From contig NC_092670.1 in assembly GCF_964355755.1 (NCBI RefSeq), positions 17,173,201-17,237,200 on the forward strand: a stretch of DNA of 64,000 bases, written 5' to 3'. Position numbers and translations under genes: made by a program. Of the stretch, positions 1 to 64,000 are shown one piece after another. The notes beneath the pieces are model-generated. The model did no database searches. It saw only the letters and a list, made by a program, of their open reading frames with translations, and was not told the DNA's origin. The DNA comes from Antedon mediterranea. Taxonomy: Eukaryota > Echinodermata > Crinoidea > Comatulida > Antedonidae. The stretch's first letter is position 1; the number at the start of each line of letters is the position of its first letter.

Positions 1-473
1 CAAGGTACTTAATACAAAAACACACATTAAATACTTTTATTATTATTTTATTAATTCATCAATGGTCATAATCAATAACATTAATAATCGTAATTATTAT
101 ACTATTATATCGATTTGTCAACATTGAGTGCCAACTTTATCGCGAATGGTTCATCTTTTATTACTTAATTTGTGACGCCTCTGCCGTCATTTTCTCTGTA
201 ACAAGTAACACAAATAGACTTTAAGAGAGGCTATTGTCACTCACACTCAATGAATTAAGCAACGCAGTACTGTAATCTTAACAACTGATGAATATTGAAA
301 CCAATAGAAAGGACTCGTCGAACCGGCCAATGCTACCATGGTTACCTTTGGGATTATTCAAATTAGCTAACTTGAGGGGTTTATTACACATCAATGGGAA
401 AGTGTGATATTCAAAATTTGAAAGAAACCAAGTAGTACTTCGAACAAGTAAAAACAACTATAAAATAGCAAAA
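1..473. other. Upstream flank of the PLAC8-like gene, no gene seen
   Basis: AT-rich sequence without a convincing exon. It presumably contains the promoter and any 5' untranslated exon of the PLAC8-like gene that starts at 474, but I cannot identify a TATA box or transcription start with confidence. Confidence 0.4.
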
Positions 474-1883
474 ATGGGCGAATGGCAGCACGGTCTCTTC
501 GGATGTTTCGATAACTTTGGAATGTGTATTATCACATATTTTGTACCATGTTATACTGCCGGAAAAAATGCAGAGAAAAACGGTGAGAGTTGCATGGTGT
601 ATGGGTTGCTGTCCATCTTGGGATGTATTGGCGTTTGGTCCATGACCAAGATTAGAGGAAAAACAAGAGCAAATAAGGGAATAGAGGTTAGTAGGCAACA
701 AATGTTTACAATTGTGTTTCTTTATCAATTTCTAAAACCAGTTTTCGTAGATGATGATGATGAAAATGTTGATTAGCAATTGTGAAATCATGGATGTTAG
801 ATCAAGTTGATTTGTCGATAATTTGTTACTGTCTTCTGGTCTGATAAATATTACGTGTTAATGTTAAATATTGCGATTGATTATCACGTTATTTATACGG
901 TTCATTTTGTAAATGTTTCCATAAACTCTTTAGCTCTCATTTGCATAACATTATTTTGAAAAAAACATAGACCTACTCCGTACCTAACATTATAATAGCG
1001 TTCTTAAAATTAAGATTGATGCGCCTACTGCATGTCTTATTATTAAAGGCTTGAGATTGAAACGAATAACAATGCTTTGTTGGACAAGGAATTGTTAATT
1101 AACAAAGTTACCTTGGACACTATTGCATTGTATGATTAAATATTGATTATTTACTGCTGAAACCATTTCTTCTTTTCCAACCAGTTTATGAAACATAATT
1201 ACGATGCAAATTTGTAATGTAATGTAATATTCAATAGTTCTTTTTTAAATAATACAACTATATAGCAATTACACGTCAATAAAATGTGTTATCTATTATT
1301 GCTTCTATTATTTGGACAAAGAAATAACGAAGCAGCATTTTAGAAATACCAACAATGAACAATTTCATTTTTCAGGGAAGCTACACGAGTGACTGTCTGA
1401 TGTCGTTATTCTGTCCCATATGCGCACTCGTTCAAGAAGGACAGGTTTGTTACATTGATCATGTTTTAAATTTATTTCTTTCCTCTTCCCTTATTCGTTA
1501 CCAAATTTATCCAATTGACCCTCCTCTTTCACCTTTTAATAAGGAAAAAAAGACGCTGATATTTATGTATGAACCTAAACGTATACCTAAATCTATCTAT
1601 TTAAAAATAAATGTTAACTTTTTTGTTAAACCAGTTTCCAGTACTTACTTGCTACGTTTCAGCTATTTTCAGAAAATTAATATTGACAAAAAGGTTAACA
1701 TTTATTTTTAAATATCCATTTGAAACCAGATGATTTTTTTTGTAAATCTATCTACCTTTCTTCTCTCATTCGTGTCAATATACCATTTTGCCAATAGCGC
1801 AATGCTAAATAATTTGTTCTTTTGTCAATGTTTTTATATAGGAACTGGAAGACGTCCAAGTAGCATCGATGGCTAGAGAATAA
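474..1883 (+). CDS. PLAC8/cornifelin-family cysteine-rich protein
   Basis: Three exons: 474-686, 1376-1444, 1842-1883, all phase 0 with GT-AG introns, giving 107 residues, close to the usual size of about 110. The start is the first ATG of the conserved reading frame, after an A-rich leader. The protein shows the PLAC8 hallmark layout: an N-terminal W-x-x-G-L-F-x-C segment, a first Cys cluster with CYTAGKNAEKNGESC, a hydrophobic segment (MVYGLLSILGCIGVWSM), a basic RGKTRANKGIEGS linker, and a second cluster CLMSLFCPICALVQEGQELE. PLAC8 proteins are small Cys-rich proteins, often membrane-associated, with diverse roles (cell size and metal handling in plants, differentiation in vertebrates); the function here is not known. 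A possible polyadenylation signal lies at 2030. Family assignment is firm; orthology to a particular vertebrate member is not. Confidence 0.88.
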
Positions 1884-2029
1884 AACTCAACCTTATAACG
1901 CTGCACTGTGATGATTTAATATTAGTGCATATAAGTTTTATATCATTTAAAACTTCCTTGGTTATCCTGGTTCAATTAGTTTCGTTTTAACTGTTCCATT
2001 ATTTGTGTGTCAGTTTATATATTGAACCA

Positions 2030-2035
2030 AATAAA
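2030..2035 (+). terminator. Putative polyadenylation signal of the PLAC8-like gene
   Basis: AATAAA about 147 bases after the stop codon, within an AATAAATAAAAATA run. It is the best-placed signal on the plus strand, but the surrounding AT-richness makes chance occurrence possible. Confidence 0.45.
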
Positions 2036-2513
2036 TAAAAATATTTCTCTCCACTCCTTCTTTTGTGGCAAAATTGCAATGCGAAAATGTATATACAGTA
2101 CATTTTTACTTTTAAATTTAACATAGATTTGATTTAGGCCTAACAATGATGTGCACGTATGGAAAATGATGTGTTTTCAATTCAATTTCGTGATTTAACA
2201 AGTGCACAGTTGGTGTAATTTTTGTGTTAATTTAGTATTTCTGATGGATGTTAATGACTGTAAAATATTGTTCTGACATGTTAGTGACTAGACTTATACA
2301 ATATTTAAGACGAGTGTGTGAAACAGTAGTTTTCAATTTTTTAAACATCGACGATGTTTATGGTGTTTCTTTTATATTATTAGTGTGAACTTTTTTGTTT
2401 GTTTTTGTATTAATATTAGTGTATTAATAAAACAAAATGAACGGATCGTCAACTTGTCTGTCAATATAAAAAACAAATACAAGAAGTAAATCCGTTTGAT
2501 TCACGTAAAATTG

Positions 2514-2867
2514 GAACGAACGAGTATTTTCTTGTTTAGCATTTTCTAAAACTTGCTACTCGCAATGTATTTCGGGTTGGTCATGGTTAATTCAATACAA
2601 CTCAATTGTTTGTCATTTCAAAGCTCTGTCTACCGAACGAGGATTTTCTTGTTTAGCATTCTAAAACTTGCTACTCGCAATGTATTTCGGGTTGGTCATG
2701 GTTAATTCAATACAACTCAATTGTTTGTCATTTCCTAAAGCTCTGTTTACCGAACGAGGATTTTCTTGTTTAGCATCTGCATTTTCTAAAACTTGCTAAT
2801 GGCAATGTATTGGTCGGTTGTCATGGTTAATACTGTACAATAACAACTCAATTGTTTGTCATTTTCT
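2514..2867. repeat. Tandem repeat, about 118-bp unit, three copies
   Basis: Three adjacent units begin near 2516, 2635 and 2753. Each carries CGAACGAG, TTTTCTTGTTTAGCA, an ACTTGCTACTCGCAATGTAT-like stretch and an ACAACTCAATTGTTTGTCA stretch, and ends in AAAGCTCTGTCTA. A further partial unit resumes at about 3041 after an inserted MITE. The unit end resembles the MITE terminus that follows, so the array may have grown from an insertion junction. Confidence 0.8.
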
Positions 2868-3043
2868 AAAGCTCTGTCTAACACTATCAAACTAGTTTGA
2901 CAAAAAAAAGTGTGGTGTGTCTAAATAGGGTAGTGATATGCCAAAATGGTAGTGATAGGACAATATGAGATATGTCCATAGGGGCCTATATAAAACACTT
3001 TTTTCACATAGGCCTAAAGTTTTATAGTTTACACAATGCTTAA
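2868..3043. mobile_element. MITE with AAAGCTCTGTCTA termini, degenerate copy
   Basis: Left end AAAGCTCTGTCTAACACTAT followed by CAAACTAGTTTG. The right end is a diverged inverted copy (TTTTATAGTTTACACAATGCTTA). Internal GGTAGTGATATGCCA-like repeats match better copies at 20193, 22064, 40282 and 58374. The element interrupts the 118-bp tandem array. Confidence 0.6.
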
Positions 3044-3554
3044 AACTCGCAATGTATTGGTTGGTTGTCATGGTTCATTCAATACAACTCAATTGTACGG
3101 ACATTTGATACTGATTACTGAGCTTCTTTGTTAAGAAAAGTATGTTCGTTGAAGACTCGGAGCTAGATCAAACAATACATGTAAATACGACGTCGTAACA
3201 ATCGATTAAAATGAACGAAGCCTCGAGGTCTTTATCGGGTATGATTTTGTGATGATGTATGGAATTCAAACTCAGTTCCTTCTTTAATTGTGTAATTCCT
3301 TCTTTAATTGTGTGATTCTGTGTTATAGTGTGCGTGACAGTTGTGGGCCACCGTACGGTCCAAAGTGTAGAAATAATACATTTCATTTACGTAACCCTTG
3401 TTGCCATTTAAAAATAACACGATGGTGCCTAAAATATTTCTGGCGCGCGCAAATGCTGGATCATGTTTAGTCGCGTGCAAGGCGACTCTACAGCTCACTA
3501 TGTCGGTCGGTAAACTTGAGCACGCAACTGCAGCCATGTATATGCCTTGCATAC

Positions 3555-4405
3555 ATATGCAAAATATCAAAATAATTCAAGTCTCCACATCTATGAAACA
3601 TTAAAATCAAAACCTGGACTTGAAAATTACTTAATTGATAAAACTAATTTTGAAGGTGCTGCATTAAAATTTAAAGCTCGTTCAAATACTCTACCTTTGA
3701 ATGATAGAACTGCAAATTGGAATATTGATAATAATAAAAAATGTAAATTGTGCGGTACAAATTCGGACGAAGACATCCATCATTTCATCCTTAATTGTCC
3801 AGCTTTAAATAATATACGTAATCAGGAATTATTTAATTTATATGTGGATATGTATAGAAATGGCAGCAAAGATATGTTTGATACTTTTTATACTTCTCAT
3901 GAAAATGACAAACTTAAATATATTTTGGGATACTCAGATAATTTAATTGATGAAGAGTGTGAAAATATTTTGGATAGTTTTTGTAAAAGATAGAAAACAA
4001 GCATGGAAATTTCGAAATGATTCACTGAATTCCATGACTCAATAACTATGTTATCTACATTGCTACATTAAGTAAATTGAAAAAAAAGTGAAAAGTGGGG
4101 GGGGGGGAGGGGGGGTTAGGAGGTTTTCGTAATAAGCTGTGTTTATCAGTTGATTTTATTTTATTTTATACACTTTTACTATATCTTGTTTTGTATTCAT
4201 TGTGTAAAATAATGATCTACTGTATGTATCGATGTAAATTGGGGGGGGGGGGGGTAGGGGGTAGGATAGGGGTTGATAGTTGCTTTTGCCGTTTTTTACT
4301 TTTCTGTTAATTGTTATAGTTTTATATTGTGAAGGATGCACCTTTGTGCTAAGTGTGCCACCGATCTAAAGGTGTATTTCCAAATAAATAAATTTAAAAA
4401 AATAA
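3555..4405 (+). pseudogene. 3' end of a truncated non-LTR retrotransposon (LINE), zf-RVT region
   Basis: An open frame to 3993 encodes about 140 residues with a C-terminal LINE reverse-transcriptase-type zinc knuckle: CKLCG, then EDIHHFILNCPAL (C-x2-C-x~12-H-x~4-C). The reverse transcriptase core itself is absent, so this is a 5'-truncated copy. The 3' part contains two long G runs (about 4096 and 4240) and ends in an AATAAATAAATTTAAAAAA tail, as expected for a retrotransposed 3' end. It is not expected to be functional. The overlapping small frame at 4095-4310 is translation of the G runs. Confidence 0.7.
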
Positions 4406-4896
4406 CATATTGAAATGAATGCCGAATTTTCATTGCATTTAGCTCACTAGGGCGTTAGAAAGCCGAAGATATCAAAGAAAATAGAGAGCGCGAAATTACA
4501 ATAGGCTTCCATATCCCCTTCGATTGTCTGTTGTTTGAGCATAGAGGTTCATTATTCTCTATGGTACCCGAGACAATAGTAGTGTATTAATAGAGGGCGA
4601 TACAACATGAACAACTACAACTACAACTGAAAGATACTTTATTTAATCCTTAATCGTTTTTTAATGAATAATGATACAACTTTTATTTTTATGATTCCTT
4701 CAGTAATGGTAGGTCTATATGAAAGTTTATTAGGTAATCCATTCTTATATAGCAGTCTTAATTGCAATCATTAATATTTTAAGTACAGACTACTACTATT
4801 CTCCCCGCTACTTTCCCAACGTACTATTGTATATTGATACAGTAATCCAAACTTGGTGTATTGGAGTATACTTTATATTGTTAAGTTGTATGGGAC
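4406..4896. other. Intergenic, 3' flank of ADA-A
   Basis: AT-rich spacer that must contain the 3' untranslated region of the minus-strand gene ending at 4897. TTTATT (AATAAA on the minus strand) occurs at 4726 and 4638, but I cannot choose the real polyadenylation signal. No coding exon seen. Confidence 0.4.
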
Positions 4897-7800
4897 TTAT
4901 TTTTTAGCATTACTGTAATACTTGACATGTTCCACTAGTTTGTCTCTGTCTTCTTCTGGGAGAAATGCACATTCAGCAGCACAAACTCTCTGTAAGATAA
5001 TAAAATAACATTTATACCAAAAAGGTGCACTATGGATTACTGTTTTATATTCATATAAGCATAGGCCTACTAGTACATTAAATACTGAAGGCACTTACTA
5101 ATCTTATCAGATCTTCATCAGATATTCCAAAATATTTCAGAGCAATATCCTCTTCTGTCATTAATGTGTTCATAAAATGCAAACTGTCGTCAGTATTTAA
5201 TGAAAAATTCAAACTATCTTTTGCAAATCTGCAAAAAAAATGCATGGTATTGTACAAACACTCTGCAGCTTGTCACAGCATATGGTATATTAGTGTATTT
5301 GATGACATCAAATTAGCAGTAGACAATGTTTACATTATCGACTGTACTAGCAACAATTATAAAGACATAATTATCAGCAGGAATGACTCTGCAATGATGC
5401 ATTCATACACCACTCACTCATCAAAAACAAGCACACATGCAAAGGCATTGTTGTGGCTTTCATGCTATGTTGAATTTGAGAACAGTTCTTTTCATGTGCT
5501 ATGTTGTTTTATTTGTTTTTATTTTATCAGTCTGTGCCTCCCTTGTTCTACTCTCTTTTGTTCCTATGCACTCAGGCTTATGCCTTATATTACTATATAT
5601 ATATCACTGATGAAAGGCTAGTGTCGCCTGAAAGCTCTGCTAATTTTTCTGGCCGTTTTACTTTATTGTTTTGATTTTTGCTTATTTTATTTGTATCTCC
5701 ATTGAGATCCAGCCACTGATACCCACAGCATTGTCATTATTTTCAGTAATTTGCCTTTGAATTTATACTAATATAGTGTTATAAAGTACTATGAAGTAAC
5801 CAAGTTTTATTTTTGTTTGTGATATATATAATATTATATATGTACTCTCATTACCTCTGAACAACACATAGCGTTTAGCTTAGCAATTCTTTCTGACTGT
5901 TTACTCTTTGTATCTCTGTTAAGATCCAGCCACTGATACATTCATCACTGTCAGTTTTGTTTTTATAGTAATTTGTCTTTAATTTATAATACAATTTGAA
6001 TGACCTTATAGCTGGATGTTTATTCCAATCTGGACTAACACTACCAAGGACCATGCTAGAGGTTGGGCATACTTCCAAATGTACATTTGCCTTCTTTACC
6101 AACTGTTGGAAGATTGAAATATGTTAAGAATGATAAAATGAATCGCATACTCTCTTATTTAGCAATATACGACAAAATACCATGTCTAAATCAAATCTAA
6201 TTGAAATTTATAAAAAAAAACATCAAGACAAAACATTTGAAATTACAAAATTGTTCTTTGAAAGAAAATAAATGTAACTTTGAAACCTCATAAACTTTAT
6301 CATCATCAAGACAATGATAACCGTGACCTATACGTTGAGCTTTAAACACCTCAATTGCTTCCTTTACATTGGCTGCTGGTCCAGACTCCCCTGCATGTAT
6401 TGTTCTCTTTATATTTAGTTTAATGGCTTCCTGAAAAACAAAGATACATTACCCAATTCCATTTTCTCAGAATGCAGGGTTTTGTTAAGGATCAAAATAT
6501 AGGAGGCCTGTAGAAAAATAAGGGAAATATTTGGTACGAAAGCTTAGACTCTGCACTCAGAAGGTATTTCATTGGAACATTAACATACTGTGTTAATACA
6601 TTTTATATATTTGGATGAGCTAAACTTTATTTACCTGAAATGCCTGGTGAAATTCATTTTGTAGAGTTAGTGATTCGTCACCACCAATACCAATGCCTAC
6701 AACACCATCATTTCGATACTTGTCACATAATTCTACAACCTCCTGGCACCATTCTACAAACAAAAATATTACTATTATAAGACACCATTATTTAATCTTC
6801 ACCAATGTATTTTTAGCAACTTACATTACAGTGTTGTAAATAGAGGGCTTTTACAATGCTATCATCATTGAAAACTTTCTACAGTCTGTATTTCTTTTCA
6901 AATGCTAAACACATAAATGAAAGTACTCAGAAACGAGTGGAGTACTTGGCATAATATATCCACAGAGAGGGAGCATGTTGAAAGATACATTTTTTTTGCT
7001 TTTGGTAATAACCATGGTTCAAATCCTGCTGGGGTTGTATAAATTACAAACTCTGGTATTGAAACAATGACCTTTTTGAAATCACGATTGACCAGAACAA
7101 TGGTCTAGGAGTGTCTTGAATCTGTGCCCCTGCCTTAACCCATTCAGTTTAACCAGTCGACTAATATTTTGGTCCATGTCAAAGAATGTATCCATATTAA
7201 GAATACAGAAGATGAGCTATTTAATATATATGGTATGGAAGATAAGCTTTTGTGACATGACCAATATATCAATTTTCCTGAAAATCAATAGGCATGTCTG
7301 TAAGTACGGAACAGAATTCTGGAGAATTTCCTACTCTGTATTCTTTTTTCTGAAATAAAAGATGAAATAAGTATATACCTATGTACAGAATGAAATAAGG
7401 AATGACGCATATAAACTAATTATCAACTAAAAATAGTTAATTTGAATAACAATAGAACATCCGATTTTCTTGAATTTCAACAGGCATGGTCTGTAAGTAT
7501 ATATCTATCTAAAATGAAAAATTCTGAATATTAACTTGAAAATTGTAGGCACTATCATGCTAACTAACAAACATACAAACAAAGCAAGTATTTTGTTTCT
7601 AGCTATTTCAAGCTATTGCACATAATTGCATCATAAGGAAATGATAGTCGCCAAATGTATTGCAATTTTACTTTCTGTTTGGTTATACTGCATTACATTA
7701 TAATAAACAAGGACTCTATTGTATCAGAGAAGATTATAATTTTACTCTTCCCTGATTGTATATCATTTTTGTAAGCTATAAATCTCAAAGATAATGTTAC

Positions 7801-9816
7801 TACTGTACTTTGTGCAATGTTCAAATTTTCAAATCTTTATTTTATTGTAATGCACTATTGATAATTTTATGTGTGAACCACTGAAATTTCACCATGTTAA
7901 AAACATGATAATAACAGGACTGTAGTAAGGGGTTAATAAAATGTCCTCATGTTGACAACAGCCCTGCAATAAAGTTTATGTTATGTAAACTAAAAGACAC
8001 AGCCACCGATGCACTCAGAATTTATTTATTGAAAATTTGGCAAATAGCCTAAGAGGAAACCATAGGCCAATCGCCCAACACAGAAGTTGGAAAGTCCCTA
8101 CCAGGCTACGACATTACAATGAAAATGTTCAGAGATAATCTGTTTGATGATTTTTTTCTTAAATTGTTGCTAATGTTTTTTTTTTTAAATCATTATTGTA
8201 TTCTTGAACTGCAACTTTGTAAATTTCCTGTGAAGGATGAAAGTTTATCTGTATCTGTATATAATAAATATTTAAAAAGTATATACAAAAACAGAATAAA
8301 CTGGACATTAAAATTAACAAGAAAAAATATGCATTGTTTATTTGCAAAGTTTGTGTTTGGATTTATAAATATCAAATACAATAGTACCTGGTTTTCCCCT
8401 CATAAGACATAGTATACTCCTTGCTTGTACCCCATACTTGTCTTGTCCTTCTTTTAAACCTTCATTCACAAGTTGTACAACTTGATCTGCTGTCATATTT
8501 TCATTTGATAGAAGATGAGGGCAGTATGATGTTTCGAAATATGCAACCCCTTCCTTCAATTTATCTTCACACAGATCTCTTGCAATTTCCTTTATTGCTT
8601 CACTATCACCTCTAATAATTATAACAAATGATGAAATAAAATTTAAAAAACATTGATTAACCATTTCAGTCTAATTGTTTAAAAGAATGTTTCCAAAGAT
8701 GGTATCATAATGAGAATAATATGTTATTTGAAATTGACAGCGTACATTCTATCAAGGCATTTAATATTGTACTATAACTTACCTTAGAATAGGCATATAA
8801 ATTTCAAAACTCTTGATGAATTTTGTCAATGATCCACCACCCACTACGTGTAGCTCTGAAGTGAAGTCTTTAAAATTCTTTCCAGGCAGTGTATCTACCA
8901 TGCCACGTCGTCTAAAAAAACATATCTTGTTTATAGTCTAGTATAGTTTTTCTACATACCGTATTTATTCAAATAAACACCCAAGGGCATTTCTTGTTCA
9001 TTAAGGTTATTCGTTTGGAAGGTGCGGTCATTTATTTCAAATGATGTTTTAACTTTTATGGGTGGTTTATTCAGAGCAGAGTATTTTTTTCTAAACAATA
9101 AATTTGACAAGTTGTGCTTGTTGTATTTTGTATAATGTGATTTATATTTTTATTAGAGGTAATTCTCAAAAGTGAAGAAAATAAGAAAAAACAGGGGTTA
9201 AAACAGTTCAAGATAAATTCAATTTTTCCATTTTCTTTGATATAATTATTTTACATACTTAGCAATGTTCCAAAGAGTTTCTGCCCGACAAGAACCATCA
9301 AGGTGGCAATGTAACTCAACCTAAAACAAAACCAATTCAACACATCCATAGCATTATTAATTATAATATATTGAAATAGGCCTAGGCCTAGTATTAATGT
9401 TTCTAGGCCTGGCCCTACCCTACCCTAGCAAGAGATAGTTTTTATTTAGATTGATTCTGCATCATTTAATACTGCTTGGAGCTGTCAGTACATTTTATAC
9501 AAGTTATGAAAATGATTTGACAATTGATTAATAACATTAATGTAAACAAATATTTATATTTTAAGAAGGAAATGAAGTGCAGTGACAGTCCACGACCTCT
9601 CAAATCTCGTGCTTCCCCATCCCCAGGTACGTATTATTGTGACTTGCCTCTTCCTCCTCTGCAAAACCCATCGTAAAATTAAACACCACCTTTTCACTAT
9701 TCTGTACCTAACACTATGTATTATTGTTTAATATATTAACTATATAGCATGAATCTATTAAACACATTTTATTCAATAATTACCCTGTAAAGACCTTCTT
9801 TAAACGAACTTGCCAT
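4897..9816 (-). CDS. ADA: Adenosine deaminase, copy A (ADA-A)
   Basis: Hydrolytic deamination of adenosine/deoxyadenosine to inosine; classical zinc-dependent ADA fold. Nine exons in coding order: 9816-9784, 9320-9259, 8911-8783, 8611-8388, 6753-6635, 6430-6287, 6102-6005, 5228-5099, 4989-4897; 343 residues (human ADA 363). All introns GT-AG and phases are consistent. Metal and catalytic motifs are complete: HxH in VELHCHLDGS, GIGGDES, the HAGE motif, GHGYH, and NTDDSLHF with the Asp pair. The protein ends ...VKYYSNAKK with no lipidation signal and no signal peptide, so it is probably cytosolic. It sits directly downstream of a second ADA gene on the same strand with the same exon plan, so the two are tandem duplicates. 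Assignment to the ADA1 group rather than ADAL or secreted ADGF is from motif spacing and absence of a secretory leader. Confidence 0.9.
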
Positions 9817-10519
9817 TCTGAATGTTCCAAAGTTAATAAAGCTCAATGCAAATCTTCTATTCATTATAATGTTGTCATAACCTTTGTCCTCTGGAATCAT
9901 CCAAGCGTGTATTACTAATGACTATGGGACGCTTACAGCGCATTTTAACATGCTTATTAGTCCGGCGTTTATTAGATCATTAATATATTTATAAAAAAAA
10001 CAAATAAAAATGAAATGAAACGACCTCGGCAAGACGAACGAAGTTGATCGAGCTTATTTTCATGGGGACACTTATTTAATTCAGTGATTTACCGTTTTCC
10101 ATGCAGATCACCAGAATGTTGAATATACAGAATAACATAAAAATCTTTTTAAGGTAATGTTTTCAACTTTTATTAACTTTATATATCAAATAACTATTAT
10201 TAATTCGTGAAATATAAACATGTTATTGTTGCTAAGGAAAGAGTGATCTTTCTTATTTGCAAAAAGTAAAAACTGGGAATGTATTTATAGTATTACAATT
10301 CTGAGTAGGCCTACATAATACTACAGCTTCCCCGAAGTCGGTCTAGTACTGTTGTTTTTAATGTGATCAAATAACTATTATATCACTCGTGAAATAGAAA
10401 GCATGTTGCTATAGGATGCTAATGTAATTCACGTGCTTACTATCCATGGAAGAATCTTTTTATTTGCAAAAAGTAGAAACTTAGGATGTATTTATATTAT
10501 TACAATTAACTGAGTAGGC
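9817..10519. repeat. Spacer between ADA genes with a decayed duplicate of the ADA-B 3' end
   Basis: About 190 bases at 10180-10360 are a tandem copy of 10370-10585, the latter covering the ADA-B polyadenylation region and the last codons. Shared stretches include TTTGCAAAAAGTA, GAGTAGGCCTACA and TCTAGTACTGTT. In the downstream copy the codons matching ADA-B read through STRPTSGKL to an early stop, lacking the Cys-rich tail. A TTTATT at 10459 (AATAAA on the minus strand) lies about 56 bases after the ADA-B stop. The rest is presumably the ADA-A promoter. Confidence 0.65.
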
Positions 10520-10537
10520 CTACAGAATACTACAGCA
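10520..10537 (-). other. Candidate prenylation/palmitoylation tail of ADA-B
   Basis: The last codons read P-C-C-C-S-I-L-stop. The final four residues C-S-I-L fit C-a-a-X with X = Leu, the preference of geranylgeranyltransferase I. The two preceding Cys are typical palmitoylation positions. The adjacent ADA-A gene lacks this tail and so does human ADA. Confidence 0.65.
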
Positions 10538-13500
10538 GCAGGGCTGCTCCGAATTAGGTCTAGTACTGTTCTTTTTAATATGTTTAACCAAAATCTGCTT
10601 ATCTTCATCAGACAGAAATGACGCTTCGGCAGCTCGAATTCTCTGTAAAAATAATAAATTGCAGTTAAGAGAGTCAGAAATACAAATGAACCTATCGTAG
10701 TACGTATACGATAACACGTTGTCAATGAGATACATTGTCCCCAAAGTACACACATAACACTGACTAAAACACTGATTAAAATCTCTATTATAATAAATAA
10801 GCCTGTTCCTATACGGAAACTTTGTCACGTACAACGGTAGATGAGATATCATGGTTCACTGAAGTGAGCGAGTGGCCAAACGGTTATTAAGACAGTGGAA
10901 CTGTAACATCGGCAATGGTTCGAGGCTCACTCGCTCCATGGTGGTGGTAGAACGAGTCTTCTCGGATAAGGACTATAAATAAACCGTATAGGTCCAGTGT
11001 ACATATAGCTCATGTGAACTTTAAACAACCTAGTAAATCTTTCGAGACGACTCCGATGTACTAGTCCACACAAACACAGCCACTGTCACACACAGCCACT
11101 GTGCAATTGGGATTGATCCTTTACTAACAGTGTTAGTGAGAAGTTGAATAAATTAAAAAAATAAACAAAAAAGAAGTACATTCGAGTGTGTCATATCTTA
11201 CCGCTTTTAGTATGTCTTCTTCAGACATACCAAAGTATTTAAGTGCAATTTCTTCCTCATCCCCAACCGTGTTGTTGAAGTGAAGTGGATCATCAGTGTT
11301 GAGCGAAAAGTTGATGTTATCTCTTGCAAATCTAATTTATTATTACAAATACAATTTGAATGGATGTTATTTCTTGCAATCTAATTTATTACAAATACAA
11401 TTTGAATTGATGTTATTTCTTGCAAATCTAATTTATTATTACAAATACAATTTGAATTTATGCTATTTCTTGTAATCTAATATACTACAATTACAATTTT
11501 AATTTGTATTTTCAATTAGATTCATAATAATTAAAACAGTAGAGTACGACCCAGAGGAAGATCGTGAAAGTTAAAATGAAATGGAAATTGAAAATGTAAT
11601 GGACAGAACAATGCAGAGGAAAGTGACGTAAAATAGTGGAAAGAGTCATGTTGCAAAGGACAGAACAATGCAGAGGAAAGTGACGTAAAATAGTGGAAAG
11701 AGTCATGTTGCAAAGGACAGAACAATGCAGCGGAAAGTGACGTAAAATAGTGGAAAGAGTCATGTTGCAAAGGACAGAACAATGCAGAGGAAAGTGACGT
11801 AAAATAGTGGAAAGAGTCATGTTGCAAAGGACAGAACAATGCAGAGGAAAGTGACGTAAAATAGTGGAAAGAGTCATGTTGCAAAGGACAGAACAATGCA
11901 GAGGAAAGTGACGTAAAATAGTGGAAAGAGTCATGTTGCAAAGGACAGAACAATGCAGAGGAAAGTGACGTAGAATAGTGGAAAGAGTCATGTTGCAAAG
12001 GACAGAACAATGCAGAGGAAAGTGACGTAAAATAGTGGAAAGAGTCATGTTGCAAAGGACAGAACAATGCAGAGGAAAGTGACGTAAAATAGTGGAAAGA
12101 GTCATGTTGCAAAGGACAGAACAATGCAGAGGAAAGTGACGTAAAATAGTGGAAAGAGTCATGTTGCAAAGGACAGAACAATGCAGAGGAAAGTGACGTA
12201 AAATAGTGGAAAGAGTCATGTTGCAAAGGACAGAACAATGCAGAGGAAAGTGACGTAAAATAGTGGAAAGAGTCATGTTGCAAAGGACAGAACAATGCAG
12301 AGGAAAGTGACGTAAAATAGTGGAAAGAGTCATGTTGCAAAGGCAAGAGGCGTGACTAAAGATGATGAATGTAAAACATAAAGTACTTACTTTTTCGCAG
12401 GATGTAATTTAAAGTCAGAACTAACAGATCCAAGACGGACACTGGAGGTTGGGCAAACTTCCAGGTGTACCTTACTAGTTTTTACCAACTGGAAAAAAAA
12501 CGAACACAAATTGAAGACGTATACTGTTTCAGAAAATCTTTATCATGTGCAACGTGCCCCGGGTGAATTCCTTGTCACTCATTCGTTTTTTGAAGCTTTT
12601 TTCCGGAAATGCCCTTAGCCATAGCTAAAAAGTATCAACGAAGTGATATGATGCACGCGCAACGCACGTATTGACTAATCAAAGTTCTCTAGCTTTGACG
12701 TCGCTTGGTCACAATACTACATACAACCATGGATTAATTAATGAATTCATTAATCCATGATACAACATAAGTGATGACTATTTTGAAAAAAAAAATGCAA
12801 ATACCGTGTAAACATTATCATCATCTACGCATCTATAGCCATGTCCAATTCGGTGTGCCTTAAACGTTTCAATTGCTCGTCGTATGTTTGCAGCAGGTGC
12901 AGGTACAGCCTCTCCTGCGTGTATGCTTCGATTTATTTTGAGACGGCAGGCTTCCTTCAAAATAAAATAAAAATCTATAGTACAGTATAAACAAATTGGG
13001 TTCAATTCAGATAAAAAAGGCCTACACATATCTATTCGTGTGTCTGTTTGTTTTGATCATGGAGAGGTATATACCTCCATGGTTTTGATGATGATCATAA
13101 AAAAAAATTAATCGTGGCTCGCGGGCTTTCCTATTTATTGTTGTCAAGACCAAACCAGTAAACGGGTGAACTTCCCTGCTATGTTAAAAAGGGTACGACC
13201 GCATATTTATACATTATTTTATACCAGTACTCTTTATTTGACTTCAGTTTGTTTTGTATACTAACAAAGTGTACAGAACAAGTTTTGTCGATTTTACGTG
13301 TGTAAATGTGGTTCTATTAGCAAAGACGTTCTAATTAATTTAGCGGATAGGCGTCAGTTATTTGATTAAATTTTTCTTTTTAAGGCTATGAACTCAATTT
13401 GTCATGGTAATTTTGAAGTGTACTTTCCTATTCTGTTCCACAATATCAATTGCGTATATCCTGCTTTATTTTTTATATTAAGAGGGAGGGTAAATGTTAC

Positions 13501-16500
13501 TAAAAATGGTTTTGTTAATCGTTTGCCTAAGTTATACCACTCACTATGTAAAGTTTATGGATCTGTTGGTATTTTTTTTATTTGATTGCTTGTTTCCGTC
13601 ACAAGGTTTTGTCTAATGTCAGTAATATCTAAATGTTGTCTTGTTATCTAATGATTTTTGCTTGAAAATATATGATATTATATTTTATGACTTTCAACCC
13701 TGTTAATGGTGACGTTTGGTCTCTGTAGGGTGATGATGAAATAAAATAGAAAAGAAAAAATAATCTTACATCCATTCCATCAAAGTATTCCTGTTGAAGT
13801 GGTTCTAGTTCATTTCCAGCCAATCCGATTCCAACCACACCATGATGTTTGTAAATCTGACATAGACGAACGACCTCGGCGCACCATTCTGTAATGAACG
13901 TTATAATAATATATGGGATATAGCAATGGATTTTTATTATGAATACTGCTGCTTTACAACTCTAGAAAAAACATGTCCGTCCCTATTTGCTAATGACATC
14001 AACATTGTGCCGAAAGAATCAATGAGAAAAAATTCATATCCCACGTGGAACTATAACATTGTTTTTATTTACTAATTAGTGTACATTGTAAGAACTGTTT
14101 AACTTGCCTGGTTTACCTATCAACATACAAAGAATACTGTTTGCCTTTACGCCAAATCTGTTGTGACCTTCGAAGAAAGCTTCATTGACGTTTTTCACTA
14201 CTTCTTCTGCAGTAACTCCACGCAATTCATCAGCCAATAGGTGTGGGCAGTAAGAAGCTTCGAAATATGCTACACCTTCTTTTGCCTTATCTTCACATAA
14301 TTCTAAAGCAATTCTTTTGATTGATTTTCTATGACCACTGAATAATATTGAGAGATGAACACCAAATGTAATAGTGTAGCACTTTGTAATTTTTTTTCCA
14401 TTCCATAGTAAATAAAAAGGAATGGTTAATGCAAGGGTAATAACATGTTCATTGGTGGTATAAGTGAATCTTTGTGTGTATAATGTTCCTACTGTTTACA
14501 GAGGTGGACTGACTGAAGTTAACGTAATTCTTGTCGAATTGTGTTGTGCCCCCGCACGTCAGAATTCATGAGAGGCCTACTAAACGGCATTGTCGAAGAA
14601 TCGTATACGTCTATCTGTCAGTCAGTATATAGTTAATAAAATCAATGTTCTACTTGCCTTAATATTGGTAAGAAAACGTCAAAAGTTTTAATAAATTTTG
14701 GAAGTGATCCTGAACCAGTAACCCGCAACTCTGAGATGAAGTTTTCTTTGCTTTTAAAACGTTTTTCAATGTCGATCATTTTACGTTCTCTAAAAGGTAA
14801 ATACAAACATACAGATAATATCTCTACGATAAGCAGGGAGATGTAAAATAAATTTATTTTATATCTACCTCATGATACAAGTAAAACTAACAAACAATGC
14901 ATATTTATTCATAACCGTACACTTCTTTGGTATACACGATCTTCAGTTTTTAAAAACACTCATTATAGAATCACTCACCTTTTGCGCACTTCAGTAATTG
15001 AAGTTGGAATGGAAAATCATCAGAAATAAACAAAAACAAATTGCTTTTTGTATTTTTTTAAAAACTATTTTATTTATTTATTTACCTTACTGTATCCCAA
15101 AGTGTTTCTGGTCGACAAGCACCGTCAAGATGTAAGTGCAACTCAATCTACACGATATACAACAAAAAATTAAACAAAAAATTACAGTATAAGGGTGTTA
15201 TACAGGCCCGTAGCCAGGGGGGGTTTTTATGGTTCGGGCGAACCCCCCCCCCCCTTTACAGCGAACCCCCCTTAACCGACTGCGAACCCCCATCCCCGAC
15301 ATGCCCAATACCTCACCCTCATCTCCAAAAATCCTCCAAATACGTGCCCCACAGTACAAAAAGTTGTTTGTAAATTGAAAAATTCGTAAACTTGTTCGTG
15401 AACCTTCTTCTCTGTATGAGCGTCAACTAGCGATACGTGTCTGTACATTTCTAAAAGCTGCAAATGAATTGCCGATTTTAACCTGAAAAATAAATGTTTG
15501 GTCCCTGCATGTAACATGATATTGACGCGTCTCATAGCGAACTGGGGCACGAACGATTCGTACAAAGGACACCGCCAGACAACTGCGTACCTATAATTGT
15601 TTAGATCACTGGCAGTCAGGCAGCATGCATAAAGTATATAGCCTTCCGACGTACATCAGTATTTATGTGTGACTATGAAGTATAATGTATCATAGAGGAT
15701 TATAGTGAATATTAATATTTTACACTATAATATCTATGGTATCAAGAGTACTGTAGTTCACATTATGGCATCCGATTATTTTTTTCTAGACCACCAGCCG
15801 ATACGTACTAAAATGTATCAATATCACCTATTTACATATTTATATTCCTCAACAAATTGCTGTAAATAAATATTATAGATAGAGCTAGCAAATAGCATTT
15901 GCCTTCAACCAGTGTGCTTTTTTCGGGGCTGCTCCTAGATGTACGTTCGCATTGAACGCAAAACAAAATACGGAGTAAATGATCAAACAATCGGCGGTTC
16001 CGCACAGAGCACGCGCATCTAACATACGGCAACAAAATAGTTATCGTCCTTTAAATTATCGACGTGTTTGAGAAGGAGGAAAAAAGTACGATCCTTTTGG
16101 TCATTGGTAGCATGCTGCACGAGAGTGTCTTTTCCGGCCATCTAGGGTTGTCATTTAACAAAATTCGCTTCGCATCAGGCCCCACCCCCAGGGGGGGGGG
16201 GGGGGGTTGACCCAAATATTTAGTGTCCGAACCCCCCCTTGACAGATCCTGGCTACGGCCCTGTATATGAATTGGAAATTCCAGCTCACTGTCAAACGAG
16301 AAATAGGCCTACGGTTTCATCATGTGAGTGCAGTACTTGGAAACCAGAGTATTCAGCATTAATGTCACAATCGCGATATATATCTATTTATTTTAGCCTA
16401 TCTGTACGGTTTTAGGAACAGTTAACTACCGGTACCACCCAAGAGGATCAGTAACAAATTGAAAAATTATTCTCATCTAAGAAGCTTTACGCAACCAGCA

Positions 16501-16556
16501 AGACCAAAATGATTAATTTTACGTACCCTAAACAACCCTGGTTTAAACATCGGCAT
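10520..16556 (-). CDS. Adenosine deaminase paralogue with C-terminal CaaX-type tail (ADA-B)
   Basis: Nine exons in coding order: 16556-16527, 15147-15086, 14789-14658, 14337-14108, 13888-13770, 12954-12805, 12488-12391, 11331-11202, 10642-10520; 357 residues. Exon phases match ADA-A throughout. Introns 3 and 4 appear to use GC donors (GCAAGT); a GT donor at the exon 4 edge (ending at 14117) is possible but would remove the conserved GKPG segment. Zinc and catalytic motifs are retained: IELHLHLDGA, the HAGE motif, GHGY, NTDDPLHF. Differences from ADA-A: AGNEL where most ADAs have AGDE, and CMLIGKPG where ADA-A has CLMRGKPG and human ADA has CMRH. The protein ends SEQPCCCSIL, a geranylgeranylation-type CaaX box with two extra Cys, so membrane anchoring is inferred. 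Intron 7 holds a 57-bp minisatellite and intron 1 a DNA transposon. Enzyme identity is firm; activity and localisation are inferred. Confidence 0.88.
10861..11166 (+). mobile_element. tRNA-derived SINE, Ser/Leu-like head (family 1)
   Basis: The head reads GAGCGAGTGGCCAAACGGTTA (A box) and GGTTCGAGGCTCACTC (B box), the layout of a class II tRNA, followed by a body shared with 21262-21582 and 39497-39777 (TCTTCTCGGATAAGGAC, TTTCGAGACGA). It lies in intron 8 of ADA-B. It is not a tRNA gene: the acceptor stem does not close and the body continues well past 90 bases. Confidence 0.75.
11312..11500 (-). repeat. Tandem duplication across the 3' splice site of ADA-B exon 8
   Basis: Four units of about 47-51 bases begin at about 11314, 11365, 11412 and 11462 on the plus strand. 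On the minus strand each contains AAATTAG followed by ATTGCAAGA or ATTTGCAAGA, i.e. the intron end, AG, and the first bases of exon 8. Only the unit abutting 11331 continues into the coding exon; the others are decoys upstream of it in the transcript. Confidence 0.75.
11598..12342. repeat. 57-bp minisatellite, about 13 near-identical units, in ADA-B intron 7
   Basis: Units repeat every 57 bases with almost no divergence (single changes near 11731 and 11972), implying recent homogenisation. Each carries AGTGACGTAAAATAGTGG, containing TGACGTAA (TGACGTAG in one unit), and GAGTCATGTTGCAAAGGAC. Because 57 is a multiple of three, two minus-strand frames stay open for about 270 codons; these are artefacts of periodicity, not a gene. 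Confidence 0.95.
15203..16263. mobile_element. DNA transposon with CAGG..CCGTAGCCAGG inverted termini
   Basis: Left end CAGGCCCGTAGCCAGG and right end CCTGGCTACGGCCCTG are near-perfect inverted repeats about 1.06 kb apart, flanked by TATA on both sides (possible TSD). Sub-terminal C and G runs are also inverted relative to each other. An internal minus-strand frame at 15272-15565 has no recognised transposase domain. The element lies in intron 1 of ADA-B. Superfamily is not resolved. Confidence 0.65.
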
Positions 16557-17392
16557 CTTGACACTGTACGGTACTGTCTCAGAGTGGAGTGAAAAAGTGT
16601 TATGTTGTTGGACTAAAGGGGTATATCTTGTTTAAACACACTATACAAACAGCAGCAATAAATATTATCATTAACAAATATTTATGAACAAAGTACAAAG
16701 TAAAGTTTAAACGTTTAAATTATTAAATGTAAGCACTGTAGTGATATTCAGGAATGTGAAAGGAAACAATTATGGAACACGTGGTGGTCTTCTTGCAAAC
16801 TAAAGTTTCTTTATTGATTAAAATGGGTGCGGCGCCTGCAACACTTAGGCCTACATTGGAAATTCGAAAATGAAGGCCCAAAGTTTTAGAATTAATACAG
16901 TTTTAAAATATCTTATCAGGCATATAATAGATTATTAGGAATAATAAATAATTTGTTTAAATAAAGAAATTACGCCTACGTAATTGTGTATTTACTATTT
17001 AAAATACTATCAATGATGGTATGGTGAGCTCATAACGAACATTATACTACCCAATAACCACTGAATTTTAGATAGACATTATTTCCAATTTAACATTATT
17101 ATTTATATATAAAATCTATACAAAAATACAATGTAAAATGTATCCGAAAACCAATACCCCGTGCGGCGTACACTACGAGAGGGCGAGAGGGTGAGAAATA
17201 TCTGTAATAAAAGCACTATTGGCGTTTCATATCGGTTTATGTGCCTTTACGCATGCGTAATAACATGAGGAATTAAGAAAAATAATGTGGAGTACGACGC
17301 TTGCTTGGGGCATAATAACAAACGATAGACCTCCTTTAAATTTCACTTTTAGCTTGTTTAATTGTATGTTTTAATATTCTAAAGAAAGGACA
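16557..17392. promoter_or_regulatory. Head-to-head spacer between ADA-B and RPTOR
   Basis: ADA-B (minus) and RPTOR (plus) are divergent with 836 bases between start codons. A bidirectional promoter is likely by position. The stretch around 17160-17200 is locally richer in G and C (GTGCGGCG, GAGAGGGCGAGAGGG). No TATA box could be assigned. Confidence 0.45.
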
Positions 17393-20300
17393 ATGTATGA
17401 TGATATTACAGAGTCAGAGGAAAGTGAATTGTCGGATTGGCAGCTGCCCCTGGCGTTTATGAAAAAGAGACACACCGAACCGATTACGGGAGGCAACGTT
17501 GTAACACAGACATGGCGAATGAAAGAGAGGGTGAGTAGGGAAGTGAGGATAGGCGAGGCGGGGTATTCGACGGATCTCCGTATTCGACGAGGCATACCAG
17601 GCATAGGTCAAGATGGGCCTGGGCCTAGCAAATTTACGTTCAATGACTAACCCGGGTGGTCTTTGACGAGAAACCTTAGGGAGTTTCTTTCACATCTACT
17701 CTAGGCCTAGAGTACAGGGCGCTAGTTCCGTTTCGCACCTGTTTTTATTTCGACTTCCTTTTGACTCCAAATTGTTAAGCAACTTATTGTGAATACCACA
17801 TCTTAAAATTGGGCCTCATAAGTACTTTTATGAAGAAGAATCACATAAAAAGTAACAAATAAATCCTTAAATTGATGATTTTACAAACATGTTTCTCGCA
17901 TACCGTTCGCCGCGAATTTAGCATACTCGAAGTTCAATATTTTTGTTTCTATGGAGCGCCAAAAGAGCAACAACAATAGATGGTTAAAACCTCAGTGGAA
18001 TGCGTCTTCTTTTAATGCATTTATTATTGAAATACACGTTTAATTTTAATATATTTTGTCAATAAAAATGCTGTAACATTTTACTGCTAATAATTTGCTG
18101 TTGTCAAATAGCAACCAACCCTAGGCCTAAGAGTAAGACTATTATTTAGATTAAGGTATACCCCTACAGTACATGTAATATGATGATAAATTTGTCGATT
18201 TTCATTCCTAAAAGCTCCTGCAAAAACCATGTACAGTATCAACAGTAATATTTTTGTTGCATTGACATTGACAAAATATGATAAAATTAAACGTAATTTT
18301 CACCAATAAATGCATTAAATATACGAAATTTACTGAGTTTTTAGCCCTCTATTATGATTGCTCTTTTGGCGCTCCATAGAAACAACAACATTGAACATGG
18401 AGTATGCGAAATTCACGAACCGATGTGCGAGAAACACGTCTGTAAATTCATCAATTTAAAGGATTTATTTTTTACTTTTTGTGTGATCTCCTTCGTAAAA
18501 GTATTTTTGAGGCCTAATTCTAAGGTGTGGTACTCACGATAAAGTTACTTAACCAATTTTGAGTCGAAATAAACGACAGGTGCGAAACGGAACTAGCGCC
18601 GAGTACAGAAACATTTTAGGGTCACGTTATTCGATGAATTAAAATAAATTCGTAAGCCTACCAGTACCTACCACTACTAGCCTACCTAGTAGAAGTAGGC
18701 TACTACCACACACACGCTACAGCTGAGTTACATTAGGCCTAGGCTAGGCAGGCCCAAGTTAGTGCTAGTATTTTTATATATAAAGTAGCCTAGGAGGCCT
18801 AGGCCTAACTAGCACTATTAAATTTACCTAAAAAACCAGTCTGGCTTTCAGGTGTGAAAATAAATCTAAAGATTGATTGAAATAAAAAAACGCTTTCTTT
18901 CTATTTAGATGAAAACAGTAAGTGTTGCTTTAGTTTTATGCCTTAACGTTGGAGTAGATCCACCAGATGTTGTCAAGACAACGCCATGTGCTCGACTTGA
19001 GTGCTGGATAGGTAAGTAACAAAATAATGGATGATAACATTGACTGTTAATGTAATTGTTATGTGCAATTAGTTCAAATTGAGCATAGACAAATTAAAAT
19101 GATTTTGTATCCAAATTAGTTAAAAATACATGATATGAAAGTGTATATACCATTAATTTTTTATATGGTTATATTTGTAGATCCCCTGTCAATGAGTGCG
19201 CAAAAAGCACTGGATGCCATAGGAGGGAACTTGCAGAAGCAATATGAACGTTGGCAGCCAAGAGTAAGGATGCTTCAATGAAATATTGTACACCATGTAT
19301 TATAATAATAATAATAATACCACATTTATATAGCGCCCTTTTCATGAGTAATCATGCTCAAAGGCGCTTTACAAGCATTATTACCCCAGTATTTTTTATG
19401 GGATCAAACACGTATGGAAACATACTCCCATAATGCAGCCGGTAACCAGCGCAAAGTTGTGTCTAGATCTAACTGGGTACCCATTTATACACCTGGGTGG
19501 AGAGAGGCAACGTAAGTAAAGTATCTTGCCTACGGATACAAGCAATGCGGCGAGAGTTGGATTCGAACCTAGGTCTGACGATCGGTAGTCCAACGTCCAA
19601 CACACTGCGCCACACGCCCTCTTTATTCGTCTTTCACACCACCTCCGGTCCGGCTGCAGTTCAGACCCACGTAAGATTTCGTGAACAGCACTACAGTGGA
19701 CCGAAGCAGTTGCGAAAGACGCTTCTAGAAAGTGAGAACGCTATTCTATTATTCAGAGATAATGAGAGTGCTATCCTACACAATGGAAAAGGAATAAAAA
19801 ACATTTTGCTAATTTAGAAAAATAGATCTGCTTTGCCTTTGCAGGAAAAAATAATTATCTAAAGTTATAGTCAAATATTGTGTTGTATAAGAGCCAACAG
19901 CAGTCCATGTAATCAAAGTGAGGAAACTCTCTGAATGGGGAAAGAAATATGTGGAGACATTACATTAATCTTGTAGTCTACTAAAACAGAAATTTATGTT
20001 TCTTTAATTTTCACATTTGTAGGCACGTTATAAACAAAGTTTAGATCCGACAGTTGAAGAAGTAAAAAAACTATGCACATCACTAAGACGCAATGCTAAA
20101 GAAGAACGTGTCCTTTTTCATTATAATGGGCATGGCGTACCAAGACCAACAACAAATGGAGAGATTTGGGTTTTTAATAAAGTAAGTTTCTTAAGCTCTG
20201 TATACACTATCAAACTAGTTTGACAAAAAGGGTGTGTTGTGCCCAAATATGTTAGTGATATGCCCAAATATGTTAGTGATATGCCCAAATATGTTAGTGA

Positions 20301-23300
20301 TATGCCCAAATATGTTAGTGATATGCCCAAATATGGTAGTGATATGACATTGTGGCCATATATATGAACACATCACATTTTTTGTAACATAATGTTTGGT
20401 AGTGTAAACAGAGCTTTATAGTTTGTTTTAAACTTTCATTATTATTTTAACTTGATTGGAACAGACACACATTTTCTTGATATGCAACATTGATTAGCAT
20501 TGAGGCATCATGTAAATGCAATATTGTTTATGATAGATTTTTGTCTGTATTCTTGCAGAGTTACACACAGTACATACCCCTTTCAGTGTATGATTTACAG
20601 ACGTGGATGGGTAGCCCATCTATCTTCGTGTATGATTGTTCTAATGCTGGCCTTATACTTGAATCATTTGAAAATTTCTCAGCTCAAAAGGTTCACGAAA
20701 GAGAGGTATGATTTCAGTTTTTTTGTGAAGCTTCTAATTTCTGTGTAGGGAGAACAAGTTAAGATCAGATCACAAAAGTAGAACCTGAGTAACAGTTCTA
20801 GCTCAAAATCATGGTCGCATTTACTGAAAATAAGTGACATAATATAAGCCTATTTCAAAATGTTAATTATTGTGTTTTGCTGTTATTTTCAGCTTGCCGG
20901 CATCAACACTCATACACTTCCAAAGAATCAGCTTCCACTTCCACAACCAGTTAAGAACTGTATACAACTAGCAGCTTGCAGCTCAAATCAATTATTACCA
21001 ATGAACCCTGAACTACCAGCTGATCTATTCACATCTTGCTTGACCACACCAATCAAAATAGCTTTAAGATGGTAATGTACAGTTCTACTGGTCGCCGTGG
21101 GTCTTTAGTATTAAAAATCATGATTAAAATCGGCATTCAGTTGTATATTGCTACTAAGATTATGGGACTTAATATTGTCATCTTCTTGATTTATTTATCA
21201 TCCTTGATCAGTCACAGTGATTCTGTCCAGTGGAGTTTTCATAAGGCTGAGATCCTAAAAATTGTTATTATTTATTATTATCCATTCTTTATACTGTGTG
21301 ACCTCTTCAAACTGATCTCCCAGACGACCCAGTTATTATGACTGTGTGTGACAGTTTTTGTACTAGTACACTGGGGTAACCCCTTACTTGTCTCGTAGGA
21401 TGTACTGGGTTCTTTAAAGTGCACAAGAGCCAAATTTGTACACTGAACCTACGGTTTATATTCCTTATCCGAGAGGACCCGTACTACCACCAGAACTATG
21501 GAGTGAGTGAGTCTTGAACCCTTGCCGATGGCTACGTATTATAGTTCCACTGTCTTAACCATTCGACCACTCACTCGCTTAAACTCAACCTAGTCTTAAA
21601 TCTTTAGCATTGTATATTTCTAAATGTAGATGGGTAGCTGGAGTGTCTGTGTCCCCCTGATCTACTTACACAAATTGTTTTTATATTTGATCTATTTATT
21701 CTTTTGGTTTCAGGTTTTGTTACCAAAAAAGTAGTAGTCTAGTTAGTGGTATCACACCAGAACTTGTTGATAAGTAAGTATGTTTTCAGAAATTTATATT
21801 CTTTTCAAAACAATAAATGTAACACACATGTAATTATCATAAAATATTCGTATAATTTTCCTCAGAATTCCTGGTCAGTTGAATGATCGGCGAACACCTC
21901 TAGGTGAACTAAATTGGATATTTACAGCTGTTACGGATACTATAGCGTGGAATTCATTGCCAAGAGGTTTGTATTGCATTTATTTTTTATATTGACAACT
22001 TAAACTGATCTTACTGTATTCACCATTCACACGTTCAAACTAAAATAAAAAAATCTCCTATCTAAAGCTCTACTCTACACTATCAAACTAGTTTGATGTG
22101 GCCAAATATGGTTGTGATATGCCCAAATATGGTTGTGATATGCCAAAATATGGTTGTGATATGCCAAAATATGGTAGTGATATGACCAAATATGGTAGTG
22201 ATATCCCCAACTATGGTAATTATATAACATCAATCCATACAGTATATGGGTACATCACATCTTTTTGTCACATAAGGTTTGATAGTGTAGACTGAGCCTT
22301 AATGAATATCACACAATCAGTAAGGCTTGTTTCCCACTTAGACACAACATAACGACGTACATACAATGCAAGCAACAATTTGGACAATCCATTGCATGAT
22401 TTGATTTGTCAAATGACTTGTGTGGTACCTGTGTTGGATGTTTAAATGTTCAAACCAAAAAGGTTATTCAATTTGAAATTCAATGCTGCTCTTTTTAAAA
22501 TTTCAGATCTATTCCAAAAGTTGTTCCGTCAAGATTTGCTAGTTGCTAGTTTATTTCGCAACTTCCTTCTAGCTGAGAGAATTATGCGTTCTTATAATTG
22601 TACACCTATCTCAAGTCCACGTTTACCACAAACATACCAACATGCCATGTGGTGAGTTAATATTCATTCATGCAAGTTCACATTAATTTAGCCAAGATCT
22701 GTAAGTCCCATTACAAAAGTTAAAAAAAAAATATCAAAGGGCAAAAAAACCCAAAAAAATATATATGAATGTTCATATATAAATATCAAAGGCACAGAAT
22801 GATTTCTAAACCGCCTGGTGATATACTGAAATTTAATTAATTACTTTGAAACGATAAAGATGAGGAAATCTGAGAGAGTCACCCCAACCGAGATTCGAAC
22901 CCGCAACCTTCTTGAAAAGCAGATGTCCTAACAATTAGACCACTCTGGTGCTTTTATGGTATTGATCAAATTCGTATATACAGTATATATATGAATATAT
23001 TATCCAATCTGCAGACAGTACTGTTTCAATCCTAAATATATTATGTACTATGTCAAAAGCACTGCATTATATTTTTATGTCTAAATGAATGCTATTACAT
23101 TGTGTTTCGTGTGCACCTCTACAATAATTATATGTATATTTTGTAGGCAAGCCTGGGATTTAGCAGTTGAATGCTATTACATTGTGTTTTGTGTGCACCT
23201 CTACAATAATTATATGTATATTTTGTAGGCAAGCCTGGGATTTAGCAGTTGAATGCTATTACATTGTGTTTTGTGTGCACCTCTACAATAATTATATGTA

Positions 23301-26300
23301 TATTTTGTAGGCAAGCCTGGGATTTATCAGTTGAATGCTATTACATTGTGTTTTGTGTGCACCTCTACAATAATTATATGTATATTTTGTAGGCAAGCCT
23401 GGGATTTAGCAGTTGAATGCTATTACATTGTGTTTTGTGTGCACCTCTACAATAATTATTATATGTATATTTTGTAGGCAAGCCTGGGATTTATCAGTTG
23501 AATGCTATTACATTGTGTTTTGTGTGCACCTCTACAATAATTATATGTATATTTTGTAGGCAAGCTTGGGATTTAGCAGTTGAATGCTATTACATTGTGT
23601 TTTGTGTGCACCTCTACAATAATTATATGTATATTTTGTAGGCAAGCCTGGGATTTATCAGTTGAATGCTATTACATTGTGTTTTGTGTGCACCTCTACA
23701 ATAATTATATGTATATTTTGTAGGCAAGCCTGGGATTTAGCAGTTGAATGCTATTACATTGTGTTTTGTGTGCACCTCTACAATAATTATTATATGTATA
23801 TTTTGTAGGCAAGCTTGGGATTTAGCAGTTGAATGCTATTACATTGTGTTTTGTGTGCACCTCTACAATAATTATATGTATATTTTGTAGGCAAGCCTGG
23901 GATTTAGCAGTTGAATGCTATTACATTGTGTTTTGTGTGTACCTCTACAATAATTATATGTATATTTTGTAGGCAAGCCTGGGATTTAGCAGTTGAATGC
24001 TATTACATTGTGTTTTGTGTGCACCTCTACAATAATTATATGTATATTTTGTAGGCAAGCTTGGGATTTAGCAGTTGAATGCTATTACATTGTGTTTTGT
24101 GTGCACCTCTACAATAATTATATGTATATTTTGTAGGCAAGCCTGGGATTTAGCAGTTGAATGCTATTACATTGTGTTTTGTGTGTACCTCTACAAAATT
24201 ATATGTGTATTTTGTAGGCAAGCTTGGGATTTAGCAGTTTAATGCTATTACATTGTGTTTTGTGTGTACCTCTACAATAATTATTATATGTATATTTTGT
24301 AGGCAAGCCTGGGATTTAGCAGTTGATATTTGTCTTTCCCAACTTCCTGCTTTATTACAAGGCAAAGAGTACAAACATAGTCCATTTTTTGGTGAACAAC
24401 TTACAGCTTTTCAAGTATGGTTAACTGTGGGATCTGATAAACGAAACCCCCCAGAACAACTTCCTATTGTCTTGCAGGTAATTGGATATTTAATGTATAA
24501 AACATGTTTAGAATAAAGCCTGTTTTATAAAAATCTGTTTTATATATCACTTTTTATTGTAAAAGCATTGTAAAACAAGCGCACTTGTAAATGTTTCATT
24601 GCCAATGGGTAAAGCTACAATTACATAGTGGAACGAAAATGAAAACATCAGCATTAGATATAAAAAAATAGAAAAACTTTTTTAAAACTCAAGCAAATGT
24701 AAATATTATTTATCAAAATAAATAAATACTACTATCTTTTATAAAGTGTGTAAACAGTTAAAAGTCTTGAACTACCTTACTATTGTTAAACAGCATTGTC
24801 CAATAATGTATTGCATATCTGTGTGATTATTTATGTCTTTTTAATAAGGTACTACTAAGCCAAGTTCATCGGTTACGTGCTCTTGATCTGCTTGGACGGT
24901 TTCTTGATTTAGGCCCATGGGCTGTAAGTCTTGTAAGTAAACTATTATTACTTGGACGGTGGATTTCACTTTTGACAGTCGTTGATCATGTGACTAAATA
25001 AGAAAAGGACATTCGCTACTAAATTCACTTTTGACAGTCCTTGATCATGTGACTAAATAAAAAAAGGACATGGTTACTAAATTCACATTAGTTTGTCCCC
25101 AACAATACAATACAATTCAGTATGTCCACAATTGTTATTCACTTTTAATGACTTTATTCATTTAATTTAATTAGCAAATTTTTCTTACAGGCACTATCAG
25201 TTGGAATTTTCCCATATGTATTAAAGTTATTACAGAGTTCAGCCCGTGAACTTCGACCTCTGCTAGTCTTCATCTGGGCTAAGATACTAGCAGTTGATCG
25301 AGTAAGTCATTGTTTTTTGCAATTTTTTTTTCTGATTTGCTTTGTGTGTGTTTGTTTACACTATAGATTTTTTCGATTAGTAAATCTTTAAAACTTCTTT
25401 TTTAGTCTTGCCAAGCTGATCTTGTTAAAGACCATGGGCACAAGTATTTTTTGTCTGTTCTTGCAGACCCATTTATGCCAGTAAGTATCAATACATATAA
25501 TAAACATCTTTATTTACAATATTATTACATTTGTCAATTACAAATCTCCCTACACCTATAAATACATTCTAAAACCACAACCTAAATGTGTTCTGTTTCT
25601 GGAGAGTTGATTGTATTACTTTATCAGTGGAGTGGAGTTGTAGCTGGGTGGTTTGGATGCACAGTTACCATCCCTTGGCCCTGGGTTCAAATCCTGTTAA
25701 ATGTTAAGATTTTTTCTCACAACATGTTCAACTTCACTACCAATAACTTGTTGTATTTATTAGGCTGAGCACAGGACGATGGCAGCCTTTGTACTGGCTA
25801 TGATTGTACATGATTATAGAAATGGCCAGGTAAGCCAATCAGCACACCCATGATGACCATAAATGGTAGCTTTGATGCTTAGCTACAGATCCTGGAGTCC
25901 TGAGTTTAAATCCTGATATCATGATTTTTCTCATGACATAAAATAACCCTACTGTCAGATATGTTTATGCAGAGCATCGTGTGTATGTTTTCTGTAATAT
26001 AATATTACTGTAACTGTAAATAATTACTGTACATATTTTATTATTAGGTGATCATTTAGAATAAAATGATCACCTATTGTTATTGTATCAAATCTTTATT
26101 GGTTATCCGCAACGAAGTTGCAGGATAACCTCTTGTGATTGTACGAAATCATCATCTTTTTATTTTTCTTCTTTCTTTCTGTATGATTTTTGTGTAACGC
26201 TTTTCTCTAAAACTCGCAAACATAACATTTCGGTAACTATCTTAACATATTGACATTTACGTAACGTCGTCAAGCGAAGCTTTTCATGATGTTTGCAATT

Positions 26301-29300
26301 GCGCAACGTGACGTACGCGCGATTTAACGTTTTTCTCGTATTTAACATATGTTGAAAACCAAATAACATTTCAACTTGAAACTTCGCAAAAGTTTAATTT
26401 ATATCATGCGCTAACTTTATGTTGAAAAAAAATTGCGTGTTTTACACAAAGTTACGCGCGCACGCGCATTTAAAATTTCAAAATGCGCAAAATTAATTTA
26501 TAATCAACTTTCTACGCGTTTCTGGTCGTTTTAAGCATTTCAAAAATTCCCACGCGTGCGCACATTTTTACGTGTGCGGTACGCACGTAGCATTGAAAAC
26601 GTATTTTTTTCGCGATTTATGTTTTTCCAGCCTTTTCTAGTAATTTTACCAAATTTTAAACAATTTCGACTTAAAGATACGTCATACGAGTACGTCGAAT
26701 TGGACAATTTGTGCGCGTTTTTTATGAAAAGGTTAAAAAATTCGTTTAAAATATGCCTTTTTTTAAACAGTCGTAATTTCTAAACTAGACGGTCAATTTT
26801 TTGTGGATGACATATTCTGGAAGTAGATGAGTGGTAGATATCGGATCAGGTATTGATATGGCTAACCGGACATTGTGACGTCATCGTATGGCCACGCAAA
26901 TATAAAATTTAGGATTTTTGTATCTTTCGTCATAGCTCATCACATTGAATAGAGCGCATCTCCACTTATTCGTTTTCCATTTTCACCCCGATTTTGATAT
27001 TGTCTAGGTCAATCAACTATCTTTCGCATGAGTTAAAAATATTTTAATTTTTTTGACGTCATCATGCCTAAAAATTTAAATCACGTGTGGCATTAATTTC
27101 ATCTTTACAGTAAATTTTAATCTGTTATAGCTCGTAAGAATAAAATGTGATAATCAAGATTAAAACTTTTTCTGGAAGCTATTGAATTTTAGATACGAAA
27201 TTATGTAAAAATGTTGCCAATCGGATGTTGTGACGTCATCATATGGCCAGTTATATAAAAAAGGTCGTATTTTCATCTTTTGCGTCATAATTCATTACAT
27301 TTAAACGAGCGCGCATCAATATTTCACGTATTCAAATTTCTTCTACATGCTAATACGTTGTTGCTGAGATAATTTCCTTTCGGAATTGCTAACTTCGCGT
27401 TTCATTTTAAAACCGTCAACACGTTAAAAATTGCAATAAATAGCGGGTCCCGTAATTTCACCTATTCTATGTATGTCACTGTATGTGATATGGATACAGA
27501 TTATACTATGTATACTATATATGAATTTAAATAATAAAATTCAGCAACATATCATATTCTTCAGTTCAGGTCATAATGCCAACGTGAACACTTCCTTTTG
27601 TCCTCAACCTATCCCCTTAATGTTAATGTTGCACCACTTGCGCGGCGGATAACCAAACTCGTCAAAGTGACGAGTTACATGTCTAGTTAGTTATCCGCTT
27701 AGTAGCGGATAACTCCTTGTGATTGTATTGGATCAATATTTTTCTGTATTATTCTTCTTTCTTTCCTTCCTTTTTGTGAGGCGCGTTTCTCTGAAATGGG
27801 TAAACATAACATTTCATAACTTTGTCAAAACATGGGCATTTATGTGAAGTTGTGCACCTCCTATTTTGAATGACGTCAGAGTTGCGCAACGTGACTTACG
27901 CGCGATTTTATGATTTTTTATGATTGATCTTAGATTAAAAACCAAGCATAATTTTTTTTTTACACTTTCTGAAAATTTAAGTCATATCAAGGGCAATCTT
28001 TCTGTTGATTGAAAATGGCATGTTTTACAAGAAGTTACGCGCGCACGCGCATTTAAAATTTTAAAATGCGCAAAATTAATTTCTAATCAACTTTTTACGC
28101 CATTCATGACATTTTGCGCATGTCAAAATTTCCCGCGCACGCAAACAATTTTACACGTGCGGTGCGCACGCAGCATGAAAATCATGTTTTTTTATATTAA
28201 ATTGTGATTTTTCAGCCTTTCCTAGTCATTTTTAATAAGATTAACATCATTTCAAATTAAAATGACGTCATACGTACACGTTGATTTAGACCATTTGCGT
28301 GCGTTGTAGTTGCAAAAGTTACAAAATATTGTCAAAATTATGCCTATTTTGAATCTATTATAGCTCCTCAGGATCAACCGTTACCCCTGATTTTTTTAAT
28401 TTAATATGAAAGCAGTTATGTTGTAGATATGAATTCATGCAGAATTTTTTCTTCACGGATGTTGTGACGTCATCATATGGCCACACAAATGTAAAATATA
28501 GGATTTTTGTCTCTTTAGTTATTGCTCATCACATTCAATGGAGCGCATCACGTTTATCCATTTTCCATTTTCACCAAGATTTTAACATTGTCTAGGTCAA
28601 TCAACTATCTTTTGCATGAGTTAAACATATTTTAATTTTGATGACGTCATCATGCCTAAAAATTTTAATTACGTGGGTCATTAATTTCATTTTTACAGTA
28701 AATTTTAATCTGTTATAGCTCGTAAGAATAAAATGTGATAATCACGATTAAAACGTTTTCTGGAAGCTATTGGATTGTAGATACGAATTCATGTAAACAT
28801 TTTGCCAATCAGATGTAGTGACGTCATCATATGGCCAGTTGAATAAAAAAAGTTGTATTTTTATATTTTTCGTCATAGTTCATCACATTTAAATGAGCGC
28901 GCATCTATATTTCACGTATCCAAATTTCTTCTACAGGTTAATATGTTGTTGCTGAGATAATATCCTTCCGAAATTGTTATTTTAGTGTTTCATTTTGATA
29001 CCGTCGCCATGTTAAAAAATGGTATAAATGACGGGTCCCGTAATTTCACCTATTCTACACTGTATGTAATATGTATACAGATTATACTGTTTATACTGAT
29101 ACTATATGATACAAAATTGACAGAATTCAGCACTAACAACATATCATATTCTTCAGATCAGGTCATAATGCCATAATCTTTATCTGTGTGCAATATTCCA
29201 ACGTATGGCGTGCACGTGGCGTTTGTCGTTGTGCGGATAACTAACTCGTCAAAGTGACGAGTTTCATGTCTAGTTCTGTATTATTCTTCTGTCTTTCTTC

Positions 29301-32300
29301 CTTTTTTTGTGAGCCCTGTTTCTCTAAAATGTGTGAACAGAACATATCATAACTTTGTCAACATATAGATATTTACGTGACGTTGTGCACCTCCTATTTT
29401 TGAAAAACGTCAGAGTTGCGCAACGTGACTTGCGCGCAATTTTATGAATTTAAATGATTGATCATAGATTAAAAACCGAAAGTCATTTTGTATTGAGACT
29501 TGGTGAAAATTTAATTCATATCAAGAGTCAACTTTCTGTGGATTAAAAATGGCATGTTTCACACAAAGTTACGCGCGCACGCGCATTTAAAATTTTAAAA
29601 TGCGAAAAATCAATTTCTAATCAACTTTCTACGCATTTCTTGTCATTTTGAGCATGTCAAAAATTCCCACACGTGCGCAAAGTTTTACGCGCGAGGGGCG
29701 CACGTACCTTTAAAAACATACTTTTTTTGCGTGATTTATGTTTTTCCAGCCTTTTCTAGTAATTTTACCAACTTTTAAACAATTTCGACTTAAAATTACG
29801 TCATTACAAGCACGTCGAATTGAATAATTTGCGCGCGTATTTGATCAAAAAGCTAAAAAAATCGTCAAAATTATACCTTTTTTTAAACAGTCGTAGTTTC
29901 TAAACTAAACGGTGAAAGTTATTTTTATTACATATTCTGGAAGTTGATGAGTTGTAGATATCAAATCATACATTAATATGGCTAACAGGACATTTTGACG
30001 TCATCGTATGGCCACGCGAATATAAAATATAGGATTTTTGTCTCTTTTGTTATTGCTCATCACATTCAATGGAGCGCATCACGCTTATCCGTATTCCATT
30101 TTCTCCGAGATTTTAATATTGTCTAGATCAATCAACTACCTTTCGCATGAGTTAAAAATATTTTAATATTTGTAACGTCATCATGCCTAAAAATGTTAAT
30201 TACTTGGGTCATTAATTTCATCTTTACAGTAAATTTTAATCTGTTATAGCTCGTAAGAATAAAATGGGATAATCACGATTAAAACGTTTTCTGGAAGCTA
30301 TTGGATTGTAGATACAAAATCATGTAAAAATTTGGCAAATCGGATGTTGTGACGTCATCATATGGCCAGTTAAATAAAAAAAGTCGTATTTTCATCTTTT
30401 GCGTCATAGTTCATTACATTTAAAAGAGCGCGCATTAATATTTTACGTATTAAAATTTCTTCTACACAATAATATGTTGTTGCTGAGATAATTTCCTTCC
30501 GAAATTCCTATATCAGTGTTTCATTTTCATACCGTCACCATGTTAAAAATTGGAATAAATGACGGGACCCATAATTTCGCCTATCCTACACTGTATTAAT
30601 ATGTATACAGATTATACTATGTATACTGTAAATAGTATATGACACAAAATATACAGCATTTAGCACTAACAACATATTATACTCTTCAGTTCATGTCAAT
30701 ATGCCATAATCTTTTTCTGTGTCCAATGTATGACGTGCACGTGGCGTTTGTCGTGCGGATAACTAACTCGTCAAAGTGACGAGTTTCATGTCTAGTTGTT
30801 ATTTTTGTTTCTGGGCACTATTTTGTGTAACAAATATCTAAAAAAGTTTAATGTCAATGATTACCAAAATTTCACAATGTCTTTCAAATACTTTAACTTA
30901 GTCCTAATAAGCTTTTCAGCGTGATCACTCATCCGTGACGTCATTTATACGCCATTTTGTGAAATCACATTATCAATCATATCTCCATAATTCATTATCA
31001 CATATTAATGAAATTTATTACACGTAAACTTCAGGTCAAGGGTAAAAATATTAGCAAGTAAAAACGCACGCGCACGTAGGGTCACGCGCGTAAAATCGCG
31101 CGTTTAAAATTTAAAAAGCTCAAAATTAAGTTTTAATCAATTTAGAGCATGAATTAGGCCATTTGCGTGTTTCAAAAAATTACTGCGCAAAAATGCGTTT
31201 TTGAGCGCGCGATTCTTAAAAAGCGTAAAAATACGAATTTTTTGTAGAAATCGCATTCTACTCACCATCCTTAGTACATTCACCGAATTTGAGTTCGTTC
31301 CGACTTAAAATAATGCTATACGAGCATGTTAAAAATGACAAAATGCGCGCATTAACTGCATAAAAGTGCTGAAAATGATGAAAAATAAGGCATTTTTAAA
31401 ATGAAAATAATTCTTCAGAATGCACGATGACCCCCAATTTTTTTTAATTATTCTGGAAGCCATTGAGTTCTAGATATAAATTCATGTACACATTTGACGT
31501 ACAAAATGTTGTGAGGTCACCAAATGGCCACTCGAATTTAAAAATTAGGTTTTTTTCTCTTTTGTCATAGATTATCACATTCAACTGAGCGCATCTCGGT
31601 TATTTTGTGCCCAATTTTCGGTAATTTTTTTTGTATATGATTGCTCATTTAATTATCTTTCTTATGAGCTGTAAACATTTTCATTTTGATGACGTCATCA
31701 CGCGTAAAAACTTGAATAACGTAGGTCGTGTAATTTCACCTACACCATACATTTGAATATCTTACAGCTCTTCAGAATCAAATGTGACCTTGATGATTAT
31801 AATTTATTATGAAAGCTGATGAAATGTAGATATGAATTCATATAAAAATTAAGCCTATCGGATGTTGTGACGTTATCATATGGCTAGTTGAAGCTAAAAC
31901 GTTGTTTTTAAATTTCTTTAGTCGAAGTTATACAAATTTCAAAGAGCGCGCATTGCGCTTCTACGTGTCAAATTCTCTTCCAATCCTTATATTTATTTGC
32001 TCAATTAATTATCTTTCGAAATTGTCATCTTCGAGTTTATTTTGATAATTCCATCATACCAAAAAAATAGAACATGATGTGGGTCCCGTAATTTCACCTA
32101 TGCTACACTGTATATAGATATACAGTATATACTGTACATATTGTATATGACACATAGGTACAACTCAGCACTATAAGTGTATATGCATCATGTCATAGGA
32201 TGGCGTACATCAGCTTTTTACGATTGCATGTTAACGTACGTGCATGTTTAAAAAATGTTAATGTCAATAAAATGATAAAATTGATCACCTATAATTCGTC

Positions 32301-35300
32301 AAAGTGACGAATTAAATTCTAGTTAATATTGTTTTTTGTGTGTAAATGATGGTTAGTTCTGTACTACACGTTAATATAGTTATCATTATTATAACTAAAA
32401 ACATTATTATATTATGATTGTTTTTTTTTTTTATGTAGGAAGCAGCTCTTCAAGGCAATGTAATAGCAATATGTTTAGAACAGTTGACTGATAGTCATCC
32501 GCTTTTACGGCAATGGTTAGCTTTATGTCTTGCTAGAGTATGGACTTGCTTTGATGCTGCTCGCTGGTGTGGTGTTAGAGACAGTGCCCATGAAAAGCTC
32601 TACCAACTATTAACTGACCACATACCTGAGGTTTGTACTTTGATGTTATTCCTAGTTTAGATACCTGAATTACCTAATGGAACATGTTGAAGAAACTTGA
32701 TTAATATAGAATCAACCAATTAGCATTAAGATTATATATGCACATGACCCAGTTTTCATACAACAAGACACCTCATTAGCATAAATAGATTCTGTGAGTG
32801 ATATGATTAACATTTTAACAATTTCTATTTATCATGCTCAATCATGATGGTAGACATAATCTTTTATATTAAAACATGCCTAATTTATTATTAACACTGA
32901 TTTAATACAATTTCAATATTTTAAGGCTGCTCTAACAAAACACTTTATTCATGTTAAATGTATAGTTTGATTTGTATTACAGTTGTTTAGTTTTCTTGTA
33001 TAATGTTTTATTGTAACTGTTTGTATTGTATGGATTGAGTGCAGAATCTGTTTGGGCTTTAGCCTGTTCTCACTCCTGGTTATTTTTTCATTGGTGACCG
33101 AATAAATATTATTTTTATTATTATGTAATCTTGTGAAAAAATTGATATTTAAACAACTGTATAGGACAATACAATAAGTGGTAGCATACTGTATATCATA
33201 AATTTTTAAACAGGTACGTGCATCTGCCGTGTTGGCGCTTGGAACATTTATTGGAAATAAGACAACAGAAAAAACTGACCATTCCACTAACATTGATCAT
33301 AATGTAGGGATGACATTAATCAATGTAGCAAATGATGGAAGCCCTATAGTTCGAATGGTAAGTTGTATGAATGCTAATCAACACATTATAATAATAATAA
33401 TATTATAATAATCAAGTTTTTCTACAATTAAAATAGCAGAGAGATATGAAATTCAATTTAGTGTGCAATAGAAATAAGGTTAACAATTTTTTTTAAAACT
33501 GTGAACACTTGATTAAATAAAACGGTTATTTTGAACCCATAAGTTATAAATTCATTTTGCAATACTTAAATGTGTATGTTTATATTTGTTATACCATCAT
33601 TACAAAAAGGGAAGGTATAGACAAAGAAACTGATGCAACATTTGAATATTTTTTATTGACATTTTTATAGAGTCATGGCAGGAGTATTATCATATGACAA
33701 TAAGAATGGTTTCTGCAATACATACAGATATACATTGTACTGTTTAAAACAATTTTTTCGAAATGAAAGGTCTCCCCTTATTTTGGTTTCCTTTGAATTT
33801 GAATGTCCCCTTGAAGTGGAGTTGTGGCTTGGTGGTTATGATGCTTGGCTACCACTCCAAGGGTCCTGGGTTCAAGTTCTGTCACATTTCAGGATTTTTT
33901 CTAAGGACAAAATTACAACTCCCCTCTCAAAGACTTGTAATAAGACTTTGTTTACCTAGAGCATCTTGTTTATATGTTTGTCTTGTGAACCTCTGAGGTT
34001 AAATATGGTGTAAATAAAAAAAAAATATACAATAAACATTGTTTCATTTTCTGCAGGAACTTGTTGTAGCACTCTATCAACTAATTCAACAATTTGAAGG
34101 GCAATTTGCATCTGTTGCTAGACAGATACTAGAAGAAAATGAGTCTTCTCTTGATGAGCAGAGCCTGTCTATACCCCCACCTGTGGCACCTGGTGGGTTT
34201 GTGGTTGTTGTATCTAAGCCTAATGGTAGTGTATACGGTAGTGCATCTGTTTTCGTTTGTCTTTGTAAAAACATTATGTCTGTCATCTTTTTTTATATTT
34301 GACAAAATGTGTTCCGCTCTACACAATTAAGTCATTAGTATTCTGTATTTTACTATCTCATATCAATATATCAGTTATTTACTTACATTACTTCCGGGAT
34401 AAACACAAACTTGTATGACTAGAACCTTTCTACAATCATATTTTCCATAATATTGGAAAGCTATCAAGTTAATTGGTAGCTTTTTATTTATGCCAAAATG
34501 TAACATTTCAGATGTACAGATGTTAAAATTGCAATGATAGTCTTGCCATACAATTTTAACAAATTTGGTTAAATTTCAACAAAAAGTAACTCGTCGTGCT
34601 TTTAAACTATAAAGTCTTGTTTGAGGCTTAGGTAGTGGAGCTGAAAGAGTCATGAGTTACAACCTTAGCACTAGGTCAGGATTGGACCCTGGGATTGGAA
34701 ATCAAGCACGTTAACCACAAAGCTACAGCTCCCTCATTATTATTACTATATAAGTAATTTATTGATGTTTATATAATCTTCATTTGTTGTTTTTAATGTA
34801 ATACTTTTCTATTTTTATATGTCACACTTTTTCCTTCTGTGGATTATTAACACTTTCTTTCCATTTCTTGCTGCTGTATCATTTCTTCAATGTTCTTGCA
34901 TGATAATACTTTGCAGTGTGTGTTTTGTTTTGTATCCGTTTCAACTGGTGCACTATAAAAACTGCCATTAAATATTGCTTTAATTATAGATTGTGGGACC
35001 ATTACAATCAACTCTCCCAAACCACGCATATACTGGCCTAAAATGGAAAGTCTGCAATTCAAGATGAATTTTAAATAGAAAATAATTTGAGAATTTGGGA
35101 ATCTGGCTTTGAAAGAGTTGGTTTTAATGGGAATTCCATTGGTTTTGCTTATGCATTGGTAGCATTGCTTATGCTTGATAGCAGTAGTGTTAATTGCTTA
35201 TTTTCAAGGTATACTATACTGGGTATTGCTAGGCTAAATGAAATTCAATATTTGCAATACTTTATCACTTAAGGTGGTTTTTATGTTGGACAATATAAGA

Positions 35301-38300
35301 CATATATAATGTTACTTATTACAAGTAGTTAATGATGTTAATATTTTCATCTTGATTGATGTATCCTACAAATAATGATATTACCGTGTAGTAATTAAAA
35401 AAAAAAACCTCACAGTGTTGATATTTAAAGGTGTGCATGGCAAATAAACACTAGTATTTAGTAAAGTAACACTTGAGGTGCACCATGTGTTTATGAAAGT
35501 AAATAAAGTTGAGAATGTCTCGTCTATGTTGTAGTTACACGACATACATACGAAGATATTCTTGATTTCCTTTTTCGAAACACATAGTGTACAGCAACAC
35601 ATACGTTACCTGACATTGTTCATCCTGGTATTGTTCCTGGCATGTTTGCTATTTTTGCATGCTTATTTACCTTCTCTCTTATCCTGTAGATCCCGAGGTG
35701 AATCGTCGAATGTCTGTCAATAATTCAATAAGAAAACAAAGAAATCACAGTCAGGCTTCATTACACAATGCATATCGTACTGGTACAAAACTCATTTCTT
35801 CATTCACTATAGTTAGGGGATTGTCTATTGGAACTAAGGGGTGCTTAGCTAAATAAAACATTTGTTAGGTTTCATTCAAGCCAGGAGATTGGCATTTTCA
35901 CGGCTGTACGCTGACTTGCATGGGTGAGGGATGGGATCTCTTTTTTTCATGAGAAAGTAGCTATAATGTTTTACATATGGGCCTTAATCTAACAGTAAAA
36001 TTAGTAGATTGAAAATCTTATTTTCACTAATACAGTAGTGTGATTTTGTAGTTTGTAGCAAAGAACTTATAACACAAGAATCTCCTGTTCATCCGAAGCG
36101 CGTAACAATTTCGAAAGGCATTGTGGGATAGAATAGAGATATGGGTGGCGCCATTGTGAGCCATGGAGTAGGGCGCCTGCATCAAATTAGAAAGTCAAAA
36201 TCATAGAGGGGATCTGCTAATGCTCTAGGGGGGATAGAGTAATTGACTGAGGAGTAGGGCGCCCGCATCAAATTAGAAAGTCAAAATCATAGAGGGGATC
36301 TGCTAATACTCTAGGGGGGTAGAGTAATTGACTTCCTAGTTTGGAGGGGGCGCTGCTCCATGCTGTGAAATGGCGTTGCCCAGTTTGACCTTTTAACCCT
36401 GTACTTCCGATACTGTGTTTTGAATGCAAATTGAAGAACAGGAGATTCTTGTGTTATAAGTTCTTTGTTTGTAGTGATTGTTCGTTTATCTTGTTCTGCT
36501 GTATTGTTTGCATTTGGTAACAAGTACTTATTGTTAATTATTTTCCTGCTCTTTTTACTCTATTATTATATATTTTAATAATACTTTTACAGGCCTTCCA
36601 TTGCCGGTTGCTGGTTCACCCAAAGCAGGCTCGGCTTCAGACATAATCCAAACACCTAACGCAGCACCACATAAAAGCGGCAATCACTGGAGCTCACCGA
36701 CCAATTCCAGCAGTAATAACTGGAGTTTGTCAAGTAAAGCTTTAACCAAAATCTTTGGAGCATCGACTAATGTTTATATCCAAATATGGAAAATAATGTT
36801 AATGCTGGCTAGTGATCCTAGCCATGAGGTCAAACAGTTAGCCCATTCGTTGGTCAATGCCATTAATTTGAAGGTAAAATAACTGTAAATGTATTAATAT
36901 GAAAGATACCCACTCGTGATTGGTATTCAAATGTAGTTAAAAACCTTCACAGTATAATTGTAGTCGTGTGTGGGTTTGTACAATTGCAAACATTTGTATA
37001 AGACCAGACATAAATGCTCTCTTTTATGGTATAGATTAAAGTGCTTTTAAACAAATGATGTTAATCTGTAGCCATTCAACTTCCAAGACAACTTCCAACA
37101 GTTGTTGTAATATCAATATTTTAGTCAAGATTTTTATTTATTTATGTATAAAAAATTGAATGTACAATGTATATTACAGGTTACGGTAACGGCAAAACCA
37201 AGGCATTTGAAAGACAAACGTCAAATAAATTCGGCTCCTTCAAGTCCAGTTAGGAACTTAGATGATGAACCTGTCAAAGTAAGGTAAGATCATTCAATCT
37301 CTTATCAATCGGCTCATCAACAGCATTAATTAAAACACAGTCTGATCATTTAAAAAAAAAAATGTTTTATCTGTGATTTTTTTAAAGTGAAAACGAAGTT
37401 GAATTAGATATACCAATTGAAATTGTGCGTCCAGTTGCTTTAAGACCTGGAGAACCAACACCCCCAGCTAGACCCCAAAATCCTGCACCAATTGGAATAG
37501 GAACCAACAAGGTACCCCATTCTTACCAATTTCCAAGGACTCGCAGGATATTTGATAGAGGACCTGTTATTTCATCTGTAAGAAATGTTATATTTTTCTC
37601 TGATAATTATTTAAGTAGTTTGATGCAGTACAGTTTGCATTATTTGAAAATAATTTATGGACTGTAATTTCATATTATTAAGACCGTTTTACACAGACGA
37701 GTGGTAACTGTAAACGGTTGAACGAAAACCCTCTCAAGATTGATACAGATGCTATGTGCGACAATCACAATTTTTTCCAATCACCCTTACCGCTCGTCTG
37801 CGTAAATTGGCATTTAGGCTTTCTTCTTGGAGGTATTGGTATGCAATTTGGCAAAAACTGAGGTGCTGCATTAAACAATAAAATTGACCATAATTTCTGG
37901 CCTACTGTAAATTAAGTGGGGGATTACACTTGAGTATGGGATTATACTTGTATACTGTATGTGTTACATTAATCCACCAGTTACTTCTTCCTTATCTAAT
38001 ATAAATATTGAGTGTTACAAGATTGTTGGTCCTCAAAATCTAAATTTGTTACAAAGCTACTATTTACTGTATATTGATGTTTTCAGACTCTGGATGATGT
38101 TAGTGACATTAGTACAACACAGAACTTAAAAATAGCAACTCAATTTTTAGAGTGGAGTTGTAAATACTTTGCCAGATCAGTAATGAAGGTGAGATTTGTG
38201 TGCAATCATATTCAATTTTAATGTTAAAATGAATTTAGCACTCATCTTTAAAAGACCATCAATGTGTAATATCTTGTTCACTGTGTTTGATACTACTGTA

Positions 38301-41300
38301 TATAAAAGCGCAATATAAGTATGATGTAAAAGTATGTAGATATGTTTGCATTAGGCACTATATTAGTCAACTATTATTATTATCAAATAATTATACAAAC
38401 AAAATTAACAAAATCTTGCAGCTTCCAGAAGAAATGGATCCTAGTAGCTTTGTACATCGGGAAAGAGAGTGGAGGTTTGTGAGAAACAGCCGTGTGCGGC
38501 ATGAAGCAGAAGACCAGATAAAGAGAGCTTGTAAGTTCATACTTAAGTTTATTGGCCCAACAAGAATAATTTATATTACTCTAAAATAGTACTGAAGTAA
38601 ATCAAAACACTTAACACTTAAATAGAATCCAGTGGCCATATTCAAACTTACATGAGATATTTCCTTTAAATATTAAGTATTTCACTTAACTCAATAAATA
38701 TTCACTTAAATTCACAGTGTTCAATGTGAAAGGGAATCTATAGTATTTTTAGTATTATATAAACGTAACACATATCGTAATCCTAATATATTTTGTAATT
38801 GCAGCTGCCAGTACATTAGACGACCAGATATTTATCAATAAGAATCTAGGAACACCATTAGTGGTCAAGTTTCATCCTTATGACCCTCACATAGCAGTTG
38901 CAGACAAAGAGGGCGTCTGGTGAGTTTTGCAAGTCATAAATTTGAGTTTACACACACCATAGTGTTAGCACCCGAATGTGGTATATAGTGTGAGCTCTGG
39001 TGATTATTTGGTGTAAGCCCAGAGTTTTTCTAAGCAATGTGAAAGGGGTATTACATGGTTCCTTTTTAAAACAAAAATTATATTAAACTGATTTGATTCA
39101 TAATTTACAATGTGTATAAGCATTTAACAGATACTAAGTAAAATAAAGCACTGTAATATTATTTCTGTAATCTTTTCAGCATTTGGAATTGGGAGCAAGG
39201 TGGCAAGATGAATTACTTCACAAATCAGAACCCACGTAATACAAAAATAACGTCTATGAATTTTATGAATGCGCATGATTTACCATTGTTACTTACAGGA
39301 TCAGGTAATGTAGTTTTACTAGTTTGATAATTAAATTTATAACACTTAATTTTGATTTTTAAATAATTTTTTGGAAAGCCCAACTTTGTTTTTATAAACA
39401 GAATTACTTTTGGAGCAAACATACCATTTGCTCTACTCAACAATAATTTGAAATATACCTAAAAATAATTTACGATTTTCCTTATTGGCAACCATTAGTT
39501 AGTTAGTTTATTTTTATACTGGACGACCTCTTCAGTCAAAGACTGATCTCCCAGAGGGCCCAGTTTGGGATCAGTGGCTGTGACGTACTAGTACACCGGG
39601 GTAACCACCTACTCGTCTCGAAAGAGCTAGTTGTGTACACTGGACATACAGTCCTTATCCGAGAAGACACGTTCTACCACCGGAACCATGGAGTGAGTGA
39701 GCCTCGAACCCCTGCCGATGTTATGGCTACGTAATTACGGTTCCACTGTCCTAACCGCTCGGCCACTCACTCACCATGACTATACTAATGTTATTTTTCT
39801 ATATATTTATTTGTTTAATTATTGTACACTAATCTCATTGTAATGTTTTTTCTATTTTGTTAATGGTGGTCTCTGCTTAAAGTCTATTTCTAGACTTAAT
39901 GTGACCGACCACCATCCACATTTATAAATATTTAAAGATTTATTAAGAAAATATATGTATTATTTGTGGACAAATAATAAACAACAAACAACAATTTTCA
40001 TTTTTGTGAACAATAAAATAATTTGGTTTGTATTCAAATCTATTTACAGTATAAATAAATTAGATAAATAATCTCCAACATAATTTAAATGCAGTCCATT
40101 AAATAATAGTTGACATATATTTTATAGACGATGGTTGTGTTAGAATATGGAGGGACTACACAAGTCCTATGGGAGATGGACTAGAGTTAGTCACCGCATG
40201 GCAAGCACTTTCAGAAATGTTACCATCTTCTAGAGGTAGGTTAATTCCTCATTATATATACAGAGTTTTTCATTACTTTGTAAAGCTCTGTCTGTGATGT
40301 GCCCAAATATTGTAGTGATGTTACATCATCATGTCCATATATCGCTACATCACATTTTGTTGTCATATAATGTTTGATAGTGTAGACAGAGCTTTAGAAA
40401 CAGGGCACATTACCAGGCTGCATATTTTGTTTAGGCTCTGGTTTGGTTGTTGATTGGGAACAAGAATCAGGAATGTTGTTAGCATCTGGTGATGTTCGTG
40501 CAATAAGAGTGTGGGATACACAGAGAGAAATTAAACTTCAAGTATGTATTAAAATTCATTGATATTTATATGCTACTACAGTATATACATTCAATATTTA
40601 CATATAACTTAAAAAGTCATTGATATTTTTACATGCTATATATACATTTAATATATATATATAAATACAACAGGCACAGAACATTAATTCTAAACCACCC
40701 GGTGATATACTGACATTTTATTAATTAATTTGAGACGATAAAGGTGGGGAAATCTGTGAGATTTCATATATACATATATCTATTTAAGTTTATTACAAAA
40801 ACGAACAAACATTCAACAATTTATGAATAATTATTTTGTTGTATAATATTTTATAAATTTTTGTGTGTGTGTTAGGACATCCCGACAGGTGCTGATAGCT
40901 GTGTAACAAGTATAGCGTGTGATTCTGTTGGAAGATCTTTGTTAATAGCTGGCTGTGGTGATGGCTCTGTTAGACTGTATGACCGCAGACTAACTCCACT
41001 TGATAGGTAAGAATAAAATGAATTTAATTGGTTGTCATGTTATTGAAAACAACCCTGGACTGCCCTGGATAAGTTGTTTTACCCACATACTCCTTCCTAA
41101 CAGAAAGCCAGACAGTGACATGTTAAAAAGATTCTTTTTGATTTGCTCTTTGTGAGAAGTTTTGTGCTGAATAAATTTCCTCTAAATGAGTAATGATTGT
41201 CTGTCTATTTATTTACAAGTCTTAATGGATCCCAATATACAATTAATTACATTTTCCGTTTACTTTTATTATATCGTTTTGCAGGTTTTTAATGATCTGC

Positions 41301-43025
41301 ATGATGGTCATTAACTGGTTGACCTAAAGCAAGTTCGGCCTTTGTACTGACATTTGTCGTATTCGATTTAGACTTTCACCGTTGAGTACAGTTTTGCCGT
41401 TGAGTATTTTGAGCGTTAAGATTGTTCTTAACGAAAAAGCTTTCGTTGTCAACGTTTTCTATTCGAATGACTTTCTGTTGAGCAAAAATTTACAATTTGA
41501 ATACAAAAAGTACTCAACGAATCTTTACGTTGACAACGAAAGTTCCCAATCGAATATGACAATTAACATAAAATCTATTTGGTTTTTTTGTAGTCGTGTA
41601 ATGACACTGAGGGAACATAACAGCTGGGTTGTGAATGTGCATCTTCAAAAGGGTGGTGAAGGCAAGATTATTAGTGCAAGGTAAAAATATTCAATACGTT
41701 TAAATAATGACCATTTCATTATGTAGTATTGCATTGGTAAATATACCACTGTGAGTTTTATTTGTTATATGTTCTATATTTATAATAGCCATATAGTGTT
41801 GAACACTTTTTATCGTCCCATTTTTACATTGAGATCACATAGACGTCAAAGATGTACACATTTGGGATAATCTTATGGCTAAGTTTTTTTTTGTATTTCA
41901 TCTTCATCCAACAGCGACCAAAGTCGCCCATAACAGGATTAATGTTTTAATAATTAAATTGAGTACACACATTTTGTTTTGTAGTGTAAGTGGTGATATA
42001 CGTTTTTGGGATCCACGCTTCACCGAGTCCGTTAAACTTATTAATACTATACAAAATGTGCAAGCTATGGATGTTCATCAAAATGCAGGTTTACTTGCTT
42101 GGTAAGTGTCTCTTTACATAACTAATCTACTGTATAATCTATATTATAAAACTACTAACTCCCGAAACTTTGTCCTCCTAAACAGCACGTCTGATACTTT
42201 TGTCGTTTGCAGGGGCACCTTTTAATTCCCCTTTAGCTATTCGACGAAAACATGTTTAGACCAATTTCTTTGGATTCCATGTTCAATAATTCTCCACCAG
42301 TCACAATTGTGTCACAGAGAGGTCATTGCAATTGCAATAATAACTTTCAGGCTATGCCAACCAAGCCACTTTCATACAGTATCAAAGGAACGCATTGCGA
42401 TCGGGGGCCATAACAGTACTGTGATCTATATCTTAGATTTTGTCAGATTGATGTGACGGATGAGGTATATTTTCGTGTGCCTTACATAAATTATAATGAT
42501 GTTGTTTTACAGTGGATCAGCCAATCAGCTAATTAGCATATACAATTTAGCAGGTGACACCCTGAGTACTATTAAGTATTATGAAGGTTTTATAGGTCAA
42601 AGAATTGGACCTCTCAACTGCTTAGCCTTCCATCCTCATAGGGTAAGTATTCTTATCTAATTATCATATACAATTTAGCAGGTGACACCCTGAGTAGCAA
42701 TATTGGTGTATTAGTATTTTAGGTCACTGTGACTTTTCAACATCATGTCATCATTATGTCATTTTTTGTTGATTGTTCAGCGCTTAGAGGCGCCCTTCAT
42801 TTTGCGCTATTAAATTGAACATTATTATTACCTTATAGCTAATTAGTTCATTATAAAACTGTATGATGTTACAATATTTATATATAATCTTACAACATTA
42901 TCTATGAGTTGCTTTCTTGCCATAATAACACAATTTAAATTTTAATTAATTTTGTATAGGTTCATTTAGCGGCAGGTAGCACAGACTCATTTTTGTCTAT
43001 ATATTCCACCGACAAGAAAAAATGA
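17393..43025 (+). CDS. RPTOR: Raptor, regulatory-associated protein of mTOR
   Basis: mTORC1 scaffold that presents substrates to mTOR. 32 exons: 17393-17530, 18909-19011, 19181-19263, 20023-20181, 20559-20705, 20893-21071, 21714-21773, 21866-21966, 22507-22651, 24303-24477, 24849-24932, 25191-25301, 25406-25480, 25764-25829, 32439-32630, 33214-33357, 34057-34237, 35690-35782, 36593-36873, 37180-37283, 37388-37577, 38087-38188, 38422-38530, 38805-38919, 39180-39304, 40128-40235, 40435-40541, 40876-41006, 41594-41680, 41985-42101, 42513-42642, 42960-43025. Total 4008 bases, 1335 residues, the size of human raptor. An in-frame stop at 17372 precedes the start. The caspase-like RNC domain has His145 ([10 protein letters not shown]) and Cys188 (VYDCSNAG); HEAT repeats follow (e.g. 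[20 protein letters not shown]), then a variable linker with RRMSV at Ser723, [17 protein letters not shown], and a WD40 propeller from about residue 1008. Exon 17 could end at 34225 instead. The large intron 14 is almost wholly mobile elements. Confidence 0.96.
17718..18600. mobile_element. Foldback/MITE with long inverted arms and 8-bp target duplication
   Basis: Termini GGCGCTAGTTCCGTTTCGCA and its inverted partner ending at 18600 are perfect; the arms extend about 260 bases each (17718-17980 against 18345-18600, diverged inside). GAGTACAG occurs immediately outside both ends (17710-17717, 18601-18608), an 8-bp duplication as in hAT-type elements. No transposase is encoded. It lies in RPTOR intron 1. 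Confidence 0.88.
19290..19622 (-). mobile_element. tRNA-derived SINE (family 3) in RPTOR intron 3
   Basis: On the minus strand the head has GTGGCGCAGTGTGTTGGAC (A box) and TAGGTTCGAATCCAACTC (B box). The body has the TATAGCGCC ... AAAGGCGCTTTACA motif and ends in an ATT-rich run (AATAATAATAATA on the plus strand), as SINEs do. It lies 27 bases after the exon 3 donor. Confidence 0.75.
20193..20417. mobile_element. MITE with internal variable tandem repeat, RPTOR intron 4
   Basis: Inverted termini AAGCTCTGTATACACTATCA and GGTAGTGTAAACAGAGCTT. Inside, about five copies of a 21-bp unit containing GATATGCCCAAATATG run from 20242 to 20345. The repeat makes artefactual open frames on both strands. 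Confidence 0.85.
21262..21582 (-). mobile_element. tRNA-derived SINE, Ser/Leu-like (family 1), RPTOR intron 6
   Basis: Minus-strand head GCGAGTGAGTGGTCGAATGGT, then GGTTCAAGACTCACTC as B box, and a body shared with 10861 and 39497 (CTCTCGGATAAGGA). Full-length but diverged. Confidence 0.75.
22064..22301. mobile_element. MITE with internal variable tandem repeat, RPTOR intron 8
   Basis: Same family as 20193-20417: left AAAGCTCTACTCTACACTAT, right GATAGTGTAGACTGAGCCTT, with about six internal 21-bp units (ATATGCCCAAATATGGTTGTG). The open frame at 22098-22295 (repeated PKYGCDM) is only the periodic unit. Confidence 0.85.
22794..22955 (-). mobile_element. tRNA-derived SINE, Glu-like head (family 2), RPTOR intron 9
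   Basis: Minus-strand CAGAGTGGTCTAATTGTTAGGA and GGTTGCGGGTTCGAATCTCGG match tRNA A and B boxes (tRNA-Glu-like spacing). A short body contains the GTATATCACC motif shared with partial copies at 40668 and 51543. Confidence 0.75.
23065..24327 (+). repeat. Tandem array of 15 copies of the RPTOR exon 10 splice-acceptor edge
   Basis: An 82-bp unit (81-85 in variants) is repeated so that TATTTTGTAG followed by GCAAGCCTGGGATTT occurs with exon-type starts at 23147, 23229, 23311, 23393, 23478, 23560, 23642, 23724, 23809, 23891, 23973, 24055, 24137, 24218 and 24303. Each unit holds the last part of intron 9, the AG, and the first 23 or so bases of exon 10 (G-QAWDLAV). Only the last continues as GATATTTGTCTTTCC into the rest of the exon. 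Units vary at GCC/GCT and TTTAGC/TTTATC. 82 is not a multiple of three, so inclusion of a unit would usually shift the frame. Confidence 0.95.
24945..25090. repeat. Direct duplication of about 65 bp in RPTOR intron 11
   Basis: AAATTCACTTTTGACAGTC and TTGATCATGTGACTAAATAA with AAAAGGACAT occur twice in direct order (about 24963 and 25021). No coding potential. Confidence 0.8.
25625..25763 (+). mobile_element. tRNA-derived SINE fragment (family 4) ending at the exon 14 acceptor
   Basis: GTAGCTGGGTGGTTTGGATG (A box) and CTGGGTTCAAATCCTG (B box), with a GATTTTTTCTCA body motif shared by the copies near 25856 and 33822. Its body runs into the polypyrimidine and acceptor region of exon 14 (25764). 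Confidence 0.65.
25856..26000 (+). mobile_element. SINE family 4, diverged copy in RPTOR intron 14
   Basis: ATGGTAGCTTTGATGCTTAG and CTGAGTTTAAATCCTG correspond to the A and B box regions of 25625-25763; the ATGATTTTTCTCATGACA body follows. B box is mutated. Confidence 0.55.
26046..32322 (+). mobile_element. Nested tandem array of Helitron-like (rolling-circle) elements in RPTOR intron 14
   Basis: Four related units: about 26101-27686, 27687-29273, 29274-30795 and 30796-32322, the last belonging to an outer element that starts at 26046. Each unit ends with the same hairpin (CTCGTCA-AAG-TGACGAG, or TTCGTCA-AAG-TGACGAA), a 5-7 base spacer, then CTAG followed by T, the layout of Helitron 3' ends. 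The 5' ends start with a second hairpin (GTTATCC..GGATAAC, or GGTGATCA..TGATCACC) whose arm reappears just before the 3' hairpin (GCGGATAACTA, TGATCACCTAT). Units 1-3 share long internal blocks such as TTACGCGCGCACGCGCATTT and GACGTCATCATATGGCCA. No Rep/helicase coding is present, so these are non-autonomous. Class assignment is by end structure only. Confidence 0.6.
33815..34015 (+). mobile_element. SINE family 4 copy in RPTOR intron 16
   Basis: GTGGCTTGGTGGTTATGATGC and CCTGGGTTCAAGTTCTG give A and B boxes. A GGATTTTTTCTAAGGACA body and an A-rich end (GTAAATAAAAAAAAAA) follow, just upstream of exon 17 at 34057. Confidence 0.7.
34630..34735 (-). mobile_element. SINE family 4 fragment in RPTOR intron 17
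   Basis: Minus-strand GAGCTGTAGCTTTGTGGTTA and CCAGGGTCCAATCCTGACC resemble the family 4 head. The B box is degenerate. Confidence 0.5.
36057..36468. mobile_element. TIR element with 32-bp inverted ends, RPTOR intron 18
   Basis: CAAAGAACTTATAACACAAG continuing through AATCTCCTGTTC at the left is inverted at 36436-36467. TTTGTAG flanks both sides (7-8 bp target duplication). The centre contains a direct duplication of about 85 bases with GGAGTAGGGCGCC(T/C)GCATC. It is non-coding. Confidence 0.82.
39497..39777 (-). mobile_element. tRNA-derived SINE, Ser/Leu-like (family 1), RPTOR intron 25
   Basis: The best preserved copy: minus strand GAGTGGCCGAGCGGTTAGGA (A box) and GGGGTTCGAGGCTCACTC (B box), then a body of about 200 bases. 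Class II tRNA-like with a long variable region between the boxes. Confidence 0.82.
40282..40396. mobile_element. Short MITE copy, RPTOR intron 26
   Basis: AAAGCTCTGTCTGTGATGTG at the left and TTTGATAGTGTAGACAGAGC at the right, same family as 20193 but with a single internal unit (GCCCAAATATTGTAGTGATG), so the tandem part is contracted. Confidence 0.8.
40668..40762 (-). mobile_element. SINE family 2, body fragment in RPTOR intron 27
   Basis: CAGGCACAGAACATTAATTC and CCACCCGGTGATATACTGA match the body of 22794-22955; the tRNA-like head is missing. Confidence 0.6.
41376..41560. repeat. Foldback sequence in RPTOR intron 28
   Basis: TTTCGTTGTCAACGT (41441) and ACGTTGACAACGAAA (41527) are perfect inverted partners, and CGTTGAGTAC (41382) pairs with GTACTCAACG (41510). 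Probably a degraded MITE; ends and target duplication are not clear. Confidence 0.5.
42658..42701 (+). repeat. Partial copy of RPTOR exon 31 in the following intron
   Basis: CATATACAATTTAGCAGGTG followed by ACACCCTGAGTA at about 42666-42697 duplicates bases of exon 31 (42537-42568, encoding [10 protein letters not shown]). It sits 20 to 60 bases after the exon 31 donor and is non-coding there. Confidence 0.85.
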
Positions 43026-43182
43026 TTTAATTTAAACCAACGGAATATAGGTATTATGGAATCATTTTAACTTTAGAGAATCATAATTTAAATATAGCAA
43101 TGTTTATAAAGTGGTAGTTAAAATATGAGATGCTGATGTAATTCTTTTATCCACATTTTACTAAGTATTTTACTATCTAAAC

Positions 43183-43188
43183 AATAAA
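43183..43188 (+). terminator. Putative RPTOR polyadenylation signal
   Basis: AATAAA 158 bases after the stop codon. The convergent MRM2-like gene ends at 44161, so the 43026-44160 interval holds both 3' untranslated regions. It is AT-rich and otherwise empty; the small minus-strand frame at 43882-44073 is not convincing. Confidence 0.5.
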
Positions 43189-44160
43189 ACATGAAACACA
43201 TTAGACCTGGGGTTTCTTGAGAAGTAAACACACAACACTGTGTTGAAAAAAACTACTAAATTACCATGGTTTCATGTTGTGTAAGATTATAATAAATAAT
43301 TATTTAATTTCTATTGACAGCTATGGCTGAACAAAAACACAGACGGCATTATTTTTACTGAATACTATTTTACTGTATATTATTCAACATTAACCATTTA
43401 TAAAAAAAAAACCACTTTATTTTAAAAAGCCAGCTAATAGCCAGCCTAATTTGAATATACCATTTAATCGTAATTTATTATAAATTGCATAAAGTTATTA
43501 TTTAATAATAACCATATACTTTTAACTGAGTGAACTAAAATATACCAGCTAATTTGTCATTATCATTGTCACATAATTAAGTATTTATTATTTTATATTA
43601 ATTTATTTCAGTTGATGATTGTCATGCTAAACTAATTATATAATAAAAAGTTTACACAAATAAATGTAGCTAATAATGAATAATTTAAACCACATAATTA
43701 GGATAATTTTGACCATCAACATTACTGTTGATAATTTCAGTTAAAAATCACTGAAATTAACGAGTATTACCTGAAGCAGTGTCTACAAACTAGATTTGCT
43801 TGTGTATTTGAAAGAATCCCATCAATTTATTTATTTTGAACGTCCTATTACATAGTCTTTGCATTGTTTTATATATAATTTCTAATTTAATTTATGCATT
43901 CTGTCATTGAATTTTGACAATAACTTTAGTATTAAGATTTTATAAATATATTGACAATTTATGTTGAAATATTGATAGGCTTTATTATTAATTTTAAATG
44001 TGGCTTTTTTGGCTAATGTTAATTTGGATATATATATATTTAGTATATAAACACATTTTTTGAAACAGTACAAATTATTGTATATGATAAGTTAACACTA
44101 AGTCCTTATTTTAAAACTGTAAAATGTTAATAAATAAACACAGATCGTGTGAAGATGTTA

Positions 44161-45446
<1,286 letters not shown>

Positions 45447-45897
45447 GTTTTATATTTATTAACAATAATAACACACGTGTCCTTTCAAAATGGAAAAGGG
45501 AAATCCCCTGAACATGTTCCAAAAGAGGGCGCGATTTAAAAAACAGCTATTTGTTTTTTTGTAACGTTCAGTAGTAACAGCAGAAAAAAAACATACATTT
45601 TGTTTACACATTATATCTCATATAATAGAGAATTTGGATTTTTGTAAAATATCGATTAAATCGTAATCTGGTGAATCAATTTATAAGGCAATCGAAATTT
45701 GTGTCGTACAGATCATATGGGAGGGCAAAATATTTTGCCATGTTACAACACTCAATTTATTTCAAAACATGTCGAAATTAGGCCAGGGAATTGTCGAAAA
45801 TAGTTACCACAATACATATTAAAAATCGATATTTTGGGCATTTTTTAGGAAAATCCTTGTACTATAGTATAGGTAAATTTTCTTTTATTGTTTAAAC
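45447..45897. other. Upstream flank of MRM2-like gene
   Basis: Contains the presumed MRM2 promoter (AATAACACACGTGTCCTTTC, with a CACGTG E-box, lies about 20 bases upstream of the start) and a diverged copy of the palindromic repeat found at 47.8-50.4 kb (AAAATCCTTGTACTATAG near 45850). No gene seen. Confidence 0.4.
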
Positions 45898-47640
45898 TAG
45901 ATGGCACGCTCGCTTCGCTCGCGTACCATCTAGGTCGTGCCCACAGATGGTTCTCGAATACACAGTATTTCCAGCGAGAAAAAAATGGAGATTTCAAATG
46001 TACGTACTGCCAGACTATAATACATTGTCGTTTACAGAAACGAATAAATATACACAATGATTTATGTAGTCAGCTAAAATTAGCACCCTGGGAATTACTT
46101 CCGAGAGAGAAACAAAATGAGTCAATTTTTTTTATTTGGACTCATTTAAACAAACCCAATTTGTGTTTTGTATGTAACATTAAGGGTTGAGGGATGGGGG
46201 AAGAAGATAGGTACAAAGAGGAAACATTTTAAAATATATTCTTATCCACTCAGTAACGAAATATTGTTTTTAATGTTTTATAGGCCTATAAATAATATAC
46301 CACTAAATACAGTAAAACATTTACGATTTAATACGGTACTTTGTTAAAACTCTCACTGTCATAGTCGATTGAAATAGTAAAGTACATGTAACGATACACC
46401 ACTACGACGTTTATATATTTTTAAATTATTAATTAATACAAACGTTGAGAAGCAACTGTCAGTAATAACGTTTATTTATTTGTATATTATATGTTTATAA
46501 TCTAACAGTAGGGCCTACCCACATTCACAGTAATAAAGTTTATTTGTATATATTTTTATATTACATCTAACAGTACCAACACTCACAGTAAGAAATTTGC
46601 GATTCAAATTGCGATCAAAAGTGGTTAATACCTTAACAGTATTGTACAGCATTGCAATACTATTTATGTTTATTCTCCAAGGGGGCCCATAAATCTAAAT
46701 CTATACCTCTATGGTTAAACCAAATAATTTGGAATGTTTATTTGTATATTATATGTTTATAATCTAACAGTAGGGCCTACCCACACTCACAGTAATAAAG
46801 TTTATTTGTATATATTTTTATATTACATCTAACAGTACCAACACTCACAGTAAGAAATTTGCGATTCAAATTGCGATCAAAAGTGGTTAATACCTTAACA
46901 GTATTGTACAGCATTGCAATACTATTTATGTTTATTCTCCAAGGGGGCCCATAAATCTAAATCTATACCTGTATGGTTAAACCAAATAATTTGGAATGTT
47001 CCATTCATCACAAATCAATACATTTGTAAAAACGTATATTAAATGTATCAAAATAGTATTTTTTAAAGAAAATCGGCCTGTCTTCAACATTATGATGGTG
47101 TACTCTAGCTGTTCAACCGGTTTTCAGCTATTAAAAACAATTATCGTAGGAGGAGATAGGAAAATGCGAAGCCTCCTCGCATTTTTGTGGCGGGTATTTT
47201 TCAAGATGGACATCCATTATACAGTGTATACCACGGTCGGAAAACACCCCTATTTGGGGCAAATCTTGGAACCTAAATTCGTTTTAACCGTCAATAACTT
47301 ATTATCTAACTTAATTTAATTAGTAAACAGGGTTACATCAGGTGGTTAAAATCAGTACCGAAAGTACGAACCAACTTTATATACCATCGAGTAAAAATTA
47401 TAAAAGTAAGGCGCGATTTACCGAATTTTGCCCTTACGTAAATTTATATATAGATAATGTGATTTAACAAAATGGCGTATAAATGACGTCACGGTTGAGT
47501 GATCACGCTGAAAAGCTTATTAGGATTAAGTTACAGTATTTGAAAGATATTGTGAAAATTTTGTCATCTTCAACATTCAACTTTTTTGAGATAATTGTTA
47601 CACAAAACATAACTGGTTACTATATCATTATGTAACATGC
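45898..47640 (-). mobile_element. Helitron-like element, opposite strand to the RPTOR intron array
   Basis: At 45898-45934 CTAGATGGCACGC and GCGTACCATCTAG form a stem. Read on the minus strand it gives a hairpin followed by AT, CTAG and T, as at the ends in RPTOR intron 14. At 47450-47600 the reverse complement is clearly homologous to 30815-30960 (AATAAGCTTTTCAGCGTGAT, GACGTCATTTATACGCCATT). The interior includes a 262-bp duplication and small frames (45888-46190, 46996-47319) without recognised domains. Boundaries are approximate and the unity of the element is inferred. Confidence 0.4.
46475..46999. repeat. 262-bp direct tandem duplication
   Basis: Copies at about 46475-46736 and 46737-46999 are nearly identical (ACAGTAGGGCCTACCCACA, GCGATCAAAAGTGGTTAATA, TCCAAGGGGGCCCATAAATC). 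High identity suggests a recent event. Non-coding. Confidence 0.92.
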
Positions 47641-47699
47641 GCAGAAACAAATATTATGTTCAGTTCTGCGCATGTTACCTCAATACATTAAAAAAATCA

Positions 47700-50420
47700 A
47701 TAGTTTGGGCATTTTCGAAAAAAAAAAGGGAAATTTTTTGACATAACTGGTTACTATGACTCCATAAGATGATAATAACATAATAATTGATTTTTAAAAA
47801 CTCGATATTTTGGCCATTTTCGAAAAAATCCCTGTACTATAGTACAGGGAAATTTTCGAAAAATGACCAAATTTCGATCTTTTTATTTGTTGACATAACT
47901 AGTTACTATGACTCTATAACATGATGATAACGCAATATATGTGCATATGTGGCAATATTATTGCATAATTATTCATTTTTAAAAAGTCGATATTTTGGCC
48001 ATTTTCGAAAAAATCCCTGTACTAATACTGCCCATGAAAGAACAACAAACTCAACTGACACATTTTTCAAAAATTACTTTTTTAGCTTTTTGGGCTATTT
48101 AGGGAATGATAATACACCTTGTGGTATATTCAGATATTCAACATTTTAACTAGAAATATGAAATTTAAAAATCAAAATACCACTCAATTACAAGTGTTAC
48201 TATTGTCACCAAAGACTAACTCAACTGCAAATGCCATGAAAGACTCACTCAATTGACATATTAACACCTATTATGTCATAGGAAACCCATTCAAGTGCAC
48301 AACAAGGGTGTTAATTGCACAGCAAGCTGTGTAATAATTGTCAATAATTATTTTATTCAATACTCACTTAAACTTGTTTAGAATTGTTATTAAAGTATTA
48401 ATTTTATATCTGGAATATTTAGAATTAAATACCCTGGAGAGACGATGTGAACACCGTAATGATTATTATTATTGAATATTCTCCCTCTTAAATTAATACT
48501 TAAAACTAAAGTAAAAATACAAGAAACATGAAAAAAATTTCCCTGTACTATAATAGTACAGGGATTTTTTAAAAAATGGCGAATTTTCGACCTTTTTATT
48601 TTTCGATAAAAGTAACCACTTTTGACATAAATGGTTACTATAGCATAATAAACATGCGCAGAGTCGAATAATGGGTTCTGCGCATGTCAATTGTGCTATA
48701 GTAACCATTTATGTCAAATATGGTTACTATAGCACAATTGACATGCGCAGAACCCATTAGTCGACTCTGCGCATGTTTATTATGCAATAGTAACCATTTA
48801 TGTCAAAACTGGTTACTATAGCACAATTGACATGCGCAGAATCCATTATTAGTTTCTGCGCATGTTTCTTATGCAATAGTAACCATTTATGTCAAAGAAT
48901 AAAAGGGTCGAAAATCGGCCATTTTTCGAAAATTTTCCTGTACAGGGATTTTTTCTAAAATATGGCCAATTTTCGACCTTTTTATTTTTCGATAAAACTG
49001 ATTACTATAGCACAATTAACATGCGCAGAACCCATTAGTCGACTCTGCGCATGTTTATTATGCAATAGTAACCATTTATGTCAAAACTGGTTACTATAGC
49101 ACAATTGACATGCGCAGAACCCATTGTTCGTCTCTGCGCATGTTTATTATGCAATAGTAACAATTTATGTCAAAGAATAAAAGGGTTGAAAATCGGCCAT
49201 TTTTCGAAAATTTCCCTGTACTATAGTACAGGGATTTTTTCCAAAAAATGGCCAATTTTCGACCTTTTTATTTTTTGATAAAACTGGTTACTATAGCACA
49301 ATTAACATGCGAAGAACCCATTAGTCGACTCTGCGCATGTTTATTATGCAATAGTAACCATTTATGTCAAAACTGGTTACTATAGCACAATTAACCATTT
49401 ATGTCAAAACTGGTTACTATAGCACAATTGACATGCGCAGAACCCATTATTCCTCTCTACGCATGTTTCTTATGCAATAGTAACCATTTATGTCAAAGAA
49501 TAAAAGGGTCGAAAATAGGCAATTTTTCGAAAATTTTCCTGTACTATAGTACAGGGATTTTTTCTAAAATATGGCCAATTTTCGACCTTTTTATTTTTTG
49601 ATAAAACTGGTTACTATAGCACAATTAATATGCGCAGAACCCATTAGTCGACTCTGCGCATGTTTATTATGCTATAGTAACCATTTATGTCAAAACTGGT
49701 TACTATAGCACAATTGACATGCGCAGAACCCATTATTCGTCTCTGCGCATGTTTCTTATGCAATAGTAACCATTTATGTCAAAGAATAAAAGGGTCGAAA
49801 ATCGGCCATTTTTCCAAAATTTTCCTGTACTATAGTACAGGGATTTTTTCTAAAATATGGCCAATTTTCGACCTTTTTATTTTTCGATAAAACTGGTTAC
49901 TATAGCACAATTAATATGCGCAGAACCCATTAGTCGACTCTGCGCATGTTTATTATGCTATAGTAACCATTTATGTCAAAACTGGTTACTATAGCACAAT
50001 TGACATGCGCAGAACCCATTATTCGTCTCTGCGCATGTTTCTTATGCAATAGTAACCATTTATGTCAAAGAATAAAAGGGTCGAAAATCGGCCATTTTTT
50101 CAAAATTTTCCTGTACTATAGTACAGGGATTTTTTCTAAAATATGGCCAATTTTCGACCTTTTTATTTTTCGATAAAACTGGTTACTATAGCACAATTAA
50201 TATGCGCAGAACCCATTAGTCGACTCTGCGCATGTTTATTATGCTATAGTAACCATTTATGTCAAAACTGGTTACTATAGCACAATTGACATGCGCAGAA
50301 CCCATTATTCGTCTCTGCGCATGTTTCTTATGCAATAGTAACCATTTATGTCAAAGAATAAAAGGGTCGAAAATCGGCCATTTTTCCAAAATTTTCCTGT
50401 ACTGACCAAATTTCGATCTT
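47700..50420. repeat. Satellite-like array of palindrome-bearing units, about 286 bp
   Basis: Regular units start near 49085, 49408, 49694, 49980 and 50266 (spacing 323, 286, 286, 286), preceded by irregular copies from 47.7 kb. Each unit carries the perfect palindrome CTGTACTATAGTACAG inside a longer inverted region (CCATTTTTCGAAAATTTTCC against GGAATTTTTTCTAAAATATGG-type), two inverted pairs ATGCGCAGA..TCTGCGCAT, and repeated GGTTACTATAG / CTATAGTAACC. The small repeated open frames encoding KLVTIAQLTCAEP arise from the units and are not genes. Confidence 0.88.
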
Positions 50421-52109
50421 TTTATTTGTTGACATAACTAGTTACTATGACTCTATAGGATGATGATAACGCAATATATGTGCACATATTGGCAATATTA
50501 ATTATTGCATAATAATTGATTTTTAAAAGTCGATATTTTGGTCATTTTCAAAAATGGACAGGGAAATATTTTGACCCTTTTATTTTTTGACATAACTGGT
50601 TACTAAATCATTATGTGACATGCGCAGAAACAAATAATATGCTCTGCGCATGTTACCTCAATACATACTAAAATTCCATGTAATTGCCATATTTCGACAC
50701 ATATATTTTTTACATAACTGGTCATATTGTGACATGCGCAGAACACATTGCATATATTGTAGTATTATTATTAAGCATTATTGTCGAAAAATAAAAAAGA
50801 AAAATGTTGTCCAAACTTCTGAAAAATAATAATATCACTCACTAATAACTATTACATTTTACAGCCTGAATTTTATTTAAATATTCAAATTTACTTAAAT
50901 AGGTGGGTATCTCTAGATTGCTCGCTTCATAGGTTTACATAATAATAATAATAATTAATTGTATATTAAAAAAATAAAGTTATATGGCTATATATACTCT
51001 TTTTTTATATAGTAGGCCTTCTTAATGCCGTATTTAATTATGCCACATTTAATCATGTGTAATGCCTCTTGATTCCTGGTGACTTAATTTGTGTTATATT
51101 AATTACCCGCACACACTCATGAATCGGTTAACTCTGGAGAAGAAGCTCCTTCGTCATCTTAACACAATGTATAAGAATGATGTTAGTAGGCCCAATCACA
51201 TTCATTGACGTTAATATTATTTTATTATTCGATTAAAAAAAAAATAAGCATAATTATTTAATTTTGTTTTTCCCTCATATGCGTATATTATACGGCTATT
51301 TACGATACGGTTCCTCATTGCTCAAACGAAACATATTATAGTAATGTTGATAAAAGGAGGGCGGGGAGTTATTTGCTGACACTTAGATACACCTGTAAAT
51401 ACATATCACCAATACTTAACCTATGATACATTAAAGAAGATATAACAGTTAAAATGCAAATTTTAACTTTCTAATTTACAAGATAATCCAGCTGAATTAC
51501 TGTAGCTACCCATCGATATATAATAATTATATAATACATTTACAGACAGAGAAATTAACCACCCAGTGATATACTGGGCATTCATTCAGAAACTGTAAAG
51601 ATGAGAGAATCTGTGAGAATGAGAAAAAATCCACCCCATTCGAGATGTGAGCCCGGAATATTTTGTTTCATATGCGGACATCCTACCATTAGACCAATAT
51701 AATTATTATATAGAATTTAACCGAAAGAAATTGTATTTTTAGTCCTACGGTAGTATATGTAAGAGATCTATAATCTAGTGTTACAGACCTAGACAAACAA
51801 TTACAATTTTTAAATACAGTATTCAGTCAGTGTTCTCTAAGTCTAAAGTGGTTTTATAACGTGATCACATTCAATTCGATGTGACTTTTAACAATTTTTG
51901 TGAAGGATATGTGTGAAGGTAAACAAAGCTTATATCATGCCTATTGTAATTGGCATTTCAAACATAATCAATCGTAATCTTAATATAACATATGCCTACA
52001 ATCCTGATTTACAATCCTGATTTACAATCATTGTGAGTGTTCTTTCAAAGGTGCAAACATGTATAAAGAAATATCTCTTAAGATTTTAGATAGCTAAGGC
52101 TACTCCTAG
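50421..52109. other. Intergenic, 3' flank of the polycystin-like gene
   Basis: 50421-50770 continues diverged fragments of the palindromic repeat. The rest is AT-rich with one SINE at 51543. It must hold the polycystin 3' untranslated region, but no signal could be chosen. No exon seen. Confidence 0.4.
51543..51700 (-). mobile_element. SINE family 2 copy downstream of the polycystin-like gene
   Basis: ACCACCCAGTGATATACTGG and AAGATGAGAGAATCTGTGAG match the family 2 body. The head (plus strand ATTCGAGATGTGAGCCCG, GGACATCCTACCATTAGACC) matches the tRNA-Glu-like head of 22794 with some decay. Confidence 0.65.
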
Positions 52110-55100
52110 CTATGCCACAAAATTAATATTTTTATTGAGTTTTTTCTTCAATTTTGGCTTTTCTTCTGGTCCACCACCCATTTTCGAAATAATATCATCA
52201 AACTTTTGAGCATCGAAATAAACTTTAGCAATTGTATCCAGCAACTGATCAACCTTACTGGGGAATTCCGAAATCTTTTCTTCAATTTCGGTTGCAGGTG
52301 TTTTATCAACATCTTTATTATTCTTTTCATGAAGCAAGTCCCGAGCTTTGTTCATCCCAAGAAGTCCTTTGAAATGACGCATAATGAAATCAACCATTTC
52401 ATAATCATTTGCCTGTTGGTCGTTGTCATGTTTCACCTCAGTAAACGATTCATTTAAAATAGTAAGGAACATGTTAATAAGTAGGAACGGCATGAAAGCC
52501 ATGTACAAGAAGAAGAATATTGGACCAAGCAACCCACTTGCCGTACTGATGCTTTCAAAGTCAAAAGCACCAAGCAGGGTTCCGATAAGACTTTCCATTG
52601 TATAGACTACATCTGAAAAGTCAAACAGAATAGTGACAAATAACTGATAAAAGATTGAGACAAAGGCGAAAAAGACAACAAAGAACATGATTCCAAAGTA
52701 AAATAGATCCTTGGCACAAGCTCTTAGTGTAGTTGACAGAAGTGCCATCCTTCGATTAAATCGCAGTAACTTCAGAAACTTTGTTGTTCCCAGAAAAACA
52801 ACAGTACCCAGCATGTACATAAACACTTCATTCCAGTTGGCAACATATTGCAATTTTATGTATTCTTTACTTCCATTCTCCTTAAACTTTTCGACAAGTT
52901 CCTTACTGACAACGTGCCGATAGAAGTAAAGAACCACTCCAGCTATCGATATTGAAATAATGAGAAATTCTATCCAGTTCCAGAATTTAGAAAAGTATTT
53001 TTTGCCCTCTCTTCGAAAGTTGTTAATTTCTTTGACAATAAAAAATATCATAAACCCTATAAATATACCTTCACTAATAATGACAAACATGGCAAAGCCA
53101 TGATACGTTCTAAGGAGATGGATTACATCTATCCGTTCAGTTGGATACAGAGATCCAGTTGGCAGAAACTCAACTAACATGTTGATGACTCCGAAGAGAT
53201 TCACTTCTGCGTTGTATACGGAAAACTCTACAAATATCGCGCGGGTGTGTTTGTCAATCCAGTGCTGGCTGTGAAGCTTGTCTATTCGACTCTGTACGTA
53301 ATCAATATCACCACTTAAATCTATGATATACCCGCCGCCACTGTACAAACCATGACGTCCAAGAAATGGGTAACTATCTAAGACATCCCAGTCTGTGTAT
53401 TGGAACTCAATGGCCTGGTGCTTTAAGGTTTCATTATATTTTGTCCATTCTGCTCCGTAGTTGGACACATCAGAATCACCGACTGAGTATGCAACATTAC
53501 AGGTATTTACTATGTCTTCAAAGTACTCATGTGGATCGCATAAATCTGAAATAATCAAACATAGTTACAGTTATGGGACAGTAAGTTGAACAATCATAAC
53601 AACTTTTAATTATTAGTCTGTAAAGACTAGGTGGCAATGATGCGTTGTTAGTTGTCTTTGTATTTTTCTAGACTTTAATACTTTTGCAAATTTAAAATTT
53701 TAATCTATACTGTATAGTATTTTTTTAAACAAAATATAAACTTTGTTGAAAACTATTAAACTGGTACTGAAACAAGTTCCAATAGGTAAGCAAGAAAAAG
53801 CAAGAACAACACACCTGGAATAACGCGTTGTTGACGAACAACTGCATAACCAAGTATAAGTGAATGGCGGTCACTGAAATACCAATTCTCCTTGGGTGCT
53901 TGGCCGTTATACCAGTCAGGCACTTGAAGGGAAGGCACAAGAACGTCTCTTAACCAACTCCAATACATTTCTCTAGTTGTAATCTAAAACAATTACAAGT
54001 AAATATATGGTTTGTGTTATGTGGATATATGTTATATGTTTTTTTTGCTTTAAAGAATCCTAAGTAGATAGTTTTAGAAATGTTGCATTGATGGTAGCAT
54101 TGATGGTAGCTTAGTTTAATATTTTTGTATTTTGCGTGTGTTTCCTCCTGTAAACAATTTAATCTTGAGTTTACTGTACGTGAAAAGAATTAACAAAAAA
54201 TACATATATAGTATTTAGTGAAATACAACAAGTAATATGAAGAGTAACATACCTTGTTAAAGTTATTTATAGGGCCTTGGATATTCGATGAGAGAACACT
54301 TTTAACATCATAAGCCATAGAATTTGTATTACCATAACTGACAACCATCAAAATGATCACAAAGAAAGAGTAAAAGCAAATTTCACGAAATATAGAAAAC
54401 ATTTTTATTTCTTTTAGTCGTTGTTCACGAGCTCTTTCAAGGTCTTCGGGTTTTTGTGGTTGATAAGTTATCTTTCTACTTCTTCCTTCTATAAAGACAA
54501 GAGAAACATCTGTTGTAATAATAATGATTTATGAATAACAGGGAGCTTTTGATTTGGGACGACCAAACTACGCCATGTGGAGATATTGAGACATGTGTCC
54601 ATAGCTCCCCACTCCGACACAGTTTTGATGGTTTTTAGATCCAGGTGACGGCCGGCGACACATCGATTGACTGACCCAGGTTGGTTGTTGCAAAAGCTCC
54701 ATCATGTGTTAATAATAACAAATAATAGTTCATAACAAGTTAAACTTATTTTCCACTAGGTGAATATATTTGCGCGAAACAACCAATCCTGAGTTTTGAT
54801 TTGCTGCACAATTTTCACGTCACAAAAAGTAGTTGAAATTTTGAATACGCATGCGCACTAGTCAACGTTTTCCTTAAATTGTTAATTTCAGGAGTAGAGT
54901 TACCACATTAAACTACCACCTTACATTAATCTAGCACTAGTATAAATACAATTTTTAACAACCCACCAACTGGTAAATGTAGCCACTCTTCGTCAGTTTT
55001 CAAATAAAATTCTTCTTCGTCATCATCCATATCTTCCTCTTGTTCAGCTCCTGGTGTTTTCATAATACAGGCGATGAACACAGCAATGAGGACAACCTTT

Positions 55101-58100
55101 AACAGACAATTAATTGTTTATTTGTAATTCATTGCTTTCAAACCTATTAATGTACACCATTATCATAGTAAATTGTACGCATTTCTCACCTTTATTGGCT
55201 GAGTAAAGAGAATTGCTGTAAAAAAACTAATGAACAGTGAAGCAAGCCACATAGATGTTTCGTCATTTCCAAGTTGAATACCATAGAAGATAACAAACAC
55301 AGTTGCAGTTGCTGTACTTAATATCGTCAGGATCCAAGCAATAATGATACACCACCAAGGGAAACCAAAGCGCACTTTCTTCTTTTTCTTTTTTACCGGT
55401 ACCGATGCAGTAGTTGTAACTACAATTGGTTCTAATTGTTCATCGTTCTTTGATTTGTGAGGCTTGGTTTTAACTTCCTGGAGATCTTCTCCATCTAAAT
55501 TGGAGAACTTTACAGCTGATGGAGTTACCTAGAATAAAGACAAATAACAATAATAATTTTTTTCATGAATGCTAATCATCAACCATCAATCAATACCATA
55601 TAAATTAAAGATAAATAAAACTAAACATAATATTGATGTTTTTCAAGAATGCTGAAGAGAGCATAAAGAAACGTTCTAATATTTTGTCACAAACATACTG
55701 TAGGCCTATACACAGTACCTAATGTTGAAATCCTCCTCATTTAAATACTATAATTGACAATGAACGTTAAAGAAGACTTAAAAGACCATACCAGAGTATT
55801 TCTGTCCAATTTATTTTTCTTCTGAAACGCCTTTGATTGCTTCTCATATGCTGCCATAATACGAGATTTACGTTTCTTCCGCGGACGAGACTTACGAAAG
55901 AAATTCACAACAAGTAAACTTATAGGGAATACAAGAAGGCTTGATTCCAATCCGATCATAACCTGTAAAATACAAAGAAAAATGCCAATACAAAAACATT
56001 TTTATTTTTTATTCGATACTATAAAGATCAATTGGTGAAGTAATATCAAAGGATAAAAAATGTGAATATTCATTACCGATGCTGGAGTGATGGTTAATGG
56101 TCCAATTTTGACAGGGTTTTCGGAACCAGCAGGTGGAATAACCTTATAGAACATGATACTGACGAGCATTTCAAGCCACAACGCCATCAGACAACATCCC
56201 GCCCTCTGTAGACGAGTAAACCTGTTGCCAACAGGACGAGAAAGAATTGAAAACCACAGATGACCATCATTCAAATTCTTTCGTGTGTGGTTTGAGAACA
56301 CGTGACTGAACTCTTGCATTTCGTCTTTACCGGCAACAGCGATCAGACGATCGATCTAAATTATGAAAATAAAATTAAATTATTCGAGGCGTTAAATCAG
56401 AATCTAGACCGCTATTAGAGTGTTGTGATGGCCCTAGTTATAATCCGTTATGCATGATTAATTAAGCGAATGACGTAATACATAAACTACACAAATACAG
56501 AGAAAAATTTGTACTCGGGGTACGTTGAATCAGATGTACCAGATGTGTACGAATTAATTTAGCTCATTGTCCTTGTCGTCAGGAGTTATTGGCCGATATT
56601 ATACACTCATTAAACAAAATACGTGAAACAAACTAAGAATCTGATAATACCTGGCCATCGTCTTCAACGACCGAGAACCACCGGTTTACGATAAAGTAAT
56701 ATCGTTTGCGCACTTGAAGATCTTTGATAACAATGTACTTAAGATACCAGCCTTGCATCTTGCCCTTTCCAGCATTATCATGCCAGATTCGAATGTAATT
56801 TAGGGCACCCAATGGTCTGTAAATTAAAATTAAAACAATATTCGAGTAAGTTACAACTGATACGCTATAGTATATCTAAACAGTTGAAATCTACAGCGAA
56901 TGGAACATTTATATCAAAGCATATTTTGATGTAAGCCTACTTTTTCTTTAGGCTACGTTTTATTAGCTGGCTTTATACATTTAGCACACATTTTAACTCA
57001 CATTTAAAATGCATAAATAATATACAAACATGTAAAGTCTCGAGTTAACATATCATTTAATTTTTTTCTTAATTTTAATATATCATACGTACTGGCGAAC
57101 TGCAAGTAAAAAGCGGTCAACGCCACCACGTCGAAATACTTTACGCTGATCGTCTTCAAAACAACGTACATCAGTTTCATCGTCTTCTCCAGATAAAATG
57201 AAGTGTACCTGAGAATTGAAAAAAAAGCATAATTATACAAATATAGATTATGAATTTGAATAAAGATGGCGTAAATTACAGCACAAAAGAAAAAGAAATA
57301 ATCAAACAAGGCCTGTTTTCTCAGTCGATTCTCGTACGGTATCATGTTTACCGACAAAAACCGGACTGCAGTATCTTGTCTGCTGACGGCAACAGTCGCA
57401 TAATATAGCACATACATAACCCCTACATATTAACTTAACCATACGAACGCATACTGCGATTCGGACCAAGGTATATTGATTGGAAAGCTGAAGCAACCCA
57501 ACAAATCTTGCTCGACAATGGAAAAAATAAATCAACGAAATTTGAAACACAGTTAGCAGTCTTAAAAGTCTAAATCTCACTTACATTCGAGTCAGTTCCA
57601 GCAGCTTTCCGTTGACCGGTCAGCACAGTGATTTCATAGAAATAGCGATCGGTAGGTGCGTTATCAGGCAATGGGGTTACACCAAGCTTAAACCAACAAT
57701 AACATTAAACATTAAATAAAGAAATTATGCATTTAAAATACATTAGAAATAATTTTTCAATTTAATAAACATATCAATTAGCTTCTTAAATCTCCTGTAG
57801 AGGAAACGAACATTTTAAGCTCTTAATGACGTCATGTTTTTTAGTTTTACGAATAATTCTGGAAAATCTGGAATGGACCGTTATTATTTGTTTGCACTTG
57901 TAATGGAATGTGGAATTCTTTTCCCAAGTAAGCTTATATAATGTCTCCGTAAAGTCCATGCTATGCTTTACCTTAAGAACGTCTTTTTTATCTTTCCTTC
58001 TTGCCCAAATAAAGATTATAACAAAGATAACATATATAGCAATAGTGGTGCAATAGATTGTAATGTTGTCCAAAAACCCGGCATTTGCAAAAATGTAATC

Positions 58101-61100
58101 GAAATCCAGAGGAGCTGGAGGAACGAACCAAGAACTTGCAAATGAGGTCAAATGGTTACAAAAGCATTCTGTTGTTGATAAATTACTTTCCGTCCCAACC
58201 TGCAAATAAATTAACACGGTTTAACTTAGTAATAATAATTTAAATTCAAATGAGACAGATTGTTTTGGGTTTAAGTTGTATAATATATTAATTTGCCTCT
58301 TAACCAAATTAAATCTCATAACCCAGGAGGCTATGAGTTATTGTTTAGCCAATACAGATTTTTTCACTCTAAATCTAGATGGTAGTGATATGACATCATC
58401 ATGTCCATTTATGGTCACATAAAGTTTGATAGTGTAGACAGAGCTTAATATCACGTTTACTACATTGTATGGGCGGCGTTCCAATAATTGATGAGTCTAA
58501 AGTTGACAAAGTTTCTTTCCATTTCCAGTTCCATTTTCTACATGTGTATAACTCTATATAAACAATTTACAACCCTTTATATAAACTCGTTCGGATATAA
58601 ATAACTATACAATAATAAATATATTTTACCCAGCATCCTTCACTCGACCACATTCCTATGTCCTCATCCCAGAATTTACACCCTGTTGTAGAAATCACCA
58701 AGGAGTAGTTATATGAAACATTGTTTAGTTGTACAATAACATTGTCTCCCACGTCAAATAATTCGATATCTTCATCAATGGTTGCGTCATATATGATGTC
58801 AGACGTGTCAGCAATCGGTGTGACTTCAGATATACATAACTGATACTTCCCGGCATTGTAGCCAACGTATGAGTCTGATAAAAACACTGAATATATACTA
58901 TCATCCTTGTTTACGTCATCAAATCCTGTAATATACCAAATCATTTGATGTTTAGATGTAATCATTGTAATGTTTAGATTGTGTTTATTTTTCACATCAA
59001 GATGTTAACGCTTATAAGCATCAATATGTTAAACGCTTATAAGCATCAATATGTTAAACGTTTATAAACATCAAGATGTTAAACGCTTATAAACATCAAG
59101 ATGTTAAACGCTTATAAACATCAAGATGTTAAACGCTTATAAACATCAAGATCTTAAACGCTTGTACACATCAAGTAATATACCAAATCATTTGATGTTT
59201 AGATTGTTTTTATTTTTCACATCAAGATGTTAACGCTATAAGCATCAATATGTTAAACGTTTATAAACATCAAGATGTTAAACGCTTATAAACGTCAAGA
59301 TGTTAAACGCTTATAAACATCAATATGTTAAACTCTTATATATCTAAACCGTAAAACATCACTAACACTTACCAGTTTCGTTGAATCCAAAAAACCAAAT
59401 ATGGTCATAGTGTGTGATGTTTGGTTTCGTCTCATACTGCAGCATAATAGCATAATATAGCGATTGCTCTTCTGGGCGGAAATCAAACATAAATGCTGTT
59501 TTGTTTTCCTTAATTTCAATTCCATGACAAAAATAGGCAGTTTCATTATATTCTGATGGAACGTATAGTTCCAGTTCTGGTTCGGGTGTGCCGATGCGAG
59601 GGCAAAATATTTGAATAGGTGCTGGTGAATTTTGTACTGAAATCTCGTCATTGCTTCCTGTGCGAAACGTAAATGACATTGTGGTTGCATAATCAGGAAT
59701 TTGTTCTGATGATTCGTCAAAATTGTACGGATTTATAATTATACTCATACTTTGTCGAACTATCACAACTTCATCATCACAACCTGTCTTCGGTAATATA
59801 CCACCGCACCAAGCTCCAACATCAAACGAACCAGCTCCTTCATTCGTTGTTTCATTACCAAGCAAGTGAGCATAGTCCTTCATCAATTGAACAGTAATTT
59901 TTGGAGTAACAATTGCGGTTGGAGGTTCTCCTGGTACTTTGTTATTACCAAGTGTTTCGGAAACAGTATCCAGATTTGCCATAAATGTGTTCACTGCATT
60001 TCGGGCCTGAAAAACCATCATACCAAGAATTACAGTATTGAAAGCATGGATTAGTATTGTACCCGTCCATATATCATGTTAGGAAGCTATCGTTTTGCGA
60101 CGACTAAGGACAATAAGTCGTCATCAGTCCTATGTTCATGTCATCGCAAATCGGAAACTCTCAAATGTCAGACAATTGTTAGGCATTAACCCGTTGAGTT
60201 GGAAAATATTCACAATAAAGAACATGTCAATAATAGATTTCGCCATACAGTACTTTCTGAAAAGTACGTAATTGAAAAGTATTTGATGGACACAAGATCA
60301 AGTGCAGAGCTGCATGTGCAGTTGCAGGCCGAAATCAGAATAGGGACTCATTTGGTTGTCTCAAAGTGAAAATCAAAGAAAAACGAAAATGCTATGTCGC
60401 ACCGAACAATAGATGATTCTAATATGTTTACTCTTTTTACTCTTGTTCTTATTCAGGACTAAAATGCTTTTTTCTGATGCAACAAAGTAGGCCTATATTC
60501 TATGGACAATAGCTTTCAAATATCAAAAACGACAGGGCAATGAATGAGGGAAAGTACCTTGTCATTTCGGTCTTTCATGGCTTGTGGATCAGCTGTAGTT
60601 CCAGCAGTTGACGTTAATGATGAAGACGGAGCTAAGAAACAAACATAAACATATTTGTAACTGTTACACTTTTATTTTATGCAACGTATAAAAATACAGT
60701 ATAGCTGGACATATGCAAAGAGTATATATTTAGTGATTCTTTTATACGGTTTTTAGAGGTTTAAAAAAAAAGAAATTCCTAACATGTTAAATTGAAAAAT
60801 TAATGTATGTATATAAGTATCTTACAATTAAGTGTAAAACACTGTGTCAACAACTAGTCTAAATTTACTAAATGTAATGTTTAACAGCACAAGAAAGAGA
60901 GAAAGAAAAAGTCCTGAATGCATGTTAAATAGCGTATTGCAATAAAAGGATTACAAAAAAAAAAGGAATTGAAAATTGTAATTATCCAACTTACATATAT
61001 ATCCGTTTGCTGTTGATAATGGGTTATCTATAGACTGAGTAGAACCCTGATAAGGAAATTAAAGAAAACAAACATTTGCCTTACAAGTATATTATTATGT

Positions 61101-63415
61101 TTGATTTTAAACATACGTTATAAAACTTGTTTCATTGAGGCAAATTTGTCCAAATGGATCGAAAGCGTTCACTAATGCGCATGCGTATTACTTATTATTC
61201 ACGTACTGAATAATAAGTACCGACTCACCTCAATTAAATTTCCCAAAGCACTGATAACACTCAAACCTGCTTCTTCCAATTCATTTTGGTTAGTATCAGA
61301 AGAAAATTCAATGAGTTGTGAAACCATATCTCCGACTATTTCTAGACCGGCTTTCTGAAATGAATACACGCAACAATATAAAACACAATGTAGAAACTAT
61401 TATAAATAGAATACAGTTTGTAAATAATTAGTTAATCAATTGATTAATTAATTGAATGTTTTATTCGTCTGTCGAACTAATCCTTAAAGGTGTATTGTCC
61501 CCAGAAACATGAACATTTATAAAATCTGACTTTGAATAGGCAACTTCTATAGAAAAAATGTTTTTAATTTAAAAAAAAATTAATTAACGATTAAATTCAA
61601 ACAAGAACCTATTGGCTGGCAGCCAATTTGACCATTTTTTTGCTTTAAATTACAGTTTTTTCAGGTAAAAAATATTTTTGTCAATCCAATTTATGGTCAA
61701 AGTGAATAACTATTATGCGAAATTAGAAATGGCATGTTCAAAAACAAAAAATGTCAGAGGGCCAATATAACTTTAAATGTGCGACATACTATAGCGTCAT
61801 CGGAAATTTCATCTGATGAATTTGTAACTACAACAAAAGCACTGGCAATCTGTGTGATATCTTGGACTGACTTCACAGTAGCGTAAGTTAGAGTATCTAC
61901 AAGTACTGCACATATCTGTATGAAATAAAACAGCTTTGTATTATTATTATTATTATTTACTTTGCTATGGGTTTTACCAACTTACATTTTAGTTGATAAT
62001 TAGTTTTTTTATTCATTTTTTATTTTATTCTGTGCATAGGTATATACTTACATACTCAGATGCCTATTGATTTTCAGGGAAATTTATATATTGGTCATGT
62101 CACTGCACAAAAGCTTATCTTCCTTTAATAGATATATTAAATTGCACACTATGTATTCTTTTAAGGACATATTCTTTGACATGGACCAAAGACAAAAACA
62201 ACTGAAGCTGTATTGATCAACAAAATAGATCTGACCAAAGCAAAATCAATTGTATAGATAATGTTTGTGTCTGATCAAACTACCGTAAAGCCTCGAAAAG
62301 AAGCTCATGGCTTCTTTTTTTAGTATCTTGAGTGGGCTTCTTTTTTTAGTATCTTGAGTGGGCTTTTTTTCAAGATGGGCTTAATTTAAAGATTTTTTTG
62401 CAAACTAAAGAGGGGCGAAATTCGAAATGAATGCTGTACATTTTGTGAATTGCTGTAGAATTTTTTAGACATTTACCTGCCAATTTTACATATTTGTGAT
62501 AAATATACCATTTTTAACTGTAAAATAAATGTATGATATAAACTCGGTCATACATTATATCTGCATCACAAGTTATCTGGCATTAAACCACCTTTGTTCA
62601 TTTGGTATTCAAATAGTCTATCTCGAAAAGAAGCCAATAACTATCTTGAAAAGAAGTCCAGTGATTTCGAGATGGGCTTCATTTCGAGATGGGCTTCTTT
62701 TCGAGATTACTTATGCAGACCAAAGAGGAGTGGGCTTCATTTCGAGATGGGCTTCTTTTGGTATCGTATGTCAATACTTAATACAATTCACAGTTTTCAT
62801 ATACCAGTATACCAAGATATATGTCTTGATGATCTTACTTGAGCTCTTTTGTTTCTTTCAGATTCCTCTAGGTCGCTCAGTTCCGACAACTTCGCCTCTG
62901 TCTGAAAAAGGACAGCATTGATACACACAATGTTATTGATTCTAATTGATATGATTTTGTTGTAACTTGTATTTGAGCCAACTATGTATGTACAAGTAGT
63001 TGTCAAAGACATCTTGAGAAAGGTCTCAAACGTAGACCTACGCATTAATCACGATGGAAGCATTATTGATCGAAGCTTTGAGAAACTGAACAGTTCTTTT
63101 CACAATTACATAAGCGGTTCCATTATCAATCTCAAATATTGATATAAAGTTTGCGGTACACCACATAAATTAGTTCTGAGTTCTCACTCCTGAGGACGAT
63201 ACGATCAAAGCATATTGATCGTAACGTCGAGAAACTCAACAGTTCATTTTAGAACTTATATACGTGATGTACCGTAAACTTGATAATCAACATATGATTT
63301 CGCTATGCAAACCTTCAAACAATATAGCAATCTTAACTAATTAATTAACTTACTGCGGTAGATTCTGTCGTTGTCGAATTTAATAAGCTTTCAGTTTGCT
63401 CATCAAACGATTTAT
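52110..63415 (-). CDS. Polycystin-1/REJ-family receptor-channel, C-terminal 1600 residues (5' end outside window)
   Basis: Exons in coding order: 63415-63354, 62901-62839, 61915-61790, 61354-61229, 61046-60995, 60631-60558, 60006-59373, 58925-58630, 58199-57972, 57686-57585, 57208-57093, 56816-56651, 56355-56077, 55962-55792, 55528-55190, 55096-54967, 54488-54253, 53983-53815, 53545-52110. Domain order: Thr/Ser-rich and GAIN/REJ-type region (exons 1-8, ending WSSEGCW), GPS (CFCNHLTSF) and TM1 (exon 9), PLAT (exons 10-12), TM2-TM6 (exons 13-17, including WWCIIIAWILTILSTATATV), then the polycystin TOP domain and final five TMs (exons 17-19), with the pore region TLLGAFDF and LLINMFLTILNESFTEVKHD. 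The cytosolic tail is acidic/basic and ends KNINFVA. Family members are 11-TM proteins that pair with TRPP/PKD2 channels. PKD1L2/PKD1L3/REJ affinity is likely, but the missing N-terminus prevents a finer call. Confidence 0.92.
57972..58199 (-). other. GPS cleavage motif and first transmembrane helix of the polycystin-like protein
   Basis: This 228-base exon encodes ECFCNHLTSFASSW, a GPS with the HL/T autoproteolysis site, followed by about 20 residues and a strongly hydrophobic helix (IYCTTIAIYVIFVIIFIW) ending in basic ARRKDKKD. The motif is intact, so self-cleavage into N- and C-terminal fragments is plausible. Confidence 0.85.
58374..58446. mobile_element. 3' half of the AAAGCTCTGTCTA MITE family, polycystin intron 8
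   Basis: GGTAGTGATATGACATCATC and AAGTTTGATAGTGTAGACAG then AGCTT match the right part of the RPTOR-intron MITEs. The left terminus is missing or too diverged. Confidence 0.65.
58935..59340. repeat. 25-bp minisatellite in polycystin intron 7
   Basis: About twelve units with CGCTTATAAACATCAAGATG. A 70-base block next to the exon 8 acceptor (ATATACCAAATCATTTGATG ... TTTTTCACATCAAGATG) is repeated at about 59170, so the array contains a second copy of intron-end sequence, but without the CAG acceptor. Confidence 0.85.
62285..62765. repeat. Interspersed GGGCTTC-rich inverted/direct repeats in polycystin intron 2
   Basis: AGTATCTTGAGTGGGCTTCT occurs in tandem near 62322 and 62345. GAGATGGGCTTCATTTCGAG and GATGGGCTTCTTTTCGAG recur at 62670-62760, with complementary CTCGAAAAGAAG forms at 62292 and 62621, giving a foldback. 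It looks like a decayed short transposon. Small frames here are not genes. Confidence 0.6.
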
Positions 63416-64000
63416 CTAATTAAAAAACAAACAAAAACACTGTTGTTCAATGTAAATAATCTTAAAATTATATTAATTTATTTATCTATCCAAAACATTA
63501 AAAGGCATATATACATTTTCTAGCGAAAAGCAAGGCGCTCATTTGCATTCAAAATAAGAAATAAAAAAAAACAAAAAATAACATTATAAAAACAGTAACA
63601 AACTTACTTAAATGACAGTGACAATCACAGTGGTTCTTTATTTCTTTATCGACCCTTTTCAGGGTATAAAAAAACATTTCAATCTTAAGCGTGGTTCCCA
63701 CTAACGACGCAACACAAGGACGTAACGAAACGCAAGTGAATTGACCAATCACAAGCGATGGCTTATTCGCTTGTGATTGCTAACTGTCTATAACTTCGCT
63801 TGTCATTGGTTAAAACGCTTGCGTTGCGTTTACGTCCTTGCGTTACGTTCTAGTGGGAACCAAGCTTTATACAGAAACAAACTAAACACTTCCAGACATA
63901 AATATTTGGTCTTATACATAATTGATATATCGAGAAGCAACATCTAACTAAAACAAATACAAACTTTTATGAATAAATTTAGCTAAGTTTGATAGCTTTT
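63416..64000. other. Upstream intron sequence of the polycystin-like gene
   Basis: No firm exon. A donor-like AA|GTAAGT on the minus strand at about 63608 could follow a short coding stretch (HCDCHCHL), in the right phase for exon 63415, but no good acceptor precedes it. A MITE lies at 63685-63870. Confidence 0.35.
63685..63870. mobile_element. MITE with TGGTTCCCACTA termini
   Basis: GTGGTTCCCACTAACGACGC at the left and TCTAGTGGGAACCAAGC at the right are inverted. Sub-terminal AAGGACGTAACG and TACGTCCTTGCGT pair, and central CAATCACAAGCG pairs with CGCTTGTGATTG. A weak relative (TTTCCCACTTAGACACAACA) occurs at about 22328 in RPTOR intron 8. Confidence 0.75.

Follow-up and report, generated by a model that had tools for sequence, protein, structure and literature searches.

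One of two adenosine deaminase (ADA) genes that lie side by side in the crinoid Antedon mediterranea ends in a cysteine-rich sequence of the kind that directs the attachment of a lipid, raising the question of whether its product is held at membranes by an anchor of its own or only resembles such a protein by chance. We addressed this in the stretch of 64,000 nucleotides that holds both genes, referred to here as the window, and by searches of the genome. The gene in question, ADA-B, is a complete ADA1-type gene on the minus strand, running from 16556 to 10520, and its nine exons have consistent phases and join without a frame break to code for 357 amino acids (splice junctions are marked by a slash):

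16527..16556, minus strand: exon 1, with the start ATG; reads MPMFKPGLFR, with no apparent signal peptide
15086..15147, minus strand: exon 2, with the HxH metal-binding motif (IELHLHLDGA)
14658..14789, minus strand: exon 3, with a GC donor (AAG/GCAAGT)
14108..14337, minus strand: exon 4, with a GC donor (CAG/GCAAGT)
13770..13888, minus strand: exon 5
12805..12954, minus strand: exon 6, with the SIHAGE and RIGHGY active-site motifs
12391..12488, minus strand: exon 7
11202..11331, minus strand: exon 8, with the SLNTDDP active-site motif
10520..10642, minus strand: exon 9, the last exon, ending PCCCSIL-stop
10459..10464, minus strand: poly(A) signal with the consensus sequence AATAAA, 56 nt beyond the stop

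The enzyme part of this model is well defined. The Pfam A_deaminase profile (PF00962) matches residues 11-341 of 357 over profile positions 3-329 of 330 (E 2.8e-73), and among solved structures in the PDB the protein matches vertebrate ADA1 enzymes best (E 6e-68). The zinc-binding and catalytic motifs are intact in the spliced protein (IELHLHLDGA, SIHAGEAV, RIGHGYRC, and SLNTDDP); the active-site positions are those of ADA1, and they were matched to solved ADA in an alignment. Inspected by eye, the N-terminus, MPMFKPGLFRIELH, has no visible signal peptide or transmembrane segment. ADA-B is predicted to be an intact cytosolic ADA1-type adenosine deaminase that arose as a tandem duplicate of ADA-A, and this forms part of the reading that we favor below.

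Intron donors are GT in six of the eight introns and GC in introns 3 and 4, which are GC-AG introns with strong AG/GCAAGT donors (14650-14658 and 14100-14108); the matching ADA-A introns use GT. Repeats are also present within the gene. A minisatellite in intron 7 (11601-12343) has 13 copies of a 57-nt unit that are 99% matching, and a second array (11311-11504), with a 46/96-nt period, overlaps the start of exon 8. Intron 1 contains a repeat element of ~1.06 kb (15200-16265) with inverted ends TACAGGCCCGTAGCCAGG and CCTGGCTACGGCCCTGTA; matches to nearly its full length number ~40, at 92-98% identity and spread over many contigs, and it probably represents a non-autonomous DNA transposon that was active recently.

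The adjoining paralogue is as follows:

4897..9816, minus strand: ADA-A, nine exons, 343 amino acids, ending KYYSNAKK without a CaaX box

The two proteins are 60% identical (203 identical of 340 aligned residues), and they account for all of the ADA1-type matches in the whole genome (354 Mb, 18 contigs), in searches of a kind that weak matches could escape. A PLAC8-family gene lies next to the ADA pair at 470-1900 on the plus strand, with exons at about 475-690 and 1377-1445, and an FtsJ-like RNA methyltransferase gene, probably MRM2, is at 44164-45112 on the minus strand.

The ends of the two proteins are as the original prediction described them, with ADA-A closing in NAKK and the last exon of ADA-B closing in PCCCSIL-stop. 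That exon occupies exactly 10520-10642, its acceptor is TTTTTACAG/AGAATTCGA, and its frame is set by exon 8 (phase 0). It translates as RIRAAEASFLSDEDKQILVKHIKKNSTRPNSEQPCCCSIL-stop, such that the C-terminal end of ADA-B is ...NSTRPNSEQPCCCSIL-stop. The codons of interest, read directly from the sequence, are these:

10520..10540, minus strand: codons for CCCSIL and the stop TAG, comprising the CaaX box CSIL and the two Cys before it

CSIL and its stop are in frame at 10520-10534 and match C-a-a-X with X = L and an aliphatic a2, a class that is read by the type I geranylgeranyltransferase, GGTase-I; the reading of this end as a geranylgeranylation-type box with two further Cys ahead of it thus stands. 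The tail comprises the 16 residues past the Pfam domain end at 341, and the alignment with solved ADA ends near the last helix and does not reach the tail, which is why we regard the tail as an appendix to the fold. By its sequence, KHIKKNSTRPNSEQP is a basic, polar linker between the fold and the Cys residues, and it is probably exposed. When the last exon was compared by itself with known structures, it gave chance-level matches only. The genome search revealed no processed copy from which the mRNA end could be read, with the ADA-B 3' end occurring once, and one scan of viral contigs, made in search of orthologues, found no relative.

In CaaX processing the Cys is prenylated, the last three residues are trimmed, the new end is methylated, and nearby Cys residues are open to S-acylation. 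Components for this are present in the genome, including exons on contig C11 that code for a GGTase-I beta subunit (E 6e-60 to GGTase-I beta in the PDB) and an ICMT-family match on contig C3. There are also G-gamma exons whose ends, read by eye, are CGIL, CCLI, and CTIV. Those ending CCLI and CGIL belong to two neighboring genes (L033 and L032) on the minus strand of contig C4, and the CCLI end has adjacent Cys, as in ADA-B.

We favor the reading, at a probability of about 0.52, that ADA-B is a cytosolic ADA1 with a flexible, geranylgeranylated CaaX tail that would hold it on the cytosolic side of a membrane, with ADA-A soluble. GGTase-I would most likely geranylgeranylate Cys354, the three residues SIL would be cut off and the resulting end methylated, Cys352 and/or Cys353 may be S-acylated, and ADA-B would sit at the cytosolic membrane face while ADA-A stays in the cytosol. 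In favor of this we count the clean nine-exon model, the tail being in frame and outside the domain, the basic, polar linker, the GGTase-I beta and ICMT-family genes, the G-gamma ending CGIL, the functional CSIL boxes of Arabidopsis PGL2 and barley RACB described below, and, mildly, the distribution of gaps between the two copies of the ADA-B 3' end. Against it we count the absence of such a tail from ADA-A, the chance frequency of similar ends, and a decayed copy of the ADA-B 3' end, the only comparable DNA, in which the Cys stretch is missing, such that the tail could be recent. The gene structure, frame, and tail sequence, the position of the tail outside the domain, the contrast with ADA-A, and the presence of the two processing genes are shown, and the original interpretation is reasonable and partly supported. 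Prenylation is plausible; like the expression, S-acylation, and location of ADA-B, it is inferred, as are the membrane concerned, the advantage conferred, and any contribution to clearing adenosine locally.

The strongest competing explanation is that the tail is a recent neutral extension, in which an indel of 8 nt, in sequence rich in CTG, shifted the stop and CCCSIL appeared by chance, being unprenylated or inefficiently prenylated and without a selected function; we consider this a serious possibility, if a tentative one. Chance expectations were obtained by simulating random C-termini with the composition of the window (GC 33%). Ends of the form C-x-[ILVM]-L arise at 1.6e-3 per random C-terminus, which amounts to ~39 among 25,000 genes; by chance alone, a proteome is expected to have tens of C-x-aliphatic-L ends. 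The longer form CC-C-x-[ILVM]-L arises at 5e-6 (~0.1 per 25,000), a rough figure from 2 cases in 400,000 simulated that overstates the surprise and is no significance level, since the motif was picked after it had been seen and the triple Cys lies within a CTG/TGC run. The Cys run of ADA-B is itself a TGC/TGC/TGT repeat, and this, together with the lack of a tail in ADA-A, speaks for the neutral explanation. On the other side, CSIL comes close to the GGTase-I consensus, has Cys residues next to it, and follows a linker that is probably exposed, and prenylation is likely if the tail is translated.

The decayed copy bears on the same question. It belongs to a tandem duplication downstream of ADA-B that is new here and was absent from the original prediction:

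10366..10590, minus strand: unit 2, the live copy, with the last codons of exon 9 and the 3' UTR
10185..10372, minus strand: unit 1, the decayed copy, past the live stop and poly(A) signal, its own signal decayed to AATAAG

The two units are 12-14% diverged, and their alignment scores 219.5, versus a maximum of 65 in 500 shuffles. Unit 1 is most likely a noncoding relic, given its position past both the stop and the poly(A) signal of the live copy and the change of its own signal to AATAAG. It is missing 8 nt of the Cys stretch, GAGCAG[CCCTGCTG]CTGTAG, and would read STRPTSGKL-stop. A single small indel that shifts the frame within CTG-rich sequence is thus all that separates the tail from a plain end, a further point for the neutral explanation. 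The copies being identical at duplication, either the 8 nt were a later gain in the coding copy, making the tail recent, or they were lost from the relic, making the tail older than the duplication. The polarity of the indel is judged from two sequences, too few to polarize it; gaps other than this one number 5 to 9 in the relic, depending on alignment settings, versus a single one in the coding copy, and the 8 nt neither form a local tandem duplication nor copy anything in the neighborhood. With most other gaps in the relic and no local template for the 8 nt, loss from the relic, and hence a tail that predates the duplication, is mildly favored, by roughly two to one in our judgment, and this argues against a recent neutral origin.

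A further alternative, that the ADA-B model is wrong at its end through an alternative last exon, a polymorphic or misassembled CTG run, or a gene that is not expressed, seems improbable to us. The model derives from a single assembly, and gain or loss of 1 or 2 nt in the short repeat would alter the frame; against this, exon 9 has a consensus acceptor and the correct phase, is homologous to the ADA C-terminal helix, completes an otherwise intact nine-exon open reading frame, and is followed, 56 nt after its stop, by a consensus poly(A) signal. That the unmodified C-terminus serves instead as a class I PDZ ligand (S-x-L, the last three residues) and recruits ADA-B to a scaffold is very improbable, since, while S-I-L fits the S/T-x-hydrophobic pattern found at the C-terminal end of such ligands, prenylation and removal of SIL would destroy the ligand and the Cys cluster before it would be left unexplained.

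Returning to the lipid-anchored reading, it can be extended to an evolutionary proposal in which ADA1 was duplicated in tandem and one duplicate acquired a conserved CaaX/Cys tail, becoming the first known membrane-anchored cytosolic adenosine deaminase. It would divide labor with its soluble paralogue and remove adenosine at the points of entry through nucleoside transporters; in this full form we think the proposal rather unlikely. If the tail is prenylated, ADA-B would be the first adenosine deaminase membrane-anchored by its own lipid, as far as the literature searched shows, and it would allow adenosine clearance at the cytosolic membrane face to be tested against clearance in the bulk cytosol. 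If it is not, the locus illustrates clearly that chance readily produces CaaX-like ends. In either case the relic at 10185-10372 is useful for dating the tail, given orthologues. We found no description of a prenylated or lipid-anchored ADA in the literature searched. The top literature match for a lipid-anchored ADA (PMC7958859) was rejected, as ADA is only a reagent there.

Compared with known deaminases, ADA-B shares with ADA1 (human, bovine, and mouse ADA; PF00962) the fold, active-site motifs, length, and predicted cytosolic location, and differs in the extra 16-residue, Cys-rich CaaX tail past the domain. The ADA2/ADGF deaminases are secreted, with a signal peptide and extra domains; they belong to the same deaminase superfamily and carry out the same reaction as that predicted for ADA-B, in which neither a signal peptide nor extra domains are seen. 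Known ADA1 is described as acting inside cells and reaching the cell surface via binding partners such as CD26 (PMC7587364).

The C-a-a-L box is shared with the type I plant ROP RACB, in which it is likewise CSIL, and with animal Rho, Rap, and G-gamma C-termini; these are signaling G proteins, whereas ADA-B is a nucleoside-metabolizing enzyme. Removing CSIL from barley RACB places the protein in the cytosol instead of at the plasma membrane (PMC8956194). Arabidopsis 6-phosphogluconolactonase 2 (PGL2) also has a CSIL box, and changing its Cys to Ser leaves the protein in the cytosol instead of at the endoplasmic reticulum (ER) membrane (PMC9478949); PGL2 has been discussed in connection with gene duplication giving rise to prenylated isoforms (PMC12609287). 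PGL2 is an unrelated enzyme from a plant and its box has been shown experimentally, while that of ADA-B is predicted from the sequence. Both are one paralogue of a soluble metabolic enzyme with an identical CSIL end and, if its tail is prenylated, ADA-B would be an animal counterpart of plant PGL2, in which a minor change at the C-terminus brought one paralogue of a metabolic enzyme to membranes.
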